A stretch of DNA of 52,441 nucleotides from Microcystis aeruginosa NIES-4325. Its GTDB lineage: Bacteria > Cyanobacteriota > Cyanobacteriia > Cyanobacteriales > Microcystaceae. The notes under the pieces are model-generated. The model searched no databases, had not been told where the DNA came from, and worked only from the letters and a program-made list of their open reading frames with translations. Shown one piece after another: positions 1 through 52,441 of the stretch. The position numbers and the translations under genes are program-made. The stretch spans positions 1 through 52,441 of the forward strand of contig NZ_BJKP01000023.1 in the NCBI RefSeq assembly GCF_008974145.1, given 5' to 3'. Position 1 is the first letter of the stretch, and every line of letters begins with the position of its first letter.

Positions 1-50
1 TTCTCTACATAATCAATTACTTTTTTTCTCAAGTCTAGGCTATAGGACAT
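1..50 (-). CDS. IS630-family transposase, N-terminal fragment (continues outside window)
   Basis: The minus strand opens with ATG at 50 and encodes MSYSLDLRKKVIDYVE before the window ends. This is the usual start of IS630-family transposases, in which such a segment opens the helix-turn-helix DNA-binding region. Only 16 residues are visible, so nothing can be said about the DDE catalytic domain or whether the gene is intact. Its position just inside an IS630-type terminal repeat supports the call. Confidence 0.65.
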   Translation of the reverse strand, partial: MSYSLDLRKKVIDYVE

Positions 51-125
51 TTTTCTGTATGGGTTGCTTGTTTTTCCTTATTTTACCCTATTTTTTACTT
101 GTATCATACTTATTTGAAATGACTA
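1..125 (-). mobile_element. End of an IS630-family element, cut by the window edge
   Basis: Read on the minus strand, the element starts at 125 with TAGTCATTTCAAATAAG and is followed by a transposase start codon at 50. A TA dinucleotide flanks it at 126-127, which fits the TA target duplication of IS630/mariner elements. The first 25 bases of this end match the left end of the small element at 4517-4607 at 23 positions, so the two belong to one family. The rest of the element lies outside the window. The insertion interrupts the RNase H-like fragment at 123-281. Confidence 0.7.
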
Positions 126-281
126 TATCTCATTTAGTTGAACATTACCTTTAATTCGCGGGTATCCCCTAACCGGTTCCTTGATACTTTTCGAGTATTG
201 CAGGGGGGAAACCGTCGGAAATTCACACAACAAAACCACGATAGCCCAATTACGGCTAACGTCTATTCCTAGTATTTTCAT
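123..281 (-). pseudogene. N-terminal fragment of an RNase H/RuvC-fold protein
   Basis: The frame starts with ATG at 281 and encodes about 52 residues beginning MKILGIDVSRNWAIVVLL. This is the first beta hairpin of an RNase H-like fold, with the catalytic Asp of the GIDVS motif. RuvC-like plasmid proteins and IS110-type DEDD transposases both begin this way, and I cannot separate them here. The frame runs into the IS630 terminal repeat and stops at 123-125, inside the element, so the gene was probably truncated by that insertion. Confidence 0.4.
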
Positions 282-378
282 TGGTTTCTAGGGGAGGTTC
301 TGGGAAAAAGAATAAAGCTAGAGGACGTTTATATATTTCTGCTAACTTTTCCGGCTCTCCTAGACTGGTTATAGCAAA
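256..378 (-). pseudogene. Remnant of an XRE/ImmA-IrrE type protein
   Basis: The minus-strand frame between stops encodes about 40 residues including LGEPEKLAEIYKRPLALFFF followed by PEPP. This matches the segment that joins the XRE helix-turn-helix to the ImmA/IrrE metallopeptidase domain, where the family has a pattern like LekLAkxYkRPLAvFFlpePP. No start codon, no helix-turn-helix upstream and no HExxH domain downstream can be found, so only a fragment survives. It overlaps the start of the RNase H-like fragment in another frame. Confidence 0.5.
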
Positions 379-381
379 TTA

Positions 382-2073
<1,692 letters not shown>

Positions 2074-2074
2074 T

Positions 2075-2122
2075 ATCAGTTATCAGTTATCAGTTATCAG
2101 TTTTCAGTTTTCAGTTTTCAGA
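2075..2122. repeat. Heptamer-type short tandem repeat (TCAGTTA/TCAGTTT)
   Basis: Directly after the ahcY stop codon the 7-nt unit cycles about six times, first as CAGTTAT and then as CAGTTTT. This is the short tandemly repeated repetitive (STRR) type common in cyanobacterial intergenic regions. A related set with unit CTGATAA is found at 50700-50733. Confidence 0.8.
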
Positions 2123-2192
2123 TGTGAGTTATCATTTCACTGTTTGCTGAAAATACTTCACTTTAAAACTGTTTTCTAAATCCTAAAAAAAC

Positions 2193-2798
2193 ATGACTGA
2201 ATGGATTACAGATACAATGACTTCTATGGGCTATTTAGGCATAGCCCTATTAATGTTTTTAGAGAATCTTTTTCCTCCCATTCCCTCGGAATTAATTATG
2301 CCCCTGGCGGGTTTTACCGTCCATGAGGGACAAATGGAATTTATTCCAGCAGTGGTAGCGGGGATTGTCGGAACCGTAGTCGGAGCGCTACCTTGGTATT
2401 ATCTCGGTCGGGTTGTGGATGAGGAAAAAATCGAAAAACTAGCCGATAAATACGGTAAATGGATTACCGTTTCCGCTAAGGATATTCAAAAAGCTAATCA
2501 ATGGTTTAACCGTCACGGTAGCAAAGCGGTTTTACTCTGTCGTTTAGTCCCTGGAGTACGAACTTTGATTTCCCTTCCTGCTGGGATGAATCACATGGCG
2601 ATGATTCCCTTTTTAGTTTACTCCACCATCGGCACGACCCTCTGGGTCGTTTTTTTAACGGCAGCAGGTTACTTTTTAGGGAAAAATTACCCCCTTGTGG
2701 AAGAATATCTGGCTCCCGTGTCGAAAATAGCCCTACTTGTCCTAGTTATCTGGTTTATCCTCTGGATTATCCGCAAACGTAACCGCCGGTATGAGTAA
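2193..2798 (+). CDS. DedA family (SNARE-associated/VTT domain) membrane protein
   Basis: The 201-residue protein has the DedA fold: an N-terminal amphipathic stretch, a re-entrant segment with FLENLFPPIPSE, the conserved cytoplasmic motif CRLVPGVRTLISLPAG near residues 113-128, and C-terminal membrane helices ending in a basic tail. DedA proteins are inner-membrane proteins; some recycle undecaprenyl phosphate or flip phospholipids, others affect membrane potential and drug resistance. Which of these applies here cannot be told from sequence. The start ATG follows an A-rich leader without a clear Shine-Dalgarno. Confidence 0.9.
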   Translation: MTEWITDTMTSMGYLGIALLMFLENLFPPIPSELIMPLAGFTVHEGQMEFIPAVVAGIVGTVVGALPWYYLGRVVDEEKIEKLADKYGKWITVSAKDIQKANQWFNRHGSKAVLLCRLVPGVRTLISLPAGMNHMAMIPFLVYSTIGTTLWVVFLTAAGYFLGKNYPLVEEYLAPVSKIALLVLVIWFILWIIRKRNRRYE

Positions 2799-2810
2799 AT
2801 GTTGATGAGA

Positions 2811-2876
2811 GGTGGTGCGTTACGACGGATTGTCACTTTCCAGTCAAAGCAGCAATTTTTGCCGTCTAACGCACCC
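2811..2876. repeat. Hairpin-forming repeat with GGTGCGTTA ends
   Basis: The stretch starts GGTGCGTTACGACGG and ends CCGTCTAACGCACC, giving inverted arms of about 14 nt with one or two mismatches around a 35-nt interior. Such GTGCGTTA palindromes are a common dispersed repeat in cyanobacterial genomes. The IS630 element begins two bases further on. Confidence 0.55.
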
Positions 2877-2878
2877 TA

Positions 2879-4125
2879 CTGGACTGTTTCAGCTAAAATA
2901 GTGCAATAGCTCGAACAAGCAGAGGACATTTTAATGGGAAGAGGTCGGCGAGATAAAGTCAATCTAACAGGGGAACAAAGAGAAAACCTCGAACAAATCA
3001 GTCGTAATGGCTATGCACCAGCTAAAAAAATTCTCCACGCTCGGATTTTGCTGATGTGTGACGAGGGAGAACAGGCGAAAAGAAAATGGACAGATGAAGA
3101 AATAGCCGAAGCTTTAGAGGTCCATAGAAACACAGTGGGACGTATTCGTCAAAGATTTCTTCAAAAAGGCGAAAAACCAGCATTAGAACCGAAATCGAGA
3201 AAAACTCCCCCCACTCCGGCAAAAGTTGATGGAGCCGCCGCCGCCCAAATCATTGCCCTGTGCTGTTCGGAGCCACCATCTGGCCGAGCCGAGTGGACAA
3301 TCCGACTATTAACCTCGGAACTCAAACAAAGACAAATTATCACCGAGATTTCCAGTCCAACGGTGTGGCGTACTCTAAAAAAAACCAATTACGCCCTTGG
3401 AAAACCCAAAGATACTGTATTCCGGAACAGGATTTAGCCCGATTTGTTGCCCAGATGGAAGTTGTCCTTGACCTGTATGGCACTCAGCCATCGGAAGAAG
3501 AACCGTTAATCGCGATGGATGAGGCATCAAAGCAACTACTTGGAGAAGTTTACCCCCCGATACCCATGCAACCTGGACAAGATAAAAAAGAAGACTATCA
3601 CTATAGTCGTGAAGGGGTTCAAGCCTTGTTCCTGTTTTTTGACCCCCATCGAGGATGGAGACGGGTGAGTAACCGAGATAGTCGAACCCGAATAGATTGG
3701 GCAGAAGAAATTCGTCAATTATTGGATGTGGACTATCCAAAGGCTCGAAAAGTCAAGCTCGTCTGTGATAATCTGAACACTCATAACATAGCCTCGCTTT
3801 ATGAAGCATTTCCAGCACCCGTTGCTCATCGTTTAGCTAGAAGACTGGAAATTTATCACACACCTCGTAATGGTAGCTGGTTAAATGTAGCCGAAACTGA
3901 ACTAAGCGTCTTATCGAGGCAATGTTTAGATAGAAGGATTTCTAGCAAGGAAGAACTGAAAAGGGAGATAGAAACATGGCAAAAAGAACGTAATCAGACT
4001 GCATCTACAGTCATATGGACGTTTACGACCAGCGATGCTAGGGTCAAGCTGAAACATCTTTATCCTGTGTTTGAGGAGGAGGAATCGGGAGAATCTATTG
4101 CACCAAATTAGCTGAAACAGTCCAC
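2879..4125 (+). mobile_element. Complete IS630-family insertion sequence, 1247 bp
   Basis: The ends are inverted repeats: left TGGACTGTTTCAGCTAA from 2880, right the complement ending at 4124, with 27 of 30 positions matching. TA is duplicated at 2877-2878 and 4126-4127. The single transposase gene fills the interior. Rejoining the flanks gives a continuous GCACCCTACG context. The element separates the DedA gene and its downstream hairpin repeat from the hsdR remnant. Both ends and the transposase look intact apart from the frameshift, so it may be active. Confidence 0.9.
2934..4111 (+). CDS. IS630-family transposase, expressed by -1 frameshift
   Basis: Two overlapping frames make up the transposase. 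The first (2934-3437) carries the helix-turn-helix region (EEIAEALEVHRNTVGRIRQR). The second (3260-4111), in the -1 frame, carries the DDE catalytic domain with IAMDEAS, VCDNLNTH and WLNVAETELS supplying Asp, Asp and Glu. A run of eight A at 3377-3384 lies where homology crosses from one frame to the other, a typical slippery site. The fused product would be about 392 residues, the usual size. A fixed frameshift mutation cannot be excluded, but the A run and otherwise intact reading support programmed slippage. Confidence 0.85.
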
Positions 4126-4171
4126 TACGTTTTACTTGACGGTGGGAGTATATCAATGTCTTGAGAGAACC

Positions 4172-4687
4172 ATGGGATTAGGAGAAGCAGACAGCAGAGC
4201 CAAATTAATTGACCCCGTCCTGCATCAACGAGGATGGACAGAGGATTGTCTCAAGCGAGAAGAAACCCCGAGGGCAATTCAAATTATCGATGGGGAAGCC
4301 GAACGCGCCAGGGGAAGGATCGATTATACCCTGCGAGTTGCCGTCAGTAGCGACAGCCAACCCGTAGCCGTCGCCCTAATAGAAGCAAAAAAGGAAGATG
4401 CGCCCCCCACTGAAGGCTTAGAACAGGTCAAACGCTATGCCAAAGGGTTAAATGTACCGTTTGTGTACTCCTGTAACGGTCATCTTTTTGTCGAACATGA
4501 TCGCACAACGGATATATAGTCATTTCAGATAAGTCTGATACAGTCTGGGCTGACAAAACCCTTATGAAATCTGGGATTGATATTCTCAATCTTAATTGAA
4601 ATGACTATAACTTCACCCCCTCAACCCCTCAGCCAATTTCCCACCCCGGCCGAACTGAGGGGGAGATACGAGCATTATGTAACCTAA
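4172..4687 (+). pseudogene. Remnant of a type I restriction enzyme HsdR subunit (N-terminal part)
   Basis: The frame starts at ATG 4172 (MGLGEADSRAKLIDP) and has the HsdR N-terminal nuclease-domain pattern: RGWTED, REETPRAIQIIDG, then GRIDYTLR and VALIEAKKEDAPPTEGLEQ, with the Asp, Glu and Lys spacing of a PD-(D/E)xK core. It stops at 4517-4519 inside a small insertion. If 93 bases (4517-4609) are removed, the frame continues as TSPPQPLSQFPTPAELRGRY, the expected next HsdR segment, until the IS982-type element cuts it at 4682. The helicase part is missing. An intact HsdR is about 1000 residues, so this is a dead fragment. Confidence 0.8.
4517..4607. mobile_element. 91-bp MITE related to the IS630 element at the left edge
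   Basis: The ends are inverted: left TAGTCATTTCAGATAAG and right complement TAGTCATTTCAATTAAG, 15 of 17 identical. TA flanks both sides (4515-4516 and 4608-4609). It encodes nothing. Its left 25 bases match the end of the element at 1-125 at 23 positions, so that IS630 element probably provides its transposase. It sits inside the hsdR remnant and introduces the stop codon there. Confidence 0.8.
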
Positions 4688-5582
4688 GTTGCCACCCATA
4701 GATTAACACTAAAAGCAAGAACAAAAAGCATTACTTTAAGCTCAAACCCTTTAGCAGTAACAGCATGAATAGATTTGGGTAAAAGCTGGGATAGCAAGCT
4801 ACCACTCGTTTCAATTACCTTGCGTTTATAGTGCAACAAGAAATTGGACATAGCCAGCTACAGGTCTCTTAGAATTGTGCTTACGCATAGCCGAGAGTTG
4901 GATATGTTCCGCTTCAAGCAACAAGTCTTCAGTCTCATAGTCGTTGTCAGCTTTATCTGCATAAACAACGCTACCGACCGGTAAATCGAAGGAAAATACT
5001 CTCAAACCTCTAACATGAGCAAATGAACCAGTCGAGAGAAAAAATTCCACAGGCTCTCCTGTTTCTGTAACCATCAGATGAATTTTAATGCCATAGAAAT
5101 ACCGCTTCTTACTGGCTTGATAACCTCGATAAGCCTCGTCACCACCATAGATTTTTGACCTTGGGATACGGATATTGTCACAAACTGGGATGGGAAAGCT
5201 ATCAATACTGTAAACAGACTCGCTGTTCAGATGCTTCCAAGCTTGTCCCAAGGCTTCAAATAAAACCAATAGCATCGGCTCAACTCTGTGTAATCGGCGA
5301 TTGAAGCGACTACGACTAATCATATTCGGAATATACTGTGGTTGTGACATCGCTTTTCTCCCTTTCTCAAAATTGCCACTGTAATACAGGGGGGCAACTA
5401 TAGCTGTGGTCATCACTTCCCCATCGCTGATCTGTTGCTGTGAATCCTCTTGATGATTCATGGCTTTGAGACACAAAGGCAATAAATCGCTATAATCTCG
5501 TCATTCATTTTTTTGGCTGCTACTCGTCTTTTATCTTTTGTAGCAGCTTTTTTTGCTTAATCCCATAGGTAGCAACTTAGGT
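4682..5582 (-). mobile_element. Decayed IS982-type insertion sequence, about 900 bp
   Basis: The ends are inverted repeats: ACCTAAGTTGCCACCCATAG at 4682-4701 and a near match ending at 5582 with two mismatches. The interior encodes one transposase on the minus strand, broken by frameshifts. No clear target duplication is visible, so a flank may have been altered. The left end cuts the hsdR remnant, so it inserted after that gene, and the right end lies about 30 bp from the ribE stop. Confidence 0.8.
4684..5508 (-). pseudogene. IS982-type transposase, two frameshifts
   Basis: The longest open part (4826-5482) encodes SRSRFNRRLHRVEPML, then VYSIDSFPIPVCDNIR, YRGYQASKKRYFYGIKIHL and VYADKADNDYE, the DDE-type core of the IS982 family. 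The true start is probably ATG 5508 (MNDEIIAIYCLC), which goes out of frame near 5470. At the other end the frame breaks near 4832, after which another frame carries HYKRKVIETSGSLLSQLLP and the expected C-terminus down to the stop at 4684. In the AKAY-type motif Tyr is replaced by Asp. The enzyme is most likely dead. Confidence 0.85.
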
Positions 5583-5613
5583 TTCTATAGTTGAAAAGGC
5601 TTTTTCTGGAAAA

Positions 5614-6285
5614 CTAATAACCATGTTCAGCCAGAAATTCTAGGCTAATCTCGCTAGGAGGGTGATAAGAGCGTATTCCTAGCAATTTTTCCACATATTT
5701 GCCTAAAATATCCCCTTCTAGATTCACCCAATCGCCTAATTTTAAATGGGAAAGATTGGTTTCAGCGTAGGTGTGGGGGATGACAGCCACTTTAAACCAG
5801 CTGCCGGATGCATCGCAATCGGCCACGGTTAAACTAATGCCATTAACAGCTATACTGCCCTTACCGACGATATAACGAGCTATGTAGTTATTCCAGTGGT
5901 CTTCTAGGGAACTAGGGGCAGCAAAGGTCATTTCCCAAGAATTAGCCACGATTATCGATTCGACTAAACAGCCAATTCCATCCACATGACCAGTGACAAA
6001 ATGACCGCCGATTTTACTACCCACCCGCAAAGAGGTTTCTAGGTTAACGTTGGTTTCTTTGTGAATCCTTCGTCCTAAAGTAGTGCGCTGTAGGGTTTCC
6101 GTGGAAGCGGTGGCCAGAAAACCCTCTGGGAGAATTTCCTCGACTGTCAAACAAACCCCATCCACAGCCACACTATCACCAATCATTAAATCTCGGAGAA
6201 TTGTATTAGAGGATACAGACAAATAAAGTCTATCGGTATCCACGACCCGAATCGTTGCCAAGGCCTGAATTAATCCTGTAAACAT
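5614..6285 (-). CDS. ribE: Riboflavin synthase, alpha subunit
   Basis: This cytosolic enzyme converts two molecules of 6,7-dimethyl-8-ribityllumazine to riboflavin and the pyrimidinedione precursor. The 223 residues hold the two tandem lumazine-binding barrels: the first begins MFTGLIQ with GDSVAVDGVCLTVEE, the second has GGHFVTGHVDGIG and GSIAVNGISLTV. The length is normal. It begins 15 nt after the proA stop on the same strand, so the two are likely co-transcribed although the pathways differ. A decayed IS982-type element lies about 30 bp beyond its stop codon. The gene is named ribE or ribC in different species. Confidence 0.96.
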   Translation of the reverse strand: MFTGLIQALATIRVVDTDRLYLSVSSNTILRDLMIGDSVAVDGVCLTVEEILPEGFLATASTETLQRTTLGRRIHKETNVNLETSLRVGSKIGGHFVTGHVDGIGCLVESIIVANSWEMTFAAPSSLEDHWNNYIARYIVGKGSIAVNGISLTVADCDASGSWFKVAVIPHTYAETNLSHLKLGDWVNLEGDILGKYVEKLLGIRSYHPPSEISLEFLAEHGY

Positions 6286-6300
6286 CGGCTTTTTTCTCGA

Positions 6301-7596
6301 CTATAAGTCCTTGTGAATAAAAGATTGGGCATTTTCCCCAGAATAATCGGCGACAATATGACCATCTCCGGCTAATTGATATTTGTAGGTCACTAATCCC
6401 TCTAATCCCACCGGACCCCGGGGAGGCATTTTTTGGGTACTGATACCCACTTCGGCCCCAAAACCGTAACGGAAACCATCGGCAAATCGGGTGGAACAAT
6501 TATGAAAAACTCCAGCGGCATCGACTCGATCGCTAAAGGTTTTGGCCGTGTTAAAATTTTCGCTGACAATGGCTTCCGTGTGTCGAGAACCGTAATAATT
6601 AATATGTTCGATTGCCGATTCTAGACTATCGACAATTTTAATTGACAGGATTAAATCACTATATTCGGTTTGCCAGTCTTCTTCTGTGGCCAATGGTACG
6701 TTAATAATCTGACGAGTTGCTTCATCTCCCAATAATTTAACCTTTTTTTCCTCTAATGCCTGGGCTACTGCAGGTAAAAATTGTCTAGCGATGTCTTGAT
6801 GAACCAATAAAGTTTCAATGGCATTACAAGCGGCAGGATATTGGGTTTTGCCATCGACGGTAATCCTAATTGCTTTGCTTAAATCTGCTTCTTTGTCGAT
6901 GTAAAGATGACAGATACCATCGGCATGACCGAGGACGGGAATGCGGGTATTATTTTGGATATAACGCACAAATTCGTTAGAACCTCTAGGAATTATTAAA
7001 TCGATGTATTGATCAAGTTTTAATAGTTCCTGAATTTCTTCTCTTGTTGTTAACAATTGCACCGCCGCCGAATTAACTTTAGTTTCACTCAATGCCTGAT
7101 GAATAATTGTTACTAAAGCTTGACAAGAACGGAGCGCCTCTTTTCCCCCTTTTAAAATAACGCCATTGCCGGATTTTATCGCTAAACTGGTAATTTGAAT
7201 TAAAGCATCGGGACGAGCTTCAAAAATAACGCCTAAAACCCCTAAAGGACAGCTTATTCTCCGAAGAGTTAAACCTTGATCTAATTCCCGATTAATTTGT
7301 ATAGTAGCTAAAGGATCTGCTAATTTAGCCAGATCTCGCACCCCAGCAATGGCGGCTTTTAATTTGCCAGGACTTAACTCTAATCGCGCACATAAAGCCG
7401 GAGATAATTCCATCGCCTTGGCTGTTTGAACATCGGCGATATTAGATGCTAGTATCTTATCAGAATTGGCAGTTAAAGCCTCAGCAATAGCCTCTAAAGC
7501 TTCATTCCTTTCTTCGTTAGTCAGAATAGCCAGTTGACGACTCGCTTGACGGGTTTCTCTGGCGATTTCGGGGAGGGATAGAGAAGTTGTAACCAT
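6301..7596 (-). CDS. proA: Gamma-glutamyl phosphate reductase
   Basis: The enzyme reduces gamma-glutamyl phosphate with NADPH to glutamate semialdehyde, the second step of proline synthesis. The 431 residues are full length for this aldehyde dehydrogenase-superfamily member. Visible signatures are [20 protein letters not shown], the IPRGSNEF segment, the catalytic Cys in [11 protein letters not shown] near residue 257, and the C-terminal GPVGLEGL. The ATG at 7596 follows an AT-rich leader. It is the first gene of a likely two-gene unit with ribE. About 200 bp of gene-free AT-rich DNA separates it from the dxr stop codon upstream. Confidence 0.96.
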
Positions 7597-7799
7597 AGAA
7601 AATTAAAAGTAATAACCGCTATCTTGTTTATTTTATTTTATCTTATTTTTGAGAAAGCTACAGGGTCATTTAATGTTATCAACTCTTGCCATGATCATTG
7701 TAAATCTGGTTAACTAGAAAAAATATCCGAAATTAGTGATTTTTCTATCCTAGACCTGTAGAGACATTATAGTTAACATCCCTACAGAATCTAGACTAT

Positions 7800-8972
7800 C
7801 TAGACCAGATTGGCAATCAGACAGTTAGATACTTCTTGACGCGCCCAATTATCGGCGGCTAAAATATCATCTAGGCTAGGGGTAGAACTGTTATGAATGG
7901 CAAAGCGATCGCAAACTTTTTCGATCACCCGGGGAATATCTAAGAAGCTAATCTTTTCTTCTAAAAATAATGCTACCGCTTGTTCATTGGCCGCGTTTAA
8001 TACTGCTGGCATTGCCCCACCCGCACGGCCAGCAGCGTAGGCTAATCCCATACAGGGATATTTTTGATGATCGGGTTCTTTGAAGGTTAAACTGCCGGCT
8101 TTAACTAAATTTAAAGGTTCCCAATCGGTATAAATTCTTTCAGGCCAAGACAAGGCATATAACAGGGGTAAACGCATATCAGGCCAGCCTAATTGAGCTA
8201 AAACCGAGGTATCCTGTAACTCAATTAAAGAGTGAATAATACTTTGGGGATGAATAACAATATCGATCGCATTATAATCTACACCAAACAGATAATGAGC
8301 TTCGATAACTTCTAGACCTTTATTCATTAAGGTAGCCGAATCGATGGTGATTTTTCTGCCCATGGACCAGTTAGGATGTTTCAGGGCATCAGCTACGGTT
8401 ACTTGCGGCAATTTTTCCACCGGTAAATCGCGAAAAGCACCCCCAGAAGCGGTGAGAATAATCTTTTTTAATCCCCCAGTGGGAACTCCCTGTAAACATT
8501 GAAAAATAGCTGAATGTTCCGAATCGGCAGGTAATAATTTAACTCCGTGTTTTGCCACTAAAGGCAGCACCACCGGACCGCCAGCAATCAGGGTTTCCTT
8601 ATTAGCGAGGGCGATATCTTTACCAGCAGTAATAGCGGCAATTGTCGGCAGCAATCCCGCACAACCGACAATTCCCGTGACGACGCTTTCGGAATCGCCA
8701 TAACGGGCCACTTCGATTACTCCTTCCTTTCCTGCTAGGATAATCGGGGTATAGTCAAGGTCGGAAATTAGGCTTTTCAGGTCTTCTAGTTGACTTTCGT
8801 TATTAATCGCCACGATTTGCGGGCGAAATTGCCGAATTTGCTCCGATAGTAGTTGAATATTATTACCCGTGGCTAATCCCACCACTTGAAACTTATCGGG
8901 ATGATCGGTGACAATATCGAGAGTTTGAGTACCGATCGAGCCTGTAGAGCCTAAAATCGAGATTCTTTTCAT
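7800..8972 (-). CDS. dxr: 1-deoxy-D-xylulose 5-phosphate reductoisomerase
   Basis: The enzyme rearranges and reduces deoxyxylulose phosphate to methylerythritol phosphate, the committed step of plastid-type isoprenoid synthesis that supplies carotenoids, phytol and quinones. The 390 residues start with the NADPH-binding motif [15 protein letters not shown]. The metal and substrate segments [15 protein letters not shown] and [20 protein letters not shown] follow, with the C-terminal helical domain after them. The length is normal. It appears monocistronic: proA lies downstream on the same strand after 200 bp, and the small membrane-protein gene at 9119 is divergent. Confidence 0.97.
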
Positions 8973-9118
8973 AGAAACTTACTATAATTTGGCTATTAGC
9001 TTTTAATATACGTTCTCTGGGGTCTCTCTGGCACATCGGCGTAAATATTAAACATTTGTTAAAAAAGTTGATAGTTTTACTTTTTTATGCTAAGGGTTAG
9101 AAAAAGTTAGCGATAGAG

Positions 9119-9415
9119 ATGGTGACAGAGAAGAAATCGAATAGAACGGCCAATGAATTAGGCTGTCTAGCGGGGGGTCTGGTTTTTTGCCTCTTATTTC
9201 CCCTGTGTGTTTTCTTTTTTGGTTGGTTATCCTTCGCTCTTGGGATGAGTTGTGCTTTCCCCAGTCAATGTTCGACAGAGGGGGAAATAATCAAGTTTAT
9301 CCTATCAATGATTTCGTTTTTTGGGGGAGGATTCGCATTACCTATATTCCTCAGTTGTGCCGTGGGAAAAGCCGTCAGATTTGGGTTAAGTCGGAGAAAA
9401 AATAACCGAACTTAA
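9119..9415 (+). CDS. Small membrane protein of unknown function
   Basis: The 98-residue product has a polar basic N-terminus, a hydrophobic helix at about residues 17-45 and another at about 60-85, followed by a basic tail (GLSRRKNNRT). Two membrane passes are likely. It contains four cysteines, one pair in SCAFPSQC between the helices. I do not recognise the family. The gene is divergent from dxr and convergent with desC, and its stop codon lies inside the terminator hairpin at 9406-9427. The ATG lacks a strong ribosome binding site. It may be a genuine lineage-specific gene. Confidence 0.55.
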   Translation: MVTEKKSNRTANELGCLAGGLVFCLLFPLCVFFFGWLSFALGMSCAFPSQCSTEGEIIKFILSMISFFGGGFALPIFLSCAVGKAVRFGLSRRKNNRT

Positions 9416-9427
9416 ACATAAGTTCGG
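9394..9427 (-). terminator. Rho-independent terminator of desC, overlapping the 98-residue gene
   Basis: CCGAACTT at 9406-9413 pairs with AAGTTCGG at 9420-9427 around a 6-nt loop. On the minus strand the stem is followed by TTATTTTTT, so it should stop desC transcription. On the plus strand the downstream run is weaker, so termination of the convergent gene there is less certain. Confidence 0.7.
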
Positions 9428-9455
9428 CTAGATTTAATTTAACAACTGGATAAAA

Positions 9456-10301
9456 CTAACTTTCTGTCGCCGTTGCTGTGGTGGGAGGCAACTTAATATT
9501 AGTAGCTAATCCCAGAATTTGCAGCAGACGGATGGTCATCCAAGTCAGGTCAACTTCCCACCATTGTAGGCCATGACGGGCAGAATACTGATAGGCATGG
9601 TGATTATTGTGCCAACCTTCACCGAAAGTTAAGAGGGCAACCCACCAACAATTTTTAGAATTATCGTGGGATTCATGGCTAACATAACCAAATTTGTGGG
9701 TGGCACTGTTGACAAACCAAGTGGAGTGGAAAACTAAGACCAAGCGAACAAAAATTCCCCAAATTACAAACGGCCAACCACCCATAGCATAGAGAATTAA
9801 GCCTAAAACAATTTGGATAGGAACAAAATAATTTTGACAGAATTTATAGAAAGGATCGTCGGCGATATCCTGGGTAAAACGAGCGATTTCTTCATCAGCA
9901 GGAATTTCGTGCAGCATCCAACCCATGTGACTCCACCAGAAACCTTTATTAGAATCGTGGGGATCGGGAGCAGTATCAGAATATTTATGATGAATACGAT
10001 GTAAACCTATCCATGCGATCGCACCCCCCTGACAAGCGAGGGTTCCGCACAAAACCAGAAAGTATTCTAACCATTTGGGAGTCTTAAAACTCCGATGGGA
10101 AACCAAACGATGGAAACCGAGGGTAATTCCTAAACCCCCGGTAATCCAATAAAGAATCAATGTCACTCCCACAGCACCCCAGCTAAAATTGCCAGGCAAG
10201 AAGGCTAAAAGAGCCACTAAGTGGATAAAAGCCATGTAGATGAGAGTCACCCAGTCAATGGGCAGTTTTTCGGAAGTCGCAACAGTCATTGAATAACCCA
10301 A
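9456..10301 (-). CDS. desC: Acyl-lipid/acyl-CoA delta-9 fatty acid desaturase
   Basis: This membrane di-iron enzyme puts the first double bond into C18 fatty acids of membrane lipids, using ferredoxin as donor in cyanobacteria. The 281 residues show the three His boxes: HRLVSH at 64-69, HRIHH at 101-105 and HNNHH near 232, with hydrophobic segments before and between them. The length fits the DesC group. The start used is ATG 10301 (MGYSM); the Met four codons later is an alternative. It is transcribed divergently from the PLP-enzyme gene at 10409, with a 107-bp shared upstream region. It ends in a clear terminator hairpin. Confidence 0.95.
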   Translation of the reverse strand: MGYSMTVATSEKLPIDWVTLIYMAFIHLVALLAFLPGNFSWGAVGVTLILYWITGGLGITLGFHRLVSHRSFKTPKWLEYFLVLCGTLACQGGAIAWIGLHRIHHKYSDTAPDPHDSNKGFWWSHMGWMLHEIPADEEIARFTQDIADDPFYKFCQNYFVPIQIVLGLILYAMGGWPFVIWGIFVRLVLVFHSTWFVNSATHKFGYVSHESHDNSKNCWWVALLTFGEGWHNNHHAYQYSARHGLQWWEVDLTWMTIRLLQILGLATNIKLPPTTATATES

Positions 10302-10408
10302 AGGGAAACAACAGGAGACAGAGCATCATTGTCTTATCCGTCTCGATTTGACACAGGGGGAACTTTGACGCTTAATAAATAGTAACAAATATCACAGTCT
10401 ATTGTTTG

Positions 10409-11632
10409 ATGGATATCCCCTCTCTACTCCACAGGGCAGAAAAGGCCTTACTCCCCATCTTTTCGGAAATTGACGCACAGGTCAAGGACAATCTCCGTCA
10501 AGTCCTCGCTGCTTTCCGTGAAAACCGCGTCGGGGTGCATCATTTTGCTAGTGTTAGTGGTTATGGTCATGATGACTTGGGACGGGATACTTTAGATCAA
10601 GTGTTCGCCCAAGCTCTGGGGGCCGAAAAGGCAGCGGTGCGGGTACAATTTGTTTCAGGAACCCATGCGATCGCCTGTGCCTTGTATGGGGTTCTTCGAC
10701 CGGGGGATGAGATGTTAGCGGTAGCGGGTGCGCCCTACGATACCCTAGAGGAAGTAATTGGGATTAGGGGCAGTGGTCAAGGCTCTTTAAAGGATTTTGG
10801 CGTTAGTTATCGGCAATTAGAGCTAGATTCTACTGGTGCGATCGATTGGTTGTCCTTGGCAACGGCAGTGAAACCCCAAACCCGTTTAGTACATATTCAA
10901 AGATCCTGTGGTTATTCCTGGCGATCGAGTTTGTCTATTGACGAAATCGAGAGAATTGTCCGTATAGTTAAACAACAAAACCCGAATACGGTCTGTTTTG
11001 TTGATAATTGCTATGGAGAATTTATCAACACCCAAGAACCCACCGACGTGGGGGCAGATCTGATGGCCGGTTCTCTCATTAAAAACCCCGGAGGTACAAT
11101 CGTCACGGCCGGGGGATACATAGCAGGTAAAGCGGAATTAGTGGAAATGGCCTGCTATCGTCTGACAGCACCGGGGATCGGTAGCGAGGGAGGGGCAACT
11201 TTTGACCAAAATCGTCTTCTTTATCAGGGATTGTTTCTAGCGCCGCAAATGGTGGGAGAAGCAATGAAAGGCAGTCATTTAATTGCCTATGTGGGCGATA
11301 AGTTGGGTTATCCAGTTAATCCCGCTCCTTTTGTGCCTCGACGCGATATTATTCAAGCAATTAAACTCGGTTCCCCCGATAAGCTGATTGCCTTCTGTAA
11401 AGCCATTCAAGCCTATTCTCCCATCGGTTCCTACTTGGATCCCATTCCTGCCCAAATGCCAGGCTATGAGAGCAAAGTAGTGATGGCTGGTGGCACGTTT
11501 ATCGATGGTAGCACCTCGGAATTCTCCGCCGATGGACCTCTACGGGAACCCTATATCGTTTTTTGTCAGGGGGGAACCCATTGGACTCATATTTCTTTAG
11601 CTTTAGAACAAGCGATCGCCGCTTTATCTTAA
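10409..11632 (+). CDS. PLP-dependent enzyme of the methionine gamma-lyase/aluminium resistance family
   Basis: The roughly 407-residue protein belongs to the Cys/Met metabolism PLP fold group annotated as aluminium resistance protein or methionine gamma-lyase family. Visible parts are the N-terminal HHFASVSGYGHDDLGRDTLD, the cofactor region VSGTHAIACAL, the Asp of VDNCYGEF, and the Schiff-base Lys in GSLIKNPGG. The family is widespread in cyanobacteria and Firmicutes; its reaction here is not known. ATG at 10409 (MDIPSLL) is preferred over the TTG immediately before it. The gene is divergent from desC and no partner is adjacent. Confidence 0.88.
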   Translation: MDIPSLLHRAEKALLPIFSEIDAQVKDNLRQVLAAFRENRVGVHHFASVSGYGHDDLGRDTLDQVFAQALGAEKAAVRVQFVSGTHAIACALYGVLRPGDEMLAVAGAPYDTLEEVIGIRGSGQGSLKDFGVSYRQLELDSTGAIDWLSLATAVKPQTRLVHIQRSCGYSWRSSLSIDEIERIVRIVKQQNPNTVCFVDNCYGEFINTQEPTDVGADLMAGSLIKNPGGTIVTAGGYIAGKAELVEMACYRLTAPGIGSEGGATFDQNRLLYQGLFLAPQMVGEAMKGSHLIAYVGDKLGYPVNPAPFVPRRDIIQAIKLGSPDKLIAFCKAIQAYSPIGSYLDPIPAQMPGYESKVVMAGGTFIDGSTSEFSADGPLREPYIVFCQGGTHWTHISLALEQAIAALS

Positions 11633-11787
11633 ACGGGTCCTCTCACTTTCCTTCTCTCCTCTAGTTAATCCCAATCGAACTTTAAAAACTCAGTTATGGA
11701 TTGTTTCTCCCCACTTTCCTATACTTTTTAAACAGGATTATAATAACAGTGCTACGATAAAACCGATCAAATATCTAAGGAGTTGTC

Positions 11788-12603
11788 ATGAATTACAATC
11801 GCAATATAATACCATTAATGGCGGGGGGGATTTTAATATTAACCATTACTACCGTACTGCGCCCTTTTGCCGTTATTGATACTGGCGAACGGGGCATTGT
11901 CATGTACTTTGGCAAAGTGCAAAAACAAATCCTCGATGAAGGAATTCATCCTGTTATACCGATTGTCACCAAGATCAAGCGCCTCAACGTTCGAGTACAA
12001 ACAACGGAAGTAAAGGCAAAAGGATCTTCCAAAGATTTGCAAGATGTAGAAACAACTATTATCGTTAACTGGCACATCGACCCCGACCAAGTTAATAAGA
12101 TTTATCAACAAGTTGGGGATATCAATGTGATTGTCTCTGGTATTATAAACCCCGCAGTATCAGAAATTGTCAAAGCGGCAACAGCACAACGTCCCGTACA
12201 GAATATCTTGCAAGAGCGAGGAGAACTCAAGCGTGAAATTGACACTTCCCTCGCCGAAAGATTAAGACGTTATGGGATAATTATCAATGATGTATCTCTC
12301 GTTAATTTTGGTTTTTCTGAAGAGTTTAACGCAGCGATTGAAGCCAAACAAGTAGCGGAACAAAAGGCAGAAGAAGCCGCTTTTCGCGCACAACAAGCAG
12401 AACAGGAAGCGAAAGCGGAAATCAACCGCGCAAAGGGACAGGCAGAAGCTCAAAAACTATTGCGCCAAAACCTAACAGCAGAAATTTTACAACAACGAGC
12501 AATCGAAAAGTGGGATGGACGTTTTCCTGTCGTCATGGCTGGTTCAGGCTCCCTTCCCCTGATCAATATCGATTCCAATTTGTTATCATCTCAAAAAGAG
12601 TAA
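11788..12603 (+). CDS. Prohibitin/SPFH (Band 7) domain protein
   Basis: The 271-residue protein has an N-terminal membrane segment at about residues 9-25 with little signal-peptide character, then the SPFH domain with DTGERGIVMYFGKV and IVTKIKRLNVRVQTTEV. A long Glu/Ala/Gln-rich coiled coil follows (about residues 185-230, KQVAEQKAEEAAFRAQQAEQ). The order and size match cyanobacterial prohibitin homologues, which form ring-shaped membrane assemblies and are proposed to protect membrane proteins or regulate FtsH-type proteolysis. The ATG at 11788 has AAGGAG seven nt upstream, a strong ribosome binding site. The gene stands alone. Confidence 0.93.
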   Translation: MNYNRNIIPLMAGGILILTITTVLRPFAVIDTGERGIVMYFGKVQKQILDEGIHPVIPIVTKIKRLNVRVQTTEVKAKGSSKDLQDVETTIIVNWHIDPDQVNKIYQQVGDINVIVSGIINPAVSEIVKAATAQRPVQNILQERGELKREIDTSLAERLRRYGIIINDVSLVNFGFSEEFNAAIEAKQVAEQKAEEAAFRAQQAEQEAKAEINRAKGQAEAQKLLRQNLTAEILQQRAIEKWDGRFPVVMAGSGSLPLINIDSNLLSSQKE

Positions 12604-12921
12604 ATAACTTTAGTTTGCGTTAAAGAGATTTTACCATGACTTCCACGAAAGAATAGGGCCGACTGGCTAAGGTAAAATTTCCAATCAAGAACTGCTGGGG
12701 CTGCATCTTAACTTTGTAGAAATATCGATAATCGAGAATTATCAGTGACTCTTAAATTATTCCCAATATATGAACAACCGCAGGTGAGTATCGTAGATTG
12801 ACAAATATGAGATGCAGCCACTTCTCGAACTTGTTTAACTCGATGCCAGACGGGAAAATAAACACAAATCTAACTATACTCATTACAATATAAATATCAA
12901 CGACCACGATAAAAAACTCTT
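12604..12921. other. Gene-free stretch with one inverted repeat
   Basis: No coding frame is credible. GGCTGCATCT at 12699-12708 and AGATGCAGCC at 12810-12819 are perfect 10-nt inverted arms about 100 bp apart, possibly the ends of a small non-autonomous element or a long hairpin. The vWA gene promoter probably lies in the AT-rich 12860-12915 part, but no clear boxes stand out. Confidence 0.35.
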
Positions 12922-14184
12922 ATGCGGGTAACTCTAAAATCGGCCTTGAGTGATAGTCATATCGACGCTAATCAAAGCAGCAGTCAACGTCAACTGATGC
13001 TATCGATCGCCGCCACCAGTGAACAGATCAACACAAATTTACCAATTAATCTTTGTTTAGTTCTCGATCATAGCGGTTCTATGCAGGGAAAACCCCTAGA
13101 AACGGTCAAAAAAGCGGCTTTAAGTTTAATAGAATCCCTCGGAGTTAATGATCGTCTCTCGGTGATAGCTTTCGATCATCGCGCTAAAGTTATTCTTCCC
13201 TCCCAATCGCGACAGGATGATCTGACCTTAATTCGCTCAAAAATTCAACAATTACGAGCGGGAGGAGGCACGGCGATCGATGAAGGGATAAAATTAGGTA
13301 TTCAAGAAAGTTCTAGCGGCAGCAAAGGTTATGTATCTCATATTTTTCTGCTTACCGATGGTGAAAATGAACACGGAGATAATCAACGCTGTTTAAAATT
13401 AGCCGCAGTAGCAGCTGAGTACGGTATAACCTTAAATACCTTCGGTTTTGGCGATCATTGGAATCAAGATATACTAGAAAAAATTGCCGATATCGCTGGC
13501 GGAAGTTTATCCTATATCGAAAGACCCGAACAGGCTTTAATTGAATTTACTCGTCTGTTTAACCGTCTGCAATCTGTGCGGTTAACTAACGCTTTCCTGC
13601 AATTAGAATTAGATGCCCGGACTCATTTAGCCGACTTAAAACCCATCGCCCAAGTTGCCCCGGAAACCATAGAAATGAGCCTACAAAAAGAGGGCAATTT
13701 TTACATCACCCGTTTGGGGGATTTAATGATAGATGAAGAAAAAATTCTCCTCCTCAATCTCTATATTGACCAAATTCCCCCCGGTACTCACACCATAGCT
13801 AAGGTGAAGATTCGCTACGATGATCCCGCTTCCGGTCAAAAAGGGCTAGAAACTGCAACTTTTAGCCTTGATATCACCTCCCAAGCTCTCTATCAATCCC
13901 AATTAAACGAGCAAGTTCAGAAATCAATTCTCACTTTAGCCAAATATCGTCAAACCCAAATCGCCGAAGAAAAATTAAAACAGGGCGATCGAGCAGCCGC
14001 CGCCACCATGCTACAAACTGCGGCCAAAACGGCCCTACAATTGGGAGAGAAAAATGCCGCCACTGTCCTTCAAACGAATGCCACCCGTTTACAGGTGGGA
14101 GAAGAATTGAGCGAGGGGGATTTAAAGAAAACCCGCATTATTGCTAAAACAAGACTACAAACCGACGGAGAAGCAGGAAAATAA
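12922..14184 (+). CDS. von Willebrand factor type A domain protein
   Basis: The 420-residue protein has a vWA domain at about residues 40-215. The MIDAS motif is complete: DHSGSM near residue 49, a Thr in the AGGGTAIDEG segment, and LLTDGEN near residue 147. A beta-rich middle part and a C-terminal helical region (REE-like, with KLKQGDRAAAATMLQ) follow, as in cyanobacterial vWA proteins of unknown role. No signal peptide is evident, so it is probably cytosolic. The TPM-domain gene follows immediately on the same strand and may overlap its stop codon, which suggests co-expression. Its function is likely metal-dependent protein binding. Confidence 0.9.
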   Translation: MRVTLKSALSDSHIDANQSSSQRQLMLSIAATSEQINTNLPINLCLVLDHSGSMQGKPLETVKKAALSLIESLGVNDRLSVIAFDHRAKVILPSQSRQDDLTLIRSKIQQLRAGGGTAIDEGIKLGIQESSSGSKGYVSHIFLLTDGENEHGDNQRCLKLAAVAAEYGITLNTFGFGDHWNQDILEKIADIAGGSLSYIERPEQALIEFTRLFNRLQSVRLTNAFLQLELDARTHLADLKPIAQVAPETIEMSLQKEGNFYITRLGDLMIDEEKILLLNLYIDQIPPGTHTIAKVKIRYDDPASGQKGLETATFSLDITSQALYQSQLNEQVQKSILTLAKYRQTQIAEEKLKQGDRAAAATMLQTAAKTALQLGEKNAATVLQTNATRLQVGEELSEGDLKKTRIIAKTRLQTDGEAGK

Positions 14185-14198
14185 TTAAAATTCGTCCC

Positions 14199-14990
14199 TT
14201 GCCCCTAGGAATTTTTCTGATGACAATGTTCGCTCTTCCCCCTGTTATTTTGCCTTCCTTAGTCAACGCTATTCCCATCGAACAGATACCGAAACTAAAT
14301 CCGCAAGGGGGATTATGGGTCAGCGATCGAGCTAATCTTTTAAGTCAGGCGGGTATTACGCAAATTTCCGGTGATATAGCCAAATTAGAGGCAGAAACCA
14401 GCGCCGAAATTGCTGTTGTCACCGTCCCCAATACCTTACCCTATCCTACCCCCAAAGCCTACGCCACAGCCCTATTTAATCGTTGGAAAATCGGCAAAAA
14501 ATCCCTAGATAACGGGGTTTTAATCCTCGTTTCCCTCAAGGATAGACGGATAGAAATCGAGACCGGTTATGGAGTCCAAAGATTTTTACCCGATGCTCAG
14601 GTCAAGGATATTATCTACACCTACATGATTCCCAGCTTCAAAACGGGAAACTACGAAGAGGGTATTCGAGCAGGTGTAACAGTTGTAAGCGGGTTTCTCC
14701 GTAGTGCTTATGGGTTGCGACAAACTGAATTTAAGCCTCAAATCGCAATGTCCATTCTTCATCTTGTTTTGGCTATCCTGATGGTGGGAGTGTCTTTTCC
14801 CTTGATGTTAATTCTCTATTTTGTTTATTTTCGTTGTGCCGTTGGTGGCAATGGTCGAGGTGGCCGCAGTGGTGGCAGCAACGGCAATAGCGACTATTGC
14901 GGTTATGATGGTTATGGTGGTGGTGGTTATGATGGTGGTGATTTCGGCGGCGGCAGTAGCGATGGTGGTGGCGGCGGCGGTGGTTGGTAG
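14199..14990 (+). CDS. TPM-domain (YgcG-type) membrane protein with Gly-rich tail
   Basis: The product has an N-terminal hydrophobic segment resembling a signal peptide ending near LPSLVNAIP, a TPM domain at about residues 35-165 (WVSDRANLLSQAGITQI, SAEIAVVTV, DNGVLILVSLKDRRIEIETG), a membrane helix at about 185-210, and a Gly/Tyr/Asp/Ser-rich tail ending in GGGGGW. This is the usual YgcG layout; relatives act in photosystem repair in plants or are of unknown role. The start is unsettled: TTG 14199 is used, but ATT at 14184 overlaps the vWA stop codon, follows AGGA by five nt and would add a basic n-region; ATG 14220 is a third choice. Confidence 0.85.
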   Translation: MPLGIFLMTMFALPPVILPSLVNAIPIEQIPKLNPQGGLWVSDRANLLSQAGITQISGDIAKLEAETSAEIAVVTVPNTLPYPTPKAYATALFNRWKIGKKSLDNGVLILVSLKDRRIEIETGYGVQRFLPDAQVKDIIYTYMIPSFKTGNYEEGIRAGVTVVSGFLRSAYGLRQTEFKPQIAMSILHLVLAILMVGVSFPLMLILYFVYFRCAVGGNGRGGRSGGSNGNSDYCGYDGYGGGGYDGGDFGGGSSDGGGGGGGW

Positions 14991-14998
14991 AGATCCAC

Positions 14999-15916
14999 TC
15001 ATTGAAACAAAATCCCAATTCCTAGCAAAGCAATCATCACCCCGAAAATCGCCCGCAAGTTAATCCGATCCCCCATCATGGCAGCGATCGGTAAGACAAA
15101 TAAAGGACTGGTGGCGGTGAGAGTTTGGGCAATACCCACAGGAGAGAATTTTAAAGCAGTTTGCTGTAACCAAATTCCTAAAAACGTACTGCCGAAAGCA
15201 GTGACAATAATAATAGCAATCAGACGCAATGACCAGTTAATTGGTGGTGATGATTCCTGACGGCGAAAAAACATCAGAATTAACACTATTACCGTCCCCG
15301 CTAACAGACGAAAAAGGGTACTCTGCAAAGAAGACATTCCCGACTGCACCAGTGCCTGACGAGATAAAACCGCCCCCACTGCTTGGGAAATCGCTGCAAT
15401 TAAAGCCCAGGCAATTCCTCGCCGCCAAGGACGTTGACTATTGATTTCGAGAGTTTTTTCGGAAATAACCCAAGCAACCCCGAAGATGGTCAAAATAATA
15501 CCAATATAAGCCGATATTTTCAGGGATTCCCCCAAAAAAGTCGCCGCCAGAATCGCCCCCAAGGCAGGCGAAAGGGTTTCTAACAGGAGGGTTTTTCGCG
15601 GTCCCAAATAATTAAGGGCGGTAAAATAGGCCGTGTCACCGATTCCTATACCAATTGCGCCACTTGTCAAGAGTATAAATACGGAACTTTGCTGATTAAT
15701 ATCGCGCCATTGTCCGGAAAGGGGCAGCGTCAGGGCAATTAAAGCGATCGCGACTACTCCTTTCAGAAAATTAAGCAATAAAGGCGGGATTTTCTGGCCT
15801 AATAGGCTATAAATCGCCGCAGAAATCGCCCAAAGCGCCGCCGCGCTCAAAGCCGCTATCTCTCCCGTTAAATTTTCACCGAGACTAAATCCGTTGAGCA
15901 TTATAGCAGTTTTCAT
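14999..15916 (-). CDS. EamA/DMT-family transporter
   Basis: The 305-residue protein has ten predicted membrane helices in two homologous halves, each an EamA repeat (first ALSAAALWAISAAIYSLLG, second ALIAAISQAVGAVLSRQAL). This is the drug/metabolite transporter superfamily of inner-membrane exporters for amino acids, nucleotide precursors or other small molecules; the substrate cannot be inferred. The conserved GPRKTLLLETLSPALGAI segment sits at the end of the first half. The stop codon lies 8 bp beyond the convergent TPM gene's stop, so read-through or antisense overlap of the two transcripts is likely. ATG 15916 is preferred. Confidence 0.92.
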   Translation of the reverse strand: MKTAIMLNGFSLGENLTGEIAALSAAALWAISAAIYSLLGQKIPPLLLNFLKGVVAIALIALTLPLSGQWRDINQQSSVFILLTSGAIGIGIGDTAYFTALNYLGPRKTLLLETLSPALGAILAATFLGESLKISAYIGIILTIFGVAWVISEKTLEINSQRPWRRGIAWALIAAISQAVGAVLSRQALVQSGMSSLQSTLFRLLAGTVIVLILMFFRRQESSPPINWSLRLIAIIIVTAFGSTFLGIWLQQTALKFSPVGIAQTLTATSPLFVLPIAAMMGDRINLRAIFGVMIALLGIGILFQ

Positions 15917-16252
15917 CAGAATGAGGCATGGGCAAGGGGCTTAAGTCCCTTGTTGGCAAAACTTGTCGATACCTTAGTAACGTCAAAAGCGCTATATATC
16001 TATCATCAATTGTTATGGTTTGAATTGAGAAAATCCTTCTTCCCTCTTGTCAAAATAACGGTGAAGTTGTGCGGCGACAGACAACCCTGGCACTTACCTA
16101 CAACCGATATTCGGTCCGCACCAACGAAGGGTTAGGCTTTAGATACAGCAACGCTCATTGATGATTCCGTCTCAGATCTCAAAATAAGATTAACTGATTG
16201 ACCTTAGTTTGACTCTCGACTAGACTAAGATTAGCTCTCTAACTTTAGTCTT
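15917..16252. other. Gene-free stretch between divergent genes
   Basis: CAAGGGGCTTAAGTCCCTTG at 15934-15953 is an imperfect palindrome able to form a short hairpin. The rest has no recognisable gene. TTGACC at about 16197 followed 17 nt later by TAGACT could be a weak promoter for the ATPase gene at 16253. The region marks the switch from housekeeping genes to the accessory island. Confidence 0.35.
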
Positions 16253-17743
16253 ATGCTCGAGATCGCAAAAGAAGACATCCTCTCCCGCCTTCAATTTGAT
16301 AATCCTTGGTGGGAGACAGACCGTAAGGGAAAAATAATCTATGAAGATACGCCACGGCGCAAGTACTTTGAGGCTTTTTCTCAAAACATCTTGGACACAA
16401 GTGTGCGTCGAGCAACAGTCTTGATGGGACCCAGACGTGTTGGTAAAACTGTCATGGTTTATCACACTATTCGTCTGCTCCTAGATTCTGGCATTAGTGC
16501 GGTAAATATTTTATATGTCTCTCTTGAAACTCCAATTTATACAGGACTTCCATTAGAGCGGATACTTAAGTATTTTCAGGAACTATTCAATCATGATCGC
16601 AATTCGAGGCTATTTGTCTTTTTTGACGAAATTCAATACTTGCGTGAGTGGGAAATTCATCTAAAATCCCTGGTTGATTCATTTCCAATCTGTCGATTTG
16701 TCGCTACTGGCTCTGCTGCTGCTGCTCTAAGGCTTAAAAGCACTGAGTCTGGTGCTGGTCGATTCAGCGACTATATCCTGCCACCGCTAACCTTTGCTGA
16801 ATATTTAATGTTTATAGGAAAAGAAAATGAATTAATAGAGACAAATGTCCATGACTCTGAAGATTCTAGTTATCCATCTAAGATCTATGAGTTTGTGTCT
16901 AAAGATATTGATCAGTTGAATAAGACTTTTATTAATTATTTGAACTTCGGTGGATATCCAGAAGCTGTCTTTTCTGAAACGATTCGACAGGATCCTGGGC
17001 AATATATTAAAAGCGATATCATTGACAAAGTTTTACTTCGAGATTTGCCAAGCCTTTATGGGATTAGTGATATTCAAGAACTGAATAGACTTTTCACAAC
17101 CCTGGCGTATAATTCAGGCAACGAAGTAAGTATCGAGGGGTTATCGCAATCCTCTGGTGTAGCTAAAAACACTATCAAACGTTACCTCGAGTATCTTGAG
17201 GCGGCATTCCTAATCCGCCGAGTAGAGAGAATTGATCAAAACGCTAAAAAGTTTAAGAGAGCAGTTTGCTTTAAAGTCTATTTAACTAATCCGTCAATGC
17301 GCGCTGCGCTATTTGGTCAGCTTGAAACAGACTCTAAGGCGATGGGAGCCATGACTGAAACCGCTATTTTTAGTCAATGGCAGCACAGTAAAATGATTGA
17401 GCTTTATTACGCACGATGGAAAACTGGAGAAATTGATATTGTACATTTAGATGCTGCCCATCAATCACCTTCTTGGATAGTTGAGGTTAAGTGGAGCGAT
17501 CGCACTCATAGTACACCTTCCGAACTGGACAACTGCATAGAATTTTTAAAAAAGAATCCAGGTATATCTCAACCGATCTTGGTGACAAGTAAAACTATTA
17601 GAGATGACAATTTTTTATACAAAGATATACGATTTCGCTTTGAACCCGCAAGTTTATATGCCTATGCTCTCGGTGCAAATATATTGCGAAATATTGACAA
17701 CAAGGTTAAGGGATCTCGTGCCAGGTCACTACCTCTTGAATAA
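16253..17743 (+). CDS. AAA-family ATPase with DUF4143 domain
   Basis: The 496-residue protein has an AAA_14 ATPase domain with Walker A GPRRVGKT near residues 62-69 and Walker B FVFFDEIQYL near 121-130, then a winged-helix-like segment (GLSQSSGVAKNTIKRYLEYL) and a C-terminal DUF4143 part ending in a restriction-nuclease-like beta stretch (GEIDIVHLD, SWIVEVKW). The D-x-n-EVK arrangement resembles a PD-(D/E)xK core, though catalysis is unproven. Such proteins are abundant and mobile in prokaryotes and often sit in accessory regions. It converges on the defence-like operon 300 bp away; a functional link is only suggested by position. Confidence 0.85.
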   Translation: MLEIAKEDILSRLQFDNPWWETDRKGKIIYEDTPRRKYFEAFSQNILDTSVRRATVLMGPRRVGKTVMVYHTIRLLLDSGISAVNILYVSLETPIYTGLPLERILKYFQELFNHDRNSRLFVFFDEIQYLREWEIHLKSLVDSFPICRFVATGSAAAALRLKSTESGAGRFSDYILPPLTFAEYLMFIGKENELIETNVHDSEDSSYPSKIYEFVSKDIDQLNKTFINYLNFGGYPEAVFSETIRQDPGQYIKSDIIDKVLLRDLPSLYGISDIQELNRLFTTLAYNSGNEVSIEGLSQSSGVAKNTIKRYLEYLEAAFLIRRVERIDQNAKKFKRAVCFKVYLTNPSMRAALFGQLETDSKAMGAMTETAIFSQWQHSKMIELYYARWKTGEIDIVHLDAAHQSPSWIVEVKWSDRTHSTPSELDNCIEFLKKNPGISQPILVTSKTIRDDNFLYKDIRFRFEPASLYAYALGANILRNIDNKVKGSRARSLPLE

Positions 17744-18044
17744 GAGTTGCTTGATATAGCCGTGATAGGTATGCCTAACAGTCTAGTTATGCCCGTCTTT
17801 GCTTGTGAGGTTAATGTAGGTTAGCAGTTCATTAAGCTTGTTTTTCAGATTTGGGGATGTCATAAGCGGGTTGTAAACTTCTCCTGCTTAGGGTTGCCAA
17901 ACATAACTAGGACTAAAGGAGCGTAATACTGGCAATATTCTTAGTTCTCGTTCGCTTGGCTTTGCTAAAACCAATCCATAGGATAGATAAGTTAAATAAT
18001 TCTTCGAGAAGCTCACTGTAAGATCGCTAAAGAAATTTTTTAAA
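17744..18044. other. Gene-free stretch between convergent genes
   Basis: No coding frame is credible. AGTCTAGTTATG near 17780 and the complement of CATAACTAGGACT near 17900 form inverted arms of about 12 nt, which might be the ends of a short non-autonomous element. No clear terminator with a T tract was found for either gene. Confidence 0.3.
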
Positions 18045-20423
18045 TTAATCGATTTCAATCATATTACTTATTTGCTCTTGGGTGGCAGAGCCGTCAAGTA
18101 ACTGTTCAAAGAATTGATTTAGCGACACGTCAATATTAGCTTTTCTGGATCGAATTGGATTTGGCACTAATTGCTCGCATAGTTGTTTAGATTGAGCATA
18201 CGCAGGAGAACCTTGCTCAACAAAGTGAGGATCAATTTCACGAAAAGTAAGTAGATAAATTAGAGAAATTAGTGCATCTCTTAGATAATTGTGATCTCTA
18301 GAAACATTTAATGTAAGGCAATGGGTTAGTATCTCTGTGAAGTGCTGACTAAAAACTTCGAGCGATAAGCAATCACTCTCAGGGTTTGCATACCACAATA
18401 GTATCCTTGCGTATCCCCAAATGTAATCATCTACTTTATAAAACTCTTTTTTATGATATTTAGATTTTATATTAAATAAATACCAAAAAGCTTTTCTTCT
18501 TTGATTAGTACATGACATTCTAGCAATATTGTGTAGGTGAATACTATAGATATTGCGAATATTTTTTAGTAGTAAATTTCCATAATAAATTTGATCTGGA
18601 TAATACAGAAAATCTAGATTTAGACAATTTGAAAACGCAAAACTTTTTCCTAAAATCTGAAATATGTTTTTATAAATATCTCTATAATTAGATTTTATAT
18701 TTTCCAGAAACTCGTTTATTCTCTTGTCAATTTTTTCATAATTTTTGGTAAAATTTTCTAGATTCTGATTTTTATCTTTGTCATCTATTACATACACCTC
18801 TAATCCATTGTTGCTTTCGTTCTCAATATTGCTATAGTTATTAATAAGATTTAGAAAAGAGCGAGTAACCGAAATTAGAGAATCAATATTATTTTGGCTT
18901 GCTGTATCTGTAATATATTCATTTATTGTTCGAGTAAAATCTGATAAAGTTATTGGAATTTGAATATCCTGTGTTTTAAGAATATTAATGAATCTTTGTG
19001 ATTTGTTGTTGCGAAATGTCAGAATTGCTTGTATTGAAATAAAGCCTAATGTATCTGAGATTGCGAGTTCTTCACGGTCAATTAATTTAGAATCAAGTAT
19101 CCGATCATAATTATCTAATATTTCTAACTTGGGCATAAGACCTGGCTTAAGACGAAAGCGAATTTTTATGTCTAGGTTAGGAGTCTGATCAAGGTATTGA
19201 TTTTCAATTTTGTAAATCTGCTCTACACCTGTTTCGTTATCTAAAAACGGCTCGTCATTAATCCGAAATGGTAGAGTTACATCCTTAGTTCTTAGTGGGA
19301 AATTCTCTTCTAATTTTCCATCTTTTAGGTATTGACCATATATAGTAGCTTCTTGTTCTCCTTCATAACAAATTTTATCTGGCAAGCTGATTTCAATCTC
19401 TTTACCTTCTCTTTTCACAAAGAAGCTAATGCGATCTAATTGTTGTCCATATAATGCGAAGTTATTCCCTAGCTTTCGTTGCCAGATTTTGGAGAAATTA
19501 TTTACACTAAGATCTAAAACCAGTAAGTTTTCGTGAAATTGTTGCTCTAATACTCTTTTAACGCTTGGCAGTTTCGCATAACTACTGAGTAAAACAATGT
19601 GATAGTTTTGGTTTTCACTGATAACTTTATTTAGATCGTCGATAGGACAGTGGCGATAAATTATACCCTCAAGATTTGTTCGAGATAAATTATAGGAATA
19701 GAAACGATGATTAATTTCTATAATCAAAGAAATATACTCGGAAGAACTAAATTCAATAACTTTATTTTGGAAAAGATTAATTTTTTTAATGTAATTACAA
19801 ACTTCTAAAAGGTTATTTGGATCAAGTTTTAAGTCTTGGACAATTTTATTGGCGATCTCTAAACAAATCGAATTGTATATTTTCTCGTAAGACTGAGATA
19901 ATTTGAGAGCATCATATTTTTTAAGCGATCGCGTATCAATAATCGGAATAGGATAGGGAGCGTTACCGTAATTTTGAAATGTGAGGGGAGTAATTTGGGA
20001 TGGGGTAAAGCTATCGAGATCGTAAATAACTAATGGTTTATCTGAGTGAGTAAATTGCTGTAGTTGTTCTACATAACTCCAGTAGCGATAGACATTGGCA
20101 TAGATATAACGGGATTGTAGCGATCGCAAAACCAGTGAATTTGCTTCTCTAACAATAAATATTTGCTCTGAGGAATTATCGGGCAATGTTAGACCGATAT
20201 TTTGTTGTGGTAATTGACTCTTGCGCGGGGTGAGGGTTTTGGGTTGAGCGATCGTGATTGCAGGAATTGGTAAAAATGACTGAGATTGGTGACGGTTACA
20301 AAAATCTCGATATGCTAAAGGCAAACCGTTTGGATTGGGAATTAACTTTGCGGGATCTTCTACAAATAAATGAGCGTATTGGCAGCATTCAATATAGGAT
20401 TCTAGATTGATTAATTTAGTCAC
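18045..20423 (-). CDS. Uncharacterised 792-residue protein, possibly a degenerate Hsp70/actin-fold protein
   Basis: I do not recognise a named family. Several segments fall in the order seen in an Hsp70 nucleotide-binding domain. LVIYDLDSFTPSQITPL near residue 130 sits where Hsp70 has the DLGGGT phosphate-2 loop. LSRTNLEGIIYR near 250 matches the ITRxxFE segment. HIVLLSSYAKLPSVKRVLEQ near 275-295 matches the VLVGGSTRIPxVQ adenosine motif. FALYGQQL matches the AxAYGAA end. Glycines needed for ATP binding are replaced and no N-terminal DxGTT is seen. A beta-rich part (about 330-450) and a helical C-terminus follow. The start is GTG 20423, overlapping the PLD gene by 8 nt; it is the last gene of the five-gene operon. 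Confidence 0.75.
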   Translation of the reverse strand: MTKLINLESYIECCQYAHLFVEDPAKLIPNPNGLPLAYRDFCNRHQSQSFLPIPAITIAQPKTLTPRKSQLPQQNIGLTLPDNSSEQIFIVREANSLVLRSLQSRYIYANVYRYWSYVEQLQQFTHSDKPLVIYDLDSFTPSQITPLTFQNYGNAPYPIPIIDTRSLKKYDALKLSQSYEKIYNSICLEIANKIVQDLKLDPNNLLEVCNYIKKINLFQNKVIEFSSSEYISLIIEINHRFYSYNLSRTNLEGIIYRHCPIDDLNKVISENQNYHIVLLSSYAKLPSVKRVLEQQFHENLLVLDLSVNNFSKIWQRKLGNNFALYGQQLDRISFFVKREGKEIEISLPDKICYEGEQEATIYGQYLKDGKLEENFPLRTKDVTLPFRINDEPFLDNETGVEQIYKIENQYLDQTPNLDIKIRFRLKPGLMPKLEILDNYDRILDSKLIDREELAISDTLGFISIQAILTFRNNKSQRFINILKTQDIQIPITLSDFTRTINEYITDTASQNNIDSLISVTRSFLNLINNYSNIENESNNGLEVYVIDDKDKNQNLENFTKNYEKIDKRINEFLENIKSNYRDIYKNIFQILGKSFAFSNCLNLDFLYYPDQIYYGNLLLKNIRNIYSIHLHNIARMSCTNQRRKAFWYLFNIKSKYHKKEFYKVDDYIWGYARILLWYANPESDCLSLEVFSQHFTEILTHCLTLNVSRDHNYLRDALISLIYLLTFREIDPHFVEQGSPAYAQSKQLCEQLVPNPIRSRKANIDVSLNQFFEQLLDGSATQEQISNMIEID

Positions 20424-22101
20424 GGTTTGAGCGTAGGTTTTGAGTTTGTTGAGTAATCAGTCTAATTTCTTGAGGATCGGTGGTTCTGTAGGTCAAATCC
20501 AGTAATGGATTGGGGCTAAAAGCAAAATCTTGAGAGCCAAGATAAGCCACTTGAGAGCCAATTATAATGATTTTGGCATGAAGATTAAGGATTCGTCGCC
20601 TAGTTTGTAAGTTTGTAGCATCGTAATTTCCGTAAAAAATGCGATTGCGAGGGTTAGTGAGCAAATTAAGTTGTGGTGGTAGCGGTTGAAAGTTTCTTGT
20701 GTATATCTGAATTTCTTGCCCAGCAAAATTCTGGAGTGAAAGTAATAGATCTTGTTTGAAAGCATGGTGATCGAGAAAGCGATCACTCTGAGGGGGCAAT
20801 CCGCTAATTTTTTCAAGACTTTCGTTACAAAAGCCATTAGGTGAAGGTATAGATTGAGATGTGGTTTGGTGCGTCCATAGGTAGCGGAAATATTCAACGA
20901 GAAACTGATGTTCTGATGTATTCTGCCATAGCATTCCTGCTTCTCCGTTGCGTTCAAGACTACCTCCTGTAAGGTTACAGGAACCCAGATAAGCTGATTG
21001 TTCGCTAATGTAAGTTTTGATGTGGAAGTTACCACTTCTAAAACCTAAGCCAGCTTTTCTCAACATTGCTAAGCACTTACGCTTTTTGAGAGCGGAATTA
21101 GCGTAATCTAGATCGCTGACTCTTTGTCCATCCATATTACTATCGACTCGATCTTGCACTTCATTACTAAAATCTGTGAGAATCCAAATAGGGATTTGTT
21201 TTGATTTTTCGGCAATCATTTGTATGATCGCTTGATCTTCAAGGCGATAACTACAAATCAAGAGAAACTTTTGAGCGCTACTAATTAATTCTTCTAAAGT
21301 TTGACGATGAATACCTCTACCAATTTTTATATCTGTTTTAGCTGTGATATTCGCGATAGTTAGATCGCTAATAATTACTTGTTCAGGATATCTAGCACGA
21401 TAAGCCATGACAAGCTTTTGAACAGTTTCTGTAAGTTCATCACTAGGAAAATTATTTTCAGACTCACTGCGGAGAATATGAATAGCTCTTTGTAAAGCCT
21501 GATGCAGCTCATTAGGTTGCAGCCAAGCCGTACAATTATTAGGCAATGGAATAGCAAATAGCTCAGGATTTTTACTGCGAAGTACCAGATTTAGAGCTTT
21601 TAGTGGATGATTTTGTATGAACTGACGCAAGTTATTAATGGCTTCAGTTTGGATATTTTGGATAGTTGGATTAGATACGTTTTTGAGTGGAATTTCATAC
21701 TGATAAGTACCTTCATAACGATCACCAAAATTGCTAGGAATTTGTGGATCGTCATATTCTAGATTCTTAGCAAAATTTCTAGTTAGCTGAGTACTGACAA
21801 ATCGGTATTTAAATTGCTGTGATGTCAACTCACTGGAATTTTGTATGAACGGACGTAAAGTTTGATCGGCAAGTAAAGGTACTCGCCCTGATGTTTGCTC
21901 CATCAGATGAGTAACAGCATTAACGGGTAAGAAATTGAGTCCAAAAGATTGGTGAACTGCGGGTAAGTGATAGCGTTTTTGGTCGGTAGCGATCGCCCGA
22001 AAATCTGTCAATAGATTGGCTAATGATGTTTGAGCAACTGTGCGCCCATCATCAGCGAGACGTTCGTAATAACCTGTAACTTCCCAAAAGATTTGCATCA
22101 T
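20416..22101 (-). CDS. Phospholipase D-fold protein (probable nuclease component)
   Basis: The 561-residue protein has an N-terminal region of about 260 residues that I cannot assign, then two PLD (HKD) half-sites. The first, near residue 358, reads HIKTYISE with GSCNLTGGS after it. The second, near 505, reads LHAKIIIIGSQ with LGSQDFA. His and Lys are present in both, but the Asp of HxKxxxxD is Glu in the first and Gly in the second. PLD-fold proteins in defence loci are usually nucleases; activity here is uncertain. ATG 22101 follows the helicase stop with no gap, and AGGAGGG inside the helicase end is a strong ribosome binding site. Confidence 0.85.
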   Translation of the reverse strand: MMQIFWEVTGYYERLADDGRTVAQTSLANLLTDFRAIATDQKRYHLPAVHQSFGLNFLPVNAVTHLMEQTSGRVPLLADQTLRPFIQNSSELTSQQFKYRFVSTQLTRNFAKNLEYDDPQIPSNFGDRYEGTYQYEIPLKNVSNPTIQNIQTEAINNLRQFIQNHPLKALNLVLRSKNPELFAIPLPNNCTAWLQPNELHQALQRAIHILRSESENNFPSDELTETVQKLVMAYRARYPEQVIISDLTIANITAKTDIKIGRGIHRQTLEELISSAQKFLLICSYRLEDQAIIQMIAEKSKQIPIWILTDFSNEVQDRVDSNMDGQRVSDLDYANSALKKRKCLAMLRKAGLGFRSGNFHIKTYISEQSAYLGSCNLTGGSLERNGEAGMLWQNTSEHQFLVEYFRYLWTHQTTSQSIPSPNGFCNESLEKISGLPPQSDRFLDHHAFKQDLLLSLQNFAGQEIQIYTRNFQPLPPQLNLLTNPRNRIFYGNYDATNLQTRRRILNLHAKIIIIGSQVAYLGSQDFAFSPNPLLDLTYRTTDPQEIRLITQQTQNLRSNRD

Positions 22102-23517
22102 TTAACCCTCCTCAATTGCAATATCTCGTACAAAGTGGAAATCAGAGCCTAGAGCATCAAAGGTATTTTGATAATATTCCCAATCACCAATTATGGTAAT
22201 TTTATCCCTAGCTCTCGTTAAAGCTAAACGGATATCTGTTAAATTAGGCTGGCTCGATTCAGATTTATCACAAACAATCCATAAAGTTTGACATTCTTTT
22301 CCTGTCCAATCTTGAACAGTGCTAATAGTCGAGTTGGACAAATAGGGGATTTGTTGTAGGCGATCGCGTAGCTCTGATGAAAAAGTGAGAACACTAGACT
22401 GTTGATCAGGAAAGCTTTCTAGGGATTGCTGTAATAATTTAGGGATTTGTTCAGCAGTTTTGATATTGAGCCAATTTAAACGATGTTCTCCTTGAGATAG
22501 TGGACTGTGCTTGTGACTAGATGGTGTATAAGGCGTTGGTTGCATTGGATATAATGCGGGGAAAATCTTATGAGCTAAATCGGGATGAAGTCGATGATTT
22601 TCGGCCAGTTGTAACCGATAGGCGGGGGATAGATTTTGAAATAGTCTGCTGAATAGATTTATGGTTTCTGTTAATTCTCCAAGTAATAGAATTTTCTTAG
22701 CGCGGGTAGCGATCGCTTGCAATGTTGAGTCATTAAGATAGTGACTATCTTCAACAATGACTAAATCAAAAGTTCGCTCTCCTAAAATCGCTAATTGATT
22801 GCTCAGACATAATATCGGTGCTTTGATATGAGGTAAAGCCGCATCAAGGATTTGCTCAATGGCATGATCCGAAAGCGTTGTATAGTCTTGATGCAGACGC
22901 TCTCTTTGTTCCAATAAAGTTTCTGATTTGCTTAGTCGATAGACTAAAAGCTCTTGCCGTTTTGGATGAATATTAGGAAATATTTCGGCGACTGCTTGGG
23001 TTAGTTGTTGGATTTTTGCTAATGAATCTTCTTCACGAAGTAACCTTAGCCAAAATTGACGATTGCGCTTTATTTGTAATTCTTCAAAGAGCGAATCTTC
23101 TAGCCAATGGGGAGGTAAAAAATCTAGTTTTGGTTCAGCGACTTGTTGCCTGAGCCATGTCTTCACATTTTGCCGATAGTCGCGATCGCTGGTAATTTGT
23201 AAAGGTGGTAAAGGAAGGTTTTCGTAACGATTGAAAGTACTGGCAAAGGGAACAACAACTAAAGTAGATCGTTGATGGGCGATCGCAGTTTCCAGAGATG
23301 CTAATGCAATTTCCGTTTTGCCACTGGCGGGTGTACCTGCGATCGCTACTAGAGGAGCATTAGACAAGGCAAGTTCTACTGCTTCTCTTTGTTTTTTACG
23401 AAAGGGAAAAGAACTCATAGAATCAGGTAGATTTAATTCAGCGCGTTCTCGAATAAATCTACTTGGCTCACTCAGTACAGTTTCGATTACTTGAAGGACT
23501 AAACTCATGTTATCCAT
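22102..23517 (-). CDS. UPF1-like superfamily 1 helicase
   Basis: The 471-residue protein has the SF1 motifs in order: Q motif FRKKQREAVELAL near 39, Walker A GTPASGKTE at 61-69, a Walker B variant FDLVIVEDSHYL near 254, motif III ILLLGE, motif IV LAENHRLHP, motif V STVQDWTGKECQTL and motif VI RLALTRARDKITIIGD near 434. The Q motif, GTPxSGKT and TVQxxxGxE pattern place it in the UPF1-like SF1B group, which includes RNA and DNA helicases. It is short for the group, with no added nuclease domain. ATG 23517 overlaps the previous gene by 13 nt; ATG 23508 would give an ATGA overlap typical of translational coupling. Confidence 0.85.
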   Translation of the reverse strand: MDNMSLVLQVIETVLSEPSRFIRERAELNLPDSMSSFPFRKKQREAVELALSNAPLVAIAGTPASGKTEIALASLETAIAHQRSTLVVVPFASTFNRYENLPLPPLQITSDRDYRQNVKTWLRQQVAEPKLDFLPPHWLEDSLFEELQIKRNRQFWLRLLREEDSLAKIQQLTQAVAEIFPNIHPKRQELLVYRLSKSETLLEQRERLHQDYTTLSDHAIEQILDAALPHIKAPILCLSNQLAILGERTFDLVIVEDSHYLNDSTLQAIATRAKKILLLGELTETINLFSRLFQNLSPAYRLQLAENHRLHPDLAHKIFPALYPMQPTPYTPSSHKHSPLSQGEHRLNWLNIKTAEQIPKLLQQSLESFPDQQSSVLTFSSELRDRLQQIPYLSNSTISTVQDWTGKECQTLWIVCDKSESSQPNLTDIRLALTRARDKITIIGDWEYYQNTFDALGSDFHFVRDIAIEEG

Positions 23518-25043
23518 CCTCGAAAAGCTTCACAGAAATGATTAGTTAAAAATGTCATTCCTTCTTCAAGATTTTCATCAATAGGATTGGGTAATTTCCA
23601 TATTTTTATCTGACTATTGCTTGCCGCTGTATCATTAATTACAGAAAGATTTTCATATAGATAAAGGCAAATTACCTCCTGTTGATCCTGTGCCATTGAT
23701 TTTAAAATTGCATTGCTTGGCTTATACCAAAAAATCCAGATTGGCAATGGCAATTCATAGTGCTTTGGTCTTTCTAATAAATTTGTAGTAAAGAATTGCA
23801 TCTTTACTTTTAGTTCTAAATCCCCTGACTTGGGGTTAGTCGGGTGAATAATTTCAAAAGTAAAAGCTGCCGTTTGTAATATGCAATCAATGATTAGTGG
23901 TAAATCCATCAATAAATAGCGACCATAGTTTGGCACACCTGAAACATTTACCGCTGCAGTAGGACGAATATAACTTCCCTCAATATTTAACAGCGCCGCA
24001 ACTAATAGAACTGTTACCACATCTACTAACAGTCCTTGACGGAAGCCCCAAATATTTTCTTTTTCACTTCGCCGCTTTAAATAATCGAGATAGGCTTGAT
24101 AGAAGCTGCGATAGATGGGATTTTGTTGTAAGACATAGTTAGGTTTGATCGCGAAAACATCGGTACGGGGAATAGTTTGTACGCTTGGCTCTTGACGAAA
24201 GCGATCAATAGCTCTTTCTAAACGTTCAGCCTCTCCTATTCCTTTATATTCTCCACATTCGCGATGTAATAGACTGCAAAAACCTTTAAGAAAGCGATTT
24301 TCGGGGGTATTAAAGTTTTGATAGCGCTGAATCCCCATTAGTTCCTGTCTTGCGCCTGCCTTTTCGATCGCATCATGTCCAGGACGACGGACATAATCTC
24401 TTAAACAGTAAGCATCCATTTCCTGAATGCGTCCGAGGGGGATCATTTCTGCTTTGCGATTGAGTTGCGATCGCAATTTTGGCGCAATTATTTCTAATTT
24501 ATGACGTAGTTCATAGCGGCGGTTGAGAGCAAGCACTAACGGTAATTGTGCATCTTCTTGACTTAAATCAAGTAAAAGCTGAGGAATATTAATTAAAAAG
24601 CATGGGTATTGTGAACTATGTTTATCCTCTCCCAACAAAGCGTCAAATAGCCCGATAAATAGAGCGATCATATCGGCTGTTATGTGATCGTATCGTTGAT
24701 CAAGCTCTTTTTTAAATTTCTCAACTTCGTTTTCATCATTACTAATTTGTGTCGCATCTAATACTTCGTCAGCTAAATTTAACTCAATTATTGCTCCTGT
24801 TTTTACCTCAATACTAAGCCTCTGAGCAATTGCCTTTTGTTGTTCCCAGTCTGTAATTTGCACCCAAGGAAAGCCAATTTCATAAATACTAGGTTGACGT
24901 TGCATCAAAAATGGATATTGTTTGGTAAGCTCTTCGTCATCTTCTAATACTAAAAAAGGACGATCTCTTCCGCGCAATTGAGGTAATCCATTTAAACAGG
25001 ACTTATCTTGCAAATAGTCGGTGAGGTTAGCGTAGATTAACAT
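23505..25043 (-). CDS. McrC-like/DUF2357 family protein
   Basis: The roughly 512-residue protein has the DUF2357 hallmark LGRIQEMDAYCLRDYVRRP followed by EKAGARQELMGIQRYQNFNT and PENRFLKGF near residues 200-260, as in COG1700-type partners of McrB-like ATPases. The C-terminal part is expected to hold a PD-(D/E)xK fold; IIDCILQTAAFTFEI and DLELKVKM could supply Asp and ELK, but this is weak. In type IV restriction the McrC-type subunit is the nuclease driven by McrB. ATG 25043 is preferred because AAGG precedes it; an in-frame ATG at 25121 would overlap the upstream gene by 31 nt. It is the second gene of the operon. Confidence 0.8.
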   Translation of the reverse strand: MLIYANLTDYLQDKSCLNGLPQLRGRDRPFLVLEDDEELTKQYPFLMQRQPSIYEIGFPWVQITDWEQQKAIAQRLSIEVKTGAIIELNLADEVLDATQISNDENEVEKFKKELDQRYDHITADMIALFIGLFDALLGEDKHSSQYPCFLINIPQLLLDLSQEDAQLPLVLALNRRYELRHKLEIIAPKLRSQLNRKAEMIPLGRIQEMDAYCLRDYVRRPGHDAIEKAGARQELMGIQRYQNFNTPENRFLKGFCSLLHRECGEYKGIGEAERLERAIDRFRQEPSVQTIPRTDVFAIKPNYVLQQNPIYRSFYQAYLDYLKRRSEKENIWGFRQGLLVDVVTVLLVAALLNIEGSYIRPTAAVNVSGVPNYGRYLLMDLPLIIDCILQTAAFTFEIIHPTNPKSGDLELKVKMQFFTTNLLERPKHYELPLPIWIFWYKPSNAILKSMAQDQQEVICLYLYENLSVINDTAASNSQIKIWKLPNPIDENLEEGMTFLTNHFCEAFRGWIT

Positions 25044-25090
25044 TGGCTGATTACCTTGATTGTTGTAAATTGATGTTTGTAAATTCAACC

Positions 25091-27166
25091 TCAATCTTGG
25101 GGATACACCATACCTTTCCATTGGAATTGTCCATACTGCCCCTCACGCGCTTTCTTAAAAGCTTGATTGAGTGGCTCATCATTAAGTTGCGACAGTAGAG
25201 ATTCCATCTTATCCAATGCTTCTTTCACATTTTTTTCTTCAACCATTACCCCGCGCAGTTTGGGTAAAAGCTTCTGACCAAATTGATCGGCGATCGCCTG
25301 ATTACGAATCACCTCATCGCGATCGGGATTGGGATAATTACAAACATATTTGGTAAATGCCTGAAACACCCGATGGGCAAAAGGACGACCCAATGATTCC
25401 ATAATGTCATTGGCTTCATCTACATAGTGTTTAACTTTTTTGGCTAAATCAGGGCTTGGCTCTTTTGTCCATCCCTGAAAAGCATCCCAAGATACATAGG
25501 TAGGTATTGGAGGACTTGTTTGCTTATGCCCACACAATTGCAAATCAGGTGGACGACCAAAGGTAAGAATATTGGCTCGATCTAGCACTTTATCGGAAAG
25601 CGATTGGGTAGTCTCATCTTCATTCATTGTGCCAACAAATAAAAATTCATTAGGAATAAGAACTTGCTTTTGTTCATCTTTTAGCTTTAAACTGCCTGCT
25701 TCCAAGTCTAGGTATGTTTTCTTACTTCTTCTAGTTTCCAACTTAGAAAGGAAATCACTGAAATAGTATTCCACTCTTGCAAGGTTCATTTCATCAAGCA
25801 AAACCATAACTATTCTTCCCTTAAGATTAGATTGATGCTGATGTTGATATAAATAACGCATCAAATCTGTAGGTTTATACTTTTTCTCAACGTAATTGTA
25901 AAAACCTTGTAAGTCTTGTGGAGAATCCCATCGAGGTTGTACAGGTAACATTACCAATGGCGCACCGATAAAATTAGCATAGGCTTGGGGAAGCTCGCTT
26001 TTACCTGTACCACTAATGCCAGCTAAAATTACTAAGGCTGAAATATCCTGTACTTTTAATGATGTATGGAAAGCTTTGACTGTACGTTCAGAGAAAATTA
26101 AACCCTTGCCATTCAAATATTGTCTAAAGAGTGTTAAAAATTCTGTCTCACTAGCAAAGAGTCTAGGCTGATTTGCAGCAAGTTCAATAGGCGTTTCTAG
26201 TGCTTGAAATGCCTGTTTAAAACCATTTTCAATTTCCTCAAGATCGCCTTTAGCTTCACGAATTTTCTTCTGAAATTCTTTTAACTCATTTTCTTTGGAC
26301 AAGATCTGCCCATCTAACAAGCTTTTCTCAGAATTTAATTGCTCAAGCTGACGTTTTAAACTGCCTAATTCCGAACGTTTAGTACGCAAGTCTGCATCTA
26401 AATTTTCGATCTGTACCCGCAGTCCATCAACCTGCTGCGCCTTTGTCTCCATCGTGCCGATTTCTGACAAAATGCGATCGCGCTCTTGTTCAAGCCGAGG
26501 AATTTCTGCATGTAAATGCTGCTGTTTAGTTTCTAGATTTTGAGCATCTTTACGCAGAGCATCATAGGTGCTACGGAAAAGTTCTAACTCTGCCGCTTGC
26601 TGATTGAGTTCGTGTAATCGTTCAGTCAGTCCTCTGACCTCTTCTTGCTTCTGCGAAAACTGCGAAGTCACCTCTTGCAAACCATCCCGTTGCTTTTCCC
26701 GTTCCGCAATCTGATCAATGATCGCCTGTAAACGCCCTTTATTTTCATTGATCTGTGTTTTTAATTCACCAATTTTCTGCTGACGTTGTTCCAACTCTTC
26801 TAGATTAGGGGGATTTTGCTGAACTAGCCTCACCCTTTCTTGTAAATCTTCTTCCTGTTGTTGAAGTTCGCTGACGTTTTGTCGCAATAATTCTCGTTGC
26901 CGTTGCAAATATTCTAGCTCTGCCCCAAAAGGTAAAGCTCGTTTTTGTCTTTCAATATCTTGCTTTAGCCGATCGCGTTCCTGTTCAAGCTTACCTTGTT
27001 TACTAGACTGTGACTGTATCAGCAAAGCAGATGTCGCAAAACCACTTGCCCCAGTTGCGATCGCTGCCACACCAGACTGAAGCCCCGAACCCCCAGATGC
27101 AATCACGACACCGCCAACAACAACGCCCGCAGCGATCGAAGGAATATGAAATAACAATAAATTCAC
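25091..27166 (-). CDS. McrB-like AAA+ protein with membrane anchor and long coiled coil
   Basis: The 691-residue protein has two Gly/Ala-rich hydrophobic segments at about residues 7-23 and 34-50, then about 270 residues of near-continuous coiled coil (55-325), then an AAA+ domain of McrB type. Walker A is GISGTGKS near 381, Walker B LLDEMNLARVEYYFSDFLS near 456, and the McrB signature appears as GTMNEDETTQSLSDKVLDRA near 512. McrB proteins are GTP-driven motors that switch on a McrC nuclease; GTP versus ATP use here is unknown. GTG 27166 is the only plausible start. It is the first gene of the five-gene operon and is divergent from nnr, with a 130-bp shared upstream region. Confidence 0.88.
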   Translation of the reverse strand: MNLLLFHIPSIAAGVVVGGVVIASGGSGLQSGVAAIATGASGFATSALLIQSQSSKQGKLEQERDRLKQDIERQKRALPFGAELEYLQRQRELLRQNVSELQQQEEDLQERVRLVQQNPPNLEELEQRQQKIGELKTQINENKGRLQAIIDQIAEREKQRDGLQEVTSQFSQKQEEVRGLTERLHELNQQAAELELFRSTYDALRKDAQNLETKQQHLHAEIPRLEQERDRILSEIGTMETKAQQVDGLRVQIENLDADLRTKRSELGSLKRQLEQLNSEKSLLDGQILSKENELKEFQKKIREAKGDLEEIENGFKQAFQALETPIELAANQPRLFASETEFLTLFRQYLNGKGLIFSERTVKAFHTSLKVQDISALVILAGISGTGKSELPQAYANFIGAPLVMLPVQPRWDSPQDLQGFYNYVEKKYKPTDLMRYLYQHQHQSNLKGRIVMVLLDEMNLARVEYYFSDFLSKLETRRSKKTYLDLEAGSLKLKDEQKQVLIPNEFLFVGTMNEDETTQSLSDKVLDRANILTFGRPPDLQLCGHKQTSPPIPTYVSWDAFQGWTKEPSPDLAKKVKHYVDEANDIMESLGRPFAHRVFQAFTKYVCNYPNPDRDEVIRNQAIADQFGQKLLPKLRGVMVEEKNVKEALDKMESLLSQLNDEPLNQAFKKAREGQYGQFQWKGMVYPQD

Positions 27167-27296
27167 AGATATTACTGATATTTTTTCTGAAACTAATTGT
27201 ACGATAGACTTGTTGCAAAATAAGAAAAAACGGCTAATTGGGAATTTTTCGGCAAAAAAGTTATCTAGACCTGTTAACAGGCAATTTATCCCTCGA
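27167..27296. promoter_or_regulatory. Divergent upstream region of the defence-like operon and nnr
   Basis: This AT-rich stretch lies between GTG 27166 on the minus strand and ATG 27297 on the plus strand and must hold promoters for both units. TTGCAACAAG on the minus strand (about 27217) is a possible -35 region but lacks a well-spaced -10 box. No operator palindrome was found, so control of the operon is unknown. Confidence 0.35.
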
Positions 27297-28811
27297 ATGA
27301 GCTACAATTATCGGTCAAATGTGGTTAATAGCGAGCAGATGCGTCGCATTGAAGGGGCGATTTTTGCCTCTGGTATGCCTGTGGCCGCTTTGATGGAAAA
27401 GGCGGCCCTGTTAACGGCACAACAGCTTAAAAAGTCTTATTCTTTGGCTGATTTCCCCAAAATCGGTGTTATCGTCGGTCCTGGTCACAATGGCGGCGAT
27501 GCTCTCGTGATTGCTAGAGAATTACATCTCGCTGGTTATCAAGTATCTCTTTTTTGTCCGATCGCCAAACTCAAGGAGTTAACAGCACAACAGGCTAATT
27601 ATGTCAAGCATTTAGGCTTAATTTTTCAGAAAACTTTAGAATCTTTGGAGGTTTGTCAGTTAATTATCGATGGTCTTTTCGGTTTTGGTTTAGAAAGGAC
27701 TTTATCGGGAGATGTGGCCGAATTAGTCGATAAAATTAATAGTTGGCAAAAACCGATAATTAGTATCGATATTGCTTCGGGAATTCACACCGACACCGGA
27801 GAGGTTTTAGGCACAGCAATTAAAGCCACTCATACCTTTTGTTTGGGACTCTGGAAACGAGCTTTTTTACAAGATTTGGCCTTACCCTATCTGGGTAAAG
27901 TGGAGTTAATTGATATAGGAATTAGCCCCCTTGACCTAGAAACAATTCTACAAGATTCACCGCCAATTATGAGAGTTAATCCCGATCTAATTCGCCCTTA
28001 TTTACCTTTACCCCGTCCTCTACTTACCCATAAATATCAGCAGGGACATTTATTAATTATCTGTGGTTCTCGTCGTTATGCAGGAGGGGCAATTCTCGCC
28101 GGATTAGGAGCGCGAGGTAGTGGTGTGGGAATGCTTTCCATCGCCGTTCCTGCTGCCCTTAAATCTTTATTAATTAGTCATTTACCAGAAGCATTAATTA
28201 TCGATTGTCCCGAAACTGCCGTGGGAGCTATTGCTGAACTTCCCCTAGAATTAAATAATTATCATGCCCTCGCCTGTGGTCCTGGATTAACCACAGAAAA
28301 TCCCGCTATTATCGAACAGGTTTTAGATAGTGATAAACCGATTATACTCGATGCCGATGCTTTAAATATTTTGGCTCGATCGGGCATGGAAAAATTATCA
28401 TCTCGTCAGAATAAGACAATTTTAACGCCACATTGGGGAGAATTTAAACGCTTATTTCCTAACTTATCAGGTTCTCAAGATAGGATTAATATCACTCAAG
28501 AAGTATCTCAACAAAGTGGTGCAATTGTCTTATTAAAAGGAGCCAGAACTATAATCGCCTCCCCGGAAGGTAAAATGTATATAATCCCCGAAAGTACCTC
28601 CGCTCTAGCGCGAGGTGGTAGCGGTGATGTCCTAACGGGATTAATCGGCGGATTCTTAACCCAAATGCTGGATAATCCCCCAGAAGCAACCGCATTAGCG
28701 GCTTATTTACACGCTCAAGCTGGCATTTTAGCGGCCAAAGAAAGGACAGAATTAGGAGTAGATGGAGTGACTTTAGCTAATTATTTATTTGCTGCCCTTA
28801 AAGGTTTATAG
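27297..28811 (+). CDS. nnr: Bifunctional NAD(P)H-hydrate epimerase/dehydratase
   Basis: This metabolite-repair enzyme epimerises damaged R-NAD(P)HX and dehydrates the S form back to NAD(P)H with ADP. The N-terminal YjeF epimerase domain has VIVGPGHNGGDALVIAREL and LIIDGLFGFGL. The C-terminal ribokinase-like dehydratase has GHLLIICGSRRYAGGAILAG, a TPHWGEFKRLF segment and the ARGGSGDVLTGLIGG anion-hole motif near residue 437. Fusion of the two is the usual bacterial form, at about 504 residues. ATG 27297 (MSYNYRSNVV) is chosen over an in-frame TTG at 27210, which would add a poorly conserved basic stretch. It is divergent from the defence-like operon. Confidence 0.95.
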   Translation: MSYNYRSNVVNSEQMRRIEGAIFASGMPVAALMEKAALLTAQQLKKSYSLADFPKIGVIVGPGHNGGDALVIARELHLAGYQVSLFCPIAKLKELTAQQANYVKHLGLIFQKTLESLEVCQLIIDGLFGFGLERTLSGDVAELVDKINSWQKPIISIDIASGIHTDTGEVLGTAIKATHTFCLGLWKRAFLQDLALPYLGKVELIDIGISPLDLETILQDSPPIMRVNPDLIRPYLPLPRPLLTHKYQQGHLLIICGSRRYAGGAILAGLGARGSGVGMLSIAVPAALKSLLISHLPEALIIDCPETAVGAIAELPLELNNYHALACGPGLTTENPAIIEQVLDSDKPIILDADALNILARSGMEKLSSRQNKTILTPHWGEFKRLFPNLSGSQDRINITQEVSQQSGAIVLLKGARTIIASPEGKMYIIPESTSALARGGSGDVLTGLIGGFLTQMLDNPPEATALAAYLHAQAGILAAKERTELGVDGVTLANYLFAALKGL

Positions 28812-28993
28812 TGTTTCCTGTTCGCAAGAGGTACATTATCAATGTTGAAAAGCTTAATTATCAACCTTTCTTGGGATAAACCCTTTTGAATACGAGCATT
28901 ATGTAAACATCTGCCAAATTGAGCTAAATTGTCCTTTGCCATGCTTTGATTAAACTGCCTGACGTGACCCCTAGTCCACTGACTGACAGTCAC
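28781..28993 (-). CDS. Doubtful 70-residue reading frame
   Basis: The frame runs antisense over the last 31 nt of nnr and encodes SMAKDNLAQFGRCLHNARIQ then KGLSQERL, faintly like the first helices of an XRE helix-turn-helix. No partner domain follows, no ribosome binding site is seen, and it lies just after the tkt terminator. It could be a short remnant of a regulator or chance; I favour chance or a remnant. Confidence 0.2.
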   Translation of the reverse strand: MTVSQWTRGHVRQFNQSMAKDNLAQFGRCLHNARIQKGLSQERLIIKLFNIDNVPLANRKHYKPLRAANK

Positions 28994-29000
28994 AATAGAA

Positions 29001-29035
29001 AAACAAAAAAATGAGCCAGATTTTTCTGACTCATT
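29001..29035 (-). terminator. Rho-independent terminator of tkt
   Basis: On the minus strand AATGAGTCAGA pairs with TCTGGCTCATT (one mismatch) around a short A loop and is followed by TTTTTTGTTTTT. It begins about 20 nt after the tkt stop codon and should end the transcript. Confidence 0.8.
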
Positions 29036-29055
29036 ACAGCTAAGATTTCAGGTAA

Positions 29056-31062
29056 TTAACCTAACAACGCTTTTGCCTTCGCTACCACGTTATCCACAGT
29101 AAAACCAAACTTCTCTAGAATCACACCCCCTGGAGCAGAAGCACCGAAGGTATCAACCCCCAACACATCCCCCTCATCGGTGATGTAACGATGCCAACCC
29201 ATGGTTGAACCAGCTTCCACCGCGAGACGTTTTTTCACTGCTTTCGGCAATACCGATTCTTTGTATTCTGCCGATTGTTCCTCGAATAGCTCCCAACAGG
29301 GCATAGAAACGACGCGAGCTTTAATTCCTGCCTCTTTTAACACCGCAGCCGCTTTATCGCAGAGATATAACTCGCCCCCCGTACCGATGAGAATGACATC
29401 GGGAGTACCTTCACAATCGGTGATAACATAAGCACCTTTAGCCACACCCGCAAGGGAAGTTCCCGCTAAATTGGGCAGATTTTGACGGGAGAGAGCCAAT
29501 AAAGTTGGGCGTTTCTTTTCGCTCACCGCTACTTTATAAGCTCCAGAAGTTTCCGTACCATCTCCCGGACGCATGACTAACAGGTTAGGAATAGCGCGCA
29601 GAGAAGCAACGTGTTCCACGGGTTGGTGAGTCGGTCCATCTTCCCCTAGGGCAATGGAATCGTGAGTCATTACCCAGATGACGCGAGTTTCTGACAATGC
29701 CGATAAACGGATAGAATTCCGCATATAGTCGGTGAAAATCAGGAAAGTCGCCCCGTAGGGAATCAATCCCGTGTTATGGAGAGCAATACCGTTACAAATC
29801 GCCCCCATCGCGTGTTCCCTTACGCCAAAGTGAACGTTACGCTCCTGATAACTGCCTTTTTGGAAATTACCAAAATGCTCTAATTCGGTGTAGTTAGAGT
29901 GGGTTAAATCCGCCGAACCACCGATTAAACCGGGTAAAACCCCCGCAAGGGCATTTAAGCAGATTTCCGAGTGTTTACGACTAGCGAGAGCCTTATCTTC
30001 GGGTTTATAAACCGGTAAAGCTTGCTCCCAACCTTCTGGCAGTTGACCGGTGGTTAACTGTTCAAATAAAGCCGCTTCTGCGGGATATTGGGCCTGATAT
30101 TCGTTAAATAACTTATTCCAGTCCGTTTCTGCCGTCGCTCCCTTGTCCACTGCTTGCCGGAAACGATTTAACACCTCATCGGGAACCACAAACGGCTCGT
30201 ATTCCCAACCCAATGCTTTCCGGGTTAACTCGATTTCTGTTGCTCCTAAAGCTGCCCCGTGAACATCGGCGGTATTAGACTTATTGGGGGAACCATAACC
30301 GATGGTAGTGGTGATTTTAATCATCGAGGGTTTATCGGTGACAGCTTTGGCAGCTGCAATCGCATTGGCAATGGCATCTAAATCGGTGTTACCATTCTCG
30401 ACGTGCTGAACGTGCCAACCGTAGGCTTCAAAACGCTTGCTCACGTCTTCGGTAAAAGCGATATCGGTGGAACCATCGATCGAGATATGGTTATCATCGT
30501 AGAGAGCGATTAACTTGCCTAAACCCCAGTGACCAGCTAAAGAACAAGCTTCCCCAGAAATCCCCTCCATATTGCAACCATCACCCAAAATCACATAGGT
30601 GTAATGGTCGATAATTTTGGCATCCGGTTTGTTGAAACGGGCCGCTAAATGGGCTTCTGCTAGGGCCAAACCCACACCATTGGCAATCCCTTGACCCAGA
30701 GGACCGGTGGTCACTTCCACCCCTTCCGTGACGAAATTTTCGGGGTGACCGGGGGTTTTCGATTTCCACTGCCGGAATTGTTTAATTTCCTCTAGGGGAA
30801 CGCTATCGTATCCCGTCAGGTACATCAAAGCGTACTGCAGCATACAACCGTGACCGGCGGAGAGAACAAAACGATCGCGATTGACCCATTGGGGGTTTTT
30901 CGGGTTAAAACGCAGGAATTGATCCCAGAGGACAAAGGCCATGGGAGCGGCTCCCATCGGCAGTCCGGGATGTCCGGATTTAGCTTTTTCTACGGCATCT
31001 ACCGCTAAAAAACGCACGGCATTAATACAAAGTTCTTCGAGGGATTGGGAGGCGACAACCAT
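29056..31062 (-). CDS. tkt: Transketolase
   Basis: This thiamine-diphosphate enzyme moves two-carbon units between sugar phosphates in the Calvin cycle and the pentose phosphate pathway. The 668 residues hold the N-terminal ThDP-binding part ([43 protein letters not shown]), the central pyrimidine-binding part ([30 protein letters not shown]) and the C-terminal domain ([11 protein letters not shown]). The length is standard. It is the last gene of the acpP-fabF-tkt row on the minus strand, an order often conserved in cyanobacteria, and is followed by a strong terminator. The gap of 82 bp to fabF leaves room for its own promoter. Confidence 0.97.
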
Positions 31063-31144
31063 AATGTTTTTTAGAATGAACTACAAAAATAAGACCAGGT
31101 TAAAGAGGGAGCCACTCACAGATTACTCTTTCAGGGGCATCGAC

Positions 31145-32395
31145 TCAAGCATATTTTCTAAAAGCTAGGGTGACGTTATGGCCGCCAAATCCAAAGGAGT
31201 TGGAGAGGGCAGCGTTAACTATCTGCTGACGACTTTCGTAGGGGACGTAATCGAGATCACAATCGGGGTCAGGATTGTCTAGGTTGAGAGTCGGGGGAAT
31301 CCGATCATTAGCGATCGCCATCACCGTGGCCACGGCTTCAATGCCGCCAGAACCCCCTAAAAGGTGACCTGTCATCGATTTGGTGGAACTGACGGGGATT
31401 TGGTAGGCCGATTCTCCTAAAGCTTTTTTAATCGCCTTGGTTTCCGTAGGATCATTGGCCCCCGTACTGGTGCCGTGGGCGTTGATATAGCTAATTTCCG
31501 CCGGAGTCAAACCGGCATCTTTGATCGCTAATTCGATCGCTCTGGTGGCCCCACGACCATCGGGAACCGGTGCCGTCATGTGATAAGCATCGCAAGTCAG
31601 ACCATAACCGATCATTTCGGCGTAAATCCGCGCCCCACGAGCTAAGGCCGTTTCTAATTCCTCTATAATCAAGATTCCTGCCCCTTCCCCCATGACAAAA
31701 CCATCCCGATCCTTATCAAAGGGACGACTGGCCCGGGTGGGGTCATCGTTGCGGGTGGACAGGGCCTTAGCGGAGGCAAAACCAGCCAATCCTAGGGGGG
31801 TAACGGCGGCTTCCGTCCCACCGCAGATCATCCCTTTGGCCAAACCCCTTTGTACTAGACGAAAAGCATCGCCGATGGCATTGGAACCGGCAGCGCAAGC
31901 GGTCACGGTGCAGTTACTCGGTCCCTTGGCCCCCGTATGGATGGCGGTTAAACCGGCGGCCATATTGGCAATCATCATCGGGATCATGAAGGGACTACAC
32001 CGGCTCGGACCTTTTGTCAAGTAAATTTCCTGTTGATCCTCCAGCACTTTTAGGCCACCCACGCCCGTACCGATTAGTACGCCTATATCATCGGCATTGA
32101 GAGCGTCGATAATTAATCGAGAATCTTGCAGTGCTTGCAAACTGGCGGCTACGGCAAATTGAGCGAAACGGTCCATGCGCTTTGCCTCTTTGCGATCCAC
32201 ATAGTCGTGGGGGTCAAAACCCCGCACTTCCCCAGCAATGCGACAAGCGTGACGGGAGGCATCAAAGTGGGTGATTAAACCAATGCCACTTTTGCCGTTG
32301 ATTAAGCCTGTCCAATAGTCTGCTAGATTATTGCCGAGGGGAGTGATCGCACCCATCCCCGTGATGACAACCCTTTTTAATGGCAATTCTGTCAT
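31145..32395 (-). CDS. fabF: 3-oxoacyl-[acyl-carrier-protein] synthase II
   Basis: This condensing enzyme elongates acyl-ACP with malonyl-ACP in type II fatty acid synthesis. The 416 residues are full length. The active-site Cys lies in VTACAAGSNAIGDA near residue 165, and the two His lie in NAHGTSTGANDPTE near 306 and KSMTGHLLGGSGGIEA near 341, giving the KAS II Cys-His-His triad. It opens with VVITGMGAITPLGN. It sits 69 bp downstream of acpP on the same strand, so substrate carrier and enzyme are probably co-transcribed. ATG 32395 is a clear start. Confidence 0.97.
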   Translation of the reverse strand: MTELPLKRVVITGMGAITPLGNNLADYWTGLINGKSGIGLITHFDASRHACRIAGEVRGFDPHDYVDRKEAKRMDRFAQFAVAASLQALQDSRLIIDALNADDIGVLIGTGVGGLKVLEDQQEIYLTKGPSRCSPFMIPMMIANMAAGLTAIHTGAKGPSNCTVTACAAGSNAIGDAFRLVQRGLAKGMICGGTEAAVTPLGLAGFASAKALSTRNDDPTRASRPFDKDRDGFVMGEGAGILIIEELETALARGARIYAEMIGYGLTCDAYHMTAPVPDGRGATRAIELAIKDAGLTPAEISYINAHGTSTGANDPTETKAIKKALGESAYQIPVSSTKSMTGHLLGGSGGIEAVATVMAIANDRIPPTLNLDNPDPDCDLDYVPYESRQQIVNAALSNSFGFGGHNVTLAFRKYA

Positions 32396-32464
32396 GTTTG
32401 TTCAAAAATAAGGGCAGATTTTGCCCCAGATATTTAATTCTAATTGTCAATTTTCCCGCAATAA

Positions 32465-32713
32465 TTAGGCGGTTGCTCCTACCTTCTCGCTAATATGGGC
32501 GACAGCTTTGCCTACAGTGTCAATTTGTTCGGCCGCTTCGTCCGGAATTTCAATATCAAATTCTTCCTCTAAAGCCATCACTAACTCGACCACATCGAGG
32601 GAATCCGCTTCCAGATCATCAGCAAAGCTTGCTTCGGGGGTAACTTTTTCCGGCTCTACTTCTAATTGTTCCACAACAACTTTTTTAACTCGATCGAAAA
32701 TGTCTGCACTCAT
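32465..32713 (-). CDS. acpP: Acyl carrier protein
   Basis: The 82-residue acidic protein carries the growing acyl chain on a phosphopantetheine arm attached to the Ser of [18 protein letters not shown] near residue 37. The helix pattern, the [11 protein letters not shown] motif and the length fit AcpP. ATG 32713 ([13 protein letters not shown]) is chosen over a TTG nine nt upstream because it matches the family start. It is the first gene of the acpP-fabF-tkt row. Confidence 0.97.
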
Positions 32714-33099
32714 GGATGTCAATTTTTATCCGCTGGTTTACCTGACTCTAGCCTCTAGGGTCTGGGGAAATGGGGCGGTGTTACCATTTCCGACAATAAA
32801 TTTCGGTTAGCTTTTTCACTGACCATTTTTCATCTTACTGGAAGTTGTTCCCCTCTTGATGAAGTTTTTTCGCGATCATCGGGGAGATTGGGGTGTGGGG
32901 TGTAGGGTGTAGGGTGTGGGGAGAATAAATAAAAATAATCTCCTGACTCCTGACTCCTGACTACTGACTACTGACTCCTGACGCCTGCCGACCGAATAAA
33001 AAGCAAAAATATAACGGATAACTCTGAAATTAAGATAATAATCATGGCTAACCATTACCCTAATTCTAGAATTTCCGTTTTTTTAGGTTTTCTTGACTA
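32714..33099. other. Upstream region of acpP with two kinds of short tandem repeat
   Basis: No gene is present. GTGTAGG-type heptamers repeat at about 32891-32920, and CTCCTGA/CTACTGA heptamers repeat at about 32940-32985, both STRR-type. Between them, 32918-32944 is a 27-nt stretch found in exact inverted form at 38574-38600, so it is part of a dispersed repeat. The acpP promoter must lie between 32714 and about 32890; no boxes are obvious. Confidence 0.6.
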
Positions 33100-33819
33100 C
33101 TATTCGGCGGTAGCCAATCCGGTTTCGGTGCTGCCGGTGCTGCGACGACGGGTGAGAGTATTAAAGAGCATAATTCCGATCGCTTTGATCAGATTACCTT
33201 CCAACTCTTGGAACATTCTCATGTTCATGCCAAAAGCGGCGTTAGCTTCGGTGACAATGCGATCAGCCATAGCTTGATCTACCGGTAACTGGTCGAGGGT
33301 TTGACGGTAGTGGTTTTTATAGGCTTTTTCGTCGGGAATATCTTTAAAATCATAGAAAGCTGTGCCACCAGTTTCCAGATTCATCGCTTTTTCGGCGATT
33401 TTTTTCAAGATTTGCCCCCCGGACAGATCGCCGAGATAACGGGTATAGGAATGAGCGACTAATAATTCGGGTTCTGTTGTGGCGATTTCCCGAATCCGGT
33501 CAACGTAGGCCTGACCTGCGGGAGATAAAGCGATCTCGTTGCGCCAATTGGGACCAAAATAAAAATATAAATCCTGTTCCAGCGCATTTTTGCGATTGAG
33601 TTCAGGAAAACAGATTTTGGAAACGACGGGATGACTACGAAGTTTTTCCATCTCCTCTTCCATGGCCGAATAGACGAAGTAGAGGTTAGCCACCAGTTTG
33701 CGATAGGAAGTTTTTTCCACCACACCTTTGAGAAAACACTTGACAAAACCGACGTTTTCTGCCATGGTGTGGGATTTTTTCGTGCCTTCTCGCAGTTGAG
33801 TTGATAAATTAACGCTCAT
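33100..33819 (-). CDS. ho1: Heme oxygenase (biliverdin-forming)
   Basis: The enzyme opens heme to biliverdin IX-alpha, CO and iron with electrons from ferredoxin; biliverdin feeds phycocyanobilin synthesis for phycobilisomes and phytochromes. The 239 residues include the proximal heme ligand in REGTKKSHTMAENVGFVK (His17) and the distal-helix motif YLGDLSGGQ near residue 130. The length matches cyanobacterial HO-1. The gene is flanked by gene-free stretches on both sides, and its upstream region is shared with rpaA in divergent orientation. Confidence 0.96.
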   Translation of the reverse strand: MSVNLSTQLREGTKKSHTMAENVGFVKCFLKGVVEKTSYRKLVANLYFVYSAMEEEMEKLRSHPVVSKICFPELNRKNALEQDLYFYFGPNWRNEIALSPAGQAYVDRIREIATTEPELLVAHSYTRYLGDLSGGQILKKIAEKAMNLETGGTAFYDFKDIPDEKAYKNHYRQTLDQLPVDQAMADRIVTEANAAFGMNMRMFQELEGNLIKAIGIMLFNTLTRRRSTGSTETGLATAE

Positions 33820-34329
33820 ATTATGATCACCTGTTGGGATGAGTAGAATGGATCGGGTTCGTTACAGATGCTTACTAAAACCGCCTATTTTGGTAGATTA
33901 AACTGAATCGATCGGTAATTTTATTAAGAATTTTTACAGTGCCGCCGGGGGAGTTGAGGGGAGAAATTTGGCTCTAGAAGGACTTCCCAGCCAGTTGAAA
34001 CCGGTATCGATCGAGATGGCGCAATTGTAAAGATTAGTGAAAAACTGCTCCCTAGTTGATCTTTGGATAAGAGAGGGTGCAGTCTAGCACCAATATCAAT
34101 TTTTGCTTGACATTCTTCACACTTCTTAGAAACTCTTAACATTGAGGAGACTTAGATCAGCAAAATTTCACAAATTGAAACCGAATTTAGCAATCATGCT
34201 TATAATCAGTACAGGATTCTTTATGTTGTGCTAAACTCAAGCCCTTGAGAGACAAAGCCCTAGTTGCGATGTCAGCGAGAACACATTTAGCAACCCCCTA
34301 CCCAAACCCTTAGTCATAACACTCTGGTA
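33820..34329. promoter_or_regulatory. 510-bp divergent region between ho1 and rpaA
   Basis: The stretch separates two divergent genes and should hold both promoters. It is AT-rich with no credible reading frame. I did not find a clear paired -35/-10, NtcA box or HLR1 motif that I would defend. No repeat of the REP or STRR type intrudes here, unlike most gaps in the window. Confidence 0.4.
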
Positions 34330-35070
34330 ATGCCCCGAATACTTGTAATCGATGATGATCCTGCAATCGCGGAATTAGTCTCCATCAACCTGGAGATGGC
34401 GGGTTATGACGTTAATCCCGCAGAGGACGGGATTAAAGGCCAGGCCTTGGCCGTCCAGTTACAACCCGATTTAATCATGCTGGATTTAATGTTGCCCAAA
34501 GTCGATGGTTTTACCGTCTGTCAGCGTTTGCGACGAGATGAACGCACGGCCGACATCCCGATTTTGATGCTCACGGCCTTGGGACAAACCCAAGATAAAG
34601 TGGAAGGTTTTAACGCCGGTGCCGATGATTACCTGACAAAACCTTTCGAGGTGGAGGAAATGTTAGCTAGGGTGCGCGCTCTCCTGAGACGCACCGATCG
34701 CATTCCCCAAGCCGCTAAACACTCAGAAATACTCAGTTTTGGACCTTTAACCCTGGTCCCCGAACGTTTTGAGGCGGTCTGGTTTGAAGGTGTGGTCAAG
34801 TTAACCCATCTAGAATTCGAGTTACTGCACTGTCTTCTCCAACGTCACGGTCAAACCGTTTCCCCCAGTGATATTCTCAAGGAAGTCTGGGGATACGATC
34901 CCGATGATGATATCGAGACTATTCGCGTTCATATTCGCCATCTGAGAACGAAACTAGAACCCGATCCCCGTCATCCTCGTTATATTAAAACCGTTTACGG
35001 TGCGGGTTATTGTCTGGAGTTACCCACCAATGAACAGATGGTGCTTGATTCATCGGCGGCAACAGTTTAA
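34330..35070 (+). CDS. rpaA: Response regulator RpaA, OmpR/PhoB family
   Basis: RpaA is the circadian output transcription factor phosphorylated through SasA and also influences phycobilisome coupling to photosystems. The 246 residues have a receiver domain with acidic residues at 8-10, phospho-acceptor Asp52 in [13 protein letters not shown] and Lys104 in DDYLTKPF. A winged-helix DNA-binding domain follows, ending [11 protein letters not shown] and [15 protein letters not shown]. The opening [20 protein letters not shown] and the [16 protein letters not shown] segment match RpaA rather than its paralogue RpaB. The gene stands alone; no histidine kinase is adjacent. Confidence 0.93.
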
Positions 35071-35211
35071 ACAGGGAGCGGATAGGCAATCGGGAAAATT
35101 GTTTCCTCGCTCCTCCTCCTGTTGAGATTGAGAAGGTTTGACCAGCAGTTGGGTTTTGATGACCATTTCTGAGGCCTCTTTTTGGCCCTGACGATAACAA
35201 GGAGAAAACAC
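35050..35211 (-). CDS. Possible short gene of about 53 residues downstream of gltD
   Basis: After the gltD stop codon the same frame stays open for more than 60 codons and ends at 35050 inside the rpaA 3' end. From GTG 35211 it would encode [20 protein letters not shown] followed by a Gln/Glu-rich stretch and a Cys-rich end (APCLNCCRR). The amphipathic pattern looks protein-like, but start codon and ribosome binding site are weak and I know no family for it. It may equally be non-coding. Confidence 0.25.
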
Positions 35212-35250
35212 CCCCAGCAAGTCAGGACAATGGCGGGAGTAACTACTGGT

Positions 35251-36735
35251 TTAAGGTAAATCCGTCGCCCCCATCAAAAAGCGATCGCATTCTCTGGCGG
35301 CCCCGCGGCCTTCATTAATCGCCCAAACCACCAAACTTTGACCACGACGACAATCCCCCGCTGCAAAGACTTTCGGTAAGCTAGTGGCAAATTGACCGTG
35401 TTCGGCCTTGATATTGCTGCGGGCATCCTTTTCTAGTCCCAAATCATCGAGTAAAGGCTGTTCTGGTCCCAAAAATCCCATGGCCAATAGAACTAATTGT
35501 GTCGGGATGACTTTTTCCGTTCCTGCCACCGGTTGGGGGATAAACTGCCCTTTTTCGTTGCGTTGCCATTCCACCTGTACCGTGTGAATCCCCGTCACGT
35601 TGCCCTCGCTATCCCCCTGGAATTTAGTCGCTGTGGTGGTATAAACCCGGGGGTCATCGCCAAAGCGGGCGGCCGCTTCCTCTTGTCCATAGTCCAGACG
35701 GTAGATTTTTGGCCATTCGGGCCAGGGATTATCGGCAGCCCGTTCCCGGGGCGGTTGCGGCATAATTTCTAATTGGGTGACGCTACGGCAGTTATGACGC
35801 AGGGAAGTCCCCACACAGTCGGTTCCCGTGTCACCACCGCCGATAATTACTACGTCTTTAGCCGCGGCCGAGATAAAATCCTCCCCGGGCTGTCCGTCTA
35901 GTAGTGCTTTTGTATTAGCAGTGAGAAACTCCATAGCGAAGTGAATGCCCTTTAATTGGCGACCTTCGATGTTTAAATCCCGGGGTTTGGTAGCCCCGGT
36001 ACAGATAACCACGGCATCGTATTCGTTTAATAGGTCTTGGCTGCTGATATCCTTGCCCACTTCCGTGTTACAGACCATTTTTACCCCTTCCTGTTCGAGC
36101 ATCTGGAGACGACGCAGAACGACTTCTTCCTTATCTAACTTCATGTTGGGGATACCGTACATTAATAGTCCCCCGGGGCGATCGGCCCGTTCGTAAACTG
36201 TCACCCAGTGACCAGCTTTATTTAACTGGTCGGCGGCGGCTAATCCAGCAGGTCCAGAACCGATCACGGCCACTTTTTTGCCGGTACGGATGGCGGGGGG
36301 ATTGGCAGTAATCCAACCGGATTCCCAACCTTTGTCGATAATCGAACATTCAATATTTTTGATCGTAACGGGGGGATTATGAATACCGAGAACGCAGGAA
36401 CCCTCACAGGGGGCGGGGCAGACTCTACCGGTAAATTCGGGGAAATTATTGGTTTTATGGAGGCGATCGAGGGCTTCTCGCCACAATCCTCGATAGATTA
36501 AATCATTCCATTCGGGAATCAGGTTATTAATCGGGCAACCACTGGCCATGCCACTAATTAGGGTTCCCGTGTGACAAAATGGTGTACCACAATCCATACA
36601 ACGGGCGGCCTGATTGCGGAGTTTATCTTCTGGCATGGGAAGATGAAACTCATCCCAATTATGAAGGCGATCGAGGGGGGTAAGTTCGGAAGGAAGTTCA
36701 CGCAGGAATTCGATAAAGCCAGTCGGTTTGCCCAT
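35251..36735 (-). CDS. gltD: Glutamate synthase, small (beta) subunit
   Basis: The subunit passes electrons from NAD(P)H through FAD and iron-sulfur clusters to the large GOGAT subunit, which makes glutamate from glutamine and 2-oxoglutarate. The 494 residues start with the N-terminal Cys set (Cys46, Cys49, Cys54, Cys67 in [10 protein letters not shown] and GCPINNL) and [12 protein letters not shown]. Next comes the FAD-binding motif [15 protein letters not shown], and then the NAD(P)-binding motif [12 protein letters not shown]. The length is normal. The large subunit gene is not in this window. ATG 36735 is the start; the gene has no close same-strand neighbour. Confidence 0.96.
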
Positions 36736-36896
36736 AGTCTTTGTTATCTCTGTCGTTTATTCCCTATCTTCCTTCAGGGTTCGATCGATCCTCGCAACTT
36801 TACCGATTTCTTTAATCTTATCGGCAACTCAGTGGACTAACAGACGGTAATTTTGACAAATTGCGGAATTAACTATTGAGGTAAAAACAGGCGATT

Positions 36897-37736
36897 TTAA
36901 GAGGAAGGGGGCAATTCTAAGGGAATAGCCCCGATTATTCCCTTACGAAAATCATTGAGTAACTGCATGGCTGCCCTTTCTTTATCTTCTTGATATTTGA
37001 GAGTGGCCAATTTTTCGATAAAATCCTCCCCAGTCATGTCTAGGGTATTCAACCCGTAACGAGATTGTAAGAGTCCTTCATAGTGTAATTCTATTAATAA
37101 ATCGACAAAAGCCGCCGCTATCCTTTGGTTATCATAACCAGCGTCCCCAATATCCTCACAGATAGCTAATTTCACCGCATCCCTTTGATTTTCTAAACGG
37201 GAAGGAATCACCCCCGGCGCGTCTAATAGTTCTAAGGTGTCGGAAATTCGTACCCATTGTAATTGTCGCGTTACTCCGGCCCTGCGGGCGCTGGCGACGA
37301 CTTTTCGCCCTAATAAACGGTTAATCAGGGCAGATTTGCCCACATTGGGAAACCCGATCACCACGGCGCGCACTGGACGCGGTAACATTCCTCTTGTTTG
37401 ACGTTTTTGGTTAATTTCATCGCCAATTTTTTCCGCCGCTTTGATAATTGCTTTAACTCTTTCTCCCTGTTTAGCGTTAGTAAAATAGACGGTTTCTCCT
37501 TGACTTTTAAACCATGTTACCCATTGTTGCTGGGCAGATTCGGGAATCATATCGAGACGATTTAAGATTAATAAGCGCGGTTTATTGCCAATCCAATCGT
37601 CCACCTGGGGATGATGGGAAGCTAAAGGAATGCGAGCATCGCGCACTTCTAGGACCACATCCACGAGTTTAAGATGTTCCTTGAGTTTTCTTTCTGCTTT
37701 GGCAATATGACCGGGATACCATTGAATTAACGCCAT
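36897..37736 (-). CDS. ylqF: Ribosome biogenesis GTPase YlqF/RbgA
   Basis: This circularly permuted GTPase assists late 50S subunit assembly. The 279 residues show the permuted order: G4 LNRLDMI near residue 61, then G1 GFPNVGKSALINRL near 128, and G3 DAPGVIPSR near 174. The N-terminal QWYPGHIAKAERKLKE is the typical family opening. It ends in a C-terminal helical region with DFRKGIIGAIPLELP. ATG 37736 is well placed. It is transcribed alone on the minus strand, divergent from the Nudix gene. Confidence 0.94.
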   Translation of the reverse strand: MALIQWYPGHIAKAERKLKEHLKLVDVVLEVRDARIPLASHHPQVDDWIGNKPRLLILNRLDMIPESAQQQWVTWFKSQGETVYFTNAKQGERVKAIIKAAEKIGDEINQKRQTRGMLPRPVRAVVIGFPNVGKSALINRLLGRKVVASARRAGVTRQLQWVRISDTLELLDAPGVIPSRLENQRDAVKLAICEDIGDAGYDNQRIAAAFVDLLIELHYEGLLQSRYGLNTLDMTGEDFIEKLATLKYQEDKERAAMQLLNDFRKGIIGAIPLELPPSS

Positions 37737-37817
37737 GGGAGATGAGAGTATAAAATTTAATTTTATCAGGAATAGTCCCTAGATCAGCTGTTAAGTATTG
37801 AAATTGCTTGTTGAGAT

Positions 37818-37846
37818 GAGGCAATAGGCAATAGGCAATAGGCAAG
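37818..37846. repeat. Short tandem repeat (GCAATAG heptamers)
   Basis: GCAATAG repeats about three and a half times between the ylqF start and the Nudix gene. This is another STRR-type heptamer. It probably has no coding role. Confidence 0.75.
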
Positions 37847-37968
37847 AGTAAAGGGATTGGGGGAGATTCGGCTAATCTAAGAATAAGCAGTTAAAATGCG
37901 TCTTAGCTTAGTTATAATTATCTGAGAAAGAGTTTAGTAATTTTACGACAATTATAACAGGATTATCG

Positions 37969-38511
37969 ATGACTAATTTAAAAAAATGGCAAATTATTAA
38001 ATCCGAGCTAGTTTTTCAGAATCGTTGGTGTCAAGTCCGTCAAGACGCGGTGAGGTTATCCTCTGGACAAGTTATCGATGATTATTTCGTTAATATTCGT
38101 CCTGAAATTGTTTTAGTTGTTCCAGTTACTGGGGATAATCAATTAGTTTTTGTTCGTCAATATCGTCACGGAGTTAAGGAAATTTTATTGGAATTTCCCG
38201 CTGGGGCAGTAGATGCGGGTGAAGATGATATTACTGCGGCAGCGCGTCGGGAATTCGAGGAGGAAACTGGTTATCAAAGTGATTCTCTAATACCTCTGGC
38301 TGTTTTGTACGATAATCCTGTTAAAGATACTAACAGAATTCATATTTTTTTGGCTCTTAATGCTACCCCCACCGGTCAACAAAAGTTAGATGTTACCGAG
38401 GAAATTGAGGTTATTATTCGACCTTTACAGGAAATTAATCCGCGGGAAATTACCGTCTCCGGTAGTTTGGCTGCTTTCTATTTAGCGAGAGATTTTTTAA
38501 AGCAAAATTGA
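37969..38511 (+). CDS. Nudix hydrolase, ADP-ribose pyrophosphatase type
   Basis: The 180-residue protein has the Nudix fold of the ADP-ribose pyrophosphatase group: an N-terminal beta domain (KSELVFQNRWCQVRQDAV), QYRHGVKEILLEFPAGAVD, and the Nudix box near residues 75-97 ending ARREFEEETGY. Between the Glu after the first Gly segment and the REFEEETG part I count eight residues, one more than the GX5EX7REUXEEXGU consensus. The C-terminal Glu-rich loop TEEIEVIIRPLQEI is typical. It probably hydrolyses ADP-ribose or related nucleoside diphosphate sugars; the exact substrate is unknown. It follows a 230-bp leader. Confidence 0.9.
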   Translation: MTNLKKWQIIKSELVFQNRWCQVRQDAVRLSSGQVIDDYFVNIRPEIVLVVPVTGDNQLVFVRQYRHGVKEILLEFPAGAVDAGEDDITAAARREFEEETGYQSDSLIPLAVLYDNPVKDTNRIHIFLALNATPTGQQKLDVTEEIEVIIRPLQEINPREITVSGSLAAFYLARDFLKQN

Positions 38512-38812
38512 GTAATTCTATCGATTATCTTAATAAGAAAGTAGGAAGTTTCCTTTTTGGGGAGCCAGTTGTTAGGAGATTATTTTTATTTATTCTCCCC
38601 AATTCATAATTTATAATTTATAATTCTGCTCTCTTGGGTTTGGTGGGTAAAATGTATTCTAAGATACAGTCCTGCTGGCGGTCGCAACGCGCTCGCTACG
38701 CGAGACCGAGTGGAAAGAACCACAGAGACACAGAGGACACAAAGATTGATCGCTTCTATAGTAAGTTAAACTGATCACACAAAGAATAAGAGAGTCATAA
38801 TTCCCACTGTCT
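38512..38812. other. Gap with three dispersed repeat types
   Basis: No gene is present. A 27-nt stretch at 38574-38600 is the exact inverted copy of 32918-32944. A CGCAACGCGCTCGCTACGCG palindromic stretch lies at about 38685-38705, a common cyanobacterial repeat. ACCACAGAGACACAGAGG near 38719 resembles the unit of the array at 52228-52378. No promoter boxes were identified for the gene at 38813. Confidence 0.55.
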
Positions 38813-39769
38813 ATGAGTAATTTTTTTATGATTGCTGGCTTTATTCTATCAGCTTATGCGATTGTTGCTAACGATTCCCTACAAACTTTAGGTACTTTTT
38901 TAAGTGCCAATGAAAAACGTCCTTGGTGGATTTTGTGGCTGTATTCCAGCATAATCTTAGCTTCGATTTTTATCGCTGGTTGGTACATTAATCAGGGAGA
39001 TGTGGCTTATAATCGACTAGAAATGATTCCCTTCCCAGAAAATTTTACTTGGATTTATATCGTTCCTCCCTTAGCAATTTTAATTCTCACCACTTGGGGA
39101 ATACCAGTGAGTACAACCTTTTTGGTTTTAACAGTTTTTGCTCCCCAATCTCTAGATGAAATGTTAGTTAAATCCGCTTGGGGTTATGCCATTGCTGTTA
39201 TAGTGGGGTTAGTCATCTATCGAATTATTTATCGATTAGAAAAATTTTTCCTAGAAACAGTTAATAAAGAACCTCAAAAAATCTGGGTAGTTTTACAATG
39301 GTTATCCACTGGGTTTCTCTGGAGTCAATGGTTAATGCAAGATTTTGCTAATATTTTCGCCTATCTTCCCAGAAACTTGGCGGCAACATGGTTAGTTTTA
39401 TCTCTAACAGTTATGCTACTCCTGCAAACTATCATTTTTATTAATCAAGGTGGTCAAATCGAAAAAATTGTCACTAGCAAAACTAACGCCCATGATCCGC
39501 GTTCTGCAACAATTATTAACTTAATTTATGGCTTAATTTTACTGTTTTTTGTTGGCTATAATCATATTCCCATGAGTACCACTTGGGTATTTTTAGGTTT
39601 ATTAGGAGGTCGAGAAATTTCTCTGACTTTAACCAGAGAAACCCCTAATTTAGCCGCCACGGGTAAACTGGTTTTAGGGGATGCCTTGAAAGCTTTTATC
39701 GGTATGATTGTTAGTGTTACTATCGCTCTTGCTTTACCTCTAATTGCTCAAAAAATTAACTATCCATAG
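38813..39769 (+). CDS. PiT-like (phosphate permease-related) membrane protein
   Basis: The 318-residue protein is very hydrophobic, with about eight to nine membrane helices. Two segments, AIVANDSLQTLGTF near residue 16 and GYNHIPMSTTWVFLGLLGG near 245-265, echo the duplicated motifs of PiT-type inorganic phosphate transporters, and WGIPVSTTFLVLTVFAP near 97 gives a further PxSTT match. It is shorter than usual PiT proteins (about 400-500 residues) and lacks the long central loop. A transport role for phosphate or another anion is possible, not shown. ATG 38813 follows an AT-rich leader. It converges on the phosphoesterase gene. Confidence 0.7.
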   Translation: MSNFFMIAGFILSAYAIVANDSLQTLGTFLSANEKRPWWILWLYSSIILASIFIAGWYINQGDVAYNRLEMIPFPENFTWIYIVPPLAILILTTWGIPVSTTFLVLTVFAPQSLDEMLVKSAWGYAIAVIVGLVIYRIIYRLEKFFLETVNKEPQKIWVVLQWLSTGFLWSQWLMQDFANIFAYLPRNLAATWLVLSLTVMLLLQTIIFINQGGQIEKIVTSKTNAHDPRSATIINLIYGLILLFFVGYNHIPMSTTWVFLGLLGGREISLTLTRETPNLAATGKLVLGDALKAFIGMIVSVTIALALPLIAQKINYP

Positions 39770-39794
39770 GAAGTGGGGTATGGGGAGAGGTAAA

Positions 39795-40736
39795 TTAAGA
39801 ATAACAAGATTGGGGAGATAGGCGATCGATTGACGACCCGGAGTGATAAAGTTTTCTATTACTGATAATCTCGAAATTATCGTTCAACCAGATTAAAGAT
39901 GCTTCTGTGACTAGACCTTCTTCAAGAGTGACTAGGGAAAAATTGCGAGATTTACCCGTATCAGAGTGGAGAATGCGAGGGACACTAGCAGCATTCAGAT
40001 AAACGGTTCCCATCTCGGAAGTGACCACGGGATTGCGTAAACGGGAAGTAGTATGACGGAGACGGTGGTGCATATGACCGAAACTGACGAGAGAAACCTG
40101 TTTTCCTAATAGCTGTGCTTGTTCGATGGCCGCCGCTAAATCCGGATCCCCGTGGTCCCCTCCCAAGGGTTGCCAATCGCGACCACAGATAGCTTCCGCT
40201 TCCTCTCCCAGTCCGGCTGGACCATTGTGACCCAAAAAAATCAGGTTATTATAGGCAGTATCTTGAATATTAGCGATAATTTTGGCAGTAGATTCGGCAA
40301 AACTGCTGATATTATAGCGTTCTTGCAAAAATTCTCCATTTTTCCACTCGGATCCTCCCCAAGTAAAGGGACGACCCCCAACAATCGAAAGCTGTAAACT
40401 GGGTAGGTCTAGTTTTGAGTAACCCACATGAGCAACCCCCAATAATTCTAACTGGGCGGTGACACGATCTTCTTGATTGCGATCATAGGGACATTGTTTT
40501 CGTCCCCAGGGGGTGGCGCTATACCAAGCGTCATGATTACCGAGAATAACGGCTTTTGGTAAGGACAAACTAGCAATCCGACCGACAATTTCTAGGGATT
40601 CATTGCCAAAATCGCCGACAAATAGGGCTAAATCCACTTGTAAAGCTTCTAGTGCTAAATTATCTTCTATTTCCCATTGGTCGTGAACGTCACCGATGAC
40701 GGCGATTTTATAGCTGTGAGGGAAAGAACTTACCAT
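39795..40736 (-). CDS. Calcineurin-type metallophosphoesterase (TIGR04168-like)
   Basis: The 313-residue protein has the five metallophosphoesterase motifs in order: GDVHDQW near residue 16, GDFGN near 41, GNHDAW near 66, GHNGPAG near 168 and GHMHH near 220, which bind two metal ions. It fits the family of cyanobacterial and plant phosphoesterases of unknown substrate. No signal peptide is present, so it is cytosolic. ATG 40736 is used. The gene is convergent with the PiT-like gene, whose stop lies 25 bp away, and the small gene at 40922 is divergent from it. Confidence 0.88.
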   Translation of the reverse strand: MVSSFPHSYKIAVIGDVHDQWEIEDNLALEALQVDLALFVGDFGNESLEIVGRIASLSLPKAVILGNHDAWYSATPWGRKQCPYDRNQEDRVTAQLELLGVAHVGYSKLDLPSLQLSIVGGRPFTWGGSEWKNGEFLQERYNISSFAESTAKIIANIQDTAYNNLIFLGHNGPAGLGEEAEAICGRDWQPLGGDHGDPDLAAAIEQAQLLGKQVSLVSFGHMHHRLRHTTSRLRNPVVTSEMGTVYLNAASVPRILHSDTGKSRNFSLVTLEEGLVTEASLIWLNDNFEIISNRKLYHSGSSIDRLSPQSCYS

Positions 40737-40921
40737 TACCAGTTATTAACTATCATTTACCAGTAAAGATCATAACTAGGATTGGTAGTCGAAAACCGTG
40801 GGTAAGAGAGAGAGATTTTTTCTCAAATTACCAATGAAAAGGTAAAGATTTAAAACAAAGTTACCCACAGTCATCGGTTTGTTTGTAAATTTAGATACAG
40901 AATTATCAGGGTGATCTGTGT

Positions 40922-41119
40922 ATGTCCTTGCTACAATCCCGCACTACTGCCGTTGTTACTTGTCCCCAAGCGAGTACATGGGTACAACTAAGAATGCTTC
41001 CCTCTCCCTACAGCTTTGATGAAGCGCTACTACTCTGTGAACAGGATCAGGGACGTTGGGTGGCATGGATTCCCGATTTTGGCGAAATTATCTTGATTGA
41101 AGGACAATTTGAGGCATAA
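40922..41119 (+). CDS. Conserved-looking 65-residue protein
   Basis: The product reads MSLLQSRTTAVVTCPQASTW, then a Leu/Arg segment and a C-terminal part ending IPDFGEIILIEGQFEA. No membrane helix or signal is visible. The frame has normal codon use for the window and ends one base from the convergent cysteine desulfurase stop. I take it as a small cyanobacterial hypothetical gene; its role is unknown. Its start is supported by an isolated ATG after a gene-free leader of 185 bp divergent from the phosphoesterase. Confidence 0.6.
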   Translation: MSLLQSRTTAVVTCPQASTWVQLRMLPSPYSFDEALLLCEQDQGRWVAWIPDFGEIILIEGQFEA

Positions 41120-41120
41120 A

Positions 41121-42287
41121 CTAACTCTTGCTTACAATTAAAGCAGATAAACAGCGATCGATCACTTGTTTTAATACTAGAGCAGTCCAATCAATATCGG
41201 CGGCGCTGGTGTCCCTTCCCAGGGTTAAACGAATTCCCGCTAGTGCCTCTCGATCGCTGTAGCCCATAGCTTTTAAAATTGGACTAGGGGAAAGTTTGCC
41301 ACTATGACAGGCGGATCCGGAACTAATGCCGATTCCTGCTAAATTAAGCTGACGAACTAGCTGTTTTCCCGTGATCTGACTGTCATCGTCGGGACGGACA
41401 ATAAAGCTGACGTGGTGGGGTAAACGATAGAATCGGTCCCCTGTGGGCAGCAGATAAGGATAATCGGCTAAGAGGTCAAATAATCGATCTCGTAGGGCTA
41501 TTAAACGCATTTTTTCGCTAATTAAGTCTTTTTGGGCTAATTCGGCCGCTAAACCCAAAGATGCGATCACTGGTACGGCTTGGGTTCCCGATCGCAGGCC
41601 TTTTTCCTGACCACCGCCCCGCAGTAATGGTAAAATATCGACACCTGCTCTGATGTATAAAGCCCCCGCTCCTTGCATTCCATAAATTTTATGGCTAGAA
41701 AGAGATAATAAATCTATGGGCAGTTTCCGCACATCAATATCGCATCTTGCCGCCACCTGCACCGCATCGGTGTGAAAAAGAACACCCCTTTCCCTGGCAA
41801 TGCTGCCCAATTCTTCAATCGGTTGTAGGGTTCCCACCTCGCTTTGTCCGTAAATAATAGAAATTAAGACCGTATCGCTTTGAATTGCGGCTTTTAGGTC
41901 TAAAGGATTCACCCTACCTTGACGATTGACAGGAAGACGAGTAATTTGCCAACCTTGCTGCTCTAATTGTTTACAGGGTTCAGCGATCGCCGAATGTTCC
42001 ACACTAGAAATAATTATATGACGGGGGCGGTTATACTGTTGAGCAACCCCGATAATTGCTAAATTATCGGCTTCCGTGCCGCCAGAAGTGAAGATAATCT
42101 GGTCTGGATTGGCATTAATTAACCCTGCTACCTGTTCTCTGGCCATTTCGATGACTGTCGCCGTATCCTGTCCCCAACTGTGTAAACTGGAGGGATTGCC
42201 CCAATGATGCCGGAGAATAGTGGCAACCCGCTCGATCACTTGGGGATGAGTGGGGGTAGTGGCGCTATAGTCAAGATAAATTTGCAT
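41121..42287 (-). CDS. Cysteine desulfurase, NifS/IscS type
   Basis: This PLP enzyme takes sulfur from cysteine as a persulfide for iron-sulfur clusters and other sulfur carriers. The 388 residues include the start YLDYSATTPTHPQV, FTSGGTEADNLAI, FHTDAVQVAA, the Schiff-base Lys in LSSHKIYGMQGAGALY near residue 197 and the persulfide Cys in SSGSACHSG near 325. The length and the SSHK motif fit group I. No scaffold gene or isc operon is adjacent. ATG 42287 is used. A REP cluster begins 68 bp upstream of its start codon. Confidence 0.95.
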   Translation of the reverse strand: MQIYLDYSATTPTHPQVIERVATILRHHWGNPSSLHSWGQDTATVIEMAREQVAGLINANPDQIIFTSGGTEADNLAIIGVAQQYNRPRHIIISSVEHSAIAEPCKQLEQQGWQITRLPVNRQGRVNPLDLKAAIQSDTVLISIIYGQSEVGTLQPIEELGSIARERGVLFHTDAVQVAARCDIDVRKLPIDLLSLSSHKIYGMQGAGALYIRAGVDILPLLRGGGQEKGLRSGTQAVPVIASLGLAAELAQKDLISEKMRLIALRDRLFDLLADYPYLLPTGDRFYRLPHHVSFIVRPDDDSQITGKQLVRQLNLAGIGISSGSACHSGKLSPSPILKAMGYSDREALAGIRLTLGRDTSAADIDWTALVLKQVIDRCLSALIVSKS

Positions 42288-42354
42288 TATTTTACAATCT
42301 GAGAAATGAGAGTCAAGACAGGCAGCTATTCTCAGTTTAGCGGCTTAAGAGATT

Positions 42355-42427
42355 AGAAAGCGGGTTTCTTGAAGAAACCCGCTTTCTTAAAGAAAGCGGG
42401 TTTCTGGGTTTCTTAAAACTGCTTTCT
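42355..42427. repeat. REP cluster with two overlapping inverted pairs
   Basis: Three 15-nt copies alternate in orientation: AGAAAGCGGGTTTCT at 42355-42369, its complement at 42373-42387 and the forward form again at 42391-42405, each separated by exactly 3 nt (TGA, TAA). A partial GGTTTCTTAAAACTGCTTTC tail follows and overlaps the end of the GNAT fragment. Confidence 0.9.
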
Positions 42428-42640
42428 AGCATCTTTTCTGATCTCAGGATAGTAGCCCATGATTTTTTCGCGTTCTCGGTCAACGAGAACGTAGGGAATG
42501 GCAATGTTTCGCTTCTTATCTTGGGTAGCGAGGTCGTGCAAGTAGCGATCCAGTTGTTCGTTACCACAGCTAAAAGCCGCCCGATTGTGATGGCTTTCGA
42601 GAGTTTCTAGACAAAAATCAACAGATTCCGAATTTAACAC
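42413..42640 (-). pseudogene. Truncated TacT-like GNAT toxin
   Basis: The frame starts with GTG 42640, 11 nt after the antitoxin stop, and encodes about 75 residues. The first 60 match the N-terminal half of GNAT toxins: HNRAAFSCGNEQLDRYLHD, then AIPYVLVDREREKIMGYY. The acetyl-CoA-binding core (about 100 residues with the R/QxxGxG/A motif) is missing. After GYY it reads PEIRKDARKQF, of which the last residues come from the adjoining REP repeat. TacT-like enzymes acetylate charged tRNA and block translation; this copy is probably dead. An internal deletion before PEIRK is also possible. Confidence 0.75.
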
Positions 42641-42651
42641 AAATCTAGCAA

Positions 42652-42963
42652 CTATTTATTCATCATTTGCTCGTACCATTGAGCGTCTGCTTGAGCTTGC
42701 TCGGAGGGAGCGGGGGGATTTAACAGGGCCTCGACAAAAACGAATTGATCGCGTTCGGTTAATTCTACCAATTGGCTATCTTTGATCGTTTGCATAGCTG
42801 CCTCAGCCAAAACTGACACCATAAATTCAGTCAAGTTCTGTCCCCGTAAAAAGGCAGCCATCTCCATCAGTTGCTTTTGCTCTGCTGTTATGGAAGCCTC
42901 TAACTGCGCATTGTTGCCGATTTTAGTCCCTTGGGGTAAATCTTTATCTGGTTTCGTTCTCAT
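42652..42963 (-). CDS. TacA-like (DUF1778) antitoxin
   Basis: The 103-residue protein has an Arg/Lys-rich start, the ribbon-helix-helix segment ASITAEQKQLMEMAAFLRGQ then NLTEFMVSVLAEAAMQTI, and a C-terminal tail (VFVEALLNPPAPSEQAQADA) that in this family wraps around the toxin. It normally represses its own operon and blocks the GNAT toxin encoded just downstream, which is truncated here. Retention of an intact antitoxin with a broken toxin is a common end state. ATG 42963 is used; a REP cluster lies about 40 bp upstream. Confidence 0.82.
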   Translation of the reverse strand: MRTKPDKDLPQGTKIGNNAQLEASITAEQKQLMEMAAFLRGQNLTEFMVSVLAEAAMQTIKDSQLVELTERDQFVFVEALLNPPAPSEQAQADAQWYEQMMNK

Positions 42964-43001
42964 GGCTTAGAAATTATCTAATTTAAGCACATTATATTCT
43001 C

Positions 43002-43085
43002 AGAAAACGGGTTTCTGAGTTGATAAGAAAGCGGGTTTCTGGGTTGTTGACGAGAAAACGGGTTTCTCTAAGAAACCCGTTTTCT
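43002..43085. repeat. REP cluster, A-type inverted pair plus single copies
   Basis: AGAAAACGGGTTTCT at 43002-43016 and AGAAAGCGGGTTTCT near 43026 are single copies. AGAAAACGGGTTTCT at 43053-43067 and its complement at 43071-43085 form a perfect pair with loop CTA. The pair lies 17 bp from the RAYT stop codon. Confidence 0.9.
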
Positions 43086-43101
43086 GGATCTCTTTGAAGC
43101 C

Positions 43102-43671
43102 TTACTCATCTAACAGCAGCCCCTTTAACTCTGGAGAGATGACATCTATATCCATCATCATAAATGAACGACAAGCAGCCATCGAGCCTAAAATCGCGAC
43201 AATAATTTCCAGATTGGGTAGTGTTCCTTCTCTCCATCCCACATATTCGCGAAAACTGGAGAATTCCCATTCCTGTGGCTGACTCACCAAACCCGCTTTC
43301 ACTGGATTACAGTGAATATACCTCGACAAATTTAATAAATACTCTGTATCATTTACTAGAATTGCCTGAAACCGCCCTTGAAACAATGAGCCAACTCGCC
43401 CATATCGCCGATTTATGGCTTTGGTATAAGACAGGGAAAAGGCTTGCATTACCGCAGAAAGCTCGGCTTTTTTCAGCTGTATTAGCAGGTGATAGTGGTT
43501 GGGCATCAAGCAATAGGCAATAACATCTAGCGTTTTTACCAGATATTTACGCACCAATCGCAGAAAAAAAAGATAATTTTCTCGCTCAAAGAAGATATCT
43601 TCACGGTTATTGCCGCGATTATAGATATGGTAGTATTGTCCTGCTTGAAAGATATTCTGACGATAGGGCAT
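43102..43671 (-). CDS. REP-associated tyrosine transposase (RAYT, Y1 family)
   Basis: The 189-residue protein belongs to the Y1 single-strand transposase family that mobilises or maintains REP palindromes. It opens YRQNIFQAGQYYHIYNRGNN, has the HUH pair His59/His61 in LMPNHYHLLIQL and a catalytic Tyr82 in SLSYTKAINRRYG, followed by SLFQGRFQAILV and RYIHCNPVKAGLV. All are typical of RAYTs. It is the only such gene in the window and lies inside the region that contains every REP copy I found, so it is probably their transposase. It appears intact. ATG 43671 is used. Confidence 0.92.
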   Translation of the reverse strand: MPYRQNIFQAGQYYHIYNRGNNREDIFFERENYLFFLRLVRKYLVKTLDVIAYCLMPNHYHLLIQLKKAELSAVMQAFSLSYTKAINRRYGRVGSLFQGRFQAILVNDTEYLLNLSRYIHCNPVKAGLVSQPQEWEFSSFREYVGWREGTLPNLEIIVAILGSMAACRSFMMMDIDVISPELKGLLLDE

Positions 43672-43721
43672 ATTTATCTTATCTCTAGAAAACAGCTTTC
43701 TCTGGCTTACTATTCTAAGCT

Positions 43722-43966
43722 AAGAGAAACCCGCTTTCTTGAAGAAAGCGGGTTTCTTGATGAGAAAGCGGGTTTCTGAGTTGATGATGAGAAAGCGGGT
43801 TTCTGAGTTGATGATGAGAAAGCGGGTTTCTGAGTTGATGATGAGAAAGCGGGTTTCTGAGTTGATGATGAGAAACCCGCTTTCTGAGTTGATGATGAGA
43901 AAGCGGAGAAAGCGGGTTTCTTGATGAGAAAGCGGGTTTCTTAAAGAAACCCGCTTTCTAAAGATT
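43722..43966. repeat. REP array with a 27-bp tandem repeat
   Basis: An inverted pair at 43725-43739/43743-43757 (loop TGA) is followed by 27-bp units starting at 43763, 43790, 43817, 43844, 43871 and 43898. Each unit is a REP core plus GAGTTGATGATG. In the fifth unit the core is inverted (AGAAACCCGCTTTCT), and the sixth is disrupted. Another pair closes the array at 43927-43941/43945-43959 (loop TAA). Confidence 0.92.
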
Positions 43967-44115
43967 TTATTAAAACCGTATCTTATGATACAGTTCGGGG
44001 GGGGGGAGATGGTAGTTTCGGAAGCGAGCTTTACGCTTAGATGGCGCAGTGACTTGACCCGACTGGAAAAATCTGCGATCGCAAATAAATTTATCGTTAT
44101 CTTAATAAAGCAATC
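43967..44115. other. Leader of the PEP-CTERM gene
   Basis: This gene-free stretch contains a run of nine or more G at about 43999 that probably varies by slippage. It is AT-rich close to the start codon. No clear promoter boxes were found. Confidence 0.35.
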
Positions 44116-45132
44116 ATGAATACAAAACTAAAAAATAGCGCCTTCGACAAGCTGAAACTGGCACCCATCGCCCTAGCGGCGGGTGCGGGCATGATGCTGG
44201 CTGCGGCTGCCCCCGCACAAGCGGCAGTGGTCAGTCTGAGTCAGACAGTGACTCAGGGGGGGGTTGTATATTCTAGTATCGACAACAGCATTGTCAACAC
44301 TCCCCTTACCAAGCTTCCCGGTGCAACGGGAAGCAGTGCCTATGGCATAAGTTCTGCGGCGATTGTCAACGGGCGAACCGATGCCTTTGACGGTTTCGGT
44401 GGCATCACCGTCAACGGAGCAGCCTTCAACCAGCCCAATGACGAGGTGGATCTGACCACCACTGGGGCGGGAACCTTCCTCAACACCATCAGCCCCGTCA
44501 GCATCGGCGGCATCAACACCAGCCTGGACTACTTCATGAGTGCTGACAGCCCCACTCTGCGCGTGTTTGGTACCTTCACCAACACCACCGCCAATCTCCT
44601 CTCAGCCGAGATCGCCTATGGCGGTGACTTGGGTTGTGATGGTGATTGTACGATTGAGGACAGCAGCACGGGAGACAACGCCTTCCAGTCGGCCCTCGAC
44701 CGTTGGTTCATTACCTCTGATGGTCCAGCTGATGACGATCCCTTTCTAACTTTCGTGCGCTTCGGGCCGGGGGGGCAACTTGCCTCTTCCACTCCGGCGG
44801 TACCGAGTGAGGACTTTAATAATTCCGTCGATATCTTTGCGGATATCTGGACTTTGAGCCTTGCCCCTGGAGAGACTAAGAGCCTGATGTGGTTCGTTAA
44901 CTTTAACGATAGTTTAGCCGCTGCCCAGGCAGGTACTCCGGTTTTCAATGACTTGAGTACTTTGGGAGCCGCTGGCTTGCTGGCGGGTTTGTCGCCCACC
45001 CAGATTGAGGAGACTGCCAACTGGGTGCAACAACAGCCACCCGTTGCTACTCCTGAACCTTCTAGCCTCATAGGATTGGGAAGTTTACTAGGTTTTGGGT
45101 TGTTGTCTAAGATCAAACGAAGAAACCCTTAA
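44116..45132 (+). CDS. PEP-CTERM sorting domain protein
   Basis: The 338-residue protein has a signal peptide (LAPIALAAGAGMMLAAAAPAQA, cleaved near residue 36), a Ser/Thr/Gly/Asp-rich body of beta character without catalytic motifs, and a C-terminal PEP-CTERM signal: PEPSS near residue 313, a hydrophobic helix and a basic KIKRR end. PEP-CTERM proteins are processed by exosortase and are usually surface or exopolysaccharide-associated; no exosortase gene is in this window. The last codons, AGA AAC CCT TAA, come from a REP-like sequence at 45121, so the natural end was probably replaced. The TPR-sulfotransferase follows on the same strand. Confidence 0.88.
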   Translation: MNTKLKNSAFDKLKLAPIALAAGAGMMLAAAAPAQAAVVSLSQTVTQGGVVYSSIDNSIVNTPLTKLPGATGSSAYGISSAAIVNGRTDAFDGFGGITVNGAAFNQPNDEVDLTTTGAGTFLNTISPVSIGGINTSLDYFMSADSPTLRVFGTFTNTTANLLSAEIAYGGDLGCDGDCTIEDSSTGDNAFQSALDRWFITSDGPADDDPFLTFVRFGPGGQLASSTPAVPSEDFNNSVDIFADIWTLSLAPGETKSLMWFVNFNDSLAAAQAGTPVFNDLSTLGAAGLLAGLSPTQIEETANWVQQQPPVATPEPSSLIGLGSLLGFGLLSKIKRRNP

Positions 45133-45233
45133 AGAAAACGGGTTTCTTAAAGAAACCCGTTTTCTTCCCAGAAACCCGCTTTCTTTAAGAAAGCGGGTTT
45201 CTGGGTTGTTGATGAGAAACCCGTTTTCTGGCT
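45121..45233. repeat. REP cluster between the PEP-CTERM and sulfotransferase genes
   Basis: A partial copy at 45121 supplies the PEP-CTERM stop. An A-type pair occupies 45133-45147/45151-45165 (loop TAA), and a G-type pair 45170-45184/45188-45202 (loop TTA). A single A-type copy lies at about 45216-45230. The first ATG of the sulfotransferase gene is 24 bp further on. Confidence 0.92.
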
Positions 45234-45253
45234 TATGCTATAACCATACTACT

Positions 45254-47476
45254 ATGCGCTCTAAATCTACAAAAACAACCGGTATAACCATTGAAACTGG
45301 ATTCGATCGCCTGCGGACAGGTCGCCTTCAGGAAGCGGCGGCGATCGCAGATCAACTCCTCAGCAGTAATCCTAATCATCACGGTGCGCTCAATCTATCG
45401 GGGTTAATTGCCCTCAACCAAGGAGAAAAAGAACAAGCCGTCCGACTATTACAGAGAGCAGTAAAATTAAAACCCAGCGAACCGATTTACCAGTGCAACT
45501 TAGGCGCAGCTTACCGCCAGAGTCACCGCTATAACGAAGCAATTTCCGCCTGTCAAAAAGCCTTAAAACTGCGTCCCAACTACCCCAATGCCCTAACTAC
45601 CCTCGCCAGTACCTACTTTGCCTCGGAGCAGTACGAGAAAGCGCTGACAACCTACGAACAGGCGCTCGCGATCGCCCCAGAACAGGCTCTACTGCACGCC
45701 TACCGAGCCGATGCCTTGCGGGAATTAGGGCGGGTTCGTGCGGCGATCGAGGCTTACGAACAAGCTCTCCATCTTTCTCCCGACTTGCCCCACGCCATGG
45801 GCAATTTTGGACTAACTTTATTGGCAGTCGGGCAACCGGAACGCGCCCTAGAATATTGCCGCCTGGCAGCGGAATCCGAAGGGAAAAATGGTCAAGCTTG
45901 GATGAATTTGGGAACCGTCTTCCGCACCTTGGGACAGTTGGAAGCGGCCATGGATGCCTATGGCAAAGCTTACGATCTCAATCCCGATTCTGCCATGCTC
46001 TGCACCCTAATCGGTCAGATTTGGCAGGAAGTCAGCGAATTGCCACAGGCTCTCACTTGGTACGATAAGGCCCTGGCAATTGAACCAGAGCGCCTTGACA
46101 GCCGTTGTGCCTTCGCCGGGGCGATTCTCGATTTAGGGGATAGTGCCACCGCCATCACTCGCTACCAAGAAATTATCGAGCAGCATTCCGACTATGGCGA
46201 GGCCTATTCAGGACTCAGCCAAGCTCTCTGGGAAGATGGCGACGCAGAAGAGGCAGTCGCGGTGGCCTATCGAGCAGTAGAACTCAAGCCCGAAAATGCC
46301 GGCTTGCGGGCGCATCTAGCCAGCATTCTCGCCTCTGCTGGGGATGTGGAGAGCGCCAACGCCGCCAACCGCGAGGCCCTGGCCGTCAATCCTAACTGCA
46401 TTCCCGCCCTGGTCAATTTAGCCCAGAATTTGCGGGGGAAACTGCCGCCAGAGGATGCTCAACAGATGGAAAATTTACTCGAGGCCAAGTGGGCCAGAGA
46501 AGGCACACAGTCGGCGCTTCATTTTGGCCTCGCCCACTACTACGACGGTTGTAAGAACTACGCCCAGGCCGCCACCCATGCGATCGCTGCCAACAAACTA
46601 CACACCGCCTACAAGCAGGAGCGAGGTTGGGATTACAATCCCGATGATTATGCCCAATATATCGACCAATTAATCGCCCACTTCACCCCCGAATTTTTCC
46701 AGCGCACTCAGGGGATGGGCAATCCCTCTACTGCCCCCGTTTTCATCGTCGGGATGCCCCGCAGCGGCACTACTCTGACGGAGCAGATTCTCGCCAGCCA
46801 TCCCCAAGTATTTGGGGCCGGTGAGCGCAACTTTGCCGGTAATTGCTTTAACAGCCTACCGGCACTGATGGGGCATCCCGGCAGTACAACCGTCTGGAAC
46901 TGCCTCCAGCAGCTTGGTCAACCTCAGATTCTTCACCTGGCCGATTGGCATCTGGCACAGTTAGAACAACTGCTTACCAAAGCAGGGACAGAGAGGGAGA
47001 ATATCCAGAGAATTGTCGATAAAATGCCCGACAATTACAGTCTTTTGGGCTGGATTGTCACTGCTTTTCCCAATGCCAAGATTATCCATTGTCGCCGCGA
47101 TGTGCGGGATGTGGCGGTTTCCTGTTGGATGACTCAGTTTAAGTCTATTCGCTGGGCGTTCGACTTAACTCATATTGCCGAACGCATTCAGCAATATTGG
47201 CGGATTATGGAACATTGGCGGCGCGTTTTGCCGGTTCCCATGTTGGAAATTGACTATGAGGAAACGGTTGACCAGCAAACGGCGCAAACGGTTCGGCTCC
47301 TGGATTTTATCGGATTAGAATGGGATGATGCTTGTATGCAGTTCCATAAAACCGATCGCTTAGTGCGTACTGCCAGTGTTACTCAAGTAAGGCAACCGAT
47401 ATATAAGCGCTCGGTTGAGCGGTGGCGGAGTTATGAAGAGGCCCTACAACCTCTGCTCGAAAGGTTAACCATCTAA
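45254..47476 (+). CDS. TPR-repeat sulfotransferase
   Basis: The 740-residue protein has about 12 tetratricopeptide repeats (residues about 15-430) and a C-terminal sulfotransferase domain. The PAPS 5'-phosphosulfate loop is VFIVGMPRSGTTLTEQILAS near residue 497, and the 3'-phosphate part is IIHCRRDVRDVAVSCW near 612. TPR-sulfotransferases of this type in cyanobacteria are thought to sulfate exported polysaccharide or proteins, but the acceptor is unknown. ATG 45254 (MRSKSTKTTG) is preferred: longer forms would translate the REP cluster upstream. The gene follows the PEP-CTERM gene and might be co-expressed with it. Confidence 0.9.
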   Translation: MRSKSTKTTGITIETGFDRLRTGRLQEAAAIADQLLSSNPNHHGALNLSGLIALNQGEKEQAVRLLQRAVKLKPSEPIYQCNLGAAYRQSHRYNEAISACQKALKLRPNYPNALTTLASTYFASEQYEKALTTYEQALAIAPEQALLHAYRADALRELGRVRAAIEAYEQALHLSPDLPHAMGNFGLTLLAVGQPERALEYCRLAAESEGKNGQAWMNLGTVFRTLGQLEAAMDAYGKAYDLNPDSAMLCTLIGQIWQEVSELPQALTWYDKALAIEPERLDSRCAFAGAILDLGDSATAITRYQEIIEQHSDYGEAYSGLSQALWEDGDAEEAVAVAYRAVELKPENAGLRAHLASILASAGDVESANAANREALAVNPNCIPALVNLAQNLRGKLPPEDAQQMENLLEAKWAREGTQSALHFGLAHYYDGCKNYAQAATHAIAANKLHTAYKQERGWDYNPDDYAQYIDQLIAHFTPEFFQRTQGMGNPSTAPVFIVGMPRSGTTLTEQILASHPQVFGAGERNFAGNCFNSLPALMGHPGSTTVWNCLQQLGQPQILHLADWHLAQLEQLLTKAGTERENIQRIVDKMPDNYSLLGWIVTAFPNAKIIHCRRDVRDVAVSCWMTQFKSIRWAFDLTHIAERIQQYWRIMEHWRRVLPVPMLEIDYEETVDQQTAQTVRLLDFIGLEWDDACMQFHKTDRLVRTASVTQVRQPIYKRSVERWRSYEEALQPLLERLTI

Positions 47477-47752
47477 GTTACAGCGTTTCCCATAACTGCG
47501 AAATGTTTAGGCATCAAATAGGGTTGAAATACCCGAAATAACCGCCTGGTAGGGTTCTCAGTCCAAAATTGGCAGCTTCAAAAACCTTGCATTACCACTC
47601 TTGTAGGACAAAAATTAGTACAAAAAAAGAGGACAGCAAAGCCTGAAACTCCCGCCTCCTGACTGATACTAAATCCAGTTATTAAAAACTGATTATTTAT
47701 TCTCCGTTTTGCCGTTCGGCAAAAGCTCACGGCCGAAGCCTTTTGCATGAGT
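47477..47752. other. Gap with dispersed repeats
   Basis: No gene is present. GATACTAAATCCAGTTATTA at about 47665 followed by AAAACTGATTAT matches, in inverted form, part of the element at about 50648-50683, so it is one end of a dispersed repeat. GCCGTTCGGCAAAAGCTC with a following GGCCGAAGCCTTTTGC near 47711 can fold into a hairpin and may terminate the sulfotransferase transcript, although no T run follows. Confidence 0.4.
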
Positions 47753-47785
47753 AGAAAACGGGTTTCTCGGAGAAACCCGTTTTCT
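47753..47785. repeat. REP inverted pair, A-type
   Basis: AGAAAACGGGTTTCT at 47753-47767 and its exact complement at 47771-47785 enclose loop CGG. The pair lies 9 nt after the stop codon of the truncated RelE-like toxin and is the last REP in the window. Confidence 0.95.
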
Positions 47786-47794
47786 GTGCGTTAC

Positions 47795-47995
47795 TCAGTC
47801 TCCAACGCGGAAGCGATACTTCCCAGCAAATTCTCCCTTTAATGCTTTAGTTTGAGGATAATTATTCGGTGTTTCTTGAAGGAGTTTTAAACACTTAGCA
47901 ATCTTCTTTTTTAAGATTGGATCCGCTTCAGAATAAACTTTATTTGCTTTAGCTGTCAAACGGACTTTATGAGTCACCTCAGCTTTCCCAATCAA
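47795..47995 (-). pseudogene. Truncated RelE/ParE-type toxin
   Basis: The 66-residue product has the RelE/ParE start HKVRLTAKANKVYSEADPIL, then CLKLLQETPNNYPQTKALKG and KYRFRVGD, where it stops. Full-length family members continue for about 25 more residues with YRVIY-type strands that complete the sheet and carry catalytic residues. The stop lies 9 nt before a REP pair, so the end was probably lost when the repeat arrived. The product is likely inactive. It overlaps the antitoxin gene by 17 nt. Confidence 0.75.
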
Positions 47996-48260
47996 TAAGG
48001 CAACCTGATTGTAAATCCATTTCAGCTTCTTTCAAATGTTCCATAATATTCGGGATTGCTCTAATTTCTTGCGTTGCCTTTTCACTTTCTTTATCTGACA
48101 AATAAGCGGCAAATTCTAGAATCATCTTTAAATTTTCTACTGATAGGGTTTGTAAATATTGTTGAATCTTTTGCTGCATTAAATCGACCCGTACTAATGT
48201 TTCAGAATCTAAAAAATCTTCTGGAGTCGAGGGATTTACTTCAACGTCAGTTAGAGTCAT
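47979..48260 (-). CDS. Antitoxin of the RelE-like module
   Basis: The 93-residue acidic protein has a helical middle (MQQKIQQYLQTLSVENLKMI) and LEFAAYLSDKESE, a pattern seen in small antitoxins paired with RelE-like toxins in cyanobacteria, and a C-terminus ending GCLIDWES. The 17-nt overlap with the toxin gene is typical for such pairs. I am not certain of the exact family. It is intact while its toxin is truncated. ATG 48260 is used. Confidence 0.65.
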   Translation of the reverse strand: MTLTDVEVNPSTPEDFLDSETLVRVDLMQQKIQQYLQTLSVENLKMILEFAAYLSDKESEKATQEIRAIPNIMEHLKEAEMDLQSGCLIDWES

Positions 48261-48305
48261 ATTTAATCAAGTGCTTCTCTCAAGTTTATTATTTTTATCT
48301 TAGCG

Positions 48306-48350
48306 TGTATCCCGTCTCCCGTCTCCTGTCTCCTGACGACCGACTCCTTA
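48306..48350. repeat. Short tandem repeat (GTCTCCT/CCCGTCT type)
   Basis: Heptamer-like units CCCGTCT, CCTGTCT and CCTGACG follow one another between the antitoxin start and the M23 peptidase end. This is an STRR-type repeat related to the CTCCTGA units near 32940. Confidence 0.6.
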
Positions 48351-48479
48351 CCCCACAGTTAACTTTACTTTTTTCCAACTACTTAAGACTGCGAATGTAT
48401 GGAAACGCATCAATTGGGCAAAAGCTCAACGATGCGTTTTTAAGCTCCAAAAAACGCTATAGTTGTAACCCAAAACAAA

Positions 48480-49724
48480 TCAATTCTGATTAGGGTCAGT
48501 GGCCGCGGCCATTTGCATTCTCTGCACCAGATTATCGAGGGCTAATTCTAGATGTAAACCGGCATCTACGGCGGTCCAACCCTGTTCGGTTAGGTGTCGC
48601 CATTCAAAGTGTAGGTGAGGACCGGTAGAAAGTCCCGTACTACCCACGCGACCGATAACCGCACCCTGTTCCACCCATTCTCCCGGTTTGACGGTGATTT
48701 CCGAAAGGTGGGCATAACGAGATTCTTGACTACCATCGAGGTGACGTAAAATCACCGTTAATCCGTAACCTCCCAACCAGTCGGCGGTGGCCACTTCCCC
48801 CGCGTAGGCGGCTAATACAGGTGTTCCCATCGGTGCGCCTAAATCAGTACCCGCGTGCATGGCCCGATTCCCTCTGACTGGATGATTTCGCCACCCGAAA
48901 ACCGAGGTAATTTGGGCGGGAAGAGCGAGGGGAAAGAGTAAATCGGTGCGTTGAGTTGGGTTAGAATCCGTGGGACTTAAACGGGTGGCCCGCTCATAGG
49001 TGGTCGCTTCGCTGATGGCCTCCACTTCTGCGCGAGTCACTGGGGCTAAAGCCAATTTTACGCCATTCCATTCCGGGGGATTGAGGGCTACCACCTGACT
49101 GGGAATCACCGTGGGGGCAGCCAGACGTACCGGGGCGCTAGAGGCCACGAGAGTGGGGGCATAACGACCCAGGGAATTATTAGCGATAACCGGCTGATTT
49201 CGGGGCTGCCGTCCTACTCGCACGGCCGGATTAGGATTGAGACGTACCCGGGCCAGATTAACCGGGGGTAAGGGTTTGGCCACAGTGCTGACCGGCTGAC
49301 GACGGGAGGCCCGGGCCGCCAGATTACAGCTACCTCCTACCAGTTGACCATTTTGGGCGATCGTTTGGCAACCACTGCGGCGCTCGGTGACAACAACGGA
49401 ACTGGGGGGGTTAAAGTTTCTAGTATCGATAAAATTATTTTTACCGCCAGCCCGGGGGGCAAGGGTGGGCATATCGGTTTGATGGTTTTCGGGGATAGCC
49501 AGACGGGGGGCGGGATTAGTATTTTCTTTGATAACGGGGGCTTTTAGGGTGGGGGCGGCATTTTCCACTACTGGGGTTTCGCTGCCAGTTTCGGAATTAG
49601 CGATCGCATTGGGAGCAAGAGTGATCAGACCGCTGACCACTAAACCGAGACCACTGCATAAACTCAGCTTCTTTTTTAAGGATTTTCCTAGAAAAAGTTT
49701 CAATATCACCGATGAAGGATACAT
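48480..49724 (-). CDS. M23 family (LytM-type) peptidase
   Basis: The 414-residue protein has an N-terminal membrane/signal segment (LGLVVSGLITLAPNAIA), a long Pro/Ala/Asn-rich linker of about 200 residues, and a C-terminal peptidase_M23 domain (about residues 270-395). That domain has HAGTDLGAPMGTPVLAAYAG, ESRYAHLSEI and GPHLHFEWR near 370, which supply the zinc ligands. It acts in the periplasm on peptidoglycan cross-links or as a hydrolase activator; ligands look complete, so hydrolysis is likely. ATG 49724 is used. It lies downstream of birA on the same strand, separated by 39 bp, and they may share a transcript. Confidence 0.93.
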   Translation of the reverse strand: MYPSSVILKLFLGKSLKKKLSLCSGLGLVVSGLITLAPNAIANSETGSETPVVENAAPTLKAPVIKENTNPAPRLAIPENHQTDMPTLAPRAGGKNNFIDTRNFNPPSSVVVTERRSGCQTIAQNGQLVGGSCNLAARASRRQPVSTVAKPLPPVNLARVRLNPNPAVRVGRQPRNQPVIANNSLGRYAPTLVASSAPVRLAAPTVIPSQVVALNPPEWNGVKLALAPVTRAEVEAISEATTYERATRLSPTDSNPTQRTDLLFPLALPAQITSVFGWRNHPVRGNRAMHAGTDLGAPMGTPVLAAYAGEVATADWLGGYGLTVILRHLDGSQESRYAHLSEITVKPGEWVEQGAVIGRVGSTGLSTGPHLHFEWRHLTEQGWTAVDAGLHLELALDNLVQRMQMAAATDPNQN

Positions 49725-49763
49725 AGGGCGGCCTCACTTCTCACAGTTTAGTCAAAAAAATAT

Positions 49764-50483
49764 TTAGACTTGATTATAGCCGAGACTGACCCTACCGGCC
49801 GGTATATAGATTTCGCTACTGGCATTGTCCGAGGTTAATTTAACTTTTAATTCCCCTCGATCGCTTACCCCCGTTATTATGCCCTGATAGCCATCGAAAA
49901 CTATTTTTTGACCAAAATTATCAAAAAGTTCTAAATAGGAGGCTAGTAGAGCTTTTATACCGTGATTACAGTAATATTCATAGCCGTGTAGGATAGCATC
50001 ACTGGTGAGAGAGGTTAATTGAGCGATCGAGGTGATTTTATTGCCAGTAAAAGCTTGTAAATTAATACCCGTGGGGGGGACAGGATTGGCCCAATTGAGG
50101 CCCACTCCGATGACTGCTTGGGGGATGTTTTGACCCTGAATACGGGTTTCTAGGTTAATTCCCCCTAGTTTGCGCCCCAATAGGACTAAATCATTCGGCC
50201 ATTTGATTTTAACAGGTATTTCTTGACAATTGAGATGATGAGCGATGCCCCAAACTGTAGCGAGGACGAGATGGGCAGATTTATCCACCTCTAAATCCAG
50301 ATTTAACGCCAAAGATAAATATAATCCTCCCGGTTCAGAAATCCACTCCCGTCCCCATTGTCCCCTCCCGGCACTTTGTTGACTAGCAGTCACCACAAAA
50401 GGCGGATTTTCCCCCGATTCTAATAATTGCCACGCTTTAGTATTAGTGGAAGGTAATAGCTCAAAGTGATGGATTTTGGTCAT
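49764..50483 (-). CDS. birA: Biotin-[acetyl-CoA-carboxylase] ligase
   Basis: The enzyme activates biotin with ATP and attaches it to the biotin carrier subunit of acetyl-CoA carboxylase, needed for fatty acid synthesis. The 239 residues hold the catalytic domain with SAGRGQWGREW near residue 37, KWPNDLVLLGRKLGGINLE near 95-113 and VIGVGLNW near 126. The N-terminal helix-turn-helix of E. coli BirA is absent, so it is the monofunctional type without repressor role. ATG 50483 is used. It lies upstream of the M23 peptidase gene. Confidence 0.95.
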   Translation of the reverse strand: MTKIHHFELLPSTNTKAWQLLESGENPPFVVTASQQSAGRGQWGREWISEPGGLYLSLALNLDLEVDKSAHLVLATVWGIAHHLNCQEIPVKIKWPNDLVLLGRKLGGINLETRIQGQNIPQAVIGVGLNWANPVPPTGINLQAFTGNKITSIAQLTSLTSDAILHGYEYYCNHGIKALLASYLELFDNFGQKIVFDGYQGIITGVSDRGELKVKLTSDNASSEIYIPAGRVSLGYNQV

Positions 50484-50509
50484 AAATGGGGAGTGGGGAG
50501 TATTTTCAG

Positions 50510-50732
50510 TGTTGCCAAAGGCACGGCGTAGCCGTCCAGTAAACAGTAAACAGTAATCAGTGACCTGATACTAAATCCGTTGAGTATAGGCTACATATCA
50601 GGACAGGCAAAAGGCAAGAGGCAAAAGGCAAAAGGCAAAAGAGGGAATAGATAATCAGTTTTTAATAACCGGATTGAGTATGAAAACTGACATCTGATCA
50701 GTGATCACTGATAACTGATAACTGATAACTGA
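50510..50732. repeat. Dispersed repeat with AAAAGGC and CTGATAA heptamer runs
   Basis: TGATACTAAATCCG at about 50567 and CGGATTGAGTATG at about 50671 are imperfect inverted ends of a roughly 120-bp element that also contains GGCAAAA heptamers. The right part matches 47665-47697 in inverted form. ACTGATA/ACTGATC heptamers follow at 50700-50733, up to the end of the phosphatase gene. No gene is present. Confidence 0.6.
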
Positions 50733-51377
50733 TTAGGTGCAAGGAAGAGAACGCAGGTACTCACTGAGGTGGGAACGTAAACCAATACCATGGAAAAGCG
50801 GGCCACGACTGCCTAATTCGACGATACTGACAGCGGCCACGGGCATTTCAAACCGATCGCGATAACGGCCCACATCGATACCCATCAGACTACAGAGCAT
50901 GATTCGGATGGTGGCCTTGTGGGAAACGATCAGGATATTGCCATCACTGTGGGTGTGTTCGATTTCCTCCAAAACGGCTGCAGAACGACGGGCGATATCG
51001 ATACCCCTTTCCCCGTTGGGGGGAGCATTCCAAGCCGGATCCGTCAACCAACGCACATAGAGATCATGATATTGACGGTCGATATCGTTGGGGTGCATAC
51101 CTTCCCAAAGACCATAACCGATCTCTTGTAATCCCTGGCGGATTTCTAATTTCAGTCCCACCGCTTCACAGAGAGGTTTAGCGGTTTGAATAGCTCTTTG
51201 GAGGGGACTGACGTAGGCCGCGCGCCAAGGTAAGGAACGATAGACATCGGCAAATTCCTCCGCCATTTCGATGCCTTCGGCAGTCAAACCGGGGTCATTT
51301 TCTGGAGTACCACAGTATCCTCCCGTTTTGCTATAGGCCGTTTGTCCGTGTCGTAGAAAATATAACATCAAGCACAT
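50733..51377 (-). CDS. Histidine phosphatase family protein (copy 1)
   Basis: The 214-residue protein has the phosphoglycerate mutase-like fold: catalytic LRHGQTAYSKTG near residue 8, SPLQRAIQTA near 57, the acid residue in EIGYGLWEGM near 85, and SHKATIRIMLCSLMG near 152, which supplies the second His. The family includes phosphatases of sugar phosphates and phosphoproteins; substrate unknown. It is about half identical over its length to the next gene upstream, so they are a tandem duplication with 49 bp between. ATG at 51377 (MCLMLYFLRHG) is used; the Met three codons later is an alternative start. Confidence 0.92.
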   Translation of the reverse strand: MCLMLYFLRHGQTAYSKTGGYCGTPENDPGLTAEGIEMAEEFADVYRSLPWRAAYVSPLQRAIQTAKPLCEAVGLKLEIRQGLQEIGYGLWEGMHPNDIDRQYHDLYVRWLTDPAWNAPPNGERGIDIARRSAAVLEEIEHTHSDGNILIVSHKATIRIMLCSLMGIDVGRYRDRFEMPVAAVSIVELGSRGPLFHGIGLRSHLSEYLRSLPCT

Positions 51378-51426
51378 AGTTTTTCAGGAGACCAAATCCG
51401 GGGCTTCCCTGGTTACTGTTGACTGG

Positions 51427-52065
51427 TTAGGTTCCCGCTCGCGAGCGCAGGTCATTGCGGAGGTGAGAGCGATCGCCGATGACTTGAAAGAGGGGACCGT
51501 GTTCGGCTAATTCGACGATCGTCAGCGAGGCCACGGGCATGGCAATTCGATCGCGATAACGGCCGATATCAATGCCTAAAAGAGAACATAACACGATTCG
51601 GATCGTTGCTTTATGGGAAACGATCAAAATATGGCCATCATCGTGATTATGGTCGATTTCCTCTAACACTTCCGAACTGCGACGAGCGATATCGATGCCT
51701 TTTTCGCCTCCCGTGGGAGAATTCCAGCCCGGATCTGCTAACCAGCGCACATAATCATCATGAAACTCCTGATTAACCTCAGCTGCGGTTTTTCCCTCCC
51801 ATTGGCCGTAGGCAATCTCTTTTAATCCTTCCCGTTTGTGGATGGGAATACCTAAGAGATCACTTACAGGGGTGGCGGTGGCCATGGTGCGCTTGAGGGG
51901 ACTAGAATAGATCCCTGTCCAAGGCACATCTCGATAGGCAAGAGCGAAATCCTTGGCCATTTCATAGCCGGCCGGGGTTAGTTCCAAGTCTAATCGACCG
52001 CAAAAACTACCAGTTTGACTGGCTGTGGTTTCACCATGACGCAAAAAGTAAAGTTTTAGACTCAT
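51427..52065 (-). CDS. Histidine phosphatase family protein (copy 2)
   Basis: This 212-residue paralogue of the neighbouring gene has LRHGETTASQTGSFCG near residue 8, SPLKRTMATA, EIAYGQWEGKTAAEV and SHKATIRIVLCSLLG, so all catalytic residues are kept. Differences cluster at the substrate-facing N-terminal loop and C-terminus (FQVIGDRSHLRNDL against FHGIGLRSHLSEYL). The two copies are likely co-transcribed and may have diverged in substrate. ATG 52065 is used. Confidence 0.92.
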   Translation of the reverse strand: MSLKLYFLRHGETTASQTGSFCGRLDLELTPAGYEMAKDFALAYRDVPWTGIYSSPLKRTMATATPVSDLLGIPIHKREGLKEIAYGQWEGKTAAEVNQEFHDDYVRWLADPGWNSPTGGEKGIDIARRSSEVLEEIDHNHDDGHILIVSHKATIRIVLCSLLGIDIGRYRDRIAMPVASLTIVELAEHGPLFQVIGDRSHLRNDLRSRAGT

Positions 52066-52227
52066 TTTTTAGGTGCATCTCAATATGTGTGACCCTCTCC
52101 CACTTATGGTGATAAGCAGAAGTTATGAAAAGAGGGCGAAGCCAATTCACCGCTACAATCATATTATTTTCCCAATAGTAGAAGCGCATCGTGGTCAGTG
52201 AGTTGAGCGAACTGTCCGCACCCATTC
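52066..52227. other. Upstream region of the phosphatase pair
   Basis: No gene is present. The stretch should contain the promoter for the two minus-strand phosphatase genes; no clear boxes were identified. The tandem array begins at its right end. Confidence 0.35.
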
Positions 52228-52378
52228 ACTACGAAGGACACTAAGGGGATTAACCACAAAGGCACGAAGGACACTAAGGGAATTAACCACAAAGGCACGA
52301 AGGACACTAAGGGAATTAACCACAAAGGCACGAAGGACACTAAGGGGATTAACCACAAAGGCACGAAGGACACTAAGG
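52228..52378. repeat. 33-bp tandem array before a GxxExxY gene
   Basis: The unit ACCACAAAGGCACGAAGGAC followed by ACTAAGGGGATTA (33 bp) occurs about four and a half times. Two units have GGGAATTA instead of GGGGATTA. The last unit ends ACTAAGG two bases before the ATG at 52381 and provides a ribosome binding site-like AAGG. A shorter relative is near 38719. Confidence 0.92.
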
Positions 52379-52380
52379 TT

Positions 52381-52441
52381 ATGGATGAGAGGGCTAATGA
52401 TTTATCTAAGGAGATTATTGGGGCAGCGATCGCTGTTCATC
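52381..52441 (+). CDS. GxxExxY family protein, start only (continues outside window)
   Basis: From ATG 52381 the frame encodes MDERANDLSKEIIGAAIAVH and then leaves the window. This is the typical opening of GxxExxY proteins, small widespread proteins with a predicted PD-(D/E)xK-like fold and unknown function, in which NxLSxxIIGAAIxVHxxLGPGLLE is usual. The name motif lies beyond the end. The gene directly abuts the 33-bp array. Confidence 0.7.
   Translation, partial: MDERANDLSKEIIGAAIAVH

Follow-up and report, generated by a model that had tools for sequence, protein, structure and literature searches.

The minus-strand operon described here, five genes in a window of 52,441 nt from Microcystis aeruginosa (the whole stretch of DNA that was analysed), is very probably a Type III-C CoCoNuT; it is a new member of an already described subtype of a predicted antiviral system and does not constitute a new subtype. 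All five ORFs of the initial annotation were found where it had placed them (Table 1), packed with three tight junctions and one gap: CnuB and CnuC are separated by 47 nt (with the CnuC start at 25043), CnuC and CnuH overlap by 13 nt, CnuH and CnuE abut, and CnuE and CnuD overlap by 8 nt. The encoded proteins also agree with it: one is McrB-like with a coiled coil, one DUF2357/McrC-like, one a helicase of the UPF1 type and one a PLD protein, in which two motifs are present, and the last has 792 residues. That annotation had gone on to call the operon CoCoNuT-like, with an accessory set that it could not match to a described subtype. The first part stands, for an operon that is CoCoNuT-type and cyanobacterial; the second does not, as the combination of PLD and Hsp70-like proteins had been published as Type III-C (Bell et al. 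2024, eLife, PMC11090510). Because that description fits the operon and its gene set, we dropped the reading as a new subtype.

Table 1 Features of the operon and of the unit shared with a second Microcystis genome.
Feature	Position	Strand	Description
Whole operon	18045–27166	−	Five ORFs; transcription order CnuB-CnuC-CnuH-CnuE-CnuD
CnuB	25091–27166	−	691 aa, GTG start; membrane-type hydrophobic hairpin at the N-terminus, then a long coiled coil and an McrB-like GTPase
CnuC	23505–25043 (ORF 23505–25121)	−	DUF2357 (McrC N-terminal domain); 512 aa with likely start, 538 aa for the ORF
CnuH	22102–23517	−	471 aa; UPF1-like SF1 helicase; Walker A and Walker B far apart
CnuE	20416–22101	−	561 aa; putative effector with two PLD HxK motifs (HIK...E, HAK...G)
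CnuD	18045–20423	−	792 aa, GTG start; residues ~320–792 homologous to CnuDs of other phyla
Unit shared with M. aeruginosa LEGE 91341 (G097)	17954–27202		93% match; different place in that genome

Identity of the five proteins

CoCoNuTs are predicted RNA-targeting restriction systems whose traits include an NxD instead of an NxxD GTPase motif in CnuB and an McrC homologue with DUF2357 (PMC11090510). Type III-C, found primarily in Cyanobacteriota, is described as comprising CnuB, a CnuC with an IG-like N-terminus and a retained but inactivated PD-(D/E)xK nuclease, a UPF1-like CnuH with a helical insertion after Walker A, a CnuE in which a distorted, elongated wHTH and a coiled coil accompany two PLD domains, and, as a protein of its own, an Hsp70/HEAT-like CnuD; TerY-P is absent (PMC11090510). 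The Microcystis operon has in common with this subtype the phylum, CnuB with an NxD GTPase, CnuC, CnuH, a two-PLD CnuE, a separate CnuD, and the absence of TerY-P, in that neither a kinase nor a PP2C (TerY-P) was found among the 12 flanking proteins scanned; these were mostly products of metabolic or transport genes, with no clear defence island. A VWA gene at 12922–14184 was considered as TerY and rejected; it is encoded on the opposite strand, at a distance from the operon and beyond the limits of the unit shared with G097.

Placement of the first two proteins in the McrB and McrC families held at the level of sequence, the AAA+ domain aligning with E. coli McrB and the second protein containing DUF2357. 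For CnuB, Pfam identified AAA_5 (2.2e-8) and PADLOC the candidate family PDC-M26A (4e-49), and models of SMC/Rad50-type coiled coils covered residues ~53–330, all under their curated cut-offs. The NxD motif reads MNEDE; it is present in the window, is invariant in all 10 rows of alignment A1, and was aligned to MNTAD of E. coli McrB. When the CnuB rows were searched with a pattern, it did not show MNEDE in L044, L107 and L109–L112. A GTPase profile of 10 rows matched E. coli McrB with a probability of 78.9, compared with 0.7 for reversed McrB, and a wider profile of 89 rows with a probability of 95.1 (the reversed control applies to the 10-row profile only). Neither the CnuB nor the CnuC profile retrieved an McrB or McrC chain from the PDB. 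CnuB can be aligned to McrB of E. coli K-12 through Walker A, Walker B and the sensor region, all of the McrB type, whereas McrB has NTAD (NxxD) where CnuB has NED (NxD). McrBC has, to our knowledge, no coiled coil, helicase, PLD protein or CnuD. A tree was built from 88 GTPase domains, and in it all 32 rows of cyanobacterial CnuB fell into a single clade (SH-aLRT 100) that includes the window; the tree came from a quick search, is separate from the published CnuB tree, is unsure in its deeper joins, and omits L024, which was too short, and L111, L112, L026, L059 and L070, whose stretch has no Walker A.

DUF2357 was detected in CnuC by Pfam at 2.9e-8, above the gathering score, and alignment to CnuC of other phyla by hhalign gave a probability of 100 over residues 143–526; the CnuC profile had no match to E. 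coli McrC (probability 0.1). CnuC probably starts at the ATG at 25043 and not at the first ATG of the ORF at 25121: matches began at query residue 26–27 in 6 of 14 places in genomes of the phylum, and at residue 27 in 8 of 13 loci, with the rest at 1, 18–25, 46 or 73 or fragmentary. No conserved ExK was seen near the C-terminus when the 22 rows of alignment A3 were inspected by eye (L047 reads ESK there); the nuclease region may be dead.

Helicase models of Pfam matched CnuH only under their cut-offs. The CnuH profile identified NFX1-type zinc finger-containing protein 1 as the best match in the PDB (E 2.6e-20), with SMUBP-2, SEN1, DNA2 and UPF1 among the further matches; Walker A is kept, and ~190 residues separate it from Walker B. 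In CnuE, Pfam identified PLDc_2 (1.9e-16), and an alignment of 11 rows shows no variation at the H and K of either HxK motif, alignments A2–A5 being made of chosen rows and not of every locus. The classical HKD motif has an aspartate, and its position in the window's CnuE is occupied by Glu in the first motif and Gly in the second. Against the PDB, the CnuE profile matched the virion nicking-joining enzyme (6e-4) and, more weakly, PLD3/PLD4.

The N-termini of CnuB and CnuD

At its N-terminus, CnuB has a hydrophobic hairpin rich in glycine and alanine, which in the window's protein has a hydropathy of 2.19 near residues 4–22. An N-terminus was termed membrane-type when the Kyte-Doolittle score of a 19-residue window in the first 110 residues reached 1.6; with duplicate records included, this held for 28 of the 38 CnuB rows from cyanobacteria and for 50 of the 56 from elsewhere. 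The internal control, the stretch between those first 110 residues and Walker A, passed in none of the 38 cyanobacterial rows and in one of the 56 others, and other ORFs at the same loci passed in 21 of 96 cases in cyanobacteria (a control still holding the duplicates L030, L031 and L038) and in 57 of 221 elsewhere. Ten cyanobacterial rows fell under the cut-off, six at 1.28–1.58 (one record being counted twice, as L019 and L038) and four below 1; among the rows of low hydropathy, the frame of L017 is broken, and the true start may be missing from L041, L044 and L046. Hydropathy predicts membrane insertion without proving it; on this prediction, CnuB appears to be anchored in the membrane.

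The same feature recurs outside cyanobacteria. The 54 non-cyanobacterial loci (L053–L108 without L059 and L070), considered together as Type III-B and similar and not sorted into the published subtypes, share with the Microcystis operon CnuC, an NxD CnuB with the membrane-type N-terminus (the 50 of 56 rows given above), and an ORF of >300 aa directly after CnuC (49 of 54), which was taken as CnuD. They differ from it in their CnuH-type helicase, which precedes CnuB in 31 of 54 loci, follows it in 5 and was undetected in 18, and which is much larger (1047–1182 aa in the three loci read), and in having a separate CnuA-like protein before CnuB (47 of 54). This CnuA-like ORF, directly upstream of CnuB, itself has a membrane-type start in 44 of 47 cases. 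Five loci were on viral contigs, four of them weak and one (L108) III-B-like, with CnuH, CnuB and CnuC in that order on a 62-kb IMG/VR contig classed viral. Beside another III-B-like locus, on the opposite strand, is a second, distant CnuB-like GTPase (L089, 2458–4104).

The Type III-A operon of the Raoultella plasmid NZ_AP025011.1 (L155), which a kinase gene precedes, resembles that of Microcystis in encoding CnuH, CnuE, CnuB and a DUF2357 protein together. It differs in that its DUF2357 protein has 1348 aa, as in the published CnuCD fusion (PMC11090510), and in that its CnuB is without the membrane-type segment, as are all five III-A-like rows (L155 and L156, so called by gene order, and L160, L161 and L162, so called only by likeness to the L155 CnuB). 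The membrane-type N-terminus of CnuB, present in most III-C and III-B-like proteins and in none of the five III-A-like ones, may be new. It is seen in the Microcystis operon and goes unmentioned for Type III-C in the main text of the defining paper, as far as that text was available, where Type II/III CnuB is credited with "only coiled-coils" (PMC11090510). A paper on YprA helicases mentions CoCoNuTs, and its accessible text does not contain the word 'transmembrane' (PMC12458937).

The second departure concerns the 792-residue CnuD, for which Pfam gave nothing credible and the PDB, like Pfam, chance matches only; five further CnuDs yielded one chance match in Pfam. By hhalign, III-C CnuD matched 28 CnuDs of other phyla with a probability of 96.1 (E 2.9e-9) over residues ~320–792, and the direct comparison to 20 alphaproteobacterial-type CnuDs gave 0.0. 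The split into sets of 20 and 28 was our own choice: all 48 together gave 94.3, and a comparison of one set with the other gave 100. Twelve controls, consisting of unrelated profiles and of shuffled and reversed columns, reached at most 1.5. The 28-row set also matched a profile of four Hsp70s encoded in the genome from which the window comes (probability 95.8, residues 2–409, mostly the nucleotide-binding domain), a further difference of Type III-B and similar loci from the Microcystis operon, while the 20-row set gave 0.7 against the same-genome Hsp70 profile. Residues 1–325 of III-C CnuD had no match to Hsp70 or to the N-termini of other CnuDs (0.1–0.4), and the part of the other-phylum CnuDs that III-C CnuD does match is the region after their Hsp70-like domain. 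Because its C-terminal two thirds match other CnuDs, we place the protein in this family; it is probably a CnuD (Hsp70/HEAT-related), with the Hsp70 label derived from those two thirds and from one subset of relatives. The published Type III-C has an Hsp70-type CnuD N-terminal domain (PMC11090510), which is undetectable by sequence in Microcystis CnuD. We give an even chance to the reading that the Hsp70-type nucleotide-binding domain of III-C CnuD was replaced or has worn beyond recognition, leaving a membrane-tethered complex of GTPase, helicase and PLD nuclease with a sensor of its own. The odd N-terminus of III-C CnuD may be new. The GC content is 0.31 over CnuD (18001–20000) and 0.38–0.54 across most of the window.

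These two features, the first third of CnuD unmatched to Hsp70 and the membrane-type segment of CnuB absent from the published main text as far as available (PMC11090510), are what would favor the new subtype proposed in the initial annotation. Both are common to the cyanobacterial homologues and so are not peculiar to the Microcystis locus, and the gene set, PLD effector, separate CnuD, lack of TerY-P among the scanned neighbors and phylum are all those of Type III-C. A new subtype is therefore highly improbable, and the operon is treated below as Type III-C.

Distribution, transfer and decay

Within the phylum, 14 of 386 genomes gave a CnuC match, with the window's own genome counted, as did 2 of 7 Microcystis tested. 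The five genes were detectable in order in 12 of these 14 loci; of the 12, L026 is decayed, and in L024 only a remnant of CnuD is left. A larger set of 36 cyanobacterial loci was assembled from the genome search and a contig scan (80 loci kept of 204 relatives) after five duplicate records were dropped (L030, L031, L038, L050 and L051, equal to L015, L016, L019, L025 and L024; they were likewise omitted from the tree and from the Walker A check of CnuH, but not from the hydropathy counts). The co-occurrence of the five genes extended to these other genomes: CnuB-CnuC-CnuH-CnuE-CnuD were on one strand in this order in 27 of 36 loci, fragments and remnants counted and some loci being cut by contig ends. 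Because the same order on one strand recurs at this frequency, the five-gene set is more than chance. By a length rule, all five genes are intact in 17 of the 27 loci, and 10 are broken or reduced. The pairwise divergences of the five genes correlate with r of 0.94–0.98 across 15 of the 17 intact loci (the near copies L021 and L043 were omitted by our choice), a correlation that shared descent alone would also raise. A branch of the cyanobacterial loci retains CnuB and CnuC (L025, L047) or CnuB only (L048, L049) without CnuH, CnuE or CnuD nearby, and no CnuD match was found in the genomes of these four. L026, L027 and L017 are decayed copies of the operon, with several genes broken or missing; such copies suggest that the operon is frequently lost.

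The operon of M. aeruginosa LEGE 91341 (G097) is 85% identical to that of the window in CnuE, 88% in CnuB, 93% in CnuC, 93% in CnuD and 97% in CnuH. The region of the neighboring NAD(P)H-hydrate gene was matched in all 12 Microcystis genomes searched (own included), near full length in 10 of the 11 others and over 114 bases only in G387; in G097, a different contig carries this gene, and the preceding 4 kb are unlike the window. The same unit is thus placed differently in two Microcystis genomes, with a patchy distribution and transfer.

Several other sequences border the unit. Beside the operon, an AAA_14/DUF4143 ATPase at 16253–17743, outside the unit shared with G097, matched the PADLOC candidate defence family PDC-S01 (3.2e-58). 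In another Microcystis genome (G390), ~1 kb separates this gene (16056–17779 of the window; L148) from a sequence almost identical to window positions 2868–4128, and the pair is perhaps a mobile element. A MITE-like repeat of ~96 bases at 15901–15998 has many copies in Microcystis genomes, and 250 bases by the operon end (17776–18025) have copies of 85–87% elsewhere in other Microcystis genomes.

A complete III-C operon is carried by the plasmid pSYSX of Synechocystis PCC 6803 (NC_005232.1, 11348–20500, SGL_RS01425 to 01445), where HMMs detected all five genes with E-values of 5.4e-137 or better. We take its CnuB gene, SGL_RS01425, to be slr6012, by gene counting. Proteomics of strain SAW041 gave ratios of 2.45–2.56 for Slr6012 (PMC4526308), which bear on CnuB through that gene count only; in the available text of a further paper, slr6012 is once written for a gene elsewhere named slr6102 (PMC7296061).

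The distribution also bears on whether the operon acts in defence. A membrane stress complex, or one for RNA or protein quality control and not for antiphage defence, would accord with the mostly ordinary neighboring genes, with the CnuB GTPase retained in loci lacking CnuH, CnuE and CnuD, with the lack of any match to CnuC among 50,697 phage records, and with the absence of a phage test of Type III-C among the literature matches listed. In these listed matches, no experiment on a III-C system was found, and the name CnuB occurred only in the defining paper and its preprint. We nevertheless consider such a role unlikely, as genes that are patchy, transferred, plasmid-borne and often decaying, and that include a nuclease effector, are typical of defence.

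Proposed mechanism and its target

For the operon as a Type III-C defence system, we tentatively propose a mechanism that, taken as a whole, is possible rather than probable. CnuB would be tethered to the membrane through its N-terminal hydrophobic hairpin, and its coiled coil would gather the complex. CnuC, its nuclease region apparently dead, would stimulate the McrB-like NxD GTPase ring of CnuB. CnuD would serve to recognize RNA that is viral or aberrant, or material bound to ribosomes, and GTP-driven activation through CnuB/CnuC turnover would couple this recognition to the helicase activity of CnuH. CnuH would then feed nucleic acid to CnuE, acting as a PLD nuclease that uses both HxK motifs, and invader or host nucleic acid would be degraded near the membrane.

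In PADLOC, the best match of CnuE was DrmC of DISARM (1.6e-11) and that of CnuH was MkoA (5.4e-9), where we take MkoA/MkoB to be Mokosh. These matches, and the PDB matches that act on DNA (DNA2 and the virion nicking-joining enzyme), would suit the same architecture with a DNA target, in which CnuH would work on ssDNA and the PLD domains of CnuE would cut DNA, giving membrane-bound restriction of incoming phage DNA; a membrane position would presumably also suit DNA entry. No conserved McrC-type nuclease motif was seen, however, and CnuD relatives and UPF1-like helicases have been taken as pointing to RNA (Bell et al., PMC11090510). A DNA target is thus a serious alternative to RNA, if a rather unlikely one. 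The RNA target that we prefer is a prediction following Bell et al. (PMC11090510) and the helicase family, as is the antiphage role.

The membrane-type N-termini of CnuB and of the CnuA-like proteins suggest where the machine works, and the membrane-type start of CnuB divides III-B/III-C-like from III-A-like systems, a division unsaid in the published main text as far as it was searched (PMC11090510). With a complete copy of the operon on pSYSX, the prediction is directly testable in a model cyanobacterium, Synechocystis PCC 6803.
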